This document shows, in pieces, positions 1 through 64,000 of a stretch of DNA of 64,000 nucleotides (its first letter is position 1; the number at the start of each line of letters is the position of its first letter). The translations under genes and the position numbers were made by a program. The DNA comes from Hyaloraphidium curvatum (Eukaryota; Monoblepharomycota; Hyaloraphidiomycetes; Hyaloraphidiales; Hyaloraphidiaceae). The stretch covers positions 310,001 to 374,000 of the forward strand of contig JAIVFI010000005.1 of the NCBI GenBank assembly GCA_025558095.1, in the 5' to 3' direction. The notes below the pieces were generated by a model, which saw nothing but the letters and a program-made list of their open reading frames with translations, was not told the DNA's origin and did not search any database.

Positions 1-269
1 CCATGGCCAAGATCATCATCCCCAACGTTGTTGGCGCCATCCTCGACCGCGCCATCCAGCTGCACGGTGGCGGCGGTGTCGCCGGTCCCCTGGCCGAGAT
101 GTGGTCGGGCATCCGCACGCTCCGTCTCGCCGACGGCCCCGACGAGGTGCACGCCCCGACCGTCTTCAAGAACGAGATGAAGCGCATCTCGCAGGTCCAC
201 AAGACGTACGAGACCATTGAGCAGAGGGCTGCGGACCTGTCCAAGCGCCTCGGCATGGCCAAGCTCTGA
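1..269 (+). CDS. Acyl-CoA dehydrogenase, C-terminal end (partial)
   Basis: The window opens inside this gene; only the last 88 or so codons are present and the stop is TGA at 267-269. The segments QLHGGGGVAGPLAEMW and IRTLRLADGPDEVH match the C-terminal helical domain of acyl-CoA dehydrogenases of the ACAD10/ACAD11 type. In that family these residues help bind FAD across the dimer and close the substrate pocket. The family oxidises acyl-CoA to enoyl-CoA in fatty-acid beta-oxidation, in mitochondria or peroxisomes. Substrate length cannot be judged from this fragment. The ATG at position 3 is probably an internal Met, not the start. Confidence 0.85.
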   Translation, partial: MAKIIIPNVVGAILDRAIQLHGGGGVAGPLAEMWSGIRTLRLADGPDEVHAPTVFKNEMKRISQVHKTYETIEQRAADLSKRLGMAKL

Positions 270-496
270 AGGAACGGAAGGCTGGAAGTCGGTGTTAGAA
301 CATAGGTTTCGGTCGCTTGACGAAGCTGTGAATAGTCATTTTGTCCCACGTTTTCTCGTCCGACGTCGTTGTTCTTTGCGCGGGACTTCTGGCTTCGATC
401 GACTCCGCCACGCAGAAGGACGTGGGAGACAAGTGACCCCCCAAGCTCACGGCGTTACGAAGGAATACTGTGCTGGAAAGGACGTGATACGAAGCA

Positions 497-1502
497 ATGT
501 CGACTGATTACATCAAGGGCTCGGTCTTTGTCGTGTTGGTACAGCGTCGCCTGTTCAGTCTTCAACGTTCACTCACCGGACCTGCCCCAACGATCTCCTA
601 CCTCAACGCGACCATTCTTCCTTCTGTTGACGGATCTCTTTCTCTAGCACCGGCGGAAGCAGCGGGCTCGGACGCGCAACCGTACATGCGCTCGTCAAAC
701 GCGGTGCGAAAGTGGTCAACCTCGACCGCCAGTCGAGCGACAAGGTCATCGCCGAGCTCGGCGCCGAGAACGTGGTCTGGCCCGGACAGGTGGACGTGTC
801 AAATGAGGCCCAGGTCAAGGCCGCTCTGGCCCAGGGGTTGACCGCTTTCAAGGGCCTCACGCTTCGCGGACTGGTGAACTGCGCCGGGTTCAGTGTGCGT
901 GGCAACATAATCGATGGCGACGGGAATCCGATGCCCATCGGGCTGTTCGATCGCATCGTGAGGGTCAACCTCCACGGTACCTATCTGATGGATTCCCTCG
1001 TGGCGGCGGAGATGATCAAGAGTACTCCGCCGATCGGCCCCGACGGAGAGCGCGGTGTCCTGATTCACACGTCTTCCGTCAACGCCTCGGACAACCCGGA
1101 GGGCGCCGTGCCATACAATGTGGCGAAAGCCGCAGTGCTTGCATTGACCTTGGTAGGAGGCGTCCTGCGGCTTCACACTCTTTCGATCGCTCACTGTCAT
1201 CACAGGGCAACGCGCGCGAGCTTTCGCGGTGGGGAATCCGCTGTATGACAATTCAACCCGGCGCGATGGACACTCCCGGGCTGGCGCTCGGCGGATCGTG
1301 GGGCCAGGACCAGATCGACAAGGCCGGCGTGTTCCCCCGGCGCCTCGGCGGGGCGGACGAGTTCGCGGCGCTCGTGATCCACATCATTCAGAACCACTAC
1401 CTCAACGGGAGCACGATCCGGCTCGACGGCGGCGTGCGCGTGCCTCTGCAGCGGGACGATCCGAAGCGGTTCGAGCGCAAGTACGGCAAGTCTGTTCTGT
1501 GA
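497..1502 (+). CDS. Short-chain dehydrogenase/reductase (HSD10-like)
   Basis: Three exons with introns at 535-647 and 1153-1205. The N-terminus MSTDYIKGSVFVV is joined to TGGSSGLGRATVHAL, giving the Rossmann glycine motif. Then follow the NCAG motif, the catalytic Ser in HTSSVNAS, the YNVAK active site (YxxxK), and MTIQPGAMDTPGL at the exon 3 start. The order and spacing match 3-hydroxyacyl-CoA dehydrogenase type 2 (HSD17B10). That enzyme is mitochondrial and acts in isoleucine and fatty-acid breakdown, and in animals also in RNase P. It lies just after an acyl-CoA dehydrogenase, which fits a beta-oxidation role. The first intron starts with an unusual GTTGGT donor. The exact substrate is not shown by sequence. 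Confidence 0.85.
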
Positions 1503-1760
1503 GCCGGAACCGGCGACTAGTTCTACTTCTCCAAGGCCGAGTGGCATCTGTACAACAGCAACGCTGAAGAACGCCATAAACTACATCGGAGGGGCCGAGT
1601 CCCCGAATGGCACGCCCTACATCTCCACATTTCCAGTGATGTTCAGCTGTCAGATCCAACGAGCAGATTGTCCAAGTCCAGGTGATCCCAGTTACAAGAG
1701 TCAGTACTCAGCATTCCCAATTGTCATCGGTGCATTTCCGGTACAGCGCTCGCGGCGCGT

Positions 1761-2961
1761 TCACTTGTCGAACCCCTTGAGAGCCCGAAGCGGGTAGACG
1801 CCTTCCTTCGAAGGGTCGGCAACGGCGAACCCGACGCACCACCACTCGGTCTCCCGCGCCGGGGCGACGCCGCTGTCCCCGTGCTGGTGCGGGCCCGCGT
1901 GGAGCTGCTCCCCCTCGATCTCGAAGATGCCATGGTGCTCGTGCGATTCGTTGCCCTCGCCCGCCGAATGCTCCAGGCCCGGGCCCAGGAACCGCGATCG
2001 GATGACGACGTGCTCGTGCGGGCGGAGCTGAAGCATGACCAGGAGGGGCTCCAGGCCGCGGAAGGCGCCGATCGGGTCCACTTCGGCCGCCGTGTCGTCG
2101 GCGTCGCTCGACACTTCGTCCGAATCGTACTCGTCGTACGTGAGGCGCGAGGTGTATCCCCCATCGTCGCTGTCGTCGTCGACGTAGTAGGTCCCGCTCG
2201 CCAGGATCGAGCGCCGCCGCTTCCCGCGCCGGTCCGAGGGCGACCCGTCCCGCTGCCGCGGCCGCCCCCCGCGGGATTCCGGGTGCAGGAAGAGCACGGG
2301 CCGCGAGAAGCCGTCCGCCTGCTCGATTTCGCAGAAAAAGTCAGGCGGCGGGTCCCAGCCGCCCCGCGTCGCCTGCGCACAGCACTGCTGATTGTTAGCG
2401 GGTGGTGACTGAGCAGAGGCGCCCGGACCTCACCTCTCCCTCGAACGTGTCGACGACGTCCACGCTCATGCGCCGAGCATGGTTCAGCGGCGACTGGGCC
2501 GTGGCTGTCGCGCTCGATGCAAAGCTCGACTGGCTCGCGGTGTGGAACACCACCAGCGAGGGCCGGGTCGGTTTGGGCGACAGGCACGGCGCCGACGCGG
2601 TGGTTGCGGTGATCGGGCTGCTGAAGATGGGCACGCTCGCCGCGCGGCGGGCCGTGGCGCTCGGCGTGCGCAGGGGCGGCTCGGTGACGACGTGCAGATC
2701 CCAGGGCTTCTTTCCGTGCGCGGGGGCTTCCGGCGCGGGCAGCACGGGATCCGCGTAGTCCGCGCTGGCGAACCGCTCCATGCGCTCCATGGCGGCGAGC
2801 CAGTCGTCGGCGACGAGCGGCGCGCCGCAGCTCGCCTCGGACGCCGCCGACGCCGCGCGGTCCGCGACCACCGGCTGCAGCCGCGCGCGCGCGTCCATCT
2901 TGGCGCGCTGCAGCCGCTGCCGCCGCAGCGAGCTGCGCACCTCGTCCTCGTCGCTGCTCAC
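1761..2961 (-). CDS. Hypothetical protein with acidic low-complexity stretch
   Basis: Two exons joined by a clean intron at 2373-2433 (GTGAGG...GCGCAG). The second exon begins ATRGGWDPPPDFFCEIEQ and ends RALKGFDK. The middle holds an acidic, Asp/Ser/Tyr-rich run (YYVDDDSDDGGY and so on). I recognise no domain. The C-terminal third looks folded (WWCVGFAVADPSKEGVYPL). The 5' end is uncertain: no ATG lies at the first exon's start in this frame until KMDARARLQ. An ATG at about 2975 followed by GTGAGC suggests a tiny first exon instead. It converges on the SDR gene. Confidence 0.5.
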
Positions 2962-3390
2962 GTGGACATCGACGCTCGCGGACGCCAGCTTGGCGGAGCG
3001 CGCGAGAGTCCCCGAAATGGAGATGAGTCAAAGTGCTGCACACCGCTTCGTCCGCCGGCCGCGGGATAAATGCGGCAGGATCTAGACGGCGGTCGCTCTC
3101 TGCGCCAGCGTCGGCGGCTGCGCTTCCGGGTGTTTTCGTCTGCGAGAGCTGGGAGACGGGATTCGGAAACCCTTCGGGACACGTGACGATGTGCCTTCAG
3201 TCACATCTTCCTCTTGAGACGCGCTGCCGACAAGGTTGTTACGAAGAGCGCCCGTGTGCACGCACTCATCTAACGAGCTAAGTACACGCACTGGACTGGA
3301 TTGTCTGATGGATCCCCGCTGTCTCCCAGACTGGTCGAACCTGACGGGCAAACAGTTCTGTTCAGCTTTCCGACATACACAACGACCAGA

Positions 3391-4812
3391 TCAGCTCAAG
3401 TGCACGTGGTTCGCCTGCTTCGGATGCAGTGTCGCCGCGTCCTCGTCGAGGTCGATCGATAGGCTCGCCTTGTGCGACCTGTCCCCGATCAACGTCCGCG
3501 CCTCGTCCGACTGCATCTCCATGGGGATCGACTCGTCCGCGCCCTCGTCGTCCACGGGGTCGCGGCCAAAGACGTTGCCGACCGCATCCCCGTTTATCCC
3601 GTCCTCGAGGGCGGAGTACTCCGTCGGCGTCGGAGCCCGTCCGGCGTCGCCAAAGTCGCCTTTGGGAGGGCCCCATCGCACGTAGATGTAGATGAGCAAC
3701 AGGATCCAGGCCTGAATGAGGAAAGCGGCCGCGCAGAGGAGCATTCCGTACGAAGCCGGGTCGACAATGCCGGTCCCGGCGAAGAACTCCAAAGCTTCCT
3801 GGTTGCTCCCCATGAACAGCACCCCGCTTTGGATGAGCAGGTAGGAGGTAAGAATGCCGAGGCGGCCCCTGCCGGCTCGCTCCTGGTCCCAGTACATGGA
3901 GAGGATACGCGACAGCGAGGCCAGGATGAGTGAGACGCCGAAAAAGGCGTGCATCATGGTCGAATAAGGCAGATGCTGGAAGTGCAATGCCATCGCGATG
4001 CCCGTGATCCCAAGCACGAGCGCCGGAAACACGTTGGGCACGGAGCGCAGGTAGAAGGAGACCAGCACGGACAGGAGGCCCGCGCCGACCCAAACGATCC
4101 CCATGCTCGTGTGCTGCACATCGCCATGATTCCAGCTCTGTCCCCACCGGTGCTCCGTCAGGCTATTGACCACGCCCCACGCGAGAATTACGACGCTGTC
4201 GTAGGAGTCGTCGGGCATCTTGAGCACCCGCAGCAATCCGAAATACCGCAAGCTGGTGAAGGCGCCGTAGTAGACAAACGCCGTTCCCATAATGTGGTGA
4301 GCAATGCATTGCCCCAAATAGTATCCCGGGATGCTCCAGCACATGCGGCCCATCGCGATGACTCCGAACTGAATCTGCACGTAGGGAAAGAGGAATATGG
4401 CCACGCCGAACGCCCGGTGCCAGGCGGAGGCTACCCGCAGCATCGCCGACCGCGCCGAAGCCGCGACGTGCGCCGCATTCGCGGTATGGAGCCCCAGTCC
4501 CGCCGCCACCTGGCACGCAAGCAGTGCAAGCAGCAGCCACCCAAACACCTGGTGCGGTCCCGGCGGGACGTGGTCCGAGGAATGGAAGAAGGTCGGCACC
4601 ATGCCCGCCGCAACGACGCCAACGCCGATTCCCTGGATTGTCCGGTGGTGTTTCGAGCGCACCATGCCCAGGACCGCCCCCAGCGGGAGGAGGACCCCGA
4701 AACCCAAGGTCATCAGCGCCGCATGCAGCAGCAGGAACGTGTCCCGTGCCGGGGAGCCCGGAGGTATGGTCCCGGCCCCCTCCGGACCTCCATCGTGCCC
4801 GCCGTGGTCCAT
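3391..4812 (-). CDS. Ytp1/DUF2427-like multi-pass membrane protein
   Basis: A single exon of 473 codons starting MDHGGHDGGPEGAG. It has about ten hydrophobic segments. The N-terminal part (LLLHAALMTLGFGVLLPLGA, then an HxxxGW-type segment HQVFGWLLLALLACQVAAG) resembles the cytochrome-b561-like DUF2427 domain. The C-terminal part (MLLCAAAFLIQAWILLLIYI) resembles the Ytp1 domain. Both are found together in fungal Ytp1-like proteins, whose function is unknown. The cytoplasmic tail is hydrophilic and acidic. The gene is divergent from ELP6 with 90 bp between the start codons. The same frame stays open far upstream across ELP6, but that part is antisense noise. Confidence 0.8.
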   Translation of the reverse strand: MDHGGHDGGPEGAGTIPPGSPARDTFLLLHAALMTLGFGVLLPLGAVLGMVRSKHHRTIQGIGVGVVAAGMVPTFFHSSDHVPPGPHQVFGWLLLALLACQVAAGLGLHTANAAHVAASARSAMLRVASAWHRAFGVAIFLFPYVQIQFGVIAMGRMCWSIPGYYLGQCIAHHIMGTAFVYYGAFTSLRYFGLLRVLKMPDDSYDSVVILAWGVVNSLTEHRWGQSWNHGDVQHTSMGIVWVGAGLLSVLVSFYLRSVPNVFPALVLGITGIAMALHFQHLPYSTMMHAFFGVSLILASLSRILSMYWDQERAGRGRLGILTSYLLIQSGVLFMGSNQEALEFFAGTGIVDPASYGMLLCAAAFLIQAWILLLIYIYVRWGPPKGDFGDAGRAPTPTEYSALEDGINGDAVGNVFGRDPVDDEGADESIPMEMQSDEARTLIGDRSHKASLSIDLDEDAATLHPKQANHVHLS

Positions 4813-4902
4813 GGTAGGGAAGGAGCCGTTCAGCTGCTGCGGCGCGCCCAGGAAGCGTCTCCCTTTCCTAATCCCTTGTAAACAAACAACGCAATCGCGG
4901 CA

Positions 4903-5931
4903 ATGGTCTTCGCGGCCCTCGACGAGGCGGTGCCGATCCCGGCGTCTCTGGCGTCGGGACACGTCGTCATCGTCACGGACACCCTGAGGTCCGACGGCTC
5001 GTTCGTGCTGCACCACTTCCTCGGACGCTTCGCGCGCCTTGCAGCCTCGCGGCGCGCGTCGGACGCGTCGGACGACCGGCCGTGGACCGTCGCGCTGCTC
5101 AGCATGTCCCAAACGCTCGAGCATTGGCGGGCGGTGTCCAAGAAGCTGGGTTGGGACCTGGGGAGGAACCTGGACGGCGGTTCGCTCCACTTCCTGGACG
5201 GCTTCGGGATGCTGGCCCAGTGGCCTGGCTCTCCGGGCGAGAATCCAGAGGGCAGAGACGTAGGCGATGGCATGAAACATCTGTCGGTGGGCTCCAGTCC
5301 TCAGCAAAAGTATTCGGGGACGGGCGGGCCTGCGGCAGGCCGGACAAAACGGGTGCACCCCCTGACACTGCCGCAGAACTTGGACGAGGACCTCGGTGGG
5401 CTCCTTTCTCAAGTTTCCGACGTCTTGAGTTTGGATGTCTCGGGGTCGGGACCCGGAAGTGCGGTGCACGGCGAGCGGACATCGAATCGTGATCACGGCC
5501 CCGTCTGCATCATGGTGGACGACCTGACCGCGCTTTTGGATTGGGGGTGCACCGTGCCCGCGGTGCTCGACTTCTTTGGTGCCTTGAGGAACATGGCTGC
5601 GGCGACGCACGGGGCTTTGATTGCGTTGGTTCACGGCGACACGGTGACGCTCGATACCTCGGTACCGCTCTCCATCTTTGCGGTGCCCGTCGCCGACGAG
5701 GGTTCGCGGCATCACTCGGAGCAGACTGCGCTCGTGCAGAGCCTGCGCTACGCCGCCGATCTGATGGTCGACATCGTCACCCTGCCCAGCGGCGTCAGCA
5801 GGGATGTGCACGGGCAGCTGAACATCCGGAGCGGACCCCTGGTTCCCGAAATCGACCTTTCGTATCACTACAAGGTGAACGATGGCGGGGTCCAGTTCTG
5901 GAAAGTGGGGCTCTCGAGCGGGGTCATCTGA
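4903..5931 (+). CDS. ELP6: Elongator complex subunit 6 (ELP6-like)
   Basis: A single exon of 342 codons. It shows a RecA-like fold with a degenerate P-loop region (GHVVIVTDTLRSDGSFVLHH), a strand ending GSLHFLDGF, and a Walker-B-like strand VCIMVDDLTALLDWG followed by FFGALRNMAAATHGALIAL. This pattern matches ELP6, which forms the hexameric ring with ELP4 and ELP5 in the Elongator complex. That complex modifies the wobble uridine of tRNAs in the cytoplasm. No classical GxxxxGKT motif is seen, as usual for ELP5/ELP6. ELP4 is the main alternative but normally keeps a better P-loop. Confidence 0.75.
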   Translation: MVFAALDEAVPIPASLASGHVVIVTDTLRSDGSFVLHHFLGRFARLAASRRASDASDDRPWTVALLSMSQTLEHWRAVSKKLGWDLGRNLDGGSLHFLDGFGMLAQWPGSPGENPEGRDVGDGMKHLSVGSSPQQKYSGTGGPAAGRTKRVHPLTLPQNLDEDLGGLLSQVSDVLSLDVSGSGPGSAVHGERTSNRDHGPVCIMVDDLTALLDWGCTVPAVLDFFGALRNMAAATHGALIALVHGDTVTLDTSVPLSIFAVPVADEGSRHHSEQTALVQSLRYAADLMVDIVTLPSGVSRDVHGQLNIRSGPLVPEIDLSYHYKVNDGGVQFWKVGLSSGVI

Positions 5932-6042
5932 CGCGACACAATGGCGGTGTAAACACGGCTCGCAAAACAGCCTCGAAGCTCGCCCACCTCCATCGCTTTC
6001 CTGTGCTCCTGCAGAGTAAATCTCTGCACCCGGGTCGCACCG

Positions 6043-6507
6043 ATGTCTGGGCCGGGATTCCAGCCCCCGTCGCGCGAGCAGCTTGCCGCGTTCCACGCGT
6101 TGCATTTCCGGGGGCCCGCACCCGAGGTCTCGCCATCATTCAATTTCTGCTCGAGCTGCCAACAATGGCAGGTCATTGTCGGCAACGCTCTCGGGTTCTG
6201 CAGCGCTTGCGGATCTAGCGATGTGATGCAGGAGGACGACTATGCACACGGAGACGCGAACGATGAGTCTGTTGCCTTTGAGCTTTCGGAGGAGGCTATT
6301 GCCATGTTTCGCTTCGGCGAACAGTTCAGAAAAGAACGAGCAGCACAGCTGGCTAGAGAGGAGGAGGAGGAGGAGGAACGTGTCGTGGACCCCGGGGAGT
6401 CGGGTCGAAAGGAACCGGTCTCCAACGCAGGCCGTTCAGACCGGATTGGCGCAGCAGAGCAAGCGGAAAGGACTAGCTCGACTACGAGGGATGAGAAAGC
6501 GGAATGA
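6043..6507 (+). CDS. Small protein with CxxC...CxxC zinc-ribbon-like motif
   Basis: A 154-codon open frame beginning MSGPGFQPPSREQLAAFHAL. It has two Cys pairs, FCSSCQQW and GFCSACGSS, about 16 residues apart, which could bind one zinc ion. After this come an acidic stretch and a Glu/Arg-rich, probably helical region with an uninterrupted run of seven Glu. I cannot assign a family. It starts 110 bp after the ELP6 stop on the same strand and converges with the carrier gene. Coding status is likely, given the Cys pattern and the frame, but not certain. Confidence 0.5.
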   Translation: MSGPGFQPPSREQLAAFHALHFRGPAPEVSPSFNFCSSCQQWQVIVGNALGFCSACGSSDVMQEDDYAHGDANDESVAFELSEEAIAMFRFGEQFRKERAAQLAREEEEEEERVVDPGESGRKEPVSNAGRSDRIGAAEQAERTSSTTRDEKAE

Positions 6508-6586
6508 GAGCCCCAGCATCGTCCCGCTTCCTGTAGCCTCAGCATATTTGAGTGCTACAAGTCAATGCCAGCCGTGTGTACAGCTC

Positions 6587-7576
6587 TCACAGCGGCCTAG
6601 TGCAGAACTTCAGCGTCGCCTCGATCACGAGCCAATTCAAGCTGTGGAGGGGGAAACTGCGGAGCAGAGTCGCGGAGAATCCGCTGTAGAACCCGCGAAG
6701 GCCTCCCGTGGCATATGTTTTGCGAGCGCAGTCCATCAACCCGCTGTAGGTTCGCACCGAGAGCTGCGCGTCCTTCTGGAGTCTTGATTTCAGCAAGTCG
6801 AAAGGAAAAATAATCAACCAGGACGATACGCCGGATAGTCCACCGGCCAGAAAGTACGCCAGCGAAGAAGGGAGGAAGGGCAGCAGACAATGGCGTGCGA
6901 CTTCGTAGGCCGCAAAATACGTGGCAGTGCCCAGCGTGTCACGCAGCGTATGCGGCAAAAGACCTCGATAAAGCCCAGTGACACCGTTCGTCTGCACGAT
7001 GCGTAAGAATGTCCGAAAACTGGAGCCCTTCTCGACCTTGCCTCCCTGCCGCGATAGCAACTCCTCGAGCTGCCTTTGCACCTTCACCAGCTCGAGCGGA
7101 CAACTGATGAGGGAGATGCAGGCTCCCGAAACGGCGCCAGAGGCCGCAGACACAAAAGTCAGGTCCTTGAACGGCAGCTTCTGTGGCAATCGCAGCTTGG
7201 AAATCAAAAGCTCCTTGGTGGAGGAGTAAATCTGGAACGAAACGCTCTTGACGAAGGAGACTGTCACCATCGGCGGCAGGATTCCCCGGTAGAAGCCTCT
7301 CGCTCCCTCCAGGCGATAGACTTCCCGAAAGCAGTTCACGAGCCTGCCGTTCTGGGAGACCTGCATGCGTAACTTCAAGACGTCGGCTGGATAACCGACT
7401 GCCAAGCTCGCGACAGAGGCGGTGGAAGCAGAAATGATGTGACGGTTCTGGTGAAGAAAGGCGTCCAGGCGGGACCGGCTCGTGCGGTGTCCCAAGTCTT
7501 CCGATGGCGCAAGCCCAAGACTGGCATCAGCCTCTTCCACATCCTCTACCGACGTGGAGCTAGCGAGCTCCGACAT
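6587..7576 (-). CDS. Mitochondrial carrier family protein (SLC25)
   Basis: A single exon of 329 codons. It has three repeats, each with the signature PxDxxKxR or its degenerate form: YPADVLKLRMQ, CPLELVKVQRQ and FPFDLLKSRLQ. Each is followed by a GFYRG, GLYRG or GFYSG element, giving six membrane helices. The second repeat has Glu in place of Asp and Gln in place of Arg. The family exchanges metabolites across the inner mitochondrial membrane. The closest look is to the carnitine/acyl-carnitine and basic amino-acid branch, but the substrate cannot be fixed by eye. The start lies 85 bp from the divergent RecQ gene. Confidence 0.9.
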   Translation of the reverse strand: MSELASSTSVEDVEEADASLGLAPSEDLGHRTSRSRLDAFLHQNRHIISASTASVASLAVGYPADVLKLRMQVSQNGRLVNCFREVYRLEGARGFYRGILPPMVTVSFVKSVSFQIYSSTKELLISKLRLPQKLPFKDLTFVSAASGAVSGACISLISCPLELVKVQRQLEELLSRQGGKVEKGSSFRTFLRIVQTNGVTGLYRGLLPHTLRDTLGTATYFAAYEVARHCLLPFLPSSLAYFLAGGLSGVSSWLIIFPFDLLKSRLQKDAQLSVRTYSGLMDCARKTYATGGLRGFYSGFSATLLRSFPLHSLNWLVIEATLKFCTRPL

Positions 7577-7661
7577 CGTTGCGTAGGAGCTAGGGTGAGT
7601 GAATTAGAAGTTTGTAGGACGCCACGTCTAAAAAACACTTCGACCGCGTCGCTCCGTGAGG

Positions 7662-9953
7662 ATGGCAGCGCCGGCGTACGTCATTCCGGACTCGGACGAG
7701 GACGAGCCTCTTGTGGTCGCTGCGGTGGAGATTGCGGCAGGGCCAGGGGCCCGGCGACCCGGAAACAGCTCTCGCACTTCGCGGGCCTCGGGTCCCGGAG
7801 CGAGCTCGCTGTCCCAGCAGCTTCTCGAAGTCGAGCACGACCTTGATCTTGTGCAAGAGAAGATCGATGTCCTCCAGGCGGAGAAGAAGAAGCTGACTGA
7901 TGTCAAGCTCTCGATCGAGCGGCGCATCCGGCAGGCCGAGGACGACGCAGAGGAAGAGGAGCAGGCGCATTTCCGGGAGCTCAACCGCAAGACGGACTGG
8001 AAGTCTGCGACGGCATTCGCCTGGTCCCCAATGCTACCAGACCTGGCGAAGCAGTACTTCGACATTTCTTCCTTCCGGTCGCCTCAGCTCGAGGTCGTGA
8101 ACGCAACGCTTTCCGGCAGGGACGTCTTTATGATTGCCGCGACCGGGCATGGCAAGTCCTTGACGTTCCAACTCCCGGCGTTGCTGCATCCTTCCATCAC
8201 CCTCGTGGTCTCCCCGCTCGTTTCGCTATCTAGAGATCAGGTGCTTTCTCTGGAGGACAGGGGAATCAAGGCGGCCATGCTTTACGCCGGAACGCCGAAG
8301 GACGAGGAGAAGCGTATCCTCGATGAAATGCTTTGGGGTCCGGGAGGGCAGCGCGAGTACCTCGACACCTTGGACGAGGACGAACCGGTGTACGATGGGT
8401 CTCTACGCCTTGTTTTCGTGACGCCGGAGAAGCTCAACAAATCCAAAAGATTCATGAACCATCTGGAGAAGGTGTACGCGAGGGGGCGCCTCGCGCGCAT
8501 CTGCATCGACGAAGCCCATTGCGCGAGCCAGCTCGGCCACGACTTTCGCCCGGACTACAAGAAGCTAGGCATCCTGAAGCAGTTGTTTCCCAACATCCCT
8601 CTTCTGGCGCTTTCGGCAACCTGCCCTCCCAGCCTCGTCGCCTCGTGCTTCACCATCCTTGGGCTGCGCGACGTCGAAAGCGACGCTCGCAACGGGTGCC
8701 TGGTCTTCTCGTCAGAGCTGTATCGAAAGAACCTGCATTACTCGGTCGTGCAGAAGGGATCTTCGTCGGACGAGCAGGTCGGAGAAATCGCCGAATGGAT
8801 GGACCAGCACCACCCCGACGAAACCGGGATTGTCTATTGCCTTTCAAAAAAAGATGCGGAACAGATGGCTGCGGGGCTGCAGGAACGGGGCGTTGCGGCC
8901 GCATTCTATCATGCAGACGCGGACGATCGGGACAAGGTCCACAGGCAGTGGCGGAACCGCCAGCTCAAGGTCGTCTGTGCGACTATTGCTTTCGGTCTCG
9001 GGATCGACTTTCCTTCCGTGCGCTTCGTCATTCATGCCACGCTTTCCAAGTCCGTCGAAGGGCTGTACCAAGAGTCGGGGCGTGCCGGTCGCGACGGCCT
9101 GGACAGCGATTGCGTGCTCTTCTACCGCCCTTCTGACTTTTCGCGCCTGTCGGCCATGACGGCGGGGGAGCCCGAGGGCAAGAGAGGCGTTCTGGGCATG
9201 CTGCGATACTGCGAAGACCTCACGACATGCAGACGCGTTTTGATGGACCGCTACTTTGGAAGGGAGGGACTGAGGCGGCAAGGGGGCGCCGAACAGAAAT
9301 GCGGCCACTGCGACAACTGCCGGCGGGAACCTGGTTCGATCGTCTCGCTAGAAGTCACGAAGCATGCCCTGGCGGTCTGCGGGATCCTCGAAGCCTTGAA
9401 GACCTCTGGAAAGAAAGACGAGAAAGCCACGCTCATCAAGCTCGTCGACCTCTGGAGAGGCTCGGGTCTCGGCAAGCATACGGCTGCTGTAGCTGCTGCC
9501 GTGCCGGCCGATGCCAAACGCGAGCTTTCCCGGCTGCAGATGGAGCGGATCGTGGTACAATGCGTGATCTCCGGGCTCATTGAAGACGTCCCGCACTTTA
9601 CCGCGTACACGACCGTCAGCTACCTGCAGTGCTCGCAGCGGGGCCAGCGCTTGATTCGGCTCCACCAGGGCAACCCCAGCGACGTCCAGAGCAAAGTGTA
9701 CGTCGAATTTCCTGCCCAGCCCGAACCCGCCAAGCCGACGGCTCGCAAGCGCAAGTCGAGCGGTGCCGCAAGCGATGCAAAAGCGAAGCCGAAGCCGAAG
9801 AAGCGTACGAGCAATGCCTCCGGAGACGATGCGATCGTAATTGAGGATTCGGACTCCGAGGCCGACCAGGAGATCGAGGAGGAAGAAGAGCCAGACTGGG
9901 CGCCGCGGCGGAAGAAGAGGGCAGCCGTCGATAGCGATGACGAGGAGTACTGA
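7662..9953 (+). CDS. RecQ-family DNA helicase
   Basis: A single exon of 763 codons from ATG 7662. An acidic N-terminus and a coiled coil (about residues 45-95) precede the helicase core. Motif I is AATGHGKS, motif II is IDEAHC, and motif VI is QESGRAGRDG. The zinc-binding domain follows, with CRRVLMDRYFG and CGHCDNC, then a winged-helix region and a basic/acidic tail. The layout resembles RECQ1-type 3'-5' helicases, which act in replication-fork repair in the nucleus. The aromatic-rich loop reads ASQLGHDFRPDY, where the family norm is SQWGHDFR. The usual Trp is therefore Leu. Confidence 0.92.
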   Translation: MAAPAYVIPDSDEDEPLVVAAVEIAAGPGARRPGNSSRTSRASGPGASSLSQQLLEVEHDLDLVQEKIDVLQAEKKKLTDVKLSIERRIRQAEDDAEEEEQAHFRELNRKTDWKSATAFAWSPMLPDLAKQYFDISSFRSPQLEVVNATLSGRDVFMIAATGHGKSLTFQLPALLHPSITLVVSPLVSLSRDQVLSLEDRGIKAAMLYAGTPKDEEKRILDEMLWGPGGQREYLDTLDEDEPVYDGSLRLVFVTPEKLNKSKRFMNHLEKVYARGRLARICIDEAHCASQLGHDFRPDYKKLGILKQLFPNIPLLALSATCPPSLVASCFTILGLRDVESDARNGCLVFSSELYRKNLHYSVVQKGSSSDEQVGEIAEWMDQHHPDETGIVYCLSKKDAEQMAAGLQERGVAAAFYHADADDRDKVHRQWRNRQLKVVCATIAFGLGIDFPSVRFVIHATLSKSVEGLYQESGRAGRDGLDSDCVLFYRPSDFSRLSAMTAGEPEGKRGVLGMLRYCEDLTTCRRVLMDRYFGREGLRRQGGAEQKCGHCDNCRREPGSIVSLEVTKHALAVCGILEALKTSGKKDEKATLIKLVDLWRGSGLGKHTAAVAAAVPADAKRELSRLQMERIVVQCVISGLIEDVPHFTAYTTVSYLQCSQRGQRLIRLHQGNPSDVQSKVYVEFPAQPEPAKPTARKRKSSGAASDAKAKPKPKKRTSNASGDDAIVIEDSDSEADQEIEEEEEPDWAPRRKKRAAVDSDDEEY

Positions 9954-10001
9954 GCGCGAAGTAAAGAAGCAGGAAGAACTTTGTCCTTTCATTTCGGTCC
10001 G

Positions 10002-10430
10002 CTACTCGAGGACCTTTGTGAAGTTGATCTCCGGCGGCTCCTCCTCGTCAAACTGGCGGGCAATCTTCTCCCCGGCAAGTTCCTGCGCGCGGCCACCCCG
10101 CGGCTGGCTCTCGTCGCGCGTGGAATGCGGCGGTTCGTCCTCGGGCTCCTCCATCTCGCCCGCGGGGCCGTCGTTCGCCACAACCTCCTCCACAAACTCC
10201 TCCGTCTCTTCGTCCTCGCCCTTTTCCACGATGGTCCCGCCCGCCGGATGTATTGCCGGCAGGTCTGTCCGGTAGTGCTGGTGCACGATGAAGGAGAGGC
10301 ACGCAAACACCAGGAGCAGGTTCAGAATCAGCACGAAGTAGCGGTCCCTGGGGTGCTTCCACTCCTCGTCCTTTTCATGACGCTCCCGAGACGGTGCCCG
10401 CGGCGCGGATTTCTCGGGCGCGGCGTCCAT
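10002..10430 (-). CDS. Small single-pass membrane protein, unknown
   Basis: 142 codons from ATG 10430. A basic/acidic N-terminus (KHPRDR) leads into one hydrophobic helix (YFVLILNLLLVFACLSFIV). A Glu/Asp-rich tail follows and ends EEPPEINFTKVLE. I recognise no family. It lies 145 bp downstream of the eIF3c stop on the same strand and converges with RecQ. The same frame reads back into eIF3c, but the intron and stop of eIF3c show that these are two genes. It could be a small ER or mitochondrial membrane protein. No function is assigned. Confidence 0.5.
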   Translation of the reverse strand: MDAAPEKSAPRAPSRERHEKDEEWKHPRDRYFVLILNLLLVFACLSFIVHQHYRTDLPAIHPAGGTIVEKGEDEETEEFVEEVVANDGPAGEMEEPEDEPPHSTRDESQPRGGRAQELAGEKIARQFDEEEPPEINFTKVLE

Positions 10431-10575
10431 TTTTTCGCGTTCGCGTTGGCGTTTGGTCGGACAGACGCTGAGCGCCTGTTGGGCGCCGGCGCGCCGGCAG
10501 CAAAGCAACGGCCGCGCCGTCCGAACAGATCGCAAAAAGTGAGCATCAAGCATGCTATTCGAGCCCAACTTCCTA

Positions 10576-13500
10576 CTAATACCGATCCCTGCGATCCCCG
10601 CGGTCGCGGTCCCCACGGTCCCCCCGGTCCCCGCGATCCCCGCGATCGCCCCCCCCACCTCGCCCTCCCCGGCCACGACCCCCGCCGCGGCCTCGGTACG
10701 GCCCGCCACCACCGCCACGCCGGCGGTCGCCACCGCGGCCGCCTCGGCCGCCCCGGTCGTCCTGGGGACCGGCGCCGCCGGACAGCCGCTGCTCCAGCAT
10801 CTTCTCGTTGGCGTCGACGAGGTTGTTGACCTAGACAGAAAGGATGAGCTTGCGCCCGAACACGAAAAGCTTCTCCAACGCACCTTGTCGGCGTACGCAA
10901 CGGCCAGGTACTGCAGCCTGCTCTGCTCCGCGCCCGCGTGCATGATGACCGTCGCCGTGGTCTCGTCCATGCTCGCCGGGATCTCCTCGTTGTTGATCAT
11001 GCGGCTGACGAGCTTGTGCACGTCCCGCGAAGACAGCTCGAACATCTCGGCCAGGTCCCCGAGGTTCAGGGTCTCGTAGTAGATGCCGTACGAGAAGAGG
11101 TACGTGCGGAGGCCCTCCTCCTGGATCTTGCGCCCCAGCATCTCCTTGATCTTGGCCACGCCGGGCATGAGGTCCCAGACCTTGATGGCGTTGATGAAGT
11201 CGCGCGCCTTCTGCCAGTCCCCGGCGGACAGGGCCCGCGAGGCGGCCATCACGTGGTCGCGCGTGTTTTCCGGCGGGCCCGTGAACACCTGGCGCTCGTT
11301 GTACGAGAGCATCTTCCGGAACATGCGGCTGATGACCTTGCGGCCGTTGTCGTGCCGGTTCGCGGCCATGTACGGGATCTCGAGCAGCATCGACGAGACC
11401 AGGTACACGCACTCGAGCAGCTCCAGGTTGATGTGCATGTGGAAGGGCAGCTGGCGGGCCTTTTCCAGGCGCTCCTGCTCCGGGGTCTTTTCCTCCCGCC
11501 CGCGCATCATCTGGAAGCCCTGTGCCAGGAGCTCCTTCTGCTTGCCCGACAGCATGATCTCCTGCAGCGCGCCCTGCGAGTCGCGGATCATGCCGAGGCG
11601 GAAGGCCGCCAGGCCGATCTGGACGAGGGCGCGGTTGTAGAGGACCTGCGTCGAGATGTCGGCGTGGGAGATGTTTTCCTGGAGGTGGGACATGAGGAGG
11701 AGGTCGCGGGCCTGGTGGTATCGGTCGTGCAGGGCGTGGTAGTAGACGTGGCAGAGCAGGGCGCGCGAGCGGATGCGCTCGTTGCTCTGCTTGTAGAGGC
11801 GGATGGCGAGGTTGTAGACGAGGGTGTCGGGGTCCTCGGCGGGCAGCGCGGCCACGGAGGGGTATAGTTTCCGCGAGCCCTCGTCGAGGATCTTGACGAG
11901 CTGTTCGGTCTGCAAACGGAGGCATCAGCGCCAAATGCTTGTCGAGAACTCGCGGCAAACATACCTTGTAGTAAAGGTGCTCGAGCCGCCGCAGCACCGT
12001 CATCGAGGCGTGCTCCTCCGATACCGCGTTTGCGGCGCGGTCGCAGTAGAGCTGCCCCCGGATGATGAGCCCGTAGAGCGACGGCTCGTCGCGCAGCCGG
12101 TCGATGTACTCGGTCGTGTGCGGGTCGATGTTCTGCAGGCTCCGGTAGAACTCATCGTCCAGCCTGTCCAGCAGGCCGACCACGCTGCCGAGGATGGCCA
12201 CGGGCTGGCCCTCCTTGGCCTTGAGGTCGTTGGCCTGGTCGTCCTCCTCCTCGTCCATGGCTTCCCGGATCTGGATGTGCGGGTTCTCGTCGATCAGCGT
12301 GTAGAGCTGGTCGAGGTACGTCGCGGCCCTGTTGGCGGAGCGCTGGTCAGAGCAAGCCAAGGGCGCTCAAAATTGCCGCTACGTACTGTTTCCAGGTCTC
12401 GATGTTGAGGTGCGAGCTCATGCTGGGGTTGTAGTCGAAGAGCGAGGGCACCATGACGAGCAGCACCTTGATCTTTTGGAACGCCGTCTGAGCGATCCCG
12501 AGCATCTTGGTGAGCACGCGGACCTGGGCCGTCTTGTCGGTCGACTTGCGGCCGCGGGCCTCGATGACGTCCCTGAGCCGCTTGAACAGGTTGTCGAGCG
12601 TCACGGCCTCCTCCTTGGCCGTCTTCTTGTCCGTCACGGTCTGGAAACCCTCCTCGTCGCTCTCCTCGGCGTCCAGCTGCACGCGCTTTTTCTTGGACGC
12701 CTTTTTCACCTCCTCGTCCGACGACGACTCGTCCTTGGAGGGCTTGGCCGCGGTTTTGGAGGGCTTCTTCATCCACTTCGCGATGCCGGTGCGCTTAACC
12801 CCGCCCTCGGAGGAAGACGAAGAGGACGACTCCGACTCGGACTGGCGGCAGGGCAACGACGTCAGATCCCCTTTCCGTGCAGCAGCAAAGGCCGGTGCCC
12901 ACCTCGGATTCGCTCTCGTCCGAATCCTCCGACTCGCTCTCGTCCGAGCCCTTGGTCTTCTTGGCCCACTTGGACGCACCGGCCGCCGGCTTCTTCTTGC
13001 CTTCCTTCGTCGCCGGCTTGGCCTCCTCTTCCTCGGATGCGGACTCCTCGGTCGGGTTCTGCGCGGGCGGATGAGCTGGGAGGAGAGGAAAAGGGGGGAC
13101 CCCGGCCCACCGCGCGGAAAGCCTCGATGTCCTGCTCGTACGTCTTGTTGAACTTGCGCAGCTTCTGCTTCATCGCCGTGAGGGCCTTTGCGTTGGACGT
13201 GTTCATCTTCTTGACCGCGTCCTTGTTCTCGAGCACGCGCTTGTTGGCGTCCTCGGTCTGCGCCAGCGCGCGGATGAAGAACTTGGGCACGCCCTCCTTG
13301 TCCACGATGGTCTTGGCCTTTTCGAAGGCCTTGGTGAGGCGGTCGAATTCTGCGGGGGGGAGGGGGTGGTTAGCCGGTCGGGCGGCGACGACAAGGCACA
13401 CGCAACGCACCGTTCTGGACGGCGACCCAGTCGTTGATCTTCCGCCCGTTCTCCATGCCGTGCGCGATGGTGCGCATCTCGTCGAAGCGCTTGTCCTTGT

Positions 13501-13864
13501 GGCTCCGCACGACGCGCTTGACCTCAGCGTCCGAGTCCTCGTCCGACGACGAGCCGCCCTTGAGGAACTTTGCGGGCGCCTTCTTGCCCTCGTCCGAGTC
13601 TGATCCCGAGCCGGACTCGCTCTCAGACTCCGAGTCGCTCTCCTCGGACTCGCTCTCGTCCGACGAGGCCATCATCCACTTTGAGGCGACCATGCCCGGT
13701 GCCGGCTTCTTGGCGGCGGGTGCGGCGGCGGCGGCGGCGGGGGCCGGCTTGGCAGCCGGCTTCGCCTTTGCTGCTGCGGCGGGCGCCTTCGGCTTCTCAT
13801 CCTCCGAGTCGGACGAGTCGGAGCGGTCCGAGTCGGTGTCGTCCGTGCGGAAGAACCGCGACAT
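10576..13864 (-). CDS. eIF3c (NIP1): Translation initiation factor eIF3 subunit c
   Basis: Seven exons, with introns at 13350-13410, 13059-13110, 12842-12902, 12343-12382, 11910-11964 and 10831-10883. The protein starts MSRFFRTDDTDSDRSD, the hallmark eIF3c N-terminus. It has long acidic Ser/Glu stretches and Ala/Lys-rich linkers, then the conserved core (MHINLELLECVYLVSSMLLE, IPYMAANRHDN). The PCI domain is near the C-terminus (YETLNLGDLAEMFELSSRDV). The last exon encodes an Arg/Gly-rich tail ending in GDR repeats and RRDRY. eIF3c is a scaffold of eIF3 that contacts eIF1 and eIF5 on the 40S subunit. The shortest intron is 40 nt. Confidence 0.95.
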
Positions 13865-14385
13865 GGCGGCGCTCTCCGGCGCGCGATGCGCGCGCGGCTG
13901 AAAGCGCGGTGCGGCGCGGGAGGCGGGAGCGCCGGGCGCGGGCGCTGGGCGGGGGCGACGCTGGTCGCGTCGTTTTCTTCTCGAGGAGCGTTCGGATTCG
14001 CGAAAAGCAGGCACCGTGCAGGCGAGTCTAGATCACCGCCTTGACGGGCCGTCGGCTGTAGCGTCACCTCTAACTCACCCGGCTAGTCTATTGAATGACT
14101 TCTGCTTCAGATCCCGGGGTCGGATGCCGCGATTGAGCCCCAGATCACCGGCAAGGGAGATGTGATCTGTTGACGCCACATCCGCCCCGATCAACGCCGC
14201 AGTCCCTCTAGCAGCCACACGATGACTTTGGAAGCTCTTCTCAACATGCATGTAGCACTCCTGTGGGAATCTGCGTTTGCTCTCAAGCCCCGCACGGGCC
14301 GGGGTGGAAGTGGCGGGCGGGGGCGCTGACTGACGGGGCAGCGTCTCAACACACATCGCTTCCGCATTCACGCTCGCACGCACCA
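13865..14385. promoter_or_regulatory. Intergenic region between divergent eIF3c and CET1
   Basis: This 521-bp stretch separates the eIF3c and CET1 start codons and must hold both promoters and 5' leaders. The half near eIF3c is very GC-rich. The middle (about 14080-14280) is more balanced in composition. I see no convincing gene, TATA box or repeat in it. Confidence 0.4.
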
Positions 14386-15538
14386 ATGATGGCGGAGGCG
14401 GCGCCGGGCCCGAGTGCGCTGGGCAAGCGGGGGCCGGGAAGCGACGGCCGCGCCTCGGCGTCGCCCGCGCACGGCTCGGAGGGCTCTCCGCACCACGACG
14501 ACTCGCGCCCGGCAAAGCGAACGCGGGCCGAGCGCGACTCGCCCGCGCTGCCGCCCGACCCGCCGACGCGCGACGCCTCGCCGCACCGCAGTGACATGCT
14601 GGCCGACCACGGCGGCGCGCACACGGACGCTATGGGCCCGCGCAGGCCGCCGAGCATGTTCGACGTCGAGCCGTGCGACGACGTGACGCGCGTCGTGGCG
14701 CTGTTTCTCAGGCCGTTTGTGGGCCGACCGAACCTGGAGATCGAGGCGAAGCTGGGCGTGATCTTTGACAAGCAGACGGGACGGCGGGTGAACATGGGCA
14801 TCGACACGGAGGCCGGTGAGCGGAGTTCTCAAAGGCCACAAGCCATTCGGCTCATGTCCGGACGCCCCGTTCAAGTGGTCAGGGACTACGGCGCGACGCG
14901 GTTCGAGTCCAATATGACGGAGCAGCAGCACCAGTTCTTCAACACCCTCCTCAACGACCGGGTACAGCGCGCGCGCCCCGAGGTCCGCTACGAGCACAAG
15001 TACGAGCTCGACGAGTTCTTCGAGGTGCAGGGCGCGCAGAAGGTGCGCGTGACCAAGGACTTTAAGAGCAACAAGGTCACGGCAAGCATCCAGAAGCAGC
15101 GGCTGGCCAACCTGGACGTGCACATCCCCGAGTCGCTCGTGGACTACCGCATATCCGTCAACGTCGAGCACCAGGTGCCGGTTCCGTACGGGCGGTATCC
15201 GGTGAGCAGGCGGCAGAAGGACCGGATATCCTACACCTACGACGCCTTTTCCATCGACCTGACCCAGGTCTGGAACCTCCACGTATGTGGCACCTTGCGG
15301 GTGCGGCTCCGAATCCTCATTCCCCCATCTGCAGGCCCAGGGCAACGAGCGCCAGTCCGCCGAGGCGTCTCACGAGCTCGAGATCGAGTTCCTGGACGCC
15401 AACGCGACGCTGGGCCCGCACGCCCAGGAGTGGAACCGCGGGGACCGCGCCGCAGAGCGCAGATTCCAGGACGAGGTCAGGCTGATGCTCAACAACGTGC
15501 GATACCTGGCGAGGAAGATGCCGCTGCAGAGCGCGTGA
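14386..15538 (+). CDS. CET1: mRNA 5'-triphosphatase, CET1 type
   Basis: Two exons with an intron at 15283-15334 (GTATGT...TGCAG). A disordered, Pro/Ser/Arg-rich N-terminus of about 110 residues precedes the catalytic tunnel domain. The two metal-binding strands are visible: LEIEAKLGVI early and HELEIEFLDA late, both with the ExE pattern. RFESNMTEQQHQFFNTLL and RISYTYDAFSIDLTQV are other family blocks. The enzyme removes the gamma-phosphate of nascent pre-mRNA before guanylylation. This metal-dependent type occurs in fungi and some protists, not animals or plants. A 60-nt GTGAGC...AAG segment at 14816-14875 stays in frame and may be a further intron. ATG codons occur at 14386 and 14389. Confidence 0.9.
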
Positions 15539-15696
15539 ATGGGGGCGCGGGAAGGGGGCGACGGCGGGGCTGAGTCGCGGTTGCGATGAGCGATGATTTC
15601 TAGTTGATACCTTGCACGATGCCGCTGGCATAGATGTCTTTTTGCGCACTCCCACTATGTACACGCACGGAACAACGTCCCGCCGGCAAACCGCGT

Positions 15697-16635
15697 TCAA
15701 CCCCTCCTGGCGGAAGCCGCCAGCACCAGTAGACCCAGGAGCACCGCGGTGCGATCGTTGCGCTTGGCCGCAATGCTACCCAGGACTCCAGCGAGCAGCG
15801 TGAGGGCCGAGGCTTTCGGCACCGACCTGGGCAAGAAGATTGCGACGGCTGCGAGCAGGTCCACGACGCCCAGAAGGGCGTTCCTTTGCAGAACCGAGAC
15901 GCCCTTGAAGAGAATGTACGCGGCAGCTGGAACGAGCGTCCAGTCCACGCCTGCAGCCGGCGGGCTCAGGCTCCCGAAGCGACTTGACTGGAACACAGGG
16001 GGGCCGACGATGTCGTCGCCGAGGCTGATCCCCGCTTTTTTCTGCGGCACTTCGAGCCCCTTGAGCCCGTCCAAGCTCTGCGCATTCTTGACAGCGCAGT
16101 ACTCTTCCCAGCGGCTGCCCAGCGTGCCGACGAACTTGTCATTCTCCGGAGCCTGGCCGAGCTTGACCGTGGCCCAGTTCTTCAGCGTCTCGCGCTCGCC
16201 GACGTACTGCATTCGAGGTATGGAATAACCGCACGACGTCGACACCTTTTCGATGTCCAGCGCCACGACGGCGCGCGTGCCAGGCACCAGAGGCTTGTCA
16301 CCGACGATCCGGGCGAACGCCTCCGTCCCGACCTCCGCCACGGAGCCCTTGCCCCACGCCCGCACGATGTTGGGAGATTCGCCGAAGCTAGTCCACATCA
16401 TTACGAGCCTGCCATTTCCGGGCTCGCGGATGTGCGAGATGGTCTCGACGCCGCTTCCAGTCATGTCAAGGTACGCCAGGCGCTGCTTCTCCACCACGAC
16501 GAGGGTTTCGCTGGGATGTCCTTTAGGAGACACATTGATGTGGCCGCCGTTCAGGGGCGCCGAGGCGACGAAGAAGAGGTGCTGCTCGCGGATAAAGGAC
16601 CGGAGAGCGTCGTTGAGCTCGTCGAAGACCTTCAT
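15697..16635 (-). CDS. PNPOx-like flavin-binding protein with C-terminal membrane segments
   Basis: A single exon of 312 codons from ATG 16635 (MKVFDELNDALRSFIREQHL). The first 150 residues match the split-barrel fold of pyridoxamine-5'-phosphate-oxidase-like proteins: LFFVASAPLNGGHINVSPKG, then RLVMMWTSFGESPNIVRAWG. This matches a fungal family of unknown function that includes yeast YLR456W-like proteins. The C-terminus has two or three hydrophobic stretches (VPAAAYILFKGV, GVVDLLAAVAIFLP, AVLLGLLVLAASA) that may anchor it in a membrane. Cofactor and substrate are not shown. It is divergent from the next gene. Confidence 0.75.
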   Translation of the reverse strand: MKVFDELNDALRSFIREQHLFFVASAPLNGGHINVSPKGHPSETLVVVEKQRLAYLDMTGSGVETISHIREPGNGRLVMMWTSFGESPNIVRAWGKGSVAEVGTEAFARIVGDKPLVPGTRAVVALDIEKVSTSCGYSIPRMQYVGERETLKNWATVKLGQAPENDKFVGTLGSRWEEYCAVKNAQSLDGLKGLEVPQKKAGISLGDDIVGPPVFQSSRFGSLSPPAAGVDWTLVPAAAYILFKGVSVLQRNALLGVVDLLAAVAIFLPRSVPKASALTLLAGVLGSIAAKRNDRTAVLLGLLVLAASARRG

Positions 16636-16835
16636 GCTTCCAAGTCTCGTCACGAGCCTGGAGAGTGCTAGAGAGGGCGTCAACAACCGACCGAGAGTTG
16701 GAATCACGCAGGGACGGAGCGGTGGGCGGTGGGGAAGTCGTGGGAGGCAATGTTTGGAGCGCGCCGACGACGCGCGCGCCCCGCCGCCCGCGTCCCGCCT
16801 CTTGTCGATCCCGTGCCGGCGACGGGAAGAAGCCG

Positions 16836-18077
16836 ATGCCCAGCGGGACATGGTCGCCCAGCGCTCTCGTTTCCAGAGCGTTGCGGGCCCTGTCGCGAGC
16901 CGGCCGCACCCGATCCGCAGCCGCCCCTGTTCGGACAGCGGGTTCGGTCGGCGCGGTGAATCTTCCAAAGCTCTGGATGCTGAGGAGGGATACCGAATTC
17001 AGAAAGGCGCTCGATGAGCGCATTGCTATCGAGCAGAGCTTGGCGGAAGCGTCTGGCTCTCTTGTGGACCTGCCGTCGGAGGCGGCGGCGCCAACTCCGA
17101 CCCTCGTGCAGGTCCAGTCTGCCCATCGGACGCGGCCGATACGATTTGCCTACACAATCCACGGCGACGGTCCCGTGCGGCTGGTCTTCATTGCTGGCTT
17201 GGCGGCGGACTCGCGGATCTGGCACCGCCAGGTTTCGCACTTTGCTCGCAACCCCGCCTACTCGGTCCTCCTTTTTGACAGCTGGGGTGTGGGGTTCAGC
17301 AGGGGTTCGGAAACCGGAGGCGACGCCGACGACGGGCCGCGCTTGACGACGAAGCTGATGGCCGAGGATGTGGCGGCGTTTCTTGAGAGAATTGGCTGGA
17401 CTTCTTTCCACGCGGTCGGCTCCTCGCTCGGAGGCATGGTCCTCATGAACCTCTGCTTGGTGTCCAAACCAGCCTTGGAAATCCGCTCGGCTACCTTTCT
17501 GTCGACGTCCTCTGGACTTTCCGTCCCCAGGCTCCACGTGATCCACACGATCTTGAAGCACAGGACCGAAGGGATGACACTTGCGGATGAATGCAGGATG
17601 ATGTTGTTCCTGAACCACCCATCCAATTTCCTGCAGGCACAGTCGAAGCACCACCCCACGCGGCGAAATCTGGACGTCTTGTCGCACTTCTGGTTCAGCC
17701 GCCGCCGGGCGGTGCCTCGGACATCCGCTTCGGCGCTGCTGGCGCAGGCCACGGCGGCAGTCCGACACTGGGTGCCGCGGAATCGGCTGCGGCGGATCGC
17801 AAAGCGGCTCGGCGACGCCCGCGGAATCCTCGTGGTCACCGGCGCGCAGGATCAGATCATCAACCCCGCTGCCTCGGTCTTCCTCGCCCGGCATTTCGGA
17901 CCGGCTGCGAAGTTGGCTGTCTTGAAGATGGGCGGCCACTCCGTCCAGGATCAGCTGCCAAACACCTTCAACTCCCTGCTGGAGGAACACGTAGCCTCTG
18001 TCGAGCAGTCTGGGTCTCCCTCCGTCCTAGAAAGCGAATCAGAGAAAGCTCCTTGTACAGAAGAGCAAGCAAAGTAG
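16836..18077 (+). CDS. Alpha/beta hydrolase fold protein
   Basis: About 413 codons if started at ATG 16836; a later ATG at 16978 (MLRRDTEFRKALDERI) is also plausible. The fold is clear. The oxyanion region is LVFIAGLAADSRIWHRQ. The nucleophile elbow is VGSSLGGMV, with Ser in GxSxG. The acid lies in VTGAQDQIINP and the His in MGGHSVQDQ. This is a complete Ser-Asp-His triad. The basic N-terminal region before the domain could be a mitochondrial presequence. The substrate is unknown. A very Ser/Glu-rich tail ends the protein. Confidence 0.8.
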   Translation: MPSGTWSPSALVSRALRALSRAGRTRSAAAPVRTAGSVGAVNLPKLWMLRRDTEFRKALDERIAIEQSLAEASGSLVDLPSEAAAPTPTLVQVQSAHRTRPIRFAYTIHGDGPVRLVFIAGLAADSRIWHRQVSHFARNPAYSVLLFDSWGVGFSRGSETGGDADDGPRLTTKLMAEDVAAFLERIGWTSFHAVGSSLGGMVLMNLCLVSKPALEIRSATFLSTSSGLSVPRLHVIHTILKHRTEGMTLADECRMMLFLNHPSNFLQAQSKHHPTRRNLDVLSHFWFSRRRAVPRTSASALLAQATAAVRHWVPRNRLRRIAKRLGDARGILVVTGAQDQIINPAASVFLARHFGPAAKLAVLKMGGHSVQDQLPNTFNSLLEEHVASVEQSGSPSVLESESEKAPCTEEQAK

Positions 18078-18179
18078 ATCTGATGTATATAAGATCGCGC
18101 GAAGGGAGACGCCTCGACTCGGGGTCTCGGTGTGGCGCAAATCCAGGGCCCTCGCGAAGTGCCTCCCCTCCGTCAAACC

Positions 18180-19522
18180 ATGGTCTTTGTCATCGTCGGC
18201 GACCTGGGCGGCACCAACAGCCGGTTGACCCTGTGGGAGATTCCGGCCGATGCTCCGGCTCCGAAGCGCGGCCAGCGGGCCCCGGGACGCTCGGTGTTCG
18301 ACCACAAGTATCTGAACGAGAAATTCGACTGTGGGGTCCATTCATTCGCCGAATCCTTGCTGCTTTGACCTGACGATGTGCCTGCGGCAGCCTTCGTGGA
18401 CGTCATGAAGCAGTTCATCGAAGACAGCAAGTCCGCGACGGGTGACTCCGAAATCGCGTCTGCCTGCCTCGCGTGCGCCGGACCCATTCTCGACAACACC
18501 GTCAGGTGCGTTGCAGGCATGCTGATGGCGATGTCGGACTTGCTGACCTGTGGCGAACGTGCCCGATCCGGAATGCCACCGATGGACCCTGACCACGACC
18601 GGACAGCTTCACCAACGTTCGCGAGGGCTGGAACATTGCCGGAGACGAGCTCGCCAAGGTCTTCAAGATCCCAAAAGTCAAGCTGCTCAATGACTTTGAG
18701 GCCATGGGCTACGGGCTGCTCACCCTGGACGACAGCGAATGCCACGTGCTCCAGGACGTGAAGCCCGTCCCGGGCGGCGTGATCGCCACTGTCGGCGCTG
18801 GCACTGGTCTGGGCGAGACCTTCCTCACCAAGGACCCCGACGGGAACTACATCTGCTGGCCGACGGAGGGTGGCCATACGGACTGGTCGCCGCGGACCGA
18901 GGAAGAGGTCGATCTCCTGAACTTCCTCCGCAAGAAGTTTGCGTTGGTGTCCAACTCGCACCCTACGTGCTCGGAGTCGCCGGTGCTGACTGGAATGTCG
19001 ACAGGCACAAGCACCGTGTGTCGCAGGAGCGCGTCATCAGCGGCCCTGGCTTGGCTACCATCTACGAGTACCTGTCCCAGAAGCACCCGGAAAAGGTTAA
19101 CAAGAAGATCCAAGAGGAGTTTGAAGCCGCCGGGTCTCTCAAGGGAGGGGTGGTGGCCCAGCACGCGGACGCCGACGAGCTCTGCAGACGCGCAATGGAG
19201 ATCATGTTCACCGCATGTGAGTACCAGGGATCCCTAGGATCGGCACGACGCGTCATCTCAATGACGTCCTCTTTTAGACGCCTCCGAGTGCGGAAACGCA
19301 ATGCTCAAGTGGCTGCCGACCGGGGGCTTCTACGTCACTGGCGGGATCGGCGCCAAGAACCTCGACTGGATCACGAAAAAGACGCCATTCCTCCAGACGA
19401 TGCTCGACAAGGGGCGCGTGTCGCCCGCGCTGAAGCGGTGCCCGATCAAGGTCGTCCTCGCGGAAGACTGCGGAGAGCGGGGCGCTCACCTCTACGCGCA
19501 TCAATTGCTCAGCAGCAAGTAA
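18180..19522 (+). CDS. glk: Glucokinase, bacterial type (Glk family)
   Basis: Five exons with introns at 18331-18390, 18506-18606, 18947-19011 and 19217-19277. The protein starts MVFVIVGDLGGTNSRL (ATP phosphate loop). It continues with NEKFDSFVDVMKQF, LACAGPILDN, VKLLNDFEAMGYG, VGAGTGLGETF, EGGHTDWSPR and RVSQERVISGPGL, and ends with GGFYVTGGIGAKNL. These blocks follow the order of E. coli Glk. It phosphorylates glucose to glucose-6-phosphate at the start of glycolysis. This is not the hexokinase family typical of fungi and animals. Spliceosomal introns rule out recent bacterial contamination. The third intron's acceptor (CACAAG) was chosen because it restores the family sequence. Confidence 0.9.
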
Positions 19523-19541
19523 AGACTTGCGCATCTGGGTC

Positions 19542-19547
19542 AATAAA
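19542..19547 (+). terminator. Polyadenylation signal AATAAA after glucokinase
   Basis: A perfect AATAAA hexamer lies 20 bp after the glucokinase stop and before the next gene, whose start is only 66 bp further on. This is the position expected for the glucokinase poly(A) signal. Confidence 0.6.
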
Positions 19548-19612
19548 AGACAATTTGGGCCGATTTTCTTGTGTTGTTTGGGCTCTCAGAAGCCACGTCA
19601 TCGAACAGAATA

Positions 19613-22600
19613 ATGGAGCGCGTCGGGAGCGACGTTCAGCACCGCGATGGTGGGCCGACCATCGGTTTGACGACCAGTTCCGAGCCTGCCCCGGATTTTT
19701 CCGTGGCGCGGGACCGGACGGAATCGGAGATTACACTCGTAAACAAGGTCGCGGAAACGGGGACCCTCGGCGCCCTAGGAACGAGGTCCGGCGGGGTGGC
19801 ACTGCTCGATGAACCAGCCAAGGAGCTTGAAAACGAGCTGCATTTGATTCCCGGTGACCAGGTGGTCGGCAAGGACGAGTCTGGTGCCCTGCATCACACG
19901 TACGCCAATCCGTCGGGCATCGAGGACCAGAATCACACCAACGCCAGTCCGTCGGGCTTCGAAGACCTGGAATTCGGTGGCGGCCGCGAGAAGAAGCGTT
20001 CCGAGGAGATCCTCGTGCGTTCCATTCGGGCCAACAAACCTCTCGTTTCGATTCCCGGCGTTCCGGAAGCTCGCGACGAAACTGGCCGGCCTCTGCCCGT
20101 TCCCGCGTTTCCTTCGAGCATTCGCCCTTGCGTCGATGGCCAGCACACCAAGGTTGGTGGTTTTGCTGTCGTGCGCCGCACGTAACCGGAGAGTTCAACC
20201 AGGCTTCACGCGATCTGAGCCTCCGCGCCGGCTCGGCTTCCATTTCCAAGATCGGCGCGAACGAGTACATTTTCTTTGCGGCGGTATTTGGGCTGTCTGC
20301 GGCAGGCTGGATCGTGGGGCTATTTGGCGGCAGCTTCATCTGGCTGGCGGCCGCGGCCGCGATCGGGGCGATCTACATCCGCAACGTTCGCCTGGAGGAC
20401 CAGCGGAAACTGGATTGGGAACGCCACCGGGCCGAAGGATCGTTTTCGCTGGGAAGGAACCTCGAGACGGCGGAGTGGCTCAAGTTGGTCTCGCGCGAAT
20501 AACTCGTGGATGTGATCGTCATCCTGACCGCCTGCGCAGCTTCTTCGTCGCGCAGATCTGGAATATCATGAACTCGGACCTCTTTGCGTCGCTAACCGAC
20601 ATGATTGAGGACCAGGCTAATTTGTTGGCGAAGGACATGCTCAAGGTTCGCTGCTCCGCCGTTGACCAACTCGTTTGATCGTCATTCGGGCTGCAGGGAT
20701 TCGTCTACAATATTGCGTGCCGCGACTTTGAGCTCGGACCGCATCCACCGCGGATCACGTCGATTCAGGTTTTCCCGCAGGCGAGCGGGGAAGACTCGAT
20801 CGTGGGTGACGCCTTCCAATGTGTGCCCGTAGTAACATTCCCATCCGCAGCTCATGGACATCTCCATGTCCATGGAGGCGCCTCCGCAGCTGACGAACCC
20901 CAACGACCAGAGCCGTCTTGGCATGCACTTGGTTCTCAGCATGGACTTGGGCGAGAAGAATGCCCTCGGCGGCGTCACGGTGCCGACGCTGGTTGAGATT
21001 TCGCAGATCGAGGTCAAAATGCGGCTCCAGATCACCCTTTCGAGCGTGCCTCCGTTTGCCAAGGAAGCGCGAATTAGCCTTCTCGCCGAGCCCGTGATTG
21101 GACTCAGCATCAAGCCCCTGAAGCTGGTCAATCTCATGAACTTGCCGCTGCTTCCCTCGTTCGTCTTGGCCTCCATCACGAGCGCGATCAACGAGCTCGC
21201 TCTCGCACCCAAGGTCCTTCGCATCGATTTGGAGACCCTGCTCACGGGCCAGGAGGTCAGCTCCGACACTCGATCGCTCGGCATCGTCAAGGTCATCATC
21301 CACGAGGCGATCGGTTTTCGGAAAGCCGATGCGTTCACGGAGAGCGATCCGTACGTCATGATCTCCGTCGAGAGCTTTTCCCGGCCGGTCGCTCGCACTC
21401 GAGTCGTCTCGGACAACCCGAGGCCGGTGTGGCACGACTCCCACTACATCCTCGTGAGCGACGACCACGTGCGGGCGGATTCCAAGGTCACGCTCTCGGT
21501 GCGGGGCTCCAAGACTGCTCCCGTTACGTTTGCTGATTGATTTTTCAAGGTTTGGGATTGGGACAGCGAGAAACCCGACGATCTGCTAGGAACGGCCGAG
21601 TTCTCCGGTGAGCGGATGCGAAGGCTGCCATCATCAGTGCTCTGCTAAGACCCGTGCCACAGTCCGCGACCTCATCGATGTGGACGGGCCGTTCTTCCAG
21701 GGCTGGAAGGCTCTCAAAGGATTGGGATCGGGCAACGAGGACCAAGGCTGGATCCGGTGCGAGATCGGCTTCTACCCCAAAACTAAACGGGAGGAGATAC
21801 CGGTGACCGAGACGGGGGAGTTTGCGGACGAGCTGAGGAAGAGGGAGAAGAAGAGCGAGACTCGGCACAGTGCAGGGATCCTCGGCATTCTCGTCCACCA
21901 GGGGAGCGAGCTCGCCGTGAGGAAGAAGGATGCAATCCACGACTACGTGAGCGCCTACGCCAAGGTGTGTGGGCGCTCGTCGGTGCAATTGGCAATCTCT
22001 CAACGTCGCCATAGATCTTCATCAACGACGTGCCCACCTTCAGGGTGCGTGGCCTCGGTCGATGCTGAGAAGACTTGCTGACATGAAAGCTCGATCCAGA
22101 CGAGGACTAAATCGCACAATCCGGCGCCTTATTGGAATATCTCCATCGAAAGGCCCGTCATGGACTTGGAAAAGGCCGTCATACGGATCGTCGTGAAAGG
22201 TGATCGGATTCGCAGCATTGTTCGTCAGCGTATCCTGACAGTGCGATCCTGGTTTAGACGAAAGGCCCAGGGAATGGGACCCCGTGATCGGAGTCGTTGT
22301 CGTCAAGCTGGGGGAGATCCTGGACCTGGCGCGCGGGAAGCGGACCGATACGCGGTGGTGGAACGTCGACGGCGGCATCGGGTAGGCGCGACCGGATCCT
22401 CTGTCCATAAGCAGCTCTTGACCTTGCATATGCAGGTTCGGCAAGCTCCGGATCTCCTTCGTGTTTCGCACGGTGCAGTTGGTTGAGACGCCCAACCTGT
22501 CCGGCTTCGACGGTAGGTCCATTCGCTGCCGAGGCCAGCCTCCCTTCCTCAACCTCTCTTCCAGTCGGAACAATCGTGCTCGGCCGCTTCCGAGCCCGAA

Positions 22601-23677
22601 ACCTCGACAAGCTCTGCCAGCCCTCACACAAACCCAGCCCCTACGTCGACGTGCGCCTCTCGCTCGCCGCCGACACCGAGTGGACCAGGAAGACGACCCC
22701 GGTGCTTCGCCACGACGCCAACCCCACCTGGCCCGAAGAAGCCGTGCTCCCGTTCCGCACGCTGCACCGAACCCAGGCCGTCCTGCAGATCTCGGTGCAC
22801 GACCATTCGAGGGGCAAGCTGCTCCCCGGTTCAGGGGCTAGGGTTTTGGGGTCGGCGAGCTTCTATGCGCAAGATCTGATCGACGGGCGCGCTGAGTGGT
22901 TCAGGATCCCGCTGGTGGCCGAGGCGGGCAAGAGCAGGACGGACCCGCTGTACAGGCACCTGCCGGTCAGGGTGCCGCACCTGCAGCGCATCGGCGGTGT
23001 TGACCGAAAGGAGAGGGCGGAGGAGCCGATGCGGGATCTCGAAGAAGAGGAGAGGGAGAGGGGGGAGAAGGAGGCGCAGCTCACGATCGCGCGCTCGGAC
23101 GGACCGCTGATGCCGCTGGTGGTGCTTGCCGCCTGCTCGGGCCCCGAGCAGAGCGAGATGCGTTCCGAGGAGGTGCGCAAGGCGGAGAAGCTCTCGGGAG
23201 GCTGGTTCGGCGACGTGTCGCCTACCTCGTTCCCGGACGAAGATGACGACGGCACGCCGTGCATCATCTTCAAGGCCAACTTCCGGCCGGGGCTATCGTG
23301 GGTCGAGACGATCAGGAACGGCGAGGAGTACGAGATCGGCGTGGTGCAGGAGCAACTGCCCGAGTTCCTGGAGCAGGAGCAGGCGCAGGCGCAGAAGAAA
23401 AAGGGCAAGAGGTCCTTCTTCGGCGGCGGCGGAAGCCAGATCCGCACGGGCGAGACGGCGCAGCGCGCCCGGGACGTGGGTCGATCGTCCGGAGTTGAGT
23501 GCGACTCACTGTTCACTGGTATCACCGCAGGACAAGATGCTCCCCGGGAACCACTTGACGCGCAGCCTCGCGTGGTCGCTCGGGTTGGGCGGCGAGGCGG
23601 CTTCCCGCCTCTCCAAGTCGCTCTGGGTGGCACGCAAGGAGAGGCACCTCCCCGATCTGCCGATCGAGAACGAGTGA
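19613..23677 (+). CDS. Extended synaptotagmin / tricalbin-like protein
   Basis: Thirteen exons. Introns: 20153-20193, 20484-20539, 20646-20696, 20802-20850, 21499-21549, 21608-21662, 21965-22013 (approximate), 22045-22099, 22200-22257, 22382-22435, 22513-22564, 23476-23530. A disordered N-terminus of about 180 residues leads to a two-helix membrane hairpin (FFAAVFGLSAAGWIVGLFGG, FIWLAAAAAIGAI). The SMP lipid-transfer domain follows (ETAEWLNFFVAQIW, GPHPPRITSIQVFP, MDISMSMEAPPQLT). Then come C2 domains: IVKVIIHEAIGFRKADAF with FTESDPYVMI, a second with WNISIERPV and WDPVIGVVVVKLGEIL, and a third with IVLGRFRARNLDKL. Family members tether ER to plasma membrane and move lipids, often under calcium control. 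Intron placement was chosen to keep these blocks in frame. Confidence 0.88.
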
Positions 23678-23875
23678 GGGTGGTGCAGATGCGCACGTAG
23701 CTTGGTAGAACTTGGCATCATTTTCGGCAGCAGAGAGCTTTTAGACGTGGTGATACAGATCGTGGTTTGCATCGTTAGTGCCGCCTAGGGCACGGCCGGC
23801 AGGGGATCCTGCTTCCCGTACCGCCGAATTCATTGCTCGCCATTACAAAGAGTCAGAGACTAATTCTCAAGGCAA

Positions 23876-24682
23876 CTACCGTTGCACTTCGTTCCGGACC
23901 TTCTTCCTCCACTCGCAATGGTCCAGACTCGCCGTGATCGGCCCCGGGCGGGCGTTCCACGCCGCAAGGATGCTGGCCGCCGCATCGCTGCCGAGCTTGG
24001 GGAGCTCGCCGAAGTAGTGCGGTTGGATGTCGTAGATGTCCGGCTTGAGCAGCACGCCGGCCGCCTCGGCAGCGCCGCCCTCCCCGAGGCCCCAGTGCTC
24101 GGGGTAGATCTGCGCGAGCTCCGGGTACTCGTAGATGAACCAGCCCGCCTTCATGCGGATCCACTCCTTGCCGTTGCAGTCGATCTTGCCGGAATTCGAC
24201 GTCGTGCACCACTGCTTCTGGGGCCACTCAGGCAGGATCTCGCCGCAGCCGCCCTTGCAGAGCGGAAGAATCCCGTCCATTCCGAAAGCCCTGGCCGCCG
24301 GACGAACGGTTCCGAAGCGTGCGTAGTGCTCGCCGTTGCAGCAAAAGGGAAAACGGCTGCCTGCCTTGGGTCTGCGGGGAGGGTCAGCTTGCATGCATCC
24401 GCGAACGAGCCGGCAAACCCACCTGTGCATCGTCAGGCACCACTGGCACGGACGTTTGCCCTCTTCGGTGCCGACGATGTATGCTTCCGAGTTGAGGAAC
24501 GTCAGCTGCGTGTAGTAGTCCGACGCGGGGCTCTTGGCCGAGAGGAAGTCGAGGCGCACGGGACTGGTTCGCGCCGGCGACGTCAGCATTCGTTTGCGCC
24601 GCGGCACGGCGCATACCCGCCGCATGAATATCGGGGTAAAGTCCGCCATGCCGGCCGTGGCTGCTGGGCACGCTGCCGCCAT
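23876..24682 (-). CDS. Cys/Trp-rich protein of unknown function
   Basis: About 269 codons if the ATG at 24682 (MAAACPAATAGMADF) is used; the frame stays open upstream to 24895, so a 5' exon is possible. The middle and end are rich in Cys and Trp: CQWCLTMHR, RFPFCCNGEHYARFGT, PLCKGGCGEILPEWPQKQWC and GWFIYEYPELAQIYPEHWGL. A 51-nt GTGGGT...CCGCAG segment at 24372-24422 is in frame and looks like an intron. The Cys-rich pattern suggests disulfides or metal binding. No signal peptide is obvious at this start. I do not recognise the family. Confidence 0.55.
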   Translation of the reverse strand: MAAACPAATAGMADFTPIFMRRVCAVPRRKRMLTSPARTSPVRLDFLSAKSPASDYYTQLTFLNSEAYIVGTEEGKRPCQWCLTMHRWVCRLVRGCMQADPPRRPKAGSRFPFCCNGEHYARFGTVRPAARAFGMDGILPLCKGGCGEILPEWPQKQWCTTSNSGKIDCNGKEWIRMKAGWFIYEYPELAQIYPEHWGLGEGGAAEAAGVLLKPDIYDIQPHYFGELPKLGSDAAASILAAWNARPGPITASLDHCEWRKKVRNEVQR

Positions 24683-25572
24683 CTTTCGTTCGATGTACTG
24701 TATTTTGCCACATTGAAGCAACATTTTGCAGAACGCAGCGCCACAGCCGCAATCACCCGGGCCGATGTCGGAGGGAAAGACGGCGTCAGTAGTGCGCACG
24801 CGCAGCCGTAGCCACTTACCCTGGCGGATAGGGAGCAAGGTCCAAGATCCTCGGAGCAAGTCCCGTCCAGGTATATCTAGATGCTGGTCATGCATCGGTG
24901 AAGATTGTAGATCGGCGCGGCCTCAGGCAGTAGCATTAGAGCATCCGCTTGTGCCTCCACTATGACGTTATGATCAATGGTGTGGAGAGCACAACTTGAA
25001 AGGCACGGTCATGCTAGCGGCCGAGTCCGCGCGTCGACTGATGATAGAGGCGTAATCAGTCGGATGTGACGGCATGACGCGTTGCGAGGACTGACATAGA
25101 AGATTCTTCTCAGCTTGAAGGCAGCCTGGATGAGAAGCGAGGTCGAGAGGAGACGGACGATAAGAGAAGCCCGCGCCCTCGCGGCCGCACCGGGCATCTC
25201 CCGAACCTCGTCGGTGAGCACGAGGACTGGGTGCTGTCATAGAGGTGGCCTCGCGTATGGTCAGCAGCACGCTGTGACGAGCGCGGATGACGGGGAGCGT
25301 CGAATCCGGCGGGCGAGAAGGTCAAAGCCCGAGTCAATGGGCGTCCGGCGTGCGTCCGCAGCCCCCGCTCACCGAGACAACGCCCTCGACGGCGAGAGCG
25401 CGCTAAAGACGAAGCTTCTTGCGTTTCCTTTTGGCTCTCATCGCCTGGTCTTGCGGGAGGCAGGGTTCAAGTGATGAACGAGCGCACTGTCACCGTTCGT
25501 GGAGGCCGCCGCGGACAAAAAAACATGGACAGAATGAAGAGCGCCAACATCAATCACGGACCAATCGGCTCC
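24683..25572. other. Non-coding stretch 3' of the Fanzor gene; candidate guide-RNA region
   Basis: Nearly 900 bp without a convincing gene, except for a possible 5' exon of the Cys-rich gene near its left edge. The part from about 24990 to 25572 lies directly downstream of the minus-strand Fanzor stop codon (25573-25575). In characterised Fanzor and TnpB elements the guide (omega) RNA overlaps the 3' end of the nuclease gene and runs into the flank. I see GC-rich segments that could fold (25180-25330) but cannot prove a structured RNA or an element end. Confidence 0.3.
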
Positions 25573-28500
25573 TCAGATCAAGATGTACACGTATTCACGG
25601 AGAAGAGATAAAGCCTCACGCACCCGAGCCGTGACTACCTTTCCCTGGCATTCCTCCAGCATCCGCGCGAACTCGTCAGCTGTCCTGGCGCAGGGTGCGA
25701 TCGCGCTCCGCCTGATGATATCGGTCAGGTTCTCCGAGTCGGTTATGCTGGCTCTGGCGCCTGCGATGTTGGCGAGGAGAACTCCTGCCGGTCCCCGTGC
25801 AGCCTCGATCGCGGCTCTCGCCTCAGCCAGCGAGTCCTCCAAAGTTTCCGATTGCGATGCCTCCGCGAGGCTTTCTGCCAGCTTTTTCAGTGCTCCGAGG
25901 GCAGGCATGAGATGAGGGTTCTCGATACCCGTGATGAAGTAGGCGGGAGGGCGGGAATAGGGGGCGGGGCGCTCGCCTTGAAAGAGGACGGAGAAAGCTA
26001 TGTCCACGTGCACTTGCCCCGACAGCTCATCACGGTGGAAGAACAACTGGCAGTTTGGGCAGTATGAAGTGCGGATCGTGGGGTGGTCAACAAAGCCGCG
26101 ACACCTCGGGCAACGTTGGCTGCTGAGGTACTCGTCCACACGGACGATGATGTATCCAAGGGCGCGTAACTGGAACGCGAGGTCATCAGCGGTGGCATGA
26201 ATAAGATCGAGACCGATCTCGCCTTTTTCACCACGTGGAGAAAGAGGCCGCGGTGCCCGGAAGTGCCAGCCGCAAAGGAGTCAAACTCCGAGCCCACTGC
26301 AACGATGTGCCTCCCGACCTCCTCGCCAGTCAGCTTGACCGAACTGTTCTTGCCGAACTGCCTTGTAATCTGCTCCACAACTTGGTCGGCAAGGGACTGC
26401 TTGGATGCCTCGCGAGAGGCCTCGAGGAGCGCCACCTTGCCGTCGCGGTAACGAGATTCATAAGCCACACGGTCCGCCTCTGTAAAGTCCGAGATCGCCG
26501 TCGCAATGTCCTGCAGCTGAACGTCCTCGGACAAACCACCCCGAAGCAGAGCTTCCCGCTTTGCGAGCGCCTCCTGCGCCGCAAGGAGCTCGGAAGAAAA
26601 CTCGTCTGAATCCAACCGCTGGACTGCCATGCGCCGCTGGAACCGCCGCGCGGGCTCCTGCATGTGCGACCCCTTGACGAGAAGCTGCACGATATCGCCC
26701 GAGAGGGAATGCCAGAAAACTCCAGCTAGCCAGAAGCGCGTACCGACGTCAAGCCCCAGCACATGGAGTCCCGATTTCAGCAAGGCATCGACCAGCTTCT
26801 GATCGACCGGCGGGCTCTTGCGCTGCCCCGCTGCCCGTTCGTGAGCTGCAGCCGCACCAGATGCAAACTTTGGCGGCGGATCTAGGCCGTGCTTCCGATA
26901 GGCAACCTCGCGGGTCATGTACGCGACGCTGTCCTGTCCAAGCTGCGCTCGGTTCTTCGCAATGTCGATCTCGGCCGCAAGGCACACATCCCCCACTTCT
27001 GGGATTGCCAGCTCGGCTTCCCAGCCTTCCTTAGTGAGCTTTGGCAATCGAGCATCAGTGAAGTGAGGGTGGATGACGAACCCATCCGAATCGAAGCCCC
27101 CCGTAAGCTTCTTGAGCTCATGCCACGATCCGCCGCGAAGGTATCGTGGGTCAACCAGGAGATGCCGGAGCAGCTCGCCTGGCACAAGCCGCCAAACGAG
27201 CGCCAGATCCAGCTCGAGTCCGTCAACCCCTTTTGCGGTACGCTCGGCTATAAACCTCCTCGTGGATTCCGCGGCAACCCGTTCCTGCCATACAGCGGTG
27301 CCTTTCAGCGCCCCAACCAGGACGCCAGCTTCATCCACCAGTAGGGGGTACGCCGGCAGTGCCAGGGCAAGCATCTCCTCTGACAAGAGTACGCTCTTGG
27401 GAATGGCGTTCGATGGAAATGGAACAATGGCGAAGCGCGAGCGGCCGGGATTCCCAGCCTGCATTGCCCAGATGTTAGCGAACCGCTCCGGGACGGACAG
27501 GGAGTCGTCGGCAGCGATCCCCGCCGCGCGGTCCCGGTCAGCCTGGCGGGAAAAGCTAGATGCCATCATATACAGCCTGCCATTCCAGTGCGAGGAAAAG
27601 TCGCGCTCTGTGTGAGCCGCGGCAGCTTCCCGGAGGCGCGCGAGAAGCTCGAATCGTGTCGTACCCGGGATACCCGACCCGAGCACAGCGCCGAGGTCCG
27701 TGGAGAAAGCGGGTGGTATGAGTTCCGGCTGAGCTTCCAAGCTGTCGTAAGCCTCCTTGATCGCGAGGTAGTCGTCCTCCTTATGAAACGAGAGCATGGC
27801 CGGGTTAAGAAGTCCTGTCTCTTGCTTAAGGGGAAGCCTATGCGAGACTAGCGACGCAAGGCTCTGCCAAAAGCGCAATCCACGGTTGCCTGTGGCGTGG
27901 CTATCCAGGAAGAAAGGATCCAAGCGCCGGCGCACATCTGCTGCCGACAGGCCTTCGCGTTGGGCGAATCCGAGAGCGTAAAGAGCAAACCAGGAGGCGC
28001 GGGCTCGCAGTTCACGAACGTACTGGACGAGCCTCCTGACGAGGTCCATCTTGTCCCCGACGACCCGTGCCACAGTGTTCTTCATCACTTCTTCTTGATC
28101 CGCATCGGATGACCTCCAGATTGGCCTCCATTGACCGCGAACTGACTCTTGGTCGATGCACAAGGCTGACATGGAGGCCCTGGTGGAGTTTGCTTCCACT
28201 AAACCGACGCAGACGGTAAGCTCCCGAAACCTCCGCTGCCGAGCCCTTTTTTCCACTATCCCTGGGAGAAACTCTCTTTCGTCCTTCTCCCTCTCCGGGG
28301 CATCTGGATCATCCCATCGCGATTTCGCAGTCGCCCTGCTGTCGAACGTAACTGCACTGATTTTGCGCTTTCTCGTTTGCGCCGGCACGGAGGGCGCTGG
28401 AGTAATGTCCGTGGAATGAACACCCTGCAGAAACGCCTTGGCGACGACGTCCGGCGCCAAGGGCTTCCACGAGACGAGGCGCTCGCGCGCAAACTTGGAA

Positions 28501-29750
28501 GGAACGGGGTCGAAGGGGCGCTTCTGCGCCACGGTGTACTCAGGCTCAGTTGGTGCCGACCTGTCCACAACCAGTGTATCGGCGAGTGAAGCCAAATGCA
28601 CGGGACCTGCGACTGCGGCGCATCAGAAGGATCAACCAAATGGGACGGAAGCTCACCATCGAGAGGAGTGGACCCGTGGAAGAGCATCGTCGAGACCGCG
28701 TTCTGCATCTGCTGTAGCCACGGCCAAGAGACAGCGTCCGCCTTGTCGCCGAGGATGGCGGTGCTGGCTACAACGAGGAGATCCACGATTACCGGCACAT
28801 CTTCTGACTCGACGCCGCGGCCGACGATGCTCTCGATCTCGGCGAAAGCCCCGGAGCGCCACGCCTCGAAGGCCTTGCGGACGGTGAAATTGGCACCGTT
28901 TGGGCGCGTAATCGTTACCAAGAAACGCGAGTAGAATACGCAACATGTCCGGTGTAATATCCAGACGCGCTAGAATGTCCCTCGCGGAGTAGACGAGCGC
29001 TTGGAGCGCCCCCGGTTCAGAGGGCATGGATTCCGCGGCAAGCAGGTCCGCAAAAGGCAATGCGACCTCGTCCTTGACCACGCGCACGAGAAAAGGCACA
29101 ACATGGGCGAGGTAGTCGGAGTCCGTGCTAATGATCGCACTGCCTTCTTCAATAGCCCGCCGAGCCAGCTCCGGATCGGATTCCGCGTTTGCAAACAGAA
29201 GTTCGGCTCCAAGAGCACCGAGACAGTCCCGCAGCAGGGCGCCGTCGGTCGCGACGTTATACCTCCAAGATGCGAGCTCCTTTTCTAGCGCCAGCAGCCG
29301 GATCTCCCCGGACTGCTGCCGGCCGACCTTTGCCAGGTTCTCGGCGTTCCGATTGAAAGCCGCGACCTTCTTGAAGTCCTTTCCGGCCTTTGCATCACGC
29401 GCGTCCTGCGTGGGCTTCTTCTCCAAGCTCCGCTTCCCATCGAAGGCAAAGACGAGGATAGCGAGCGCAGCGTGACGCTCGTCGTCGCGGACCCCGAGCT
29501 TCTTCAGCATCCTTCCCAAGAGCTTGCCGGAGAGATCGTTTCTCTCCGCGTGGCTGGCACGATAGGCTTCCGCGCAGAACTCCCAGATTTCCATGTAGAA
29601 CACGGCGAGTGCGTCGACGACAACCTTCTTGTCGCTCGGGGTCTGGCCCTGCTTCCGCAGGTCCACGACCGCGGCAAATGCTCCATTTCTATAGAGTTTC
29701 GAGGGAGAAATTTCATTCTGCAGCCCTTTGAAGCTGCCGGCGATGCCCAT
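25573..29750 (-). CDS. XPG/FEN1-type nuclease fused to Fanzor1 RNA-guided nuclease
   Basis: The N-terminal part (from ATG 29750, MGIAGSFKGLQNEI) is an XPG/FEN1 nuclease. Its acidic residues are in VVVDALAVFY (29613), VFAFDGK (29439), NAESDPELA, STDSDYLAHV and LLAFLGNDY. The C-terminal part is Fanzor1. RuvC-I is LHVLGLDVGTRFWLAGV (Asp at 26748). RuvC-II is HIVAVGSEF at about 26290. The alternative Glu is in VRVDEYLSSQRCPRC (26131). A second Cys pair, SYCPNCQLFF, leads to the HRD Asp at 26029. The target-associated block LTGGFDSDGFVIHPHF is also present. A 44-nt intron (28618-28661, GTGAGC...CCGCAG) joins the halves. Another short intron (about 44-62 nt, within 26173-26240) is needed before the zinc finger. 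One +1 frame break remains at 28893-28910. The Fanzor half has no ATG before about 28170, so it probably cannot be a separate gene. Expected length is about 1,350 residues. Confidence 0.8.
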
Positions 29751-29835
29751 GACGACCAAAAGAGGTGGCCAGCGCGGTGATGGAACCAGGATACTTATGA
29801 GACGAGAATCCGACGCGACACAATACGGCAGAACC
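29751..29835. promoter_or_regulatory. Shared promoter gap between XPG-Fanzor1 and the HTH gene
   Basis: Only 85 bp separate the two divergent start codons, so both 5' leaders and core promoters must lie here or overlap coding DNA. It is mildly AT-richer than the flanks (ATACTTATGA). No TATA box or inverted repeat is clear. A DNA-binding protein encoded on one side makes auto-regulation of the pair a fair guess. Confidence 0.35.
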
Positions 29836-30890
29836 ATGGCTCCGCGAAAGAAGCCGTCGATTGCGCAGAAGGCTTCGGAGCTCGGTCGTCTGACCACCGG
29901 ATATAAGGTTACGAAGGCCCATGACCCGGGAGCCGGCGCCGACGCGGCTTGGGGCCCGAAACGCCCGTCCAAAAAGCTGGTGCCGGCAGAGAAGATCAAC
30001 GAAATTGTGTCTGAGTTTCTGGCGAATCCGACGCCCGAGAACAGGGACGCGCTGATGAAGAAGGCGGGAGCCAGCCGCTCGACTTTCTACAGCTGGGTCG
30101 CGGAGTTCAAGGGGCAAGGGAGCTTCGTTCGCAGGCCAAGATCCGGTCGTCGTCCGAAGCTGAGCGAGGAGGAGCGCGAGGAGGCTGCTCAGAACTATGT
30201 TTTCGGACTGAGGTCTCTGGATAAGGTCGGCGAGGAGAAGGGTGTCAGCGGCTCTACAATCCGCAGGTGGACCACAGGTGGCGAGGGAAGCAGGGCATTG
30301 CGCCCACGGAGGAACCCAACTACGCATCCCCGGAAGTCCCCGAGATGCCCCCTCAGGCACCGTTCGACGTCTGCCAGGCACTCTCTTCGAAGGACGGCCG
30401 CAACGTGCTGTTCTTCTCTAGGATCCTCGTTCACGTTCGCGAACAACCTGCTTTCGAAATCCATCTCCTCCTCGACGCCAAGAAGCACGTCGTTGCAGGA
30501 GAAGCGGTCAAGATTGGCACAAACTCGTTTATGTTCCTGATGAAGCACCTTGCCAAGGACTACAAGCCCGTCGGCGACGTCGGGGCCATCATCTGTTTGC
30601 CTGTCCACGGAGCAGGCATCGCCCACGATCTTCCCTGGAGCTGCACCAGCATCCTCAGATTCGGCCTCAAGATGATGCTGGTGGCGGGCCCCGAGATCGA
30701 CGCCTTGGATCCGGTATGGCTACTTTGGGAAGCGCACCTCGGCCCAGAGATTATTGCGGCGCTCAGCCGCGTGCCCGAAGCTGTGCGTCTGCAGCGTGCA
30801 CAGAGCCTCCTTCCGCCACGCATCGCGGCCCTCAGCGATACGTGCATACAGCGTGCAGTTGACGCGGCTTTCGCGGCTCAGCGCGAGTGA
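29836..30890 (+). CDS. Helix-turn-helix protein, possibly transposon-derived
   Basis: The first part (ATG 29836, MAPRKKPSIAQKASELG) has two helix-turn-helix-like segments: LMKKAGASRSTFYSWVAEFK and DKVGEEKGVSGSTIRRWT. They are separated by the linker SGRRPKLSEEEREEA, which is typical of Tc1/IS630-class DNA-binding regions. The frame then breaks between 30220 and 30295. A second open frame continues to 30890 (APTEEPNYASPEVPEMPP, RNVLFFSRILVHVREQ, PVGDVGAIICLPVHGAG). A weak GTCAGC...AAGCAG intron (30244-30293, 50 nt) would join them, or a real frameshift is present. The second part has no DDE motif that I can see. It is divergent from XPG-Fanzor1. Confidence 0.55.
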
Positions 30891-31023
30891 ATGCCGGGAC
30901 TTGCTGAATGCTGCAATCGACTTGCCTCGCGGATTTCTCTGGTTCGGGATGGGCGCGTAGCTGCCACTTGGAGATAGCAAAACGGATCGTTGACAATTGA
31001 CTTCACGTCCTTGTAGTCATCAT

Positions 31024-32289
31024 TTAGCAAATCAACACTTTCGCGCGCTCGCTTCTCAGCAGTCCAAGACGGATGGTTTCCTCCTCCATCTTCTTGAACC
31101 CGTTAATGATCGACTCCCTCCTGATGGCGTCCCAGGCCCTTTTGACACGCTCAGCCAGCTGAAGCATGTCATGACCAATGGTGCTACGGTACACAACTGC
31201 CTCGTGGGCTGCATCAACGAATCCATGCTGCTGTAAGGATGCCCAGGCAGCGACCAAGCCCGCCTTGAAAGGATGGTTGACCGCCAGGTCCAGTGGCTGA
31301 ACGTTCTTTGACTGCCCTGCCGGGATAACTACAACACCGAAATCGTGAAGAGCCAGTGAAGCGAGGGCCTGTTGGGACACGTGCGAGGAACAACGGTCCA
31401 TGATGAGGAGCTTCCTTCGCGGATCATGCAAAGCGGGTGCCAGGCATCTTGCTACCCAATCAGCGAATATGCCGCACGTCATGAACGATCCTGGCTGTTT
31501 CCATGCCATGAGCTGGCCCATGTATCCGCGACAGGGGGTTCCAGGCTCAACGCCATCAACACCTGCCTTCGCAATGACGCAAGGCGGAAGCTTGTCGCCC
31601 GCGGCGGTGACGGCCAGGACCACAGACACTCGGATCCGATCCTTGCGCTGGACCCTGATCGAGATGCGTTTCTGGCCTTTTGGTGCCACGGTCCTGCGTG
31701 GAGGGCTGTCGAGCCAAACGGGCGTCTCGTCCATGTTGACGACCAGCGCAGGGTCCGTGTCCCAGTACCCAGATTCCTCCAGCAAATTGGAGAACGCGAG
31801 CAAGTCCCGTGTAGTGTCTTTAAGCTCCAGCGGAACTAGCTTCAAAGAGGGCCGCGGCCTGTCGTGCGAGTATCGCGTTGTTGGTATCCGGAGTGCGAAT
31901 CCCCGACGCCTGAGGAACCCTGCGAACCACTTGCGCCCACATGTGAGCTTCAAATTTGTAAATGTGGTCTGCTGCATCAAGGTCGAGAGCAGCTCCGCCA
32001 TGCGCGCTTTGCAGTCGGCATAAGTGACTACGAAGCCGGAAGCCCGCTGGCCGCGGACCCATCGGGCTAGTTGAAGCTCGGCACGTTCATGCGGCAGCCA
32101 TACACGATGCGGAAGATGGCGGCGGAAAACTTTCCTAGGGGCTTTGCCGAGTTCCGGTGCCTGGGAGCACCAGCGCGAAAGTGTGGATCGGTGTACGCCG
32201 AGCTCCTTCGCCACACGCGACGCCGATCCCCGCGCCGCCTTCCGCACCGCTTTCAGCTTCCTGTCGATTGTGTAGGACCGCCTGCTCAT
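31024..32289 (-). CDS. pogo/Tigger-type DDE transposase, intact
   Basis: A single uninterrupted frame of 421 codons from ATG 32289. The N-terminus has a psq-type HTH (KAVRKAARGSASRVAKELG, then VHRSTLSRWC). A second CENP-B-like HTH follows and ends KWFAGFLRRRGFALR. The catalytic core has all three acidic residues: VVNMDETPVWLD, LLIMDRCSSHVS and NVQPLDLAVNHPFK. This matches the pogo family of cut-and-paste transposases (DDE_1), which make TA target duplications. No stop or frameshift interrupts it, so it may be active or domesticated. I could not find terminal inverted repeats by eye. Confidence 0.9.
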   Translation of the reverse strand: MSRRSYTIDRKLKAVRKAARGSASRVAKELGVHRSTLSRWCSQAPELGKAPRKVFRRHLPHRVWLPHERAELQLARWVRGQRASGFVVTYADCKARMAELLSTLMQQTTFTNLKLTCGRKWFAGFLRRRGFALRIPTTRYSHDRPRPSLKLVPLELKDTTRDLLAFSNLLEESGYWDTDPALVVNMDETPVWLDSPPRRTVAPKGQKRISIRVQRKDRIRVSVVLAVTAAGDKLPPCVIAKAGVDGVEPGTPCRGYMGQLMAWKQPGSFMTCGIFADWVARCLAPALHDPRRKLLIMDRCSSHVSQQALASLALHDFGVVVIPAGQSKNVQPLDLAVNHPFKAGLVAAWASLQQHGFVDAAHEAVVYRSTIGHDMLQLAERVKRAWDAIRRESIINGFKKMEEETIRLGLLRSERAKVLIC

Positions 32290-33301
32290 ATTGTGACTCA
32301 GTGTTGCTTCTTTGCCGCAAAAGACGGTAGTGGGGCTGTATTAGCAACCCGGACTTTCTAACCATGTCTGATCTAACAACAGATAGGTGTGTTCTGGGTG
32401 AAAGACCGTTCCATCCAGGCCATGGCGTTTTTGCAAAGCAGTATTTCGGAGTGTCCGGATTGTGTCCGGAGGCTTTGTAAATACACACACGTGGCGCCGC
32501 TTACGTGGCGCTCGTCGCAAGAACTACAAAAGCAGCGCCCGGGTGAATCGCCCGCGGACACCATCACCCACAACTCGGCCCCTTTGCTCCCCAGCATAGA
32601 GCGATGCGGGCCCGCAAGCGCAAGAAAAGCTTCCCGGTCGCGCTCTCGCTGTTGGGGGCGCTGTCCTGGTGGGAGCGCGAGCGCCGCGTGTGCCCCGTCC
32701 CCGTCGCCTTCTCACGGCGTCTTTCGACAGTGCCGGTGCCGTCAGGCACAGGAGCCTCATCCACGACGGCCGTGTGCTCGGCTCATTGAGAGAAGTAGGT
32801 CTCACGGGGTCGCGCCGGAACGACACACCGACCTGACCATTCTCCAGCACCCATCTTCTCTTCTTTTTTTCGCTTCTTTCTTTCTGTTACCGGCTGCAAC
32901 GACGGAGGGGCGACGAGCGCACGGGCGCTGCGCGGCGCCGAGGGCCGGAGACCGCCGATCGACTCGAGCTGGACTCCACGTGCATCCTCTTGCACCCCTT
33001 GGCATTGCGCGCAACTGTGGGGCTCGGAGCTCCATCAAGCCTACCTGCATGTGCACTATCCTGCCCGTCGCCCATGGATCTCCAACGTTGCCTTGGTGGT
33101 GAAACAACGTGTGGGTGCAAGCCTGCATTCGCCCTGCGAGCGTGCCGGCCAACGCCTTGCAGATTGATCTGGAGAATTTCGTGGGCAGGGAAGGGATATC
33201 AGGTGGCAAGTCGTTGATGACAGTAGCCAGAAAACTAGTAGCGGCGTCGAGACCGTCGAGTACGGATTTCAGATGTAGCCGCACTAAGCAGAAGCGGATC
33301 G
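32290..33301. other. About 1 kb without a supported gene, next to the transposase
   Basis: Several short open frames exist on both strands, but none shows a recognisable domain or a believable splice pattern. At 32430-32481 an imperfect 10-bp inverted repeat (TTTGCAAAGC and GCTTTGTAAA) encloses two copies of GTGTCCGGA (32451-32459 and 32462-32470). A pyrimidine-rich tract lies at about 32850-32890. The stretch may be transposon flank or the upstream region of the F-box gene. Confidence 0.35.
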
Positions 33302-34492
33302 ATGATGTGGCCACAATTTCACCGCACACGTCGGCACGTCCGGCACCCTGTTGTGCCCAGAAAGCCAGCCATCGACATGAACTCACACAATAGCAGTCGC
33401 GTCCAACGCTCTGCGGCGCCCACCGCCACACCGGCGGCACGCGGCGCTTCGGCAGCCCCGTCTTGGGTCCCAAAAGCCACGTCGATGCCCAATGCCCGCC
33501 TCGGTAGGGGCCGCATCGACGACCTGCCGCCCGAGATCATCCTGAGGATTGTTGTCTACATCTTGACGCCCCTGCGCCGGCGAGCTCCGCCTCCAAAGCC
33601 GAGCGCCTCGGCTTCCACGCAACGGGCCGCATCCGCCACCACCAAAGACCTCGGATTCGAAGGGGCCAGGACGCTGCTGCACCTCGCGCACACGACGCCG
33701 TACCTCTTCAACGTTCTGGGTCGCAACCGCATCTTCGACGGGTACTGGAAAAGGGTCTACCTGGACAATCTGGTGCCGCGGGGCGAGGCGAAGAGGGGCG
33801 CCTCCGCCAAGGCGTTTTTCAAGCGCGTCCCCGGATGCACCTGGTACGGGCTCGTCGCTGCCTGCCATCTCGAGACCACCTGCGGCGGCTGCCTCGATCT
33901 GCCGTGCCACCCCGACTTCCCAATCGCGTGGGAGGTGCCGGCCAAGGCGGCCGACACCGTCAAGGCCGCGTTCAGGACAAGGAAGAAGCCGAAATGGATC
34001 TCGCGGACGCGACCGTGGACCGCAGACGGAGAGCACGTGCGCGATCGGAGCGGGGACGAGTTCGGTGGCTGCGTCTTCATCTCCCTGCGTGACGTCATCT
34101 CCAAGCACTGGTTCGCAGGGTGCTTCTGCTGCTCGTGGACCGTGTCGGAGGAGGACATGGAGTGCTGGGAAGAGAGCGAAATCACGCGGTGCGCCTGCGG
34201 CGAGACCCTGTGCCGGCGCTGCTTCGACCCCGACGACATCGAATGCTCTTCGTGCAGCACGTGGTGGCGCTACGACTTCAGGTACCACGATCGGGTCCTG
34301 GAGATGTGCCACCTCTGTGCGAAAGGCACAAACACCTTCGACTACACGATCTGCGGCGAATGCGAATATCAAGGCCTCAACGGCGATCTGGACGACGACG
34401 AGAAGCGGGAGCTGGGTCTCGATGGCCGGTATGGAAACTGGACGGACTCGGACTCTGAAGAGGACTTTTCCGACTACAGCGAATGGTGGTAG
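33302..34492 (+). CDS. F-box-like protein with Cys-rich C-terminal region
   Basis: A single open frame of 396 codons. The start may instead be ATG 33377 or 33485. An F-box-like segment is visible: RIDDLPPEIILRIVVYIL, then LLHLAHTTPYLFNVLGRN and DGYWKRVYLDNL. The second half is rich in paired Cys: FAGCFCCSW, CACGETLCRRCF, CSSCSTWW and CHLCAKG, then ICGECEY. This suggests two or more zinc ions. The C-terminus is acidic (DSDSEEDFSDYSEWW). F-box proteins bring substrates to SCF ubiquitin ligases. The Cys region could be the substrate reader. The exact family is not recognised. Confidence 0.65.
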   Translation: MMWPQFHRTRRHVRHPVVPRKPAIDMNSHNSSRVQRSAAPTATPAARGASAAPSWVPKATSMPNARLGRGRIDDLPPEIILRIVVYILTPLRRRAPPPKPSASASTQRAASATTKDLGFEGARTLLHLAHTTPYLFNVLGRNRIFDGYWKRVYLDNLVPRGEAKRGASAKAFFKRVPGCTWYGLVAACHLETTCGGCLDLPCHPDFPIAWEVPAKAADTVKAAFRTRKKPKWISRTRPWTADGEHVRDRSGDEFGGCVFISLRDVISKHWFAGCFCCSWTVSEEDMECWEESEITRCACGETLCRRCFDPDDIECSSCSTWWRYDFRYHDRVLEMCHLCAKGTNTFDYTICGECEYQGLNGDLDDDEKRELGLDGRYGNWTDSDSEEDFSDYSEWW

Positions 34493-34612
34493 GATCTCGA
34501 ATGTCACGAATCTTCCTTCGGTCTGCGCTTGACGTGAAGCTTGGTGGCGACGTGTGCTTGCTTCCGACATAGAGCTTCTCTTTACTGTCATTTGTACCGC
34601 AGTGTTCAGAAT

Positions 34613-36414
34613 ATGAAGAAACCGCCCGCCTTGAAGCGAACCTTGCGGGGGGCGGCCGACACTCCTGTCACAAACGCGTCTTCGCGATCCCGCCCCGCGA
34701 TGGCCGCGTTCGAGGAGGAGTACGACGACGACGCGCCGCGGCCGGCCCCGTCGGCGCCTGCGCCGCTTCCGGTGTTTGGCGTGCCGCCGCCGCGGCCGAG
34801 CGAGAAGTACGCGGGCGCGGCGGCGCCGCCGGGGCTGCTGTTCGACGACGAGCGCGTCGAGTTCGTCGTCGAGACGGGCCGCTACGTCTACACCGACGAC
34901 GACGACGTGGCGTACGAGTGGGACGACGCCGCGCGCGCGTGGTTCCCGACGTTCGACGAGGGCGCGCTCGAGCGCCAGCAGAGCGCGTACGCGGGCGACG
35001 CCGGCGACGCCCCGGGCGAGGTCGTGCCGCCGCACGTCGCCCGCAAGAAGCGCAAGGCCGAGCAGACAGCGAACTACACCGGCGCGGCCGACGCCGGGGA
35101 CGCGGACCCGCCGCCGGCCCAGAAGAAGGCAAAGCCCGCGCAGCCCAAGCCCGTGACCGCCGTCTACGTGTCGGGCCTGCCGCCGGACGCCACCGTGCCA
35201 GAGCTGGCCGCCTTCTTCTCGCGATGCGGCATCATCATGGAGGACCTGGCCACCGGCGAGCCGCGCGTCAAAATATACACCAGCAAGGAGACCGGCGAGC
35301 CAAAGGGCGACGCGCTCGTCACCTACTTCAAGCCCGAGAGCGTGGACCTGGCCGTGCAGCTGCTGGACGAGTCGGAGCTGCGGCCGGGCAAGGGGCCGCT
35401 GATCCGCGTGTCCAAGGCCGAGTTCAAGGAGAAGGAGCGGGATCCAAACGAGCCGGCGGAGAAGAAGCCCAACTTCGAGCGGAAAAAGGCCATCAAGAAG
35501 CTGCAGAAACTCGACAAGTGGGTTTCCCGCCGCTCGCTCCGAGCCGATTCCTGACCCTCCTGTCCATCCAGGCAGCTCGGCTGGTTCGAGGAGGCCCAGC
35601 CCGCGACCAAGGCCGAAAAGTTCCAACGCGTCGTCATCATCAAGAACGTCTTTACCAAGGAGGAGCTCGAGGCGGACCCGACCCTCATCCTGGACCTCAA
35701 GGACGACATGCGGACCGAGTGCGAGAAGCTGGGCGAGGTGACCAACGTTATCCTCTACGACGTGGGTTCCGCGCCCCCTGCGCTCTACCCCGATGGCCAA
35801 CTCTCCCCGCTTCCACACAGCAACACCCCGACGGCGTCATGTCGGTCCGCTTCAAGGACCTTCCCCCCGCGCAGGCCTGCGTGCAGCTCATGGACGGACG
35901 CTTCTTCGCCGGCCGCCGCCTGGCCGCGGAGCTCTACGACGGCCGGACGCGGTACGACGCGTACAAATCCGGCAAGGGCGCCGAGACGGAGGAGGAGGAG
36001 AAGGAGAGGCTGGAGCGGTACGCGCGGTGGCTCGAGGGCGGGCTCGAGGACGACGAGGGGCCCAAGAAACCCGCCGCGAAGCCGGCTGCCCCGGCTGCCG
36101 CGAAGCCCGCGCCGCGCGACGACGCGGTGGTGCTCGAGCGCGAGGACGAGAACGGCGAGCCCGATCCCGTCGTCGTGGACATGTCGGGGATCCGGACCGC
36201 CGGCGAGGACGGCTTCGGGACCGCCGGGGACGCGGACGACGAGGGGCTGGAGATGCCCGAGGGCGCGGTGCTTCTACCGGGAGGCGGTTGGGCGCTGCCG
36301 CCGCAGACGCGGGAACAGGTCGAGGAGAAGCTGGCGCCGCCGGGGCTGGCGTGGGCCGGGGCGGACGAGGAGGAGAATGCCGCCCTGGAGGAAGCCGACG
36401 ACGACGAAGAGTAA
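34613..36414 (+). CDS. HTATSF1 (CUS2): HTATSF1/CUS2-like splicing factor
   Basis: Three exons with introns at 35518-35571 and 35762-35820. The N-terminus has the WW-like block YVYTDDDDVAYEWDDAARAWF. RRM1 spans AVYVSGLPPDATVPELAAFF to IRVSKAEF, with TYFKPESVDLAVQLLDE. The second, UHM-type RRM has VVIIKNVFTKEELEAD, CEKLGEVTNVILYD, DGVMSVRFKDLP and GRFFAGRRLAAELYDG. This is the architecture of human Tat-SF1 and yeast Cus2, which bind SF3B1 and U2 snRNP and are displaced by PRP5 during spliceosome assembly. A long acidic tail follows, as in Tat-SF1 but not Cus2. Confidence 0.93.
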
Positions 36415-36479
36415 CTAACCGAATCCGGTCGGGAAAACCTTCGCAATTCCATTCTTGTGCCAGGAAGTCAGTACACAGC

Positions 36480-39471
36480 TCATTCTTCGTCCTCGCTGCC
36501 TTCCTCGGAGCTTCCCGACTCCGATCCCTCCCCCTGAGACCCGTCCTCTTCCGAGCTCGATCCCGATTCCGAGCTATCCGAGCTCGACGAGGCGGCGTCC
36601 GGGCCGGCGATGCCGTTCGCCATGTGCCCGTTGGGCAGGTGTCCGTTTGCACCGGCGTCGTCATCGCTGTCGCTCCAGACGCCCTCCGCCACCGCACCGT
36701 CCGCCTCCTCCATCTCCTCATCGTCGCCCTCTTCGTCGTCGCTCCCCGATTCGGCCTCGGCCTCCACAAACTCCCCGGCAACGTCGCCGTCCAGCGAGCC
36801 CTCGGCGATCTCGATGTCGGACCCCTCCCAAAACTCCTCGCCGAGGGCGTCGCCCTCGTCCGCCCGCCGAGCCGAGGGCTCTTCCCGCCGCCGGTCCAGG
36901 CGGTCCTTCCAGAGCGCGTCCAGGGGAGCGCCCTCCCCGTCTTCGTCGGCCATGTCCCCGACGAGGAGCTCCATAGACTGCAGGGTAAAGTCCATGAGGT
37001 ACGAGCGGGTGATCAGTTCGCCCAAATGCTGGTAATGCCGCTCAGTGTACGGGATGAGCGCGTCGAGAATCTGCAAGAGATGGAGCGTTGTCAATAAGGG
37101 GCTACCATATGTGCGCCGAGCGGCGCACCTCCTTTGCCTTCGAAAGCCCGGAGATTTCCGAAGGCGGGAAGAACTTGAGGATCGCGTTGAGCACCGTCTG
37201 CGCCGTCCTCGCATGGCGCGAGTTGGTGTTCCAATCGCGGACGTACAGCAGCATCTTCTCCAGCCCGGCCGGGTCCAGATGCTTCAGCACCTCGTCCACT
37301 TCCTGAGCGCCAGTGACGGTCTCTTTGCCGGCCTCCCCGGCCGCATCGATGACCTCCTTGAACAGCTTAACGAGCCGGTACGGCTGGCCGAGGTCCATCG
37401 CCAGGGCGATGGCGCCGCGGTAGTCCTTCCTGTGGAGGAAGTTGGCCAGGTCCTGCTCCTTGACGATCCTCTCCTCCTCCTCCTTGCGCTTCTGCTCGCT
37501 CTCCTCCTCGGTCATGTCGGCCCACAACCGCAGCACGGAATCGCCGCCGCCCGAAGCCAGGATCTCGCCCTCCTTCGCGACGGCCAGCGCCCAGACTTTG
37601 CCCTCTCCGCCGTCCAGCGTCGTCGTGCACTCGCTCGTCTTCATGTTCCAGACCTTGATCAGGCCGTCGCTCCCCGACGAGATCACCTGCGTCCCGTGGC
37701 TCATAAATGAGACCCGCAGCACGCTATTGAGGTGGCCTTCGAAGGTCCGAAGGCAGCTCCTGTCCGCGAGCGACCACAGCTTGACCGTCTTGTCGCCCGA
37801 CGACGTCGCGAGCACCTGATCCACGGGACTGAACTGCACGCTCCAAACACCGCGCCGGTGTCCCGAAAACGTCGCGATGAGCGAGCCGTCGGCGGCATTC
37901 CACAGCTTCGCAGTCTTGTCCTGGGACGCCGACGCAAAGACCCGATCGTTGGGCGCGACCGCAATCGAGTTGATGTCCCTTTCGTGGGCCTTGACGGTGT
38001 AGATGGAAGAGAGCTTCTTCACCGCGCCGCCCTTGCCGCTTTCTGCGGCTTTCAGGTCCCACATCTTCACCGTGCGGTCCTGGCTCCCTGTCAGGACGAA
38101 GCCGCCCGACTTTTTCGATAGGGACACCGCCCCGATGGCCTCGGTGTGGCCGGTGCAAGTGCCCCACCTGCGCCACTTCCCCGAGTCCCGCTTCCACAGG
38201 AGGGCCGTCTTGTCCTTTGCCCCGCTCACGAGCAGCGCGCCGTCCTTGGCGGCATCGATGCAAATCACCACGTCCGAATGTCCGTACAGGAGCTCGCAGT
38301 CGCCGGTGTTCATGTCGTAGACGCGCACCTGCTCGCTGTTTGCGCAGAGCGCCAACGAGTCCGGGCCGCCGAGGAAGCACACGTCAATGACCTCGTCGTT
38401 CGCGCCCACGAGCTGCTTCGTCCTCTGCAGCCCCTCGCGGATCGAATAGAAGAGAAAGTGCTGGTCCGTGGTCACGACGACCAGAGCCATCGAGTCCCGC
38501 ACGTAGAGCACCTCGAAGATCTGGTGGTTGCTGCTCTCTTCCGCGGCCTGGGCCAGGAGCACCTCGCCGCGGTCGGCGTTCCATATTCGCACGACGCCCT
38601 TTTCGCCCCCCGTGTAGAAGACAATGTCCGTCTGCTTCGTGGACGACCGCAACTTGGTCGGGAGGTGCGAGTGGTCCACCAGACCGACCGCCTCCACACC
38701 CTCCGAGACCGGCAGAGTCTTGACGAGCTCCTTGGTGCCCAGGTTCCAGATATTCACGACACGATCCCGCCCGCCGCTGATCAGGTACTCGCCATTCGGC
38801 GTCAGATCGAGCCCGCGCACCACGGAAACATGGCTCTCCAGCACCGCGAGGCACCCCTTCTTCTTCAGGTCCCAGACTCGGATCTGTCCGTCTTCCCCTC
38901 CGGTGTAGAGCAGCCACCACGCCTTCTTGTCCGGCCTGAACTTTACGCAGGTCACGAGGCCGCGATGGCCGCGAAAGTTGTGCGTCGCGTAGCCGCGGCC
39001 AACGTCCCACACCTTGACGGTGCTGTCCGCCGATCCCGTCGCGCAAAGCGTCGAAGTCGCGTCAAAATCCATAGCGAGCACGGGAGCCTCGTGACCGCGG
39101 AAGCTCCGTTCCTCCTTCCCCGTTTCCAGGTCCCAAGCTTTGAGGAGCAGGCTGCGGCTCGCGGTCAAGAGGCCCGACGAGTCGGGCTTCACCGCAAAGC
39201 ACGTCAGGGCATCGGCACCGCCCTCCAGCTTCCATTTCGTCCGTCCGTTCGACAGCTCCAGGCAAACAACGTCCTCCCCGGCCGTGGAAATCAGCAGTTG
39301 GTCGTCCGCGGTCACGGCCGTCTTGCCGCCGGTGTAGAAGGACTCGATTGTGCGGGACTGCTTGAAGCTGGGGCGCGGGGGCAAGAGGGTCACGACAATA
39401 GGTCAAGCTCGAGCCGACTGATCCTACCTCGTCCGAACGACCGGTTTCCCGGCCCCAGGATCGCCGGACAT
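36480..39471 (-). CDS. UTP13: U3 snoRNP protein UTP13 (TBL3)
   Basis: Three exons with introns at 39368-39427 and 37071-37128. The start MSGDPGAGKPVVRT is joined to SFKQSRTIESFYTGGK. At least a dozen WD40 repeats follow (for example CATGSADSTVKVWDVGRG, LISGGRDRVVNIWNLG, FASASQDKTAKLWNAADG), forming two propellers. The C-terminal Utp13 domain follows (ILDALIPYTERHYQHLG, LMDFTLQSMELLVGDM), then a very acidic Ser/Glu/Asp tail. UTP13 belongs to the UTP-B complex of the small-subunit processome in the nucleolus. It is divergent from eRF1 with 238 bp between start codons. Confidence 0.93.
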
Positions 39472-39709
39472 GCCGCCGTGTTTGGTTGATGAAAGGGTTT
39501 ACGGAGGAGTGAAGCGGCCTTTTTCTGCTTTGCGAGGGCACCCGTGCACCGGCTTGGGAGACGAGCGGAAGCCCTTTTGGACCTTCCTTGGGCGCCAGTG
39601 GCCTTCGAAGATCCTTTGGGGGGCCAACCGGCGCGTGGGAGGCCTCCCTTTTCTCTGGACGGCCTTTCGGCCCTTTCCAGCGCCTCCCGGCGCTCACTAG
39701 GATTCCACA

Positions 39710-41365
39710 ATGTCCGAGCGCAACAATACCCTGCTCTCGGACGACATTGCCGAGGTATGTAGACGGAAGCGGCTGTCGCCGTAGGGTCCGTCGCACCGGG
39801 ACACCGGTCTCGGCCTGCCGTGCCGCCTGGGCCGTTTCGAGCATTCGGTGACCCTGCTTTGTCTTCAGCAAAACATTGAAATCTGGAAGATCAAACGCCT
39901 GATCAAGAGCCTGGAAGCAGCTCGCGGAAATGGAACCAGCATGATCAGTCTCATCATCCCGCCCCGAGGTTCGCGCTTTGGGCGACCAGAGTCGCTCCCA
40001 AGCCTGACGCCCGGTCGCTTTGTGCAGATCAGATTTCTCGGGTCGCGAAGATGCTTGCGGACGAGTACGGCACTGCTTCCAACATCAAGTCGCGGGTGAA
40101 CCGGCTGTCCGTGCTGTCGGCAATCACGTCGACGCAGCAGCGTTTGAAGCTCTACAACCGCGTGCCCAACAACGGTCTAGTCATGTATGTGCCTTGCCGG
40201 ACGGTGTGCGTGCCTGCACCGCTCATCCTTTGTCCAGTTACTGCGGGACCATCGTGACTGACGAAGGCAAGGAGAAGAAGGTCAACATCGACTTTGAGCC
40301 CTTCAAGCCCATCAACACGTCGCTGTACCTCTGCGATAACAAGTTCCACACGGAAGCCCTCGCGGAACTTTTAGAATCGGACTCCAAGTTTGGTTTCATC
40401 ATCATGGACGGTAACGGCACGCTCTTTGGGACTCTCACGGGCAACACGAGGGAGATTATCCACAAGCTGCAGGTTGGCATCGCGCTGCGGTTGCTGCTGG
40501 CCCCGCTCACGGCGTGATGGGTTGCAGGTCGACCTGCCGAAAAAGCACGGGCGTGGTGGTCAATCGGCGCTTCGTTTCGCACGTCTGCGTGAAGAAAAGC
40601 GGCACAACTACGTCCGCAAGGTTGCGGAATTGGCCGTGCAGTTCTACATCACGAACGACCGGGTCGGTGCGCCCGTGGAAGGCTGCGTGGTCCGCTCCTG
40701 ACCTTTCACCCTCGCAGGTCAACGTCGTGGGCCTTATCCTCGCTGGTTCCGCGGACTTCAAGACCGAGCTGTCGCAGTCGGACATGTTTGACCAGCGCCT
40801 GCAGGCCAAGATCATCAAGGTCGTGGACGTGTCCTACGGCGGGGAGAACGGGTTCAACCAGGCGATCGAGCTGTCGCAAGAGGTGCTGGCGAACGTAAAG
40901 TTCATCCAGGAGAAGAAGCTCATCCAGCGCTACTTCGACGAAATCTCCCTGGACACGGGGAAGTACTGCTTCGGCGTCGATGACACCCTGAGGGCACTGG
41001 ACATGGGCGCGGTGGAAACGCTGATCGTGTGGGAGAACCTGGAGATCAACCGAATTGTCCTGAAGAATCCTTCGAACGACACGACGAAGACGCTCCACCT
41101 GAGCAAGGAGCAGGAAAAGAACCGGGAGCTGTTTGTCGAGGACGGCGTGGAGCTGGAGGTGGTCGAGAAGCAGCAGCTCCTCGAGTGGTTCTCGGAGCAC
41201 TACAAGGAGTTTGGTGCCACCCTGGAGTTTGTCACGGACAAAAGTGGCCTTGGCGCGCAGTTCGTCAAGGGTTTCGGAGGCATCGGGGGCCTCTTGCGGT
41301 ACAAGGTGGACTTCCAGCACTTCCAGGCGGACGAGGATGAGTTCCTCAGTGACTCGGACATTTGA
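39710..41365 (+). CDS. eRF1 (SUP45): Eukaryotic release factor 1
   Basis: Six exons; introns at 39755-39868, 39969-40027, 40185-40237, 40473-40527 and 40663-40716. The stop-codon reading domain has [12 protein letters not shown] (NIKS) and YLCDNKF (YxCxxxF). The middle domain has [16 protein letters not shown], with the GGQ motif that triggers peptide release. The C-terminal domain ([18 protein letters not shown]) binds eRF3 and ends DEFLSDSDI. All diagnostic residues for an omnipotent release factor are kept, so standard stop-codon use is expected. The other genes fit this, as they end in TAA, TAG and TGA. Confidence 0.97.
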
Positions 41366-41504
41366 GAATCGCGCCGAATGTAATACCCTTTGTCTTGGTA
41401 GAGCGCGGACATGTGTCCCGTAATTGAAGGACAGGATATTGATTCAAAAAGTGATTCAAAAGGCCTTCCGGGGGCCCCCAAAAGCATACATCTCGGATCG
41501 GGCA

Positions 41505-43129
41505 TCACGCCATCGCCTGCCCTGCTTCCACGGGCTCATCCCCGCCGACATCATTATCGTTCTCATAAAACTCCCGCTCGTCCACGGTAACCACTTCCTT
41601 CTCCCTTCGCGCAGGATCCAGAAAGTCGTCCCGCTGCCGCTCGTCCGGCCGCGAATCTTCAACGTAGTCCACCCACTGTCCCGTCTCCATGAACCGCACA
41701 GAATCCGGCGGAATCTCCTGCATTTGCACCGAAGGAGCCCCGTTCAGGAAGCGCAGGTACTCGGCGCACTGCTGCCGGATCGAGTCCAGGTAGTGCCGCG
41801 TGTTCACGTTCTCGTGGTTCGGGTCCACGATCCGCGGGTGCAGCGAATAGTCCGGGCCAAAATGTTCGTTGTAGTCCGTCACGGGCAGCTTGTCCGGCAC
41901 GGGCGTGTTTGTGAGGATCGACGCCTCGTAGGTCCAACACCGGGCCACGTTCCGGATCGTGTAGCCACCCCCGCCCATGACCAGCATAGGCACGCGATAG
42001 CTCTTCATAAATTTGACGCACTCCCCATGGCCTCGGATGCTCAGGTTGAAGCAGCCGAGCCGGTCCGACGCCAACGAGTCCGCGCCGCACTGCAGCACGA
42101 TCACCGACGGGCGGAAGCTCTCCATCACGTTCGACATGACGTGCTTGAAGATGTAGGTGTACGACTGATCGTCGATGTACTCCTGCAGCGGCACGTTGAG
42201 CGAGTAGTACTTGCCCTGCTTGACCCCGACCTCGTCGATGGAGCCCGTGCCGGGGAAGAAAAGCCCGTCGTACTTGTGGAACGACACCGTCATGACGCGC
42301 GGGTTGGCGTAGAACGCCTCTTGCACGCCGTCTCCGTGGTGCACGTCAATGTCGATGTAGAGCACTCGAGGGAACGTTCTGCCGGGACCAAGGTGAGCTG
42401 CTGCCCTTGTCCCGTCCGTAACGCGTCGGTAACCCACCTCAGGAGCTGCAGGATGGCGACGACAATGTCGTTGACGTAGCAAAATCCGCTGGCCTCCCAT
42501 TTCTTGGCGTGGTGGAGCCCGCCCGAGTAGTTGATGGCAATGTCGGTGTACCCCGACATGAGCTTCCGCGCGGCTTCGACGCTCGCTCCCGTGTACAGGC
42601 GGCAAAAATCGTACATGCCCTCGAACACGGGGCAGTCGTCTACGCCGAGGTTGAAGCGCGACATGTACTTTTGGAACGTCTCCATGTTGTCCGGCTTTAT
42701 CCTGCGCACTAGAGGTCAGCGCGGGCCCCGACGCGTCCCACGCGGTCCGGCCCACATTTTGAGGAATTCTATGTAGTCCTCCGAGTGGAAATCCGTGATC
42801 TCCTCGTCCGAGGCGCGGCGCGGGCAGTAGACCTCCATCTTCTTGTGCAGGCCGTAGCCCAGCACGAGCTGGTGCGTCAGGGCCAGACGCGGCGGCTTCA
42901 TCGGGTGGCCTTCGCCAAAGTGGAAGTTTGCCACGACCGGGTTGTAGTAGTACGAGATCCGGTCCTTCGAGTGCGCGCCCACGAGGCCGGCGAAATCGTC
43001 CGACAGTGGCGGCAGGTCGGTCACGCGGCTCGGGGAGGGCCGGCCCATGCCCGACGCGCTCGTCACGTGTGCCGTGCTGCCGCCGCCGGCCGCAACGTCG
43101 TAGAGCACCACCGGTGCGCGCGACGACAT
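41505..43129 (-). CDS. HDAC: Class I histone deacetylase (RPD3/HDAC1-3 type)
   Basis: Three exons with introns at 42702-42755 and 42379-42437. The start is [17 protein letters not shown]. The catalytic domain shows [39 protein letters not shown] (His pair), [18 protein letters not shown] (metal-binding Asp and His), [14 protein letters not shown] and the catalytic Tyr in [16 protein letters not shown]. The C-terminal tail is acidic. Class I enzymes remove acetyl groups from histone tails in nuclear co-repressor complexes. An N-terminal insert ([20 protein letters not shown]) before the conserved YYYN block is longer than usual. It is divergent from JMJD4. Confidence 0.95.
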
Positions 43130-43264
43130 TTTGACAGGTTTGTTGATCGCGGCTGGATCGCGGACGGGAGGCGGCTGGGCCGCAGGGCAGCCCACCATCT
43201 CGAACTTTCGAGTCGTTTCGAGATCGTATCGCTCGTATGCGACCTGCAGAGCGTGCCGAATCCA

Positions 43265-44656
43265 ATGAATGCTCTGGAGAAGCTGGCGGAGGTGCTCGAG
43301 GAAGATGGCTTCCACCCCATATCCGGGGAGGACGCTTCACAAGTCACTTTTCGGGCCTCGCTTGCCTACATCAGGAGCCTTACCCCCGTGGTCTTTCGCG
43401 GCCTGTGCTCGGACTGGCCCGCTCTGCAGCGACCGGAATGGCGCTCGCTCCGCGGCCTCGCCTCGCTGTACAGGGGAGCAGTGCCGATCGTTTCATCGCG
43501 AGCCGGCGAAGGATACGGCAACGAGACCCGGACGCAGTTGGACGCTCACGAATGGGCTTCAAGGGTCGAGAGCGACCCCGAGGACACCTCGTACCTCAAG
43601 GATTTCCATCCTTTGCTCCATAACCCGTGCGACGACTCGTACACCGTTCCTGCGATCTTTGCGGACGACTACCTGAATGCATTTAACGATGCGAGGACCT
43701 TGGAGCAATCTCGCGGCGTCGTTGACGACTACCGGTTCGTCTACGCTTCGAATGCCGGCGGACGGACCCCGCTCCACGTTGATGTTTTGAAGTCCCATTC
43801 TTGGAGCGCGAACGTGGAGGGTTGGAAGCTGTGGCTGTTCTTTGACGACGAAGCCATCCGTCCGTTCTGCAGTGCGAACGGCGACTTGATGGTATCCGAC
43901 GGCGCGACCGACAGGCAACGGTGCGCGATCAACGACGCCATCGCTGGTCTTGCCATCGATCCCAATCTGCGATTCGAGCACCGAACCCGCGATGCCAAGC
44001 ATTTGCACACCGCGTACTGCATTCAGGGACCGAAGGACATAGTATTTGTGCCCTCTGGCTTGCACCACCAAGTTGTCAACCTCTCGTCCCCAACCATCTC
44101 GATCAACACCAACTGGTTCGGCGGAATGGCGCTCGGCAGAGTGTGGGACTTTCTGAATAGCGAGCTTGCGGCGGTGAGGGCCGCGATCGCCGACGTCGGC
44201 CTCGAGGGTCAGGATTTCGAAGATCATTGCCAGTTGCTGCTAAAAGCTCAGACGGGTTTCGACTACGACGATTTTGGCGCGCTGCTTCTATGCAATGCGC
44301 GTCGTCTGCTCTCCTCAAACCGACGGAGTCCAGGTCTTGTGAGCGGCAATATCGACCAGCCACTGTCGAGCTTGCCGCCTTCGGATCCTCACGTCGCACC
44401 TCTTGTTCGGCATCCGGAGGAGATCGAGGACGAGAGCAAGGCTCAACTGGTTGCGGTGATCGAAGCATTTCTCCAGGACCCTTACATGCAGTTCCACGCA
44501 GCAGGTGATCGGGGGCGTGAAGCCTCGCGCGGGCCCTCTAAGCCTCCAAGAGAGACCGAGGAGATGTTGCTGGAGAAGCTGGCTCGTTTGCATGCCATGT
44601 ATGGCTACCCGCCTTTGGACCGTTGGCGGGTTGAAGATCTGGCGGGGTTTGTCTGA
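43265..44656 (+). CDS. JMJD4: JmjC-domain hydroxylase, JMJD4-like
   Basis: A single exon of 463 codons. The cupin core holds the iron-binding motif in [20 protein letters not shown] (HxD) and the distal His in [16 protein letters not shown]. Next to the distal His is [12 protein letters not shown], typical of JMJD4. The N-terminal region [15 protein letters not shown] is shared with other JmjC hydroxylases. Human JMJD4 is a 2-oxoglutarate and Fe(II) oxygenase that hydroxylates the NIKS lysine of eRF1. The eRF1 gene lies only 1.9 kb away in this window. The C-terminal 130 residues, after the domain, are less conserved and partly disordered. Confidence 0.85.
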
Positions 44657-45213
44657 AGCAGGTCCTCCCTTCGCTTGGTGGAAATCACGGTGTCAACCTT
44701 AAAACATGAGCTCCTGTGACTCTCAAAGGGGTTCAGGCCGGAAGAACGACGGATCGCCTCAGGGGAGCGCCGGAAGAACAGACGCGGATGATCGGCTTCT
44801 CGGCACGTTTGCCGCCGCCCCCTTTACAAAACTGTTTCTGCGCTCGGCCCTCCGCGTCCAGCTGCACCTGTCCTCCGCACGTCGCCGTGCATTTTCCACG
44901 ATGGCCGAGAGCGCGCTGTAAGTCTCGCGGCGGCGGGAGAGGCGGAGTGGGCGATGCGGGATACGCGGCCCAACCACAGCCGAACCCAACCGGTTGGGAG
45001 GGTCACGATTGGGCGCGTCGGCGAGGCAATCTCGCGCGCGCTGCAACACATCCCGGACGGAATGGCTCGGAGCGCGCGGGAGGGGCGTCTTTCGCCGGCA
45101 TTGCCAAAGTTCCGACCACGAGCCGGCGGCGTGTCCAACGGGGGTTCGGCGCTGACGATGCATCGCTTTTCCGGCTGGCTTGGGATTCCTTTTTGAAGGG
45201 ACCGAGCTAAGCT
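44657..45213. promoter_or_regulatory. Intergenic region upstream of 6-phosphogluconate dehydrogenase
   Basis: A 557-bp gap between two genes on the same strand. It must hold the end of the JMJD4 transcript and the 6-phosphogluconate dehydrogenase promoter. Short open frames cross it but none has a recognisable product. I see no repeat or clear core promoter element. Confidence 0.4.
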
Positions 45214-47143
45214 GATGGCCTCTCACCTCTCGACCGACGGCAGTGCCGACATTGGCCTGATTGGCCTCGCGGTCATGGTGGGTGCCTCCGCTTCTGCCTC
45301 CCGCGCCCCACCCTGACTTGGCAATGTAATGCAGGGCCAGAACCTGATTCTGAACATGAACGACCACGGATTCGTCGTCTGCGCGTACAACCGCACGACC
45401 TCCAAGGTCGACGAGTTCCTGGCCAACGAGGCGAAGGGTGCGTCGCTCGCCGTCGCGCGGACACGCGAACTGAACGATCCACACGATAACAGGCACCAAG
45501 ATCATCGGCGCCCACTCGGTCGAGGAGCTCTGCCGCAAGCTGAAGAAACCCCGGAAGGTCATGCTCCTCGTCAAGGCCGGCAGCGCCGTGGACGACTTCA
45601 TGGCGCAGCTGTTCCCCTACCTCGAGAAGGGCGACATCATCATCGACGGCGGCAACTCGCACTACCCCGACTCGGTGCGCCGGACGAAGGAGTGCGAGGC
45701 GAAGGGGCTGCTCTTTGTCGGCACCGGTGTGTCGGGTGGCGAGGAGGGTGCGCGCTACGGACCCAGCTTGATGCCCGGCGGTAGCCCCGCTGCCTGGTAC
45801 GTGGCGGCGGCGCCGTTCGTTTGTGCACACCGCTGATTTGCGCGCTCCAGGCCCCACATCAAGGACATCTTCCAGGCCGTGGCGGCCAAGACCTCCGACG
45901 GCGAGCCGTGCTGTGACTGGGTCGGCGCTTCCGGTGCGGGCCACTACGTCAAGATGGTGCACAACGGCATCGAGTACGGCGACATGCAGATCATTGCCGA
46001 GGCGTACCAGATCATGAAGGACGTGCTGGGGATGAGCACGGACGAGATGGCGGACACGTTTGCCGAGTGGAACAAGGGCGAGCTGGATTCTTTCCTGATC
46101 CAGATCACTGAGGAGATTCTGAGGTTCGTTGCGGCCCGGCGCATCTGGTTCCGACCGCTCATGAGCCCCGATCAGGTACAAGGAGCCGGGCTCCTCGGTC
46201 GCCCGCGTGGAGGAGATCCGCGACACTGCCGGCCAGAAGGGCACGGGCAAGTGGACCGCGATCGACGCCCTCGACTACGGCATCCCCGTCACGCTCATCG
46301 GCGAGGCCGTGTTTGCGCGCTGCCTGTCGTCGCTCAAGGAGGAGCGCGTCAAGGCGAGCGGCTACTTCAAGGGCCCCGCGAAGGACACGAGCTTCGTGGG
46401 CGACAAGAAGGCCTTCCTGCACGACCTCGCCCAGGCCGTGTACGCCGCCAAGATCATCTCGTACGCCCAGGGCTTCATGCTCTTCCGCGAGGCGTCCCAG
46501 GTCAACAAGTGGGACCTGAACATGGGCGGCATCGCGCTCATGTGGCGCGGCGGCTGCATCATCCGCAGGTGGGCGCTGCTGCTGTGTGCGCGTTGGGCTG
46601 CGATTCACGGGCGACGGAACGCAGTGTCTTCCTGAAGGACATCCACAGCGCCTACACCAAGAATCCCAAGCTCGAGAACCTCCTCTTCGACCCCTTCTTC
46701 ACCGCCGCCATGGAGCGCTGCTCGCCTTCGTTCCGCAAGGTCGTCGCGCAGGCCACGCTCGCCGGCATCCCGGTCCCGGCCATGGGGACCGCCATGTCGT
46801 TCTTCGACGGCTACCGCAGCGCCCGCCTGCCCGCCAACCTCCTCCAGGCCCAAAGAGATTATTTCGGGGCGCACACGTACCAGATTGAAGCCGTGAGTGA
46901 AGAATCCGGCGTTTTGTGTGCTGGAGGGGGTGGAGGAGCGGGGGGAGGGGGGACGGGTGGCTTTTCGCTGTTTCTGAGACGCTGACCCTCTCTCCGCCCT
47001 CCAGGACGGTCCCAAGGGCCCCTTCGTCCACACGAACTGGACTGGCAAGGTATGTTGGACGTTTTTCTGTTGTCTAGGGCGTTTTCGCTGACTGCCGGCG
47101 ATTCCAGGGCGGTCGGGTGGTGGCGTCGACCTACCAGGCCTGA
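45214..47143 (+). CDS. gnd: 6-phosphogluconate dehydrogenase (decarboxylating)
   Basis: Eight exons, introns at 45278-45334, 45438-45492, 45797-45850, 46124-46175, 46569-46624, 46893-47004 and 47050-47107. The last exon is only 36 nt. The NADP-binding start is IGLIGLAVMGQNLILNMNDH. Then come DIIIDGGNSHYPDS, FVGTGVSGGEEGAR, the catalytic block GASGAGHYVKMVHNGIEYGD, and WDLNMGGIALMWRGGCIIR. The C-terminus reads FVHTNWTGKGGRVVASTYQA. The enzyme converts 6-phosphogluconate to ribulose-5-phosphate and makes NADPH in the cytosolic pentose phosphate pathway. It is the most intron-dense metabolic gene here. Confidence 0.96.
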
Positions 47144-47326
47144 GACGAGCCCGCCAAGGCCGATCGGCGAATGGGACGAATCTGCCGGTCTTCTTGATGG
47201 AATCTGGTCGAAAATGGATATTAGAATTCAACGTCCAGTGCTGGCCTGGGACGCTTGGGTTGTTGACGCGGCGGTTTGTCGCAGGGCTCCCGGCAAGCTC
47301 CGAAAAGCGAGAGCCCTCCACCGACA

Positions 47327-48934
47327 ATGCTGGGCTCCGCGCCGCGGACAGTGTGGCGGCTCGGACCCGCGCTGCCTGCGGGCGAGCTGGTGGCGGCGCT
47401 GCGGGCGCGGGCGGCAGCGGGGGCCGTGCCGGGGCTCCGCGGCGCCACGCGCCACGCGTCGAGCCGCGCGCCGGGCACGCGCATCTCCGACGACTTCGAC
47501 GGCCGCATCGTGTTCCTCGTCAAGCTGGCCGTGTTTGGCGGCGCCGCCGCCGTCGTGGCCGCGTACCTCACCGACTCGCGCGCCGCCGTGCACAAGTACT
47601 TTACCATGCCGGTCGTGCACCGCCTGGTCGACCCCGAGGACGCGCACAGGTGGTCGATCGAGGCCGCGAAGATCGGCCTGGCGCCCAGGGAGCGCTCGGC
47701 GGTGGACAGCCCGGAGCTGGTCGTCGAGGTGGGCTACACCAGTTACCGGCACCGGATTGCCATTCATTCCTCCCCCCTCGCCGCCGATTCCCGCCTCCCT
47801 GCCGCGATTCCAGCTCTGGGGCAAGACCTTCGCCAACCCCTTGGGCCTGGCCGCCGGCTACGACAAGAACGCCGAGGCCGTGGACGCGCTCCTCGACATG
47901 GGCTTCGGCTTCGTCGAGGTCGGCTCCGTCACGCCCCGGCCGCAGCCCGGGAACCCCCGCCCGCGGCTGTTCCGGCTGCACGCCGACTACGCCGCCATCA
48001 ACCGCTACGGCCTCAACTCGCAGGGCGCGGACGAGGTCGCGCAGCGCCTCGTGAAGCGCGCGGCGCGGTGGGCCGAGGGCGCGCGGCGGAGGCTGGGCTA
48101 CGAGGGTGTGCGGACGCCCGCCGAGGCGGGGCTGCCCATGTCGCTGAGGGACGGGAAGCTGCTGGGCGTGAACCTGTCCAAGAACAAGGGCAGCCCGGAG
48201 GAGAGCAACGCGGACTACGTCGTCGGTGTCGAGAAGCTGGGGCCGCTGGCGGATTACCTGGTCGTCAACGTCAGCTGCCCGAATCAGACGGGGATCACGT
48301 CACTGCAGCGCAAGGGCGTGCTCGAGGGCGTGATGCGCGACGTGGGTTTTGAAGCCGATCGCCACGCTGTTCAGCCGCTGATCCGCCGCTTCCAGGTCTG
48401 CGAGGCGCGCGATCGCCTGCCCAACCGTCCGCCGATCCTGGTCAAGATCGGGCCCGACAACTCGGACGAGGAACTGGCGGACATTGCCGCCGCCGTCCTG
48501 ACCTCCGGCGTAGACGGCGCCATCATCTCCAACACCACCAACCAGCGGCCCGATACCCTCAAGAGCGGTGTGTGAAGTGCCCCCCGATTCTGTCGCCTTT
48601 GTGGCCTGATCCGTTTGTTCCAGACGCCCGCCGCACCTTTGAAACCGGCGGCCTGTCCGGCCCGCCCCTGAAACCCCTCGCCCTCCGCACCCTCCGCAAC
48701 TTCTACCGCCTCACCCGGGGCGCCGTCCCCATCATCGGCTGCGGAGGCATCTCCACCGCCGGCGACGCCCTCGAGTACGCGCGCTCGGGGGCTTCGCTGG
48801 TGCAGCTCTACACGGGGATGAGCTACGGCGGGCCGGGGGTGGTCTATGACATCAAGACAGGGGTTAAAGAGGAGCTCGCGCGGCTGGGGCAGAAATGGAC
48901 CGACATCGTCGGCGAGGACGTGCGGTTCGACTGA
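47327..48934 (+). CDS. DHODH (URA1/URA9-like): Dihydroorotate dehydrogenase, class 2 (mitochondrial)
   Basis: Four exons with introns at 47729-47813, 48342-48395 (in frame, chosen because it restores the alignment) and 48568-48623. The N-terminus is basic and Ala-rich, like a mitochondrial presequence. A membrane segment follows (IVFLVKLAVFGGAAAVVAAYL, broken after a few residues by charged residues). FMN-domain blocks are LWGKTFANPLGLAAGYDKNA, FVEVGSVTPRPQPGNPRPR, NRYGLNSQGAD, the catalytic Ser in VVNVSCPNQTG, PPILVKIGPD, ISNTTNQRP and VPIIGCGGISTAGDALE. Class 2 enzymes pass electrons to quinone in the inner membrane during pyrimidine synthesis. Many Dikarya have the same type. Confidence 0.95.
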
Positions 48935-48994
48935 ATAGACTCGATCCGATGGAGGAGGCGGCGCGAGAGTGGCTGTGACGCGTGTCCCCAAACA

Positions 48995-49795
48995 ATGACG
49001 GCCGCCGGTGACGACGATTCCATGCCCTTCTCGGAGGCCGGCGACCCGTTGAATCCGGCCATCGTCTTTCTCCATGCCGGGCCTCTGTCGCGGCGGATGT
49101 GGGAGCCGCAGCTGGCCCTCTTGTCGAGCTCATTCCACTGCTTCGCTCCTGACTTGCCCGACCATGGAAGCAACGCCCGAACGCGATTCTCCCTCGAACT
49201 GGCGGCCGATCAGGTGTCTGCACTCGTGCGGAAGCGCGCATCGGCCCGCGGACCCCCGGCACTGGTGGGATTGTCGCTCGGGGGCGCGTTAGTGCTTGAG
49301 CTCCTGCGCCGACATCCCAGGATCGCGTCGCGGGCGATGGTTTCGGGCACGACGGACGGTATCGGACCGTGGCTCGGCAGAATGGCGCTGGCTGCCGCCG
49401 GCGCGACGTCGTGGCTGTCGCCCGAGACCCAGGCGGGCCTGGCGCTGTGGCAGGTGCCCGTCCGGCCCAGGTTCCGGCACCTCGTGTTCGACGACCTCGT
49501 GCGGGGGTCGACTCCAGAGTACACGCGGGATACTTTGCGCGAGCTGATGAGCATGCGCATGCCCGATCGCGTGGAATGCCCGCTGCTGGTCACCGTCGGC
49601 TCGAAGGAGACGATCCCGGCGCGCAGGGCGGCGGCGCGGATCGTGCGTGCATATCCCGGTGCGAGGGGAGCCGTGGCGCCGGGCCTGAATCACCTGTGGA
49701 ACCTGGAGGAGCCCGAGCTTTTCGCCCGGGTCGTGGAGGCGTGGGTGGGCTGGGGCGAGGTACTCTCTGATCTCAAGCCGATCGCCGGCAGATGA
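48995..49795 (+). CDS. Alpha/beta hydrolase fold protein
   Basis: A single exon of 266 codons. The oxyanion strand is IVFLHAGPLSRRMWEPQ, the nucleophile elbow is LVGLSLGGALVLELL (Ser in GxS), and the acid region is LLVTVGSKETIPARR. The C-terminal His is in APGLNHLWNLEEPELF. This small, single-domain architecture matches bacterial-type esterases and haloalkane- or peroxidase-like hydrolases. In the acid position I see Glu (SKET), where Asp is usual. The substrate is unknown. It follows DHODH by 60 bp on the same strand and converges with the CinA-like gene. Confidence 0.75.
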   Translation: MTAAGDDDSMPFSEAGDPLNPAIVFLHAGPLSRRMWEPQLALLSSSFHCFAPDLPDHGSNARTRFSLELAADQVSALVRKRASARGPPALVGLSLGGALVLELLRRHPRIASRAMVSGTTDGIGPWLGRMALAAAGATSWLSPETQAGLALWQVPVRPRFRHLVFDDLVRGSTPEYTRDTLRELMSMRMPDRVECPLLVTVGSKETIPARRAAARIVRAYPGARGAVAPGLNHLWNLEEPELFARVVEAWVGWGEVLSDLKPIAGR

Positions 49796-49817
49796 TTGCT
49801 CTTCTGTCTAGCAACGC

Positions 49818-50464
49818 TTACAGCTCGAACTCTCCTCGACCGCAGATCTTGCGGTGGTACTTTTCGGCCCCTTCAATCGAGTAGTGGGCCGCCTGCTTGC
49901 GGACCTCGTTCCGGTCACCGTCGAACCTCTTGGTCTCCGTGTAGGTGTGCTTCCGCCCGTCCACGTCGAACGCCCAGCCAAAGCAGATCGTCCCCGGCTG
50001 CACGCCGCCGTCGCCTTTGCCCGGTCCGGCAACGCCCGTGTTGGAGATGCCGATGTTTGCGTGGGGGCTCATCAATCGCAGCGCACCCTCCACCATCGCT
50101 TTTGCCACGGGCTCTGGGCACAGCGGTTACGAGAGATCGGAAAACGACTGACGGAATGCGAACCGCTCGTAAGATTGTTGTCCCTGAGCACCTTCTCGTC
50201 AATCCCGAGGATCTTGACCTTCGATGTTTCGGAATAAGTCTGCCGAGCGACAGAGAGAAGCCGCAGCAGAGGCTCAGAAGAGCAAAGACATGCTGGAGCA
50301 GTCGTCGGTCCCACCGTCAAACCGCACTCGAGCCACGCTCCGCTGCCCGGCACATCCGACAGAATCGAAGCGGCCATGCCGGACGTCGCCGACTCCGCCG
50401 TAACGATGCGCAGTTCCTTCTTCTGGAGGTAATTCAGGTGCTTTTCCAGCTCGTCGCCTGACAT
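49818..50464 (-). CDS. CinA C-terminal-domain protein (nicotinamide nucleotide amidase-like)
   Basis: Three exons with introns at 50240-50314 and 50114-50163. The protein starts MSGDELEKHLNYLQKKELRI, then VTAESATSGMAASILSDVPG, LTTYSETSKVKILGI, and NLTSEPVAKAMVEGALR. It ends with IGISNTGVAGPGKGDGGVQP and GTICFGW. These are the conserved blocks of the CinA C-terminal domain (PncC). In bacteria this deamidates nicotinamide mononucleotide to nicotinic acid mononucleotide in pyridine nucleotide salvage. The typical order TAES, TYS, SGxAGP is preserved. Fungal members are stand-alone domains of about this size, and their role is less well tested. Confidence 0.85.
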
Positions 50465-50702
50465 GGCTCCAAAGAGAAGCGGGCGGTGTAAGCCGGCTGG
50501 TTGGGGGTTGAAGGAGATGTGCGATGACGTGGCTTGGTCCCGACCAATTCAGTTCATTTCAAGGACGAACAAGCTGGACAAGGCAATGATTGGTTCTATC
50601 GTGCGTAGTTCCGATGCAAAGAAGTATCCATCACTTCGGCCAAACCCCAACGCAGACCCCAAATGCCCATCCATCCAGCGGCTTTCCGAGGCCCTTCCGC
50701 AA

Positions 50703-52012
50703 CTACAGATTAGACCAGTACATACCGATACCGGGAACGTGAACCACAACGTCAAAGCCCTTGCCAGTATCACGTCGGACAGAGTATCCCCCGCCCGTAG
50801 CGTTCCACGTTGCGCCGGCGAGCTTGCCCTCCGCGACGTTGGGCAGGCGCGCGTTCACGTGGTCTTCCGTGTTCACCCCGATCTGCTTGGGCAGGCCGAG
50901 CACGTCGGCCTTGGCCTCGACCTCGTGGGGCGCAAAGTGATCCGCCTTGCTCGCCTCCTCCGCGATCTTGTAGGCATCTTCGGGGTTTATCGGCTCGTTG
51001 GCCTCCCTGTGCTTGACCTTGTCGGCGTAGGCAAACAACGCCGCGTGCCACTTCCACACAGCTGGATACTCTTCCGGGCCGAACCCCTTCGCAACGCCCG
51101 ATCCGGGGAGCCTTTGGAGCCCGGCGATGAACTGCACCGGGGCAAAGATTTGCAGATCGGCGTAATGAGGCGTCTCGGTGCCGAGGAACCAGCCCGTGGG
51201 CGAAGACTTGAGCTGCGCCTCGATCAGTGAAAGATACATGTGCAGTTGTTGCTGGCTGTTCTTGCTGGCGGCCATCATGACCGCGGGGTCGAGAGGCTTG
51301 GGAGCTGCCATCACCTCCGCGTTGGATGGCCTCACAGACGGCGACAAGAAGCGACTCACGTTCCGCGCTCGACACCCCACGCATGTTGGCACGATCCGCC
51401 AGAAACTCCTTAGGGAGGATCGTCCAGTCCATCTGCGGCACGACGTGGTTGAAGAAAATGCGGTCCGTCGTCGAAGATCTGGCCCGAGTGGTGAGAATCC
51501 CAACGTCCGCGGGAGAGAACGCACGCACAACATGAAAGCAAGCGCTTCGTTGGCCTGCCCGTTCGAAGCCTGGGGCCGACATCAGAACGAGAACATCGCG
51601 AAATCCGGTGAGCTTTACCTTCGGAAACAGCGAAGGAGTAGGGTAGCGCCGTTCCAGCTCCGCCGCGATGCGGTTCGTGTCGCAGTACATGTCGGCACCG
51701 ATCTATAGGTACAGCCGTGAGCACTCACAGTGTCTGGATCTCATTACCGGGAACGACCTGCATGAATGGGATCCGACGATAGCCTCCCGTAAGGACCGGA
51801 GTCTCGAAAGGCCGCGGCATGATGTTGCTCGTCTCGCATTTCTTCCACGGGATGCCCTGAATGGACGAGAAAAGACAAGAGAGGAGGCATGCGGATGTTC
51901 AGATTTCCCGGGAGACATGCGGCCTCGCTCCCCTCACCTTGAGGTTGAGCATCAAGCACGCCTTCTCGGCGAAGGGGCTACCAATGTAGCCGTGCAGGAT
52001 GGGCGTGTCCAT
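50703..52012 (-). CDS. Glutathione S-transferase-like protein
   Basis: At least five exons. Clear introns: 51857-51937, 51703-51757 and 51305-51359. One more junction in 51478-51618 is not resolved. The N-terminus MDTPILHGYIGSPFAEKACL joins GIPWKKCETSNIMPRPF and TGGYRRIPFMQ, then IGADMYCDTNRIAAELERRY, a thioredoxin-fold GST N-domain. The C-domain has NHVVPQMDWTILPKEFLADR and LGTETPHYADLQIFAPVQF. This matches fungal GST-like proteins with an unusually long C-terminal part. The second-domain tail (YSVRRDTGKGFDVVVHVPGIG) is of unknown role. Glutathione use is inferred from the fold only. It is divergent from the SNARE-like gene. Confidence 0.75.
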
Positions 52013-52158
52013 GTCTCTTCGCCTCTCCACCAATCGTAGAATAGTTGGGCGAGGAAACAGGTGACTGCGGGGTGATCGGCGCGTGCGGGGGAGGCATGAT
52101 CGAGCCGGGGCCCCCGCTGCAGACCCCAGAGCACAGCACTTGCAGTCATCCAGCGGAC

Positions 52159-53588
52159 ATGCCCGACAAGGGACAGAAAAGCGACAGCGAGTACGACTCG
52201 TACGACTCGGAGATAGAAGACCCCGATCCCGTGGGCCCCGTGCGCGATTCGCCGAAAGACGCGTTTCTCACGCTCCGTTGTCCCCAGCTGCTAGTCGTTT
52301 CGAGCGCGTTTGTCTCGTTCGGGAAATGGATCAAGGGACAGGTGTCTCCGACGTTGGCGACATCGCCCACATCGCCCACGTCTCCAAAGCAGGAGCGGGA
52401 GGCTTCCTCCGCGACCCTGCCCCGCAGGGCGGCTGGCGACCGAACCTCCCAGCCGACGCGGACTTTCTCCCTCTCGTCATCCGGAAATGAGCGGACGGCA
52501 GCAAAGCGCGATGGACTAGACGCCCTGTCGCGGGGTTCGTCGTCTGAGCTGAGCGGGGGCGGACGCAAAGCCCGCCCAATCGCGGGCTCTGGTGAGCCCG
52601 CTGGGCCGTCCAGGGACCGAGACGGAGAGGGCACCGCAACCATCCCTTTGCCGCTTCCAAAAGCCGTGGACAGCGCTGCGCGTGGGCCGGCAGCAGATTC
52701 GGATGATTCCGACGAGGACATGGAACAGCTGTCGAGGGTTCTGTCGGGGATGGAGAACACACACACGGCCGCTCCCCGGCGGGGATCGAACGAGGCACTC
52801 AAACCCCGGGCAGGGAGCCCGTTTGCTCCACGGGGCGACACGGCGAGGCCACCAAGCCCGACGGGACTACAGGCGTCGGATCGCCAGAGGGGTCGTTCGC
52901 CGAACCCTCGAGTGGTGACCAATCCTTCGCATTCGTTGCCGTCTCCGTCTAGCCCAACTACGCTTCCATCCCCGGAAAAGGGAGCTGCTGTGGCCCCCGT
53001 ATTTGTTGCTCCTGATATCACGGCCACGGACAAGGAGTTTGACCTTGGCGACTTGCTGAAGGACGCGGAGCACATCTCCAGGGACGTGGACGACGATCTG
53101 AAACCTGCTTCTCCACGCCAAGGAAAGTCGTACCAAGATGCGGAGGTGATGGCGATGTTTGCCCCGCTTTCCGAGCCCCAGCGACCCGCAAAGGTTGTGC
53201 CGGCCGAGGAAGCCAAGCCGGAGGCCAAGGGACATGATGAGCAGCACCATGGGACCATGGCGGGGCTGCTGGGAGCCATGAAGGCTTCCAGGATCCTGAA
53301 GAACCGGAGCCGAAGCCGCGAAGTCGGATCCGTGGCGGCCGGGGTCCATGCTGAGGCGAGCGAAAGCAACAGTGCGTTTGCCAAGCTCGGTCAGAAGATG
53401 GACGAGCGGACGGAACACGTCGAAGCCGTCATGCTCAAGACCGAGGAGATGCAGAGTTCGAGCAAGGACTTTGTGGGTTCTCGGTGATCGCCTGCTCTCC
53501 ATCCTAACGGTCTTTGCAGTTGGACAAGATTAAGCAGTTCAATCAGATGAACGAGCAGAAGAGTTTGTTCCCCAAGATCCGTCATTAG
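52159..53588 (+). CDS. Disordered protein ending in a SNARE-like coiled coil
   Basis: Two exons with an intron at 53473-53519. The last exon encodes only LDKIKQFNQMNEQKSLFPKI plus RH. Most of the protein is Ser/Pro/Asp/Arg-rich and probably disordered. The C-terminal 65 residues (LGQKMDERTEHVEAVMLKT, then EEMQSSSKDFLDKIKQFN) form a heptad pattern. It resembles the R-SNARE-like helix at the end of tomosyn and amisyn proteins. There is no membrane anchor after it. If real, it could bind t-SNAREs as a soluble regulator of exocytosis. The N-terminal stretch FLTLRCPQLLVVSSAFVSF may be part of an unspliced intron. Family assignment is tentative. Confidence 0.55.
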
Positions 53589-53696
53589 TGTGAGATCGCT
53601 CGGATCGTGTAGCTGTAGTGGTGGCCGTGCGAGGACAGTGCGTGACCGTGCGAGGTGCGCATCGGGTTTCCGACGCGTTCGCACAGCCCTCAACCA

Positions 53697-56041
53697 TGGC
53701 CCGTTTGGCCGGCGGTGGGCTGCTTGTCGCGGCTCTCGCGATTCTTTCCCTGCTGGTTGTTCCGTCCGCGGCGGTACAGAGCGGCAGTGAGCTCCGGGAC
53801 GCGTCAAGCACGTTGCCGCCGACAGGCTCAGACCTCGTCCATCTCCTTCTCTTCTCCTCCCGTTTCCCTTCCTCATCTTCCCTCCGTCCTCTCTTTCATC
53901 TTTCTCCCTACCATCTTGGCAGTCTGCAGACCTTACAATGGGACGGCCTGCGCCAGCATCTTGCCTGCCGGATATGTTCTCTGGGCCAACAACACGGAGG
54001 ACATGGAGAAGCAGGAGAAGGCCATGCAGTACGTCGCGGATCAGATCAAGATCCTGAAGCCAATCGATCCGAAATGCTACTCTGCTTTCATGAAGTGGGC
54101 TCCGTCTGCTGGAACCGGGATGTGGCCGGGCGCCTGACACGCCGGTGAACGCGTCAAAAGCTACTCTTGCACCACCTACTTCCCGCACTGCTCGCCTGCG
54201 CTGCGTGGGTGCCCTCGATGCAGGTGTGTCCGGGGATCTTGACATGCGCGTCGCAGCGGACACGCCGGAATGGCAGTGCAAGTCGGACTGCCTTGTCGCG
54301 CAGGAGGCGTGCCGTAGCATCTTCACCGTGGGCGGCCATCCCGAAGACTTGCCCAAGTGCATCGATGTGCCGAACGGAGCCCCCTTGAACACGACGTATC
54401 CCGAGCGCAACTGCTACTCGATGGGCAACGGGACCGACATCGGTGGGCCGACCAGCTAAGGAGCCCTTCGTTCTCTCTGATGCCGAAACAGGTCCCGTGG
54501 AATGCCCCGCGCCGTTGGTCAAGAACCCTTACAACGGCACCAAAGTTCCGAGAACGTGTCCCGCCTACGGCGGTGAATGGTGGGTTGCTCGAAATGGCAC
54601 GTGTTCACGGGCTCATCACGCCGCAGCTGCTTCACGTGTCCAGTCTACCACAACCTCTACCCGTCCAAGCCCGGGGCAGAGTACGAGGAGGATGTCGTGG
54701 GGAAGCTGAACACCGTTTCATTCGTGCTCCTGTTGGTCGTCTTGGGCCTGTGGGCCGGGCGCCCGAACGTGTGGCAGTCATCGCGACTGGTGACCGTCAT
54801 GTTCTCGCTGTTGAACGCGTTGGGGCTTGCGGGAGTCGGGGCCTACATGCTTAACTCTAAGAGGCAGGACTTCATGTGCATGAGTGAGGTGGAGGACGCC
54901 GTGAACCGCGGGTGGTGTACTTTCGAGGGCATCTCGTACTCCTTCTTCGGGCAAGCGTTCTCGTTCAGTGAGGCTCTGTTCAACGTCAACCTTTTTTTGG
55001 TGAGCACTTGCCTTTCCCGCGTGCTTCGCCGGCGCTAACGGTGCCCGCAGACCTTGTATCTTCTGCGGGATCCGATACCCACGCAGGTGGCCTACCGCCT
55101 CTTTGCGGCCATCTGGATCGTTGCCGCGATCCTGAACATAACGCCGTACGCGCTCACCGGGTCGGCGCACCAGTTCGGGATCCATTGCTCTCCCGGAGAC
55201 CTGAAGCTCTACCGAAACATGTCGCTCATGCCTTTGATTGCAGGACTGATCGTCAGCATCGTGTGCGGCTTCCTCAACGTCGCGTACATTGGCAAGGCGA
55301 GTCTTGCCTTTGTGCCACAGACAGCACACCCTTACTGAGCGTCGTTACAGATGGCTTATGACATTTTTGTCCTGAAGGATCCCCGCTATGGTGCGGTTGG
55401 CGGGTCTGCAGCTACTCTTTCCAGCGCGGACGACGATCAGGACGACGACGCGGTGGACCCCCCTCGACCAGCTGCCGACGGGGGTGATGAGGATGTGGAG
55501 GACGAGGACGAGGAGCTGCGGGCTTCGGGCAAGGCCGCCGGCTACGAACCTACTGGCAACCCGCGCTACGACACTTTTGTGCAGAGCTGGCGCACAGCGC
55601 TGTTGTCGTTTATGGTTGCGACCGCCTTCCTGGTCTTTGTGGTGCGTACATACGCATTCGTTGGCTTGCTTCAGTCACCTGACGTTTGTCTTTCAGATTT
55701 GGTGGTTCACGGACGCCGAGCCCGCGCTGCTGTCCGGTGGTGGCGATCCGGCTTCGGGCGCGGCTGAATGGGGCCAGGAATGGCTCACGTGCTTGATCCG
55801 CAATGTTCCGGAAGGGCAGGATGCCTGCGCGCACATCACAAAGCCGCACGTGCCCAGGTTCGAATGGGTCTTTACCACGGACGTCATGAGCGCGATAGTC
55901 GGGATCTTCTACTTCATTACCTTGGGGACCCAGATCAGCGACTGGATGCGATTGTCGGACATTGCGCTGCAGGTCTGGGACTCGGGCCGGGCCTGGGCGG
56001 AATCGAAGTTGCGCCGAGGCGGGGAAATTCGGCTGGAGTAA
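53697..56041 (+). CDS. Frizzled/Smoothened-like seven-helix receptor
   Basis: Nine or more exons. Introns: 53787-53923, about 54091-54170, 54205-54256, 54443-54491, 54580-54626, 55000-55050, 55297-55350 (GC-AG), 55642-55696. A signal peptide (MARLAGGGLLVAALAILSLL) precedes a Cys-rich domain with VCRPYNGTACASILP, SYSCTTYFPHCSPAL, WQCKSDCLVAQEACRSIF and PKCIDVP. This Cys spacing matches the Frizzled CRD. Seven membrane helices follow (for example TVSFVLLLVVLGLW, YRLFAAIWIVAAILNIT, SLMPLIAGLIVSIVCGFLNV, MSAIVGIFYFITLG). A long acidic loop (SSADDDQDDDAVDPP and beyond) sits before helix six. Such receptors are known from amoebozoans and some early-diverging fungi. The ligand is unknown. Confidence 0.8.
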
Positions 56042-56090
56042 GCGCCCGCCGCTGGTAGATCTCTCTGTCTATTGCTGTTGTAAGCACAAT

Positions 56091-56768
56091 CTAGAGGCTT
56101 GACTGTTGCACGGACGGCACTTTTCGCGTTGGATTTCCAGATCTTTCGAGCACGATTTGGGCGTTTAGCAGATCGTTGCGGCGCCACCGTTCGCGGCCCG
56201 TCTCCAAGGAAGTGGCAAGCCCCGTCAAGACGTGGCGCTTGGCAACTCTCTCTGAGGCAACGTCGAGGTCACATTCAATGAGCCAGCTCTCGTCGACCAG
56301 CGGTCCGATGTCTCGCCACGGGGCATCTGAAAGCAACAGGTACAGTCCCTCCAACAACACGATCCGATGTGACGGCAGCACACAAATGTCGTCCGGAACC
56401 GGATCGCCAACTGCGTGATCAAAAGATGGTGCATGCAGCGCGCCGCCGGGGTTCGTTCCTAGCTTGCGAACGAACTCCAGCAGGGCGTCAGGATCGAAGG
56501 AGAAGGGTGCTCCTCTGCGAGCGTGTGCAGCTGCCGGATCTGCCATGCGGTCGAGCTCCGACTTGGGCAAATGCCAGCCGTCCATGCTCACTACCATAGC
56601 GACCTCGGAGCCCAGCAGATTGTTCACTCGCCGACAGACTTCGCTGGCGAGCGTGGATTTGCCGGACCCCGCGATTCCAGATATGGAAACGACGATTCTC
56701 GCCCCCGGAGGCGCGGAATCCAGCTTGTCCCGCAATCCTCGAGCCAGCGAATCGTACGTGCTGTCCAT
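56091..56768 (-). CDS. P-loop kinase of the uridine kinase / YFH7 type
   Basis: 225 codons from ATG 56768 (MDSTYDSLARGLRDKLD). The Walker A motif is SISGIAGSGKSTLASEV. Then follow MVVSMDGWHLPKSELDRM (Asp of the uridine kinase family), APSFDHAVGDPVPDD, and HRIVLLEGLYLLLSDAPWRD (Walker B). The lid region has CDLDVASERVAKRHV. This is the layout of fungal YFH7-like and bacterial FrcK-like kinases, related to pantothenate and uridine kinases. The substrate is not known. It is divergent from the phosphoglycerate dehydrogenase gene with 110 bp between starts. Confidence 0.85.
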   Translation of the reverse strand: MDSTYDSLARGLRDKLDSAPPGARIVVSISGIAGSGKSTLASEVCRRVNNLLGSEVAMVVSMDGWHLPKSELDRMADPAAAHARRGAPFSFDPDALLEFVRKLGTNPGGALHAPSFDHAVGDPVPDDICVLPSHRIVLLEGLYLLLSDAPWRDIGPLVDESWLIECDLDVASERVAKRHVLTGLATSLETGRERWRRNDLLNAQIVLERSGNPTRKVPSVQQSSL

Positions 56769-56878
56769 CCCCGTGAGGTGACGCGAGGTGAAGCTGGATG
56801 ATCCGGTTTCTGAGAATGCGGGACTGTTTGTTTCGCGAGACGACGCCACGACGAATCACGACTTTTTCTCGTGTCAAA

Positions 56879-58624
56879 ATGGCCTCCTCACCGACGAGGC
56901 GGACGGCGAAGCCGCGCGTGCTGATTTCAGACGAGCTCTCGGAGCGCGCCGTGGAAATCTTTGTCGAGCGGGGTATCGAGGTCGACGTCAAGGTCGGCCT
57001 CAAGCCCGACGAGCTCAAGGCCATCATTGGCCTGTACGACGGTCTCGCCATCCGCTCCAACACCAAGGTCACCAAGGATGTGCTCGAGCATGCCACGAAC
57101 CTGAAGATTATTGGGCGGGCTGGCATCGGTGTCGACAACGTCGACATCCCCGCGGCGAGCGCCAAGGGCATCGTCGTCGAGAATACGCCTCTAGGCAACT
57201 CCGTGACCACGGCGGAGCACTCGGTCGCCATGCTCATGGCGCTCGCGCGCCAAATCCCGCAAGCGAACGCTTCGACCCACGCCGGCAAGTGGGAAAAGAG
57301 CAAGTTCATGGGTGTAGAGCTCTACGCCAAGACTCTCGGCGTCGTCGGTTGCGGCAACATCGGCGCCATCGTTGCCAACCGCTGTGGTCAGGGGCTGAAG
57401 ATGAAGGTCGGTTGCTGGGCAGACCCGTGAGCGTTTGGGTTCTGATCCCTCGTCTCCAGGTCATCGCCTTCGACCCCTACCTTTCCGACGAACGAGCGGT
57501 GTCGCTGGGCGTGGAAAAGGTCGAGCTCGACGAGCTCTTCCGGCGGTCCGACTTCATCACCCTCCACGTTCCCGCCACCCCCGAGACCCGCGGCATGATC
57601 AACGCCGAGAACCTGGCAAAGATGAAGCAGGGCGTGCGCATCGTCAACTGTGCCCGCGGCGAGCTCGTCGTCGAGGCCGACCTTCTGGCCGCGCTCGAGT
57701 CTGGCCACGTCGCCGGTGCCGCGATCGACGTCTTTGCCGTCGAGCCGGCCAAGTCCAACATCCTCTTCAACAACGACAAGGTCGTCTGCACGCCCCACCT
57801 CGGCGCGTCCAGTGTGGAAGCGCAGTTCAACGTGGCCTACCAGGTCGCGGAGCAGCTCTCGGACTTCCTGATCGACGGCGCGATTACCAACGCCCTGAAC
57901 TTCCCTTCGGTCTCTGCCGAGGACGCGCCGAGGCTGCGGCCGTACATGAAGCTGTGCGAGCAACTCGGCAGCTTCACCTCGCAAATCATGGACTCGAAGG
58001 ACGGGCTGCAGGGGGTGGAGGTCCTCTTCGAGGGCCACGTCTCGCTGCTCAACACCCGGCCGCTGACCTCGGTCGCCCTTGCCGGCCTCCTCTCGGGCGT
58101 GCTCGAGTCGGTTAACATGGTCAACGCCCCTGTGATCCTGAAGGAGCGCAACATCAAGGTCTCGGAGACCAAGCGCGAGATGGCGACCAACTACCCTACC
58201 CTGGTCCGAGTGTCGGCCACCTTTTCGCACGAGGGTGCCTCGGTCACGCGCTCCGTCGCCGGTACCATCTTCGGCGAGGGCAAGCTGCTCCGGATCGTGG
58301 AGATCGACGGGATTTCGATCGAGGCAGAGGTGTCGAAGCACATGATGTTCGTCCGCAACGGTGGGCAGCGGTTCCTCGGTTAACGCCTTCGCTCTTCTGA
58401 CCTTCGTTCATCCTTCGCCAGAGGACAAGCCTGGTTTCATCGGTCGCTTCGCGGGTGTGCTCGGTGACGCAGGCGTCAACATCGCCACCTTTGCGCTCGG
58501 CCGCGACAAGCCTGGCGGCTCCGCGCTCGCCATCGTCCAGGTGGACGGCGAGGTTCCCGACGAGGTGATCCAGAAGAGCCGGCAGCTGCCCGGCGTCAAG
58601 CAGTCCCGGAGGCTGCGCTTCTGA
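56879..58624 (+). CDS. serA: D-3-phosphoglycerate dehydrogenase
   Basis: Three exons with introns at 57407-57459 and 58361-58421. The start at ATG 56879 (MASSPTRRTAKPRVLISDEL) fits the family; ATG 56798 would add 27 residues. The substrate domain has GLYDGLAIRSNTKVTKDVL and the Arg in IIGRAGIGVDNVDIPAA. The Rossmann motif is LGVVGCGNIGAIVANR. The catalytic His-Glu pair lies in AKSNILFNNDKVVCTPHLGAS and nearby. The allosteric-substrate-binding region and the C-terminal ACT domain (DKPGFIGRFAGVLGDAGVNI) are both present, as in the long bacterial and plant form. It catalyses the first step of serine synthesis and is probably feedback-controlled by serine. Confidence 0.95.
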
Positions 58625-58789
58625 GGGAGGGAAGACCGGCGCACTGGCCCGGACAGCGGATGCGGGCATGCCGGAAAAGGCTAGACCTTAGAACTGCCAG
58701 AGAATCACATTGGAATGAAGGATACTGAACATGATTGAAAGGAAAGCTGCTCAAGACCGTGGCATTCCCTGGATAAAGCAAAGTGATCC

Positions 58790-61046
58790 TCACGACGCCG
58801 CGGCCGCCGACCTCCTCCTCGCCGCCCTCGAGGCCCCCGCCGGATGGTTGGGCGGCACCCGCTTGGAGGCGAACTGCACCGGCGCGGCCTGCGCCTCGCC
58901 CTTCTCGGCGGCGAAGCACTTGGTGACCTTGCCGACGCACTTGGTGCGGCCCTCGCGGAGCAGTATTCGAGCACCGGGGCGGAGGAACTCGGGGAACTGG
59001 ATGAACCTGTCGGTGCGGCCGTTTGAGCGAAAGCGGTCCGTGCCGCGCGGAATGGAGCGCACCTGAAGCGTATCAACGCCCTGTCGCCCGTCCGCAGCAC
59101 CTGCCTGTCCATCTCGACGATCTTGACCGTCTGCCGTATGCAGCTGGAATGCAGCATGGCCTGGTACTTGTTGGAGATGGTCGTAGAGTGGAACAGCACC
59201 GCGACCTCGGCCTCGAACTCGCGCGTGGCCCTCGGGTCCGCCGACTTGGAGATCATCACCATGCCCTTGCGGATGTCCTTGCGCTTGACGCGCTTGAGCG
59301 CGAACGAGGCCGACTGGCCCGCCGAGGCCGTGGGCACGTTGACCCGCTTGCGCTGGATCGACTTGACCTGCGTGGGGACGAACTGGCCCGTCGAGTCCGG
59401 CCCGAGCATGAGGGTGTCGCCGAGGTGCACGATGCCGGACATGACGGTGCCGCTGACGACCGTGCCCACGCCGGGGACCGAGAAGGTGTCTGGAAGGGCG
59501 GTAAATGAGGCGGGGCAAGGCGTCAGCGACAGGGAGAACAGCTACCGGTGATGTGGAACTCGGCCGGCTTGCTGGCGTCGTACTTGCCCCTCGTGTTGCT
59601 GTGGATCACGTTCATGAAGGCCTTGAGCAGCGGCAGGCCCTCCCCAGTGACGTTGGACACCTGGAATATGGGGCATATCCGCTCCGAGACGAAGTTGCTC
59701 GAGACCAGCAGCACGTCGTCCATCGAGTTGACTGCCATGGGCAGCTTGCGGCACCCCGAGGACTTCAGGATCTTGTGAAGCTGCTTGAGCGTCGACTCGA
59801 GCACGTTCTTGGGGGCCATGTCCGTCTTGGTCACGACGACAAAGACCGGCAGGTTGAGGCACAGCGCGAGGCCCAGGTGCTCGCGCGACATGCCGATCAT
59901 CCCGCTGCGCAACAGTCAGCAAGGGCAGAACCAGCTCGCACAGGACTTTCCCACCTGTTGGCGCCAACCATGAGCATGACAAAGTGCGGGTCCGAGCCCG
60001 ACATGCCAAAGACGGTCGTCTTGAGGTAGCGCTCGTGGCCGGCGAGGTCAATGAAGGATATGACCTTGGACGACACGGCGCAGATCTCCTCCCAGGTCGC
60101 CCGCTGCTTGCCCAGCGCGTGCGGGGTCACGATGGTGCCCTTGCTGTCGAACCCCATGATCTCCAGGCCGACGGAGCTGGTTCGTCCCGTCTCGATCTCG
60201 TGCTTGTGCTTGAAGAGGTTCACGCGGGCCTTGCCGCGGCCGTCGTCCAGCACGTCCTTGGTGAGCACGCCCAAAAGGGTCGACTTGCCGGCGTCGACGT
60301 TGCCGACCACGGCTATTCGGATCTCGAGCACGTCCTCCATGTTGCCCGGCCGCTGGCGAACGAGAAGGTGCGCGCTGCGGCCCTTGGACGCCTGCTGCTT
60401 GCCCGGCGCGGGCGCGGCGGGCTGGCCGTCGGCCTCGGGGAAGCCGCGCTTATGAAGCACGGTCGCGTCGCAGTTGATGGCGTCGGAGGCGGCGTGGACG
60501 TTTCCGAGGATGGTGTCGAACTCGGCCTCGGTGAGGCGCATGGAGCGGCCCTCCTCGTCGGTCCCGATCTCGAGCGTGCACTCGCCCATGCCCTCGGAGA
60601 CGCGCTGCTTGAGCATGTCGACGAGCCGTAACCGCTGCGGACGGCCCGTGGGGGTGAGCAGGCGGCGGTGGAGCAGCACGGGCACGCACGTCGTCCTCCT
60701 TGGGCGACAGCAGCTGGTCCTTGGACAGCACGATCTGCGCCTCGGGCGGCGCGTCGACGGCGAGCCCGGCGAAGGACAGCAGCGCGACGTCGGCCGACTC
60801 GACGCGCGGGTTCGCGGGGGCGACGGCGAGGTCGTCCAGCGCGACCGCCGAGTCGGAGCGCGCCGACTGCGGCGTTATCCGCGCGGAGCTCGGCGACGCG
60901 TCGCGCGACGCCGCCGACGTGGCGGCTGGAGGGGACGCCGACAGCGGCGCGGCGAGCGGCGGCGGCCCCGCAGCGGCGGCGGGGAGCGCGGCCGCGGCGC
61001 CCGCCGCGGAGGGGCCGCCATGCGTGGGCTGCGCTAATCGCGGCAT
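58790..61046 (-). CDS. GTPBP1-like: GTPBP1/GTPBP2-like translational GTPase
   Basis: Five exons with introns at 60635-60689, 59905-59954, 59490-59545 and 59007-59062. An Ala/Pro/Ser-rich N-terminus ([16 protein letters not shown]) precedes a conserved region ([20 protein letters not shown]). The GTPase domain shows G1 [16 protein letters not shown]3 [15 protein letters not shown] and G4 VVVTKTDM. It has the GTPBP1 hallmarks [20 protein letters not shown] and [19 protein letters not shown]. The EF-Tu-like barrels end [24 protein letters not shown]1 proteins bind aminoacyl-tRNA and act in elongation quality control and mRNA decay. The tail is Ala/Arg-rich. eRF3/HBS1 were considered but lack the MLMVGAN block. 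Confidence 0.92.
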
Positions 61047-61288
61047 GGCGTGTGTGTGCACAGTCCCTGCGGCGGCCGGGAAGGGCGAGGCGCGGGCACG
61101 GAGATAGACGGTTGTGGAGGAGCGGGAAGTGACTGATCGGAACATCCATTCGCACCCTCTCTCTCCGATCGCTCCCCCGCGATGGAGGCCGTCGCGGTCG
61201 TCGTCCTCGCCATGCAGGTCGTTGCGGTGAGCATGGTGCCCCGCTGCCGGCGGTCCGTTGCCGCGATTGACGCCTGGCCGCCGTGAAG

Positions 61289-61726
61289 ATGGCCTTTCTC
61301 GCTGCGATGTACTCTCGCACCATGAACACTCGGCGACGAGCTAGGGACCCGATACCGCCGATCTGGACTGTTCCTCTCGCCATATACGATCCGGAGACCG
61401 TGGTCTCGGGCGCCGCGGACCCATGTGTGATTTGCTTCGGTGCGCGACTGCCTCCCACCCCGCCATCCGGCAGGCTTGCTCACGATCTACCGTTTCTCGG
61501 ACTTGCAGACGACTTCGAATCCGGTCAGGAGCTCCGTGTCCTTCCGTGTGCTCACCTGTTCCACCGGACCTGCCTCGACTCGTGGCTCATGGCCCAGCTC
61601 CGGACCCAACGGACGAAAGAGCGTGGCGGCGAGCTGCGCTGCCCGATCTGCAACGGGCCGGCCATGCTGGACGGACCCACCGGGGCACAGAAACCGAGGA
61701 AGGCGGCTGAAACGGCCGTCGTTTGA
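61289..61726 (+). CDS. RING-H2 finger protein
   Basis: 145 codons from ATG 61289. A RING-H2 motif is visible: DPCVICFGARL, then LRVLPCAHLFHRTCLDSWLM, then LRCPICNGPAML. It has the C-x2-C, C-x-H-x2-H-x2-C and C-x2-C ligands with a 27-residue first loop. Such fingers are usually E3 ubiquitin ligases that bind an E2 enzyme. There is no membrane segment or other domain in this short frame. The N-terminus includes PIPPIWTVPLAIYDPE. It is divergent from the GTPBP1-like gene. The target is unknown. Confidence 0.8.
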   Translation: MAFLAAMYSRTMNTRRRARDPIPPIWTVPLAIYDPETVVSGAADPCVICFGARLPPTPPSGRLAHDLPFLGLADDFESGQELRVLPCAHLFHRTCLDSWLMAQLRTQRTKERGGELRCPICNGPAMLDGPTGAQKPRKAAETAVV

Positions 61727-61804
61727 GGCGCAGACCGCGCTGGATCGTGGCGTGCCGCCCGAAACGCCGCCGCCTGCTAGCCGTCGTTCGAACCCGAGAC
61801 AGTG

Positions 61805-62979
61805 CTACAACTTGGCGCCACCAGAACCGCCGTCGCCTGCTATTCGGACGACCAGCTTGCCGAACTGGGTGCTTTTCTGATGGGCAGAACCCGTGAGCGC
61901 GATTTTCCTGCCTGCACGCGCCGACCCGCTCACCCGCATCTCCTCGAACGCAGCCTCTGCGTTTTCCAGCCCGTCAAACACCCGCGACACCACCGGCCTC
62001 AGCTTGTGGTTCTTGATGAACAAATCCATGTCTTCGTATTCCTTGCGCGAACCAAGCACGGATCCGCGGAGCTGCAGCTCTTTCAGCCATAACCACGGCA
62101 TGGTGACTGTTGTCTCGGCGCCGGCGACAGCTCCGTACACAACAATCTTGGCTCCTTCGCGGCAGAGGCGCATAAACGCCTTGGTGTTCGGGCCGGAGGA
62201 ACCGTCGATCACGGCGTCGAAGCCTCCGCCCTTCGGGAGCTGCCTCTCGAGCTCCTCGACCCACGATGCTGAGTAGAGACAATCAGCACCAGCTGTTCCC
62301 GCTTTGTCTGGCCCCATTCGATCGCACCGTTCCGGTAGTTCACGCCTCCCTTGGCGCCCAGCTCCTTTGCCCTGGCCAGCTTCTCCTCGCTGCCCGACGT
62401 CACCCACACCTCCGCCCCCATCGCGTCCAGGAATTGCATCGCGAAAACCGCCACCCCGCCCCCGATCCCCGGCACCAGCACCCTCTTCCCCTTGGCGTCC
62501 GGCGCGCCGATCTCGGCCAGCACGATCGCGTGCCACGCCGTCAAGCCCGCGAGCGGCACCGCCGACGCCTGCTCGAACGAGAGGTGATCCGGCATGGGAA
62601 ACGGGATGTCCTCGTGCACGCAAATGTACTCTGTCAGCGTCCCGTTCCCGTGCGCGCCGAAACCGTCCACCGTCAGGCCCCAGCGCGGCGCCACGCTGGG
62701 ATTGAAGTAAACGGGTTGGCCGGCTTTGAAACGCGTGCCGCCCTCCACGATCGTGCCCGACGCGTCGGCGCCGAGGATCCAGCCGTCCCGGATGCCGGGG
62801 TACAATCCTTCGCGGATGAACATGTCCCGTCGGTTAAGCGCCGACGCGTGGATCCGCACGAGCACGTGGTTCGGGCGCGGGGAGGGCCGGGGGACGGTGG
62901 TGACGGGGGCGGGGTCCCATCGCGGTTGGCCCTTCGGGACCGCGGAGCGTTGGAGCACGATGGCTTTCATTGCGTTCAT
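61805..62979 (-). CDS. Zinc-type alcohol dehydrogenase-like oxidoreductase
   Basis: At least two exons, with an intron at 62269-62327. A 69-nt GTGAGC...CACCCAG segment near 61864-61932 is in frame and is probably a second intron before FGKLVVRI. The start is MNAMKAIVLQRSAVPKGQ. The GroES-like domain has HVLVRIHASALNRRDMFIREG and LGADASGTIVEGG. The Rossmann domain has VLVPGIGGGVAVFAMQF and VTSGSEEKLARAKELGA. The exon 2 segment is GGGFDAVIDGSSGP. The zinc Cys of classic ADHs is replaced by Asn in SALNRRD, so this is the quinone-oxidoreductase-like (zinc-free) branch. NADPH use is likely. The substrate is unknown. Confidence 0.85.
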
Positions 62980-63100
62980 CTTCTGCCGGGAAGCCCAGCC
63001 GACAGCAGCCCGTACGTTCCCGGTCAAGTCGAGGAGGGAGGGAGAAGTGTTGAGACGCGGCCTGCTCCCAGAACCCGTTCGTCCAGATCCGATCCCGGGA

Positions 63101-63997
63101 ATGGTGGGCTCGTCTGCGCCTCCGTGCTTCGTCGATCTGATGGAAACTCGCAGTCTGTCACGCTCCATACGACGCTGGGCGACATTTCCATCGAGCTGTT
63201 CTGCGAGGCCGTCCCGAAATCCTGCGAGGCAAGCCCACACCTTCCTCCGCCGCAGACGGGCTGCTGACGCCGAGGGCCCAGAATTTCCTCGCGCTCTGCG
63301 CCTCCAACTACTACGATGGCTGCCAGTTCCACAGGTCCGGGGATTCGCTTCCGTTACGCGGTGTGAACGGACCTTGACGGTGCCGGCACAGGAACATCAA
63401 GGGCTTCATTGTCCAGACGGGCGACCCGACGAATACCGGAAAGGGCGGGACTTCGATATGGGGTCGGAAGTACGAGGACGAGATCAAATCGACGCTGAAG
63501 GTTCGGGGCGCTGCGGGCGCAACGGTTCTCTGTGACGGACCTTGACCGGCTGTTTCGCGCAGCACAACGCTCGGGGAATCGTTTCGATGGCAAGCTCGGG
63601 CCCGGATACGAACGCTAGCCAGTTCTTTATTGTGTGTTGTCACCTCGCTGGCTCGCCACGCTCTGGGCTAACATGTCGTCGATTCAGAGCGTTGGTGATA
63701 GCGTTGTCTCGCGACCGCCGATCAACTAATCCACATCCTCCAATCGACGCTCGTGTTTAGTATGCCAAGCTGCCTCAGCTGGACGGCAAGTACACGGTCT
63801 TTGGCAAGGTGATTGACGGCTTCGACACTCTGGACTCTCTCGAGAAGCTCCCTGTCGACGACAAATACCGCCCTCTTTCTTCCGACGTGCGGATACGGAG
63901 CATCACCATACATGCGAATCCGAGTGGGTGCTGAATCCGCGCGGATTCTCGAGAAACGCCTGACTCCTTGCCCGCAGTTGCCGACCTACAAAGCTGA
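63101..63997 (+). CDS. PPIL3: Peptidyl-prolyl isomerase, PPIL3-type cyclophilin
   Basis: Seven exons. Introns: 63104-63153, 63229-63281 (GC-AG), 63335-63391, 63501-63562, 63632-63760 and 63924-63977. The first exon contributes only the ATG. The joined protein reads [77 protein letters not shown] and [18 protein letters not shown]. It ends [16 protein letters not shown], matching the short PPIL3 tail. PPIL3 is a single-domain cyclophilin of spliceosomal complexes. The last intron was preferred to a read-through stop at 63932 because it restores the family's C-terminus. Confidence 0.92.
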
Positions 63998-64000
63998 CAC

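Follow-up and report, generated by a model that had tools for sequence, protein, structure and literature searches.

Fanzors have hitherto been described as RNA-guided nucleases that transposons carry and that stand alone. TA-flanked Mariner elements carry Fanzor1, and one of them, PGv-1, has a separate GIY-YIG nuclease as well (PMC3627910). The Fanzor clade is distinguished by a RuvC glutamate at an alternative place beside the zinc ribbon and by DPG in RuvC-I (PMC10711439). Among nucleases of the XPG fold, ASTE1 has been reported to cleave protruding single strands at breaks (PMC8785701). At the locus described here, motifs of both kinds of nuclease occur in what reads as a single minus-strand gene.

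The window, a stretch of 64,000 nucleotides with a GC content of 63%, was analysed against a genome of 31.9 Mb in 55 contigs. A search of this genome for light-harvesting genes found none, and the host is a eukaryote that does not photosynthesise and is probably fungus-like; its eIF3c scored 355 bits against the best PDB eIF3c entries, compared with 195 bits against entries presumed to come from yeast. The XPG-Fanzor fusion gene occupies 25573..29750 on the minus strand, with an ATG at 29750 and a stop at 25573; the conceptual protein has 1,356 aa, and a codon-usage signal spans the whole gene. The XPG and Fanzor anatomy that the first-pass annotation had proposed for one minus-strand gene is essentially right by motifs, profiles and codon scores, while that reading had not included a second intron (26170-26231), a disruption at 28901 and the enclosing transposon.

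All segments of the gene lie on the minus strand. The XPG nuclease exon (28902..29750, frame 0) encodes residues 1-283, with an MGI start and seven acidic residues. A 1-nt frame disruption follows at 28901, within the run CCCAAAC, where GNDYAP passes into NGANFTVRKAF and the codon scores change frame. The end of the XPG module, past GNDY, reads on in the shifted frame (28657..28900; codon scores +7.2 and +10.7), which is clearly the top-scoring sense frame there. Intron 1 (GTGAGC...CGCAG, with a frame switch at both borders) corresponds to the 44-nt intron previously taken to join the two halves; the intron exists, but at 28613..28656, five bases from the 28618-28661 that had been claimed. Next comes a linker (28171..28612) with a basic patch, TRKRK; it precedes the Fanzor frame's first ATG, which indeed lies near 28170, as had been noted. 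The REC/WED-like region of the Fanzor half (26232..28170) contains SDG, RuvC-I (GLDVG) and RuvC-II (AVGSEF). Intron 2 (26170..26231, 62 nt, GT-AG, GTGAAA...TTCCAG) splices ‘..GHRGLFLHV’ onto ‘LRALGYIIVRVDEYLSSQRC’, and its removal sets the GH motif and the zinc ribbon as far apart as they are in the genome's own Fanzor-like proteins. The C-terminal exon (25573..26169) holds the alternative glutamate, the C4 zinc ribbon, HRD and a C-terminal tail.

Codon-usage log-odds, trained on this genome's other genes including the DDE_1 transposase, favoured one sense frame at a time, with switches at 28901 and at each of the two introns. The XPG frame scored highest from 29750 to 28911 and the +1 frame over 28910-28671; the first frame, that of Fanzor, was again on top for nearly all scoring intervals from 28550 to 26271, and the third frame from 26150 down to the stop. 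The joined reading comprises 1,356 codons without a stop codon, and 28901 is its one disruption. An intron was rejected as the cause of the frame change there, as a search for GT-AG introns with an accepted GT donor found none that restores the frame. The change reflects a recent mutation or else a fault in the assembly.

The XPG half (minus strand, 29750-28902) is a run of 283 codons without a stop and contains the motifs MGI, VVVDALA, FAFDGK, NAESDPE, STDSDY and GNDY. The seven active-site acidic residues of XPG/FEN1/EXO1 nucleases are all present, in order: D46, D104, E190, D192, D210, D212 and D280 share columns with the EXO1, GEN1, XPG/Rad2 and ASTE1-like proteins of the same genome, the Rad2 fragment used being without the first two sites. 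These gene names were assigned here from motifs. With a profile HMM built solely from those four proteins, the XPG half scored 39.9 bits (2,364 sequences searched; E 4.6e-11), the highest of 2,000 shuffled controls reaching 13 bits, and profile comparison with hhalign gave a probability of 90.6%. The sole Pfam match was XPG_I_2, at 17.3 bits, under its cut-off of 24.2. The XPG motif set that the first-pass annotation had described is thus borne out by the aligned acidic residues and the HMM score, whereas its likening of this half to FEN1 is not: the nearest relative in the genome is instead the ASTE1-like gene on C16, with 42% identity over 62 aa. Structure prediction had been suggested as a check on the joined protein; AlphaFold models were run for each half with no alignment supplied, and both the model of the XPG half (pLDDT 38.7) and that of the Fanzor half were uninformative.

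In the Fanzor half, the predicted catalytic residues are D986 (GLDVG), E1171 (DEYLSSQRC) and D1205 (HRD), together with the C4 ribbon. The TnpB/Fanzor motif of Bao and Jurka, D-X(125-275)-[TS][TS]-X-X-C4-X(5-50)-RD (PMC3627910), is found with a spacing of 187, and in none of 5,000 shuffles. The Pfam family Cas12f1-like_TNB matched the joined, spliced reading at 29.0 bits (cut-off 26.3) and, in the genome search, the zinc ribbon of the fusion gene at 34.9 bits; PADLOC matched the C-terminal exon to Cas12f (E 3.4e-4). E1171 (VDEYLSSQRC) adjoins the zinc ribbon and aligns with the genome's other Fanzor-like proteins. A PDB search with the Fanzor half gave a weak match (E 0.26) to the TnpB-like protein L79, which we take to be the mimivirus Fanzor2. 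The region 26232..28170 alone had no match in Pfam or the PDB, and a phmmer comparison of SpuFz1 with the Fanzor half gave no significant sequence match.

The motif spacing and the TNB match speak for Fanzor/TnpB, and the glutamate beside the ribbon for the Fanzor clade. The assignment to Fanzor1, made in the first-pass annotation, finds support in the carrier, since Fanzor1 is placed in canonical eukaryotic DNA transposons and not in IS607, and the gene lies in a pogo-type element (24696-32329). Against it, RuvC-I reads DVG where the Fanzor clade has DPG, and the putative counterpart of the TDG motif of the Fanzor1 WED domain reads SDG in GGFDSDGFVIHPHF, the WED being placed from sequence alone. 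Because of these two departures we call the half Fanzor-like rather than proven Fanzor1; most probably, it is a Fanzor1 by its transposon.

A comparison of the window with the whole genome revealed that the stretches flanking the fusion gene on both sides recur together elsewhere. They belong to a pogo-type DNA transposon of 7,634 bp (24696..32329), with TA at both ends and 28-bp inverted ends that are alike at 22 of 28 positions. The left terminal inverted repeat, TACTGTATTTTGCCACATTGAAGCAACA (24696..24723, plus strand), matches the C6 copy at 24/28 positions, and the right one, TACCGTCTTTTGCGGCAAAGAAGCAACA (32302..32329, minus strand), matches the C39 and C13 copies at 27/28. Homology between copies begins exactly at 24696 and the flanks diverge beyond 32329; the ends read TACTGTATTTTGCC... 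and ...GCCGCAAAAGACGGTA, each with TA. Both ends, with unrelated flanks, were found at C39:269736-272731 and C13:652309-653063, and one end each at C6:888959 (left end) and on C20 (right end), so that four further insertions with different flanks, five in all, confirm the ends. Terminal inverted repeats and a TA target duplication, the marks of pogo elements, are both present. The four other copies are heavily decayed, hold transposase fragments only, and show no significant match to the XPG-Fanzor or helix-turn-helix proteins.

Besides the fusion gene, the element bears a DDE_1 (pogo-type) transposase of 421 aa (31024..32289, minus strand), an open frame with a DD35D triad by count, which matched PF03184 (DDE_1) at 55.9 bits (cut-off 22) and CENP-B_N at 22.5 bits (cut-off 21.2). 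A helix-turn-helix protein gene (29752..30890, plus strand), recognised by codon phase and by HTH_28 and HTH_Tnp_1 matches over their cut-offs, probably has two exons; no other copy of it was found in this genome. It is divergent from the fusion gene, with a gap of about 90 bp or less. Taken together, the element is, by its sequence features, a pogo-type cut-and-paste transposon with a fused XPG-Fanzor gene as cargo.

Two other boundaries were rejected. An inverted repeat at 25370-25402 and 32639-32671 is part of sequence held in common with a neighbouring repeat, and the idea of long terminal inverted repeats failed in that 32328-33288 is a separate 960-bp repeat with the ends TAGTG..CACTA. 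This repeat abuts the pogo element and has a TA target; at least seven copies of it, some full and some partial, are present, and three share about 97% identity. Outside the pogo element, 23912-24301 of the window recurs on C36 at 74-81%. The C39 copy of the pogo element encloses between its ends a coding fragment resembling an ABC transporter (L051/L058, C39:270400-270900), possibly captured host sequence.

The possibility that the XPG nuclease and the Fanzor are encoded by separate, neighbouring genes in one transposon has a precedent in PGv-1, where a separate nuclease stands beside Fanzor (PMC3627910), and the linker at 28430-28160 is weak in coding signal. A weak codon score is, however, expected of a disordered linker, and 28550-28431 reaches +13.5 in the Fanzor frame despite preceding the first ATG of this frame by over 250 nt. 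A fusion is therefore favoured over two genes, also because the XPG frame has no stop between the XPG domain and intron 1; moreover, the frames are joined through a GT-AG intron with a strong donor. We thus regard two separate genes as improbable; the pattern fits one spliced gene. An assembly chimera of two unrelated loci seems very improbable indeed, as the point of joining falls within an element that has matches to both its ends in other copies, strand and codon signal are common to the parts, and the contig measures 937 kb.

More weight must be given to the prospect that the fusion is real by descent and the present copy a decaying relic, in which translation stops after about 365 aa and no XPG-Fanzor protein is made today. 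The frame disruption at 28901 has no intron explanation, the fusion-bearing element is a single copy with inverted repeats only 22/28 alike, and the transposon's other copies are heavily decayed. On the other hand, the remainder of the 1,356 codons is stop-free, the transposase is open with its DDD triad kept, the catalytic residues of the fusion are all kept, and a 1-nt assembly error would account for the disruption equally well. The relic is accordingly a substantial possibility, if one short of even odds, and any decay would be very recent, since the frame is otherwise open and both the transposase triad and the catalytic residues are retained. The earlier claim of two metal-dependent nucleases in one polypeptide thus holds for the modules, which lie in one spliced gene, but is qualified by the 1-nt disruption. 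A single fusion copy of this kind may no longer be fully working; probably it represents the design either after a recent disruption or with a sequencing error.

Returning to the intact fusion, a copy-back role at the donor site has been proposed for TnpB elements, and a comparable scheme can be put forward here. With a guide RNA supplied by the element's own terminus, the Fanzor half would cleave either the vacated donor site or an allele without the element, and repair of the guided cut would copy the element back. Tethered to the cut, the XPG half would trim flaps or protruding strands and so bias repair towards recopying of the element. A possible site for the guide RNA is the subterminal stretch at 24868..25445 (minus strand), which has two blocks about 70% alike in the Fanzor-less copies. 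In an alignment fold of this stretch among copies, the covariation term gave no support for a conserved RNA fold; an Rfam search for a guide RNA at the element returned no match, and local folds were weak, the top one having a z of -2.6.

The first-pass annotation had envisaged that the XPG half removes the displaced strand or R-loop; end trimming would be at least as likely, because ASTE1 is reported to cut protruding single strands (PMC8785701). A different function, in which the XPG half does not cut DNA in repair and instead processes guide RNA or serves as a tethered domain that binds DNA or a partner, strikes us as unlikely. Fanzor guide RNAs need processing and XPG-fold proteins can act on RNA-containing flaps, but nucleases of the TnpB type probably process the guide RNA themselves, and the seven acidic residues that are kept would be superfluous in a mere binding domain.

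That a transposon family has evolved a two-nuclease enzyme, with a guided cut by Fanzor, end processing by the fused XPG and repair steered to copy-back, is a tentative idea, possible though doubtful. Overall, a real fusion in a pogo-type transposon, together with the proposed copy-back and end-trimming mechanism, is the best explanation, to which we assign a probability of roughly 0.6. The two-nuclease enzyme of the tentative idea, if true, would to our knowledge be the first RNA-guided nuclease in nature to have a structure-specific repair nuclease built in. A natural fusion of Fanzor with a nuclease for flaps or overhangs would point to repair of the cut as a selected trait, the idea of copy-back at the donor site would become testable, and RNA-guided enzymes with controlled end processing could be modelled on the natural protein.

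A homologue with both domains, which the first-pass annotation had looked to other genomes to supply, was found neither in this genome nor in viral contigs or prokaryote genomes, and plasmids gave no relatives. The same annotation knew of no such fusion, and the open-access literature is consistent with this: no open-access paper contained both ‘Fanzor’ and ‘XPG’, and the available parts of the Fanzor survey papers make no mention of one. Within the literature searched, the pairing could not be found described.

At the genome's other Fanzor-like loci no XPG domain was found. On C2, L028:2236-8433 and L029:1888-7018 (both minus strand) are paralogous Fanzor-like genes with very long N-terminal extensions, L028 exceeding 2,000 aa in all and probably spliced; one of the two extended proteins has a weak OTU-protease-like match (E 0.03). 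In view of these extensions and this match, fusion-like Fanzors may be common in the lineage. A further Fanzor-like family, with DPGN in RuvC-I, has three loci (L030, L031 and L032, on C12, C15 and C23), each with a common ‘SNRQLRMTSKRRGDHTMA’ stretch nearby. An open frame of 199 aa that weakly matches a zinc ribbon is present in ten genomic copies (L009-L018) of equal or nearly equal score.

Compared with the known systems, the XPG half resembles ASTE1 (XPG_I_2) and EXO1 in its MGI-type start and in the order and spacing of the seven acidic residues. It scores under the Pfam cut-off of the XPG_I_2 family, however, and ASTE1 and EXO1 are cellular repair enzymes without the fused RNA-guided nuclease that is present here. 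SpuFz1 of Spizellomyces punctatus has the same predicted RuvC D/E/D triad, with the glutamate just before the zinc ribbon (PMC10432273; PMC11423790). SpuFz1 is described without an XPG domain, whereas the Fanzor half here is fused to one; by Rfam, local folds and covariation, no guide RNA was found at the present element. At about 990 aa, the Fanzor part is also longer than the usual 600-700 aa (PMC11423790).

The Fanzor1 proteins of the Tc1/mariner elements PGv-1 and PUl-1 (Bao and Jurka, 2013; PMC3627910) have the same TnpB-like C-terminal motif and are likewise carried by TA-flanked DNA transposons with their own transposase. There, Fanzor stands alone or beside a separate GIY-YIG nuclease, and RuvC-I has DPG, whereas the present gene includes a fused XPG nuclease and its RuvC-I has DVG. 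With Pogo/Fot1 (PMC7325037) the present element shares the DDE_1 transposase, the CENP-B-type helix-turn-helix, DD35D and the TA target, but it bears two extra genes, the fusion among them. Given the TA-flanked Mariner elements that carry Fanzor1, the carrier belongs to a kind already described, and it is the fusion that sets this locus apart.
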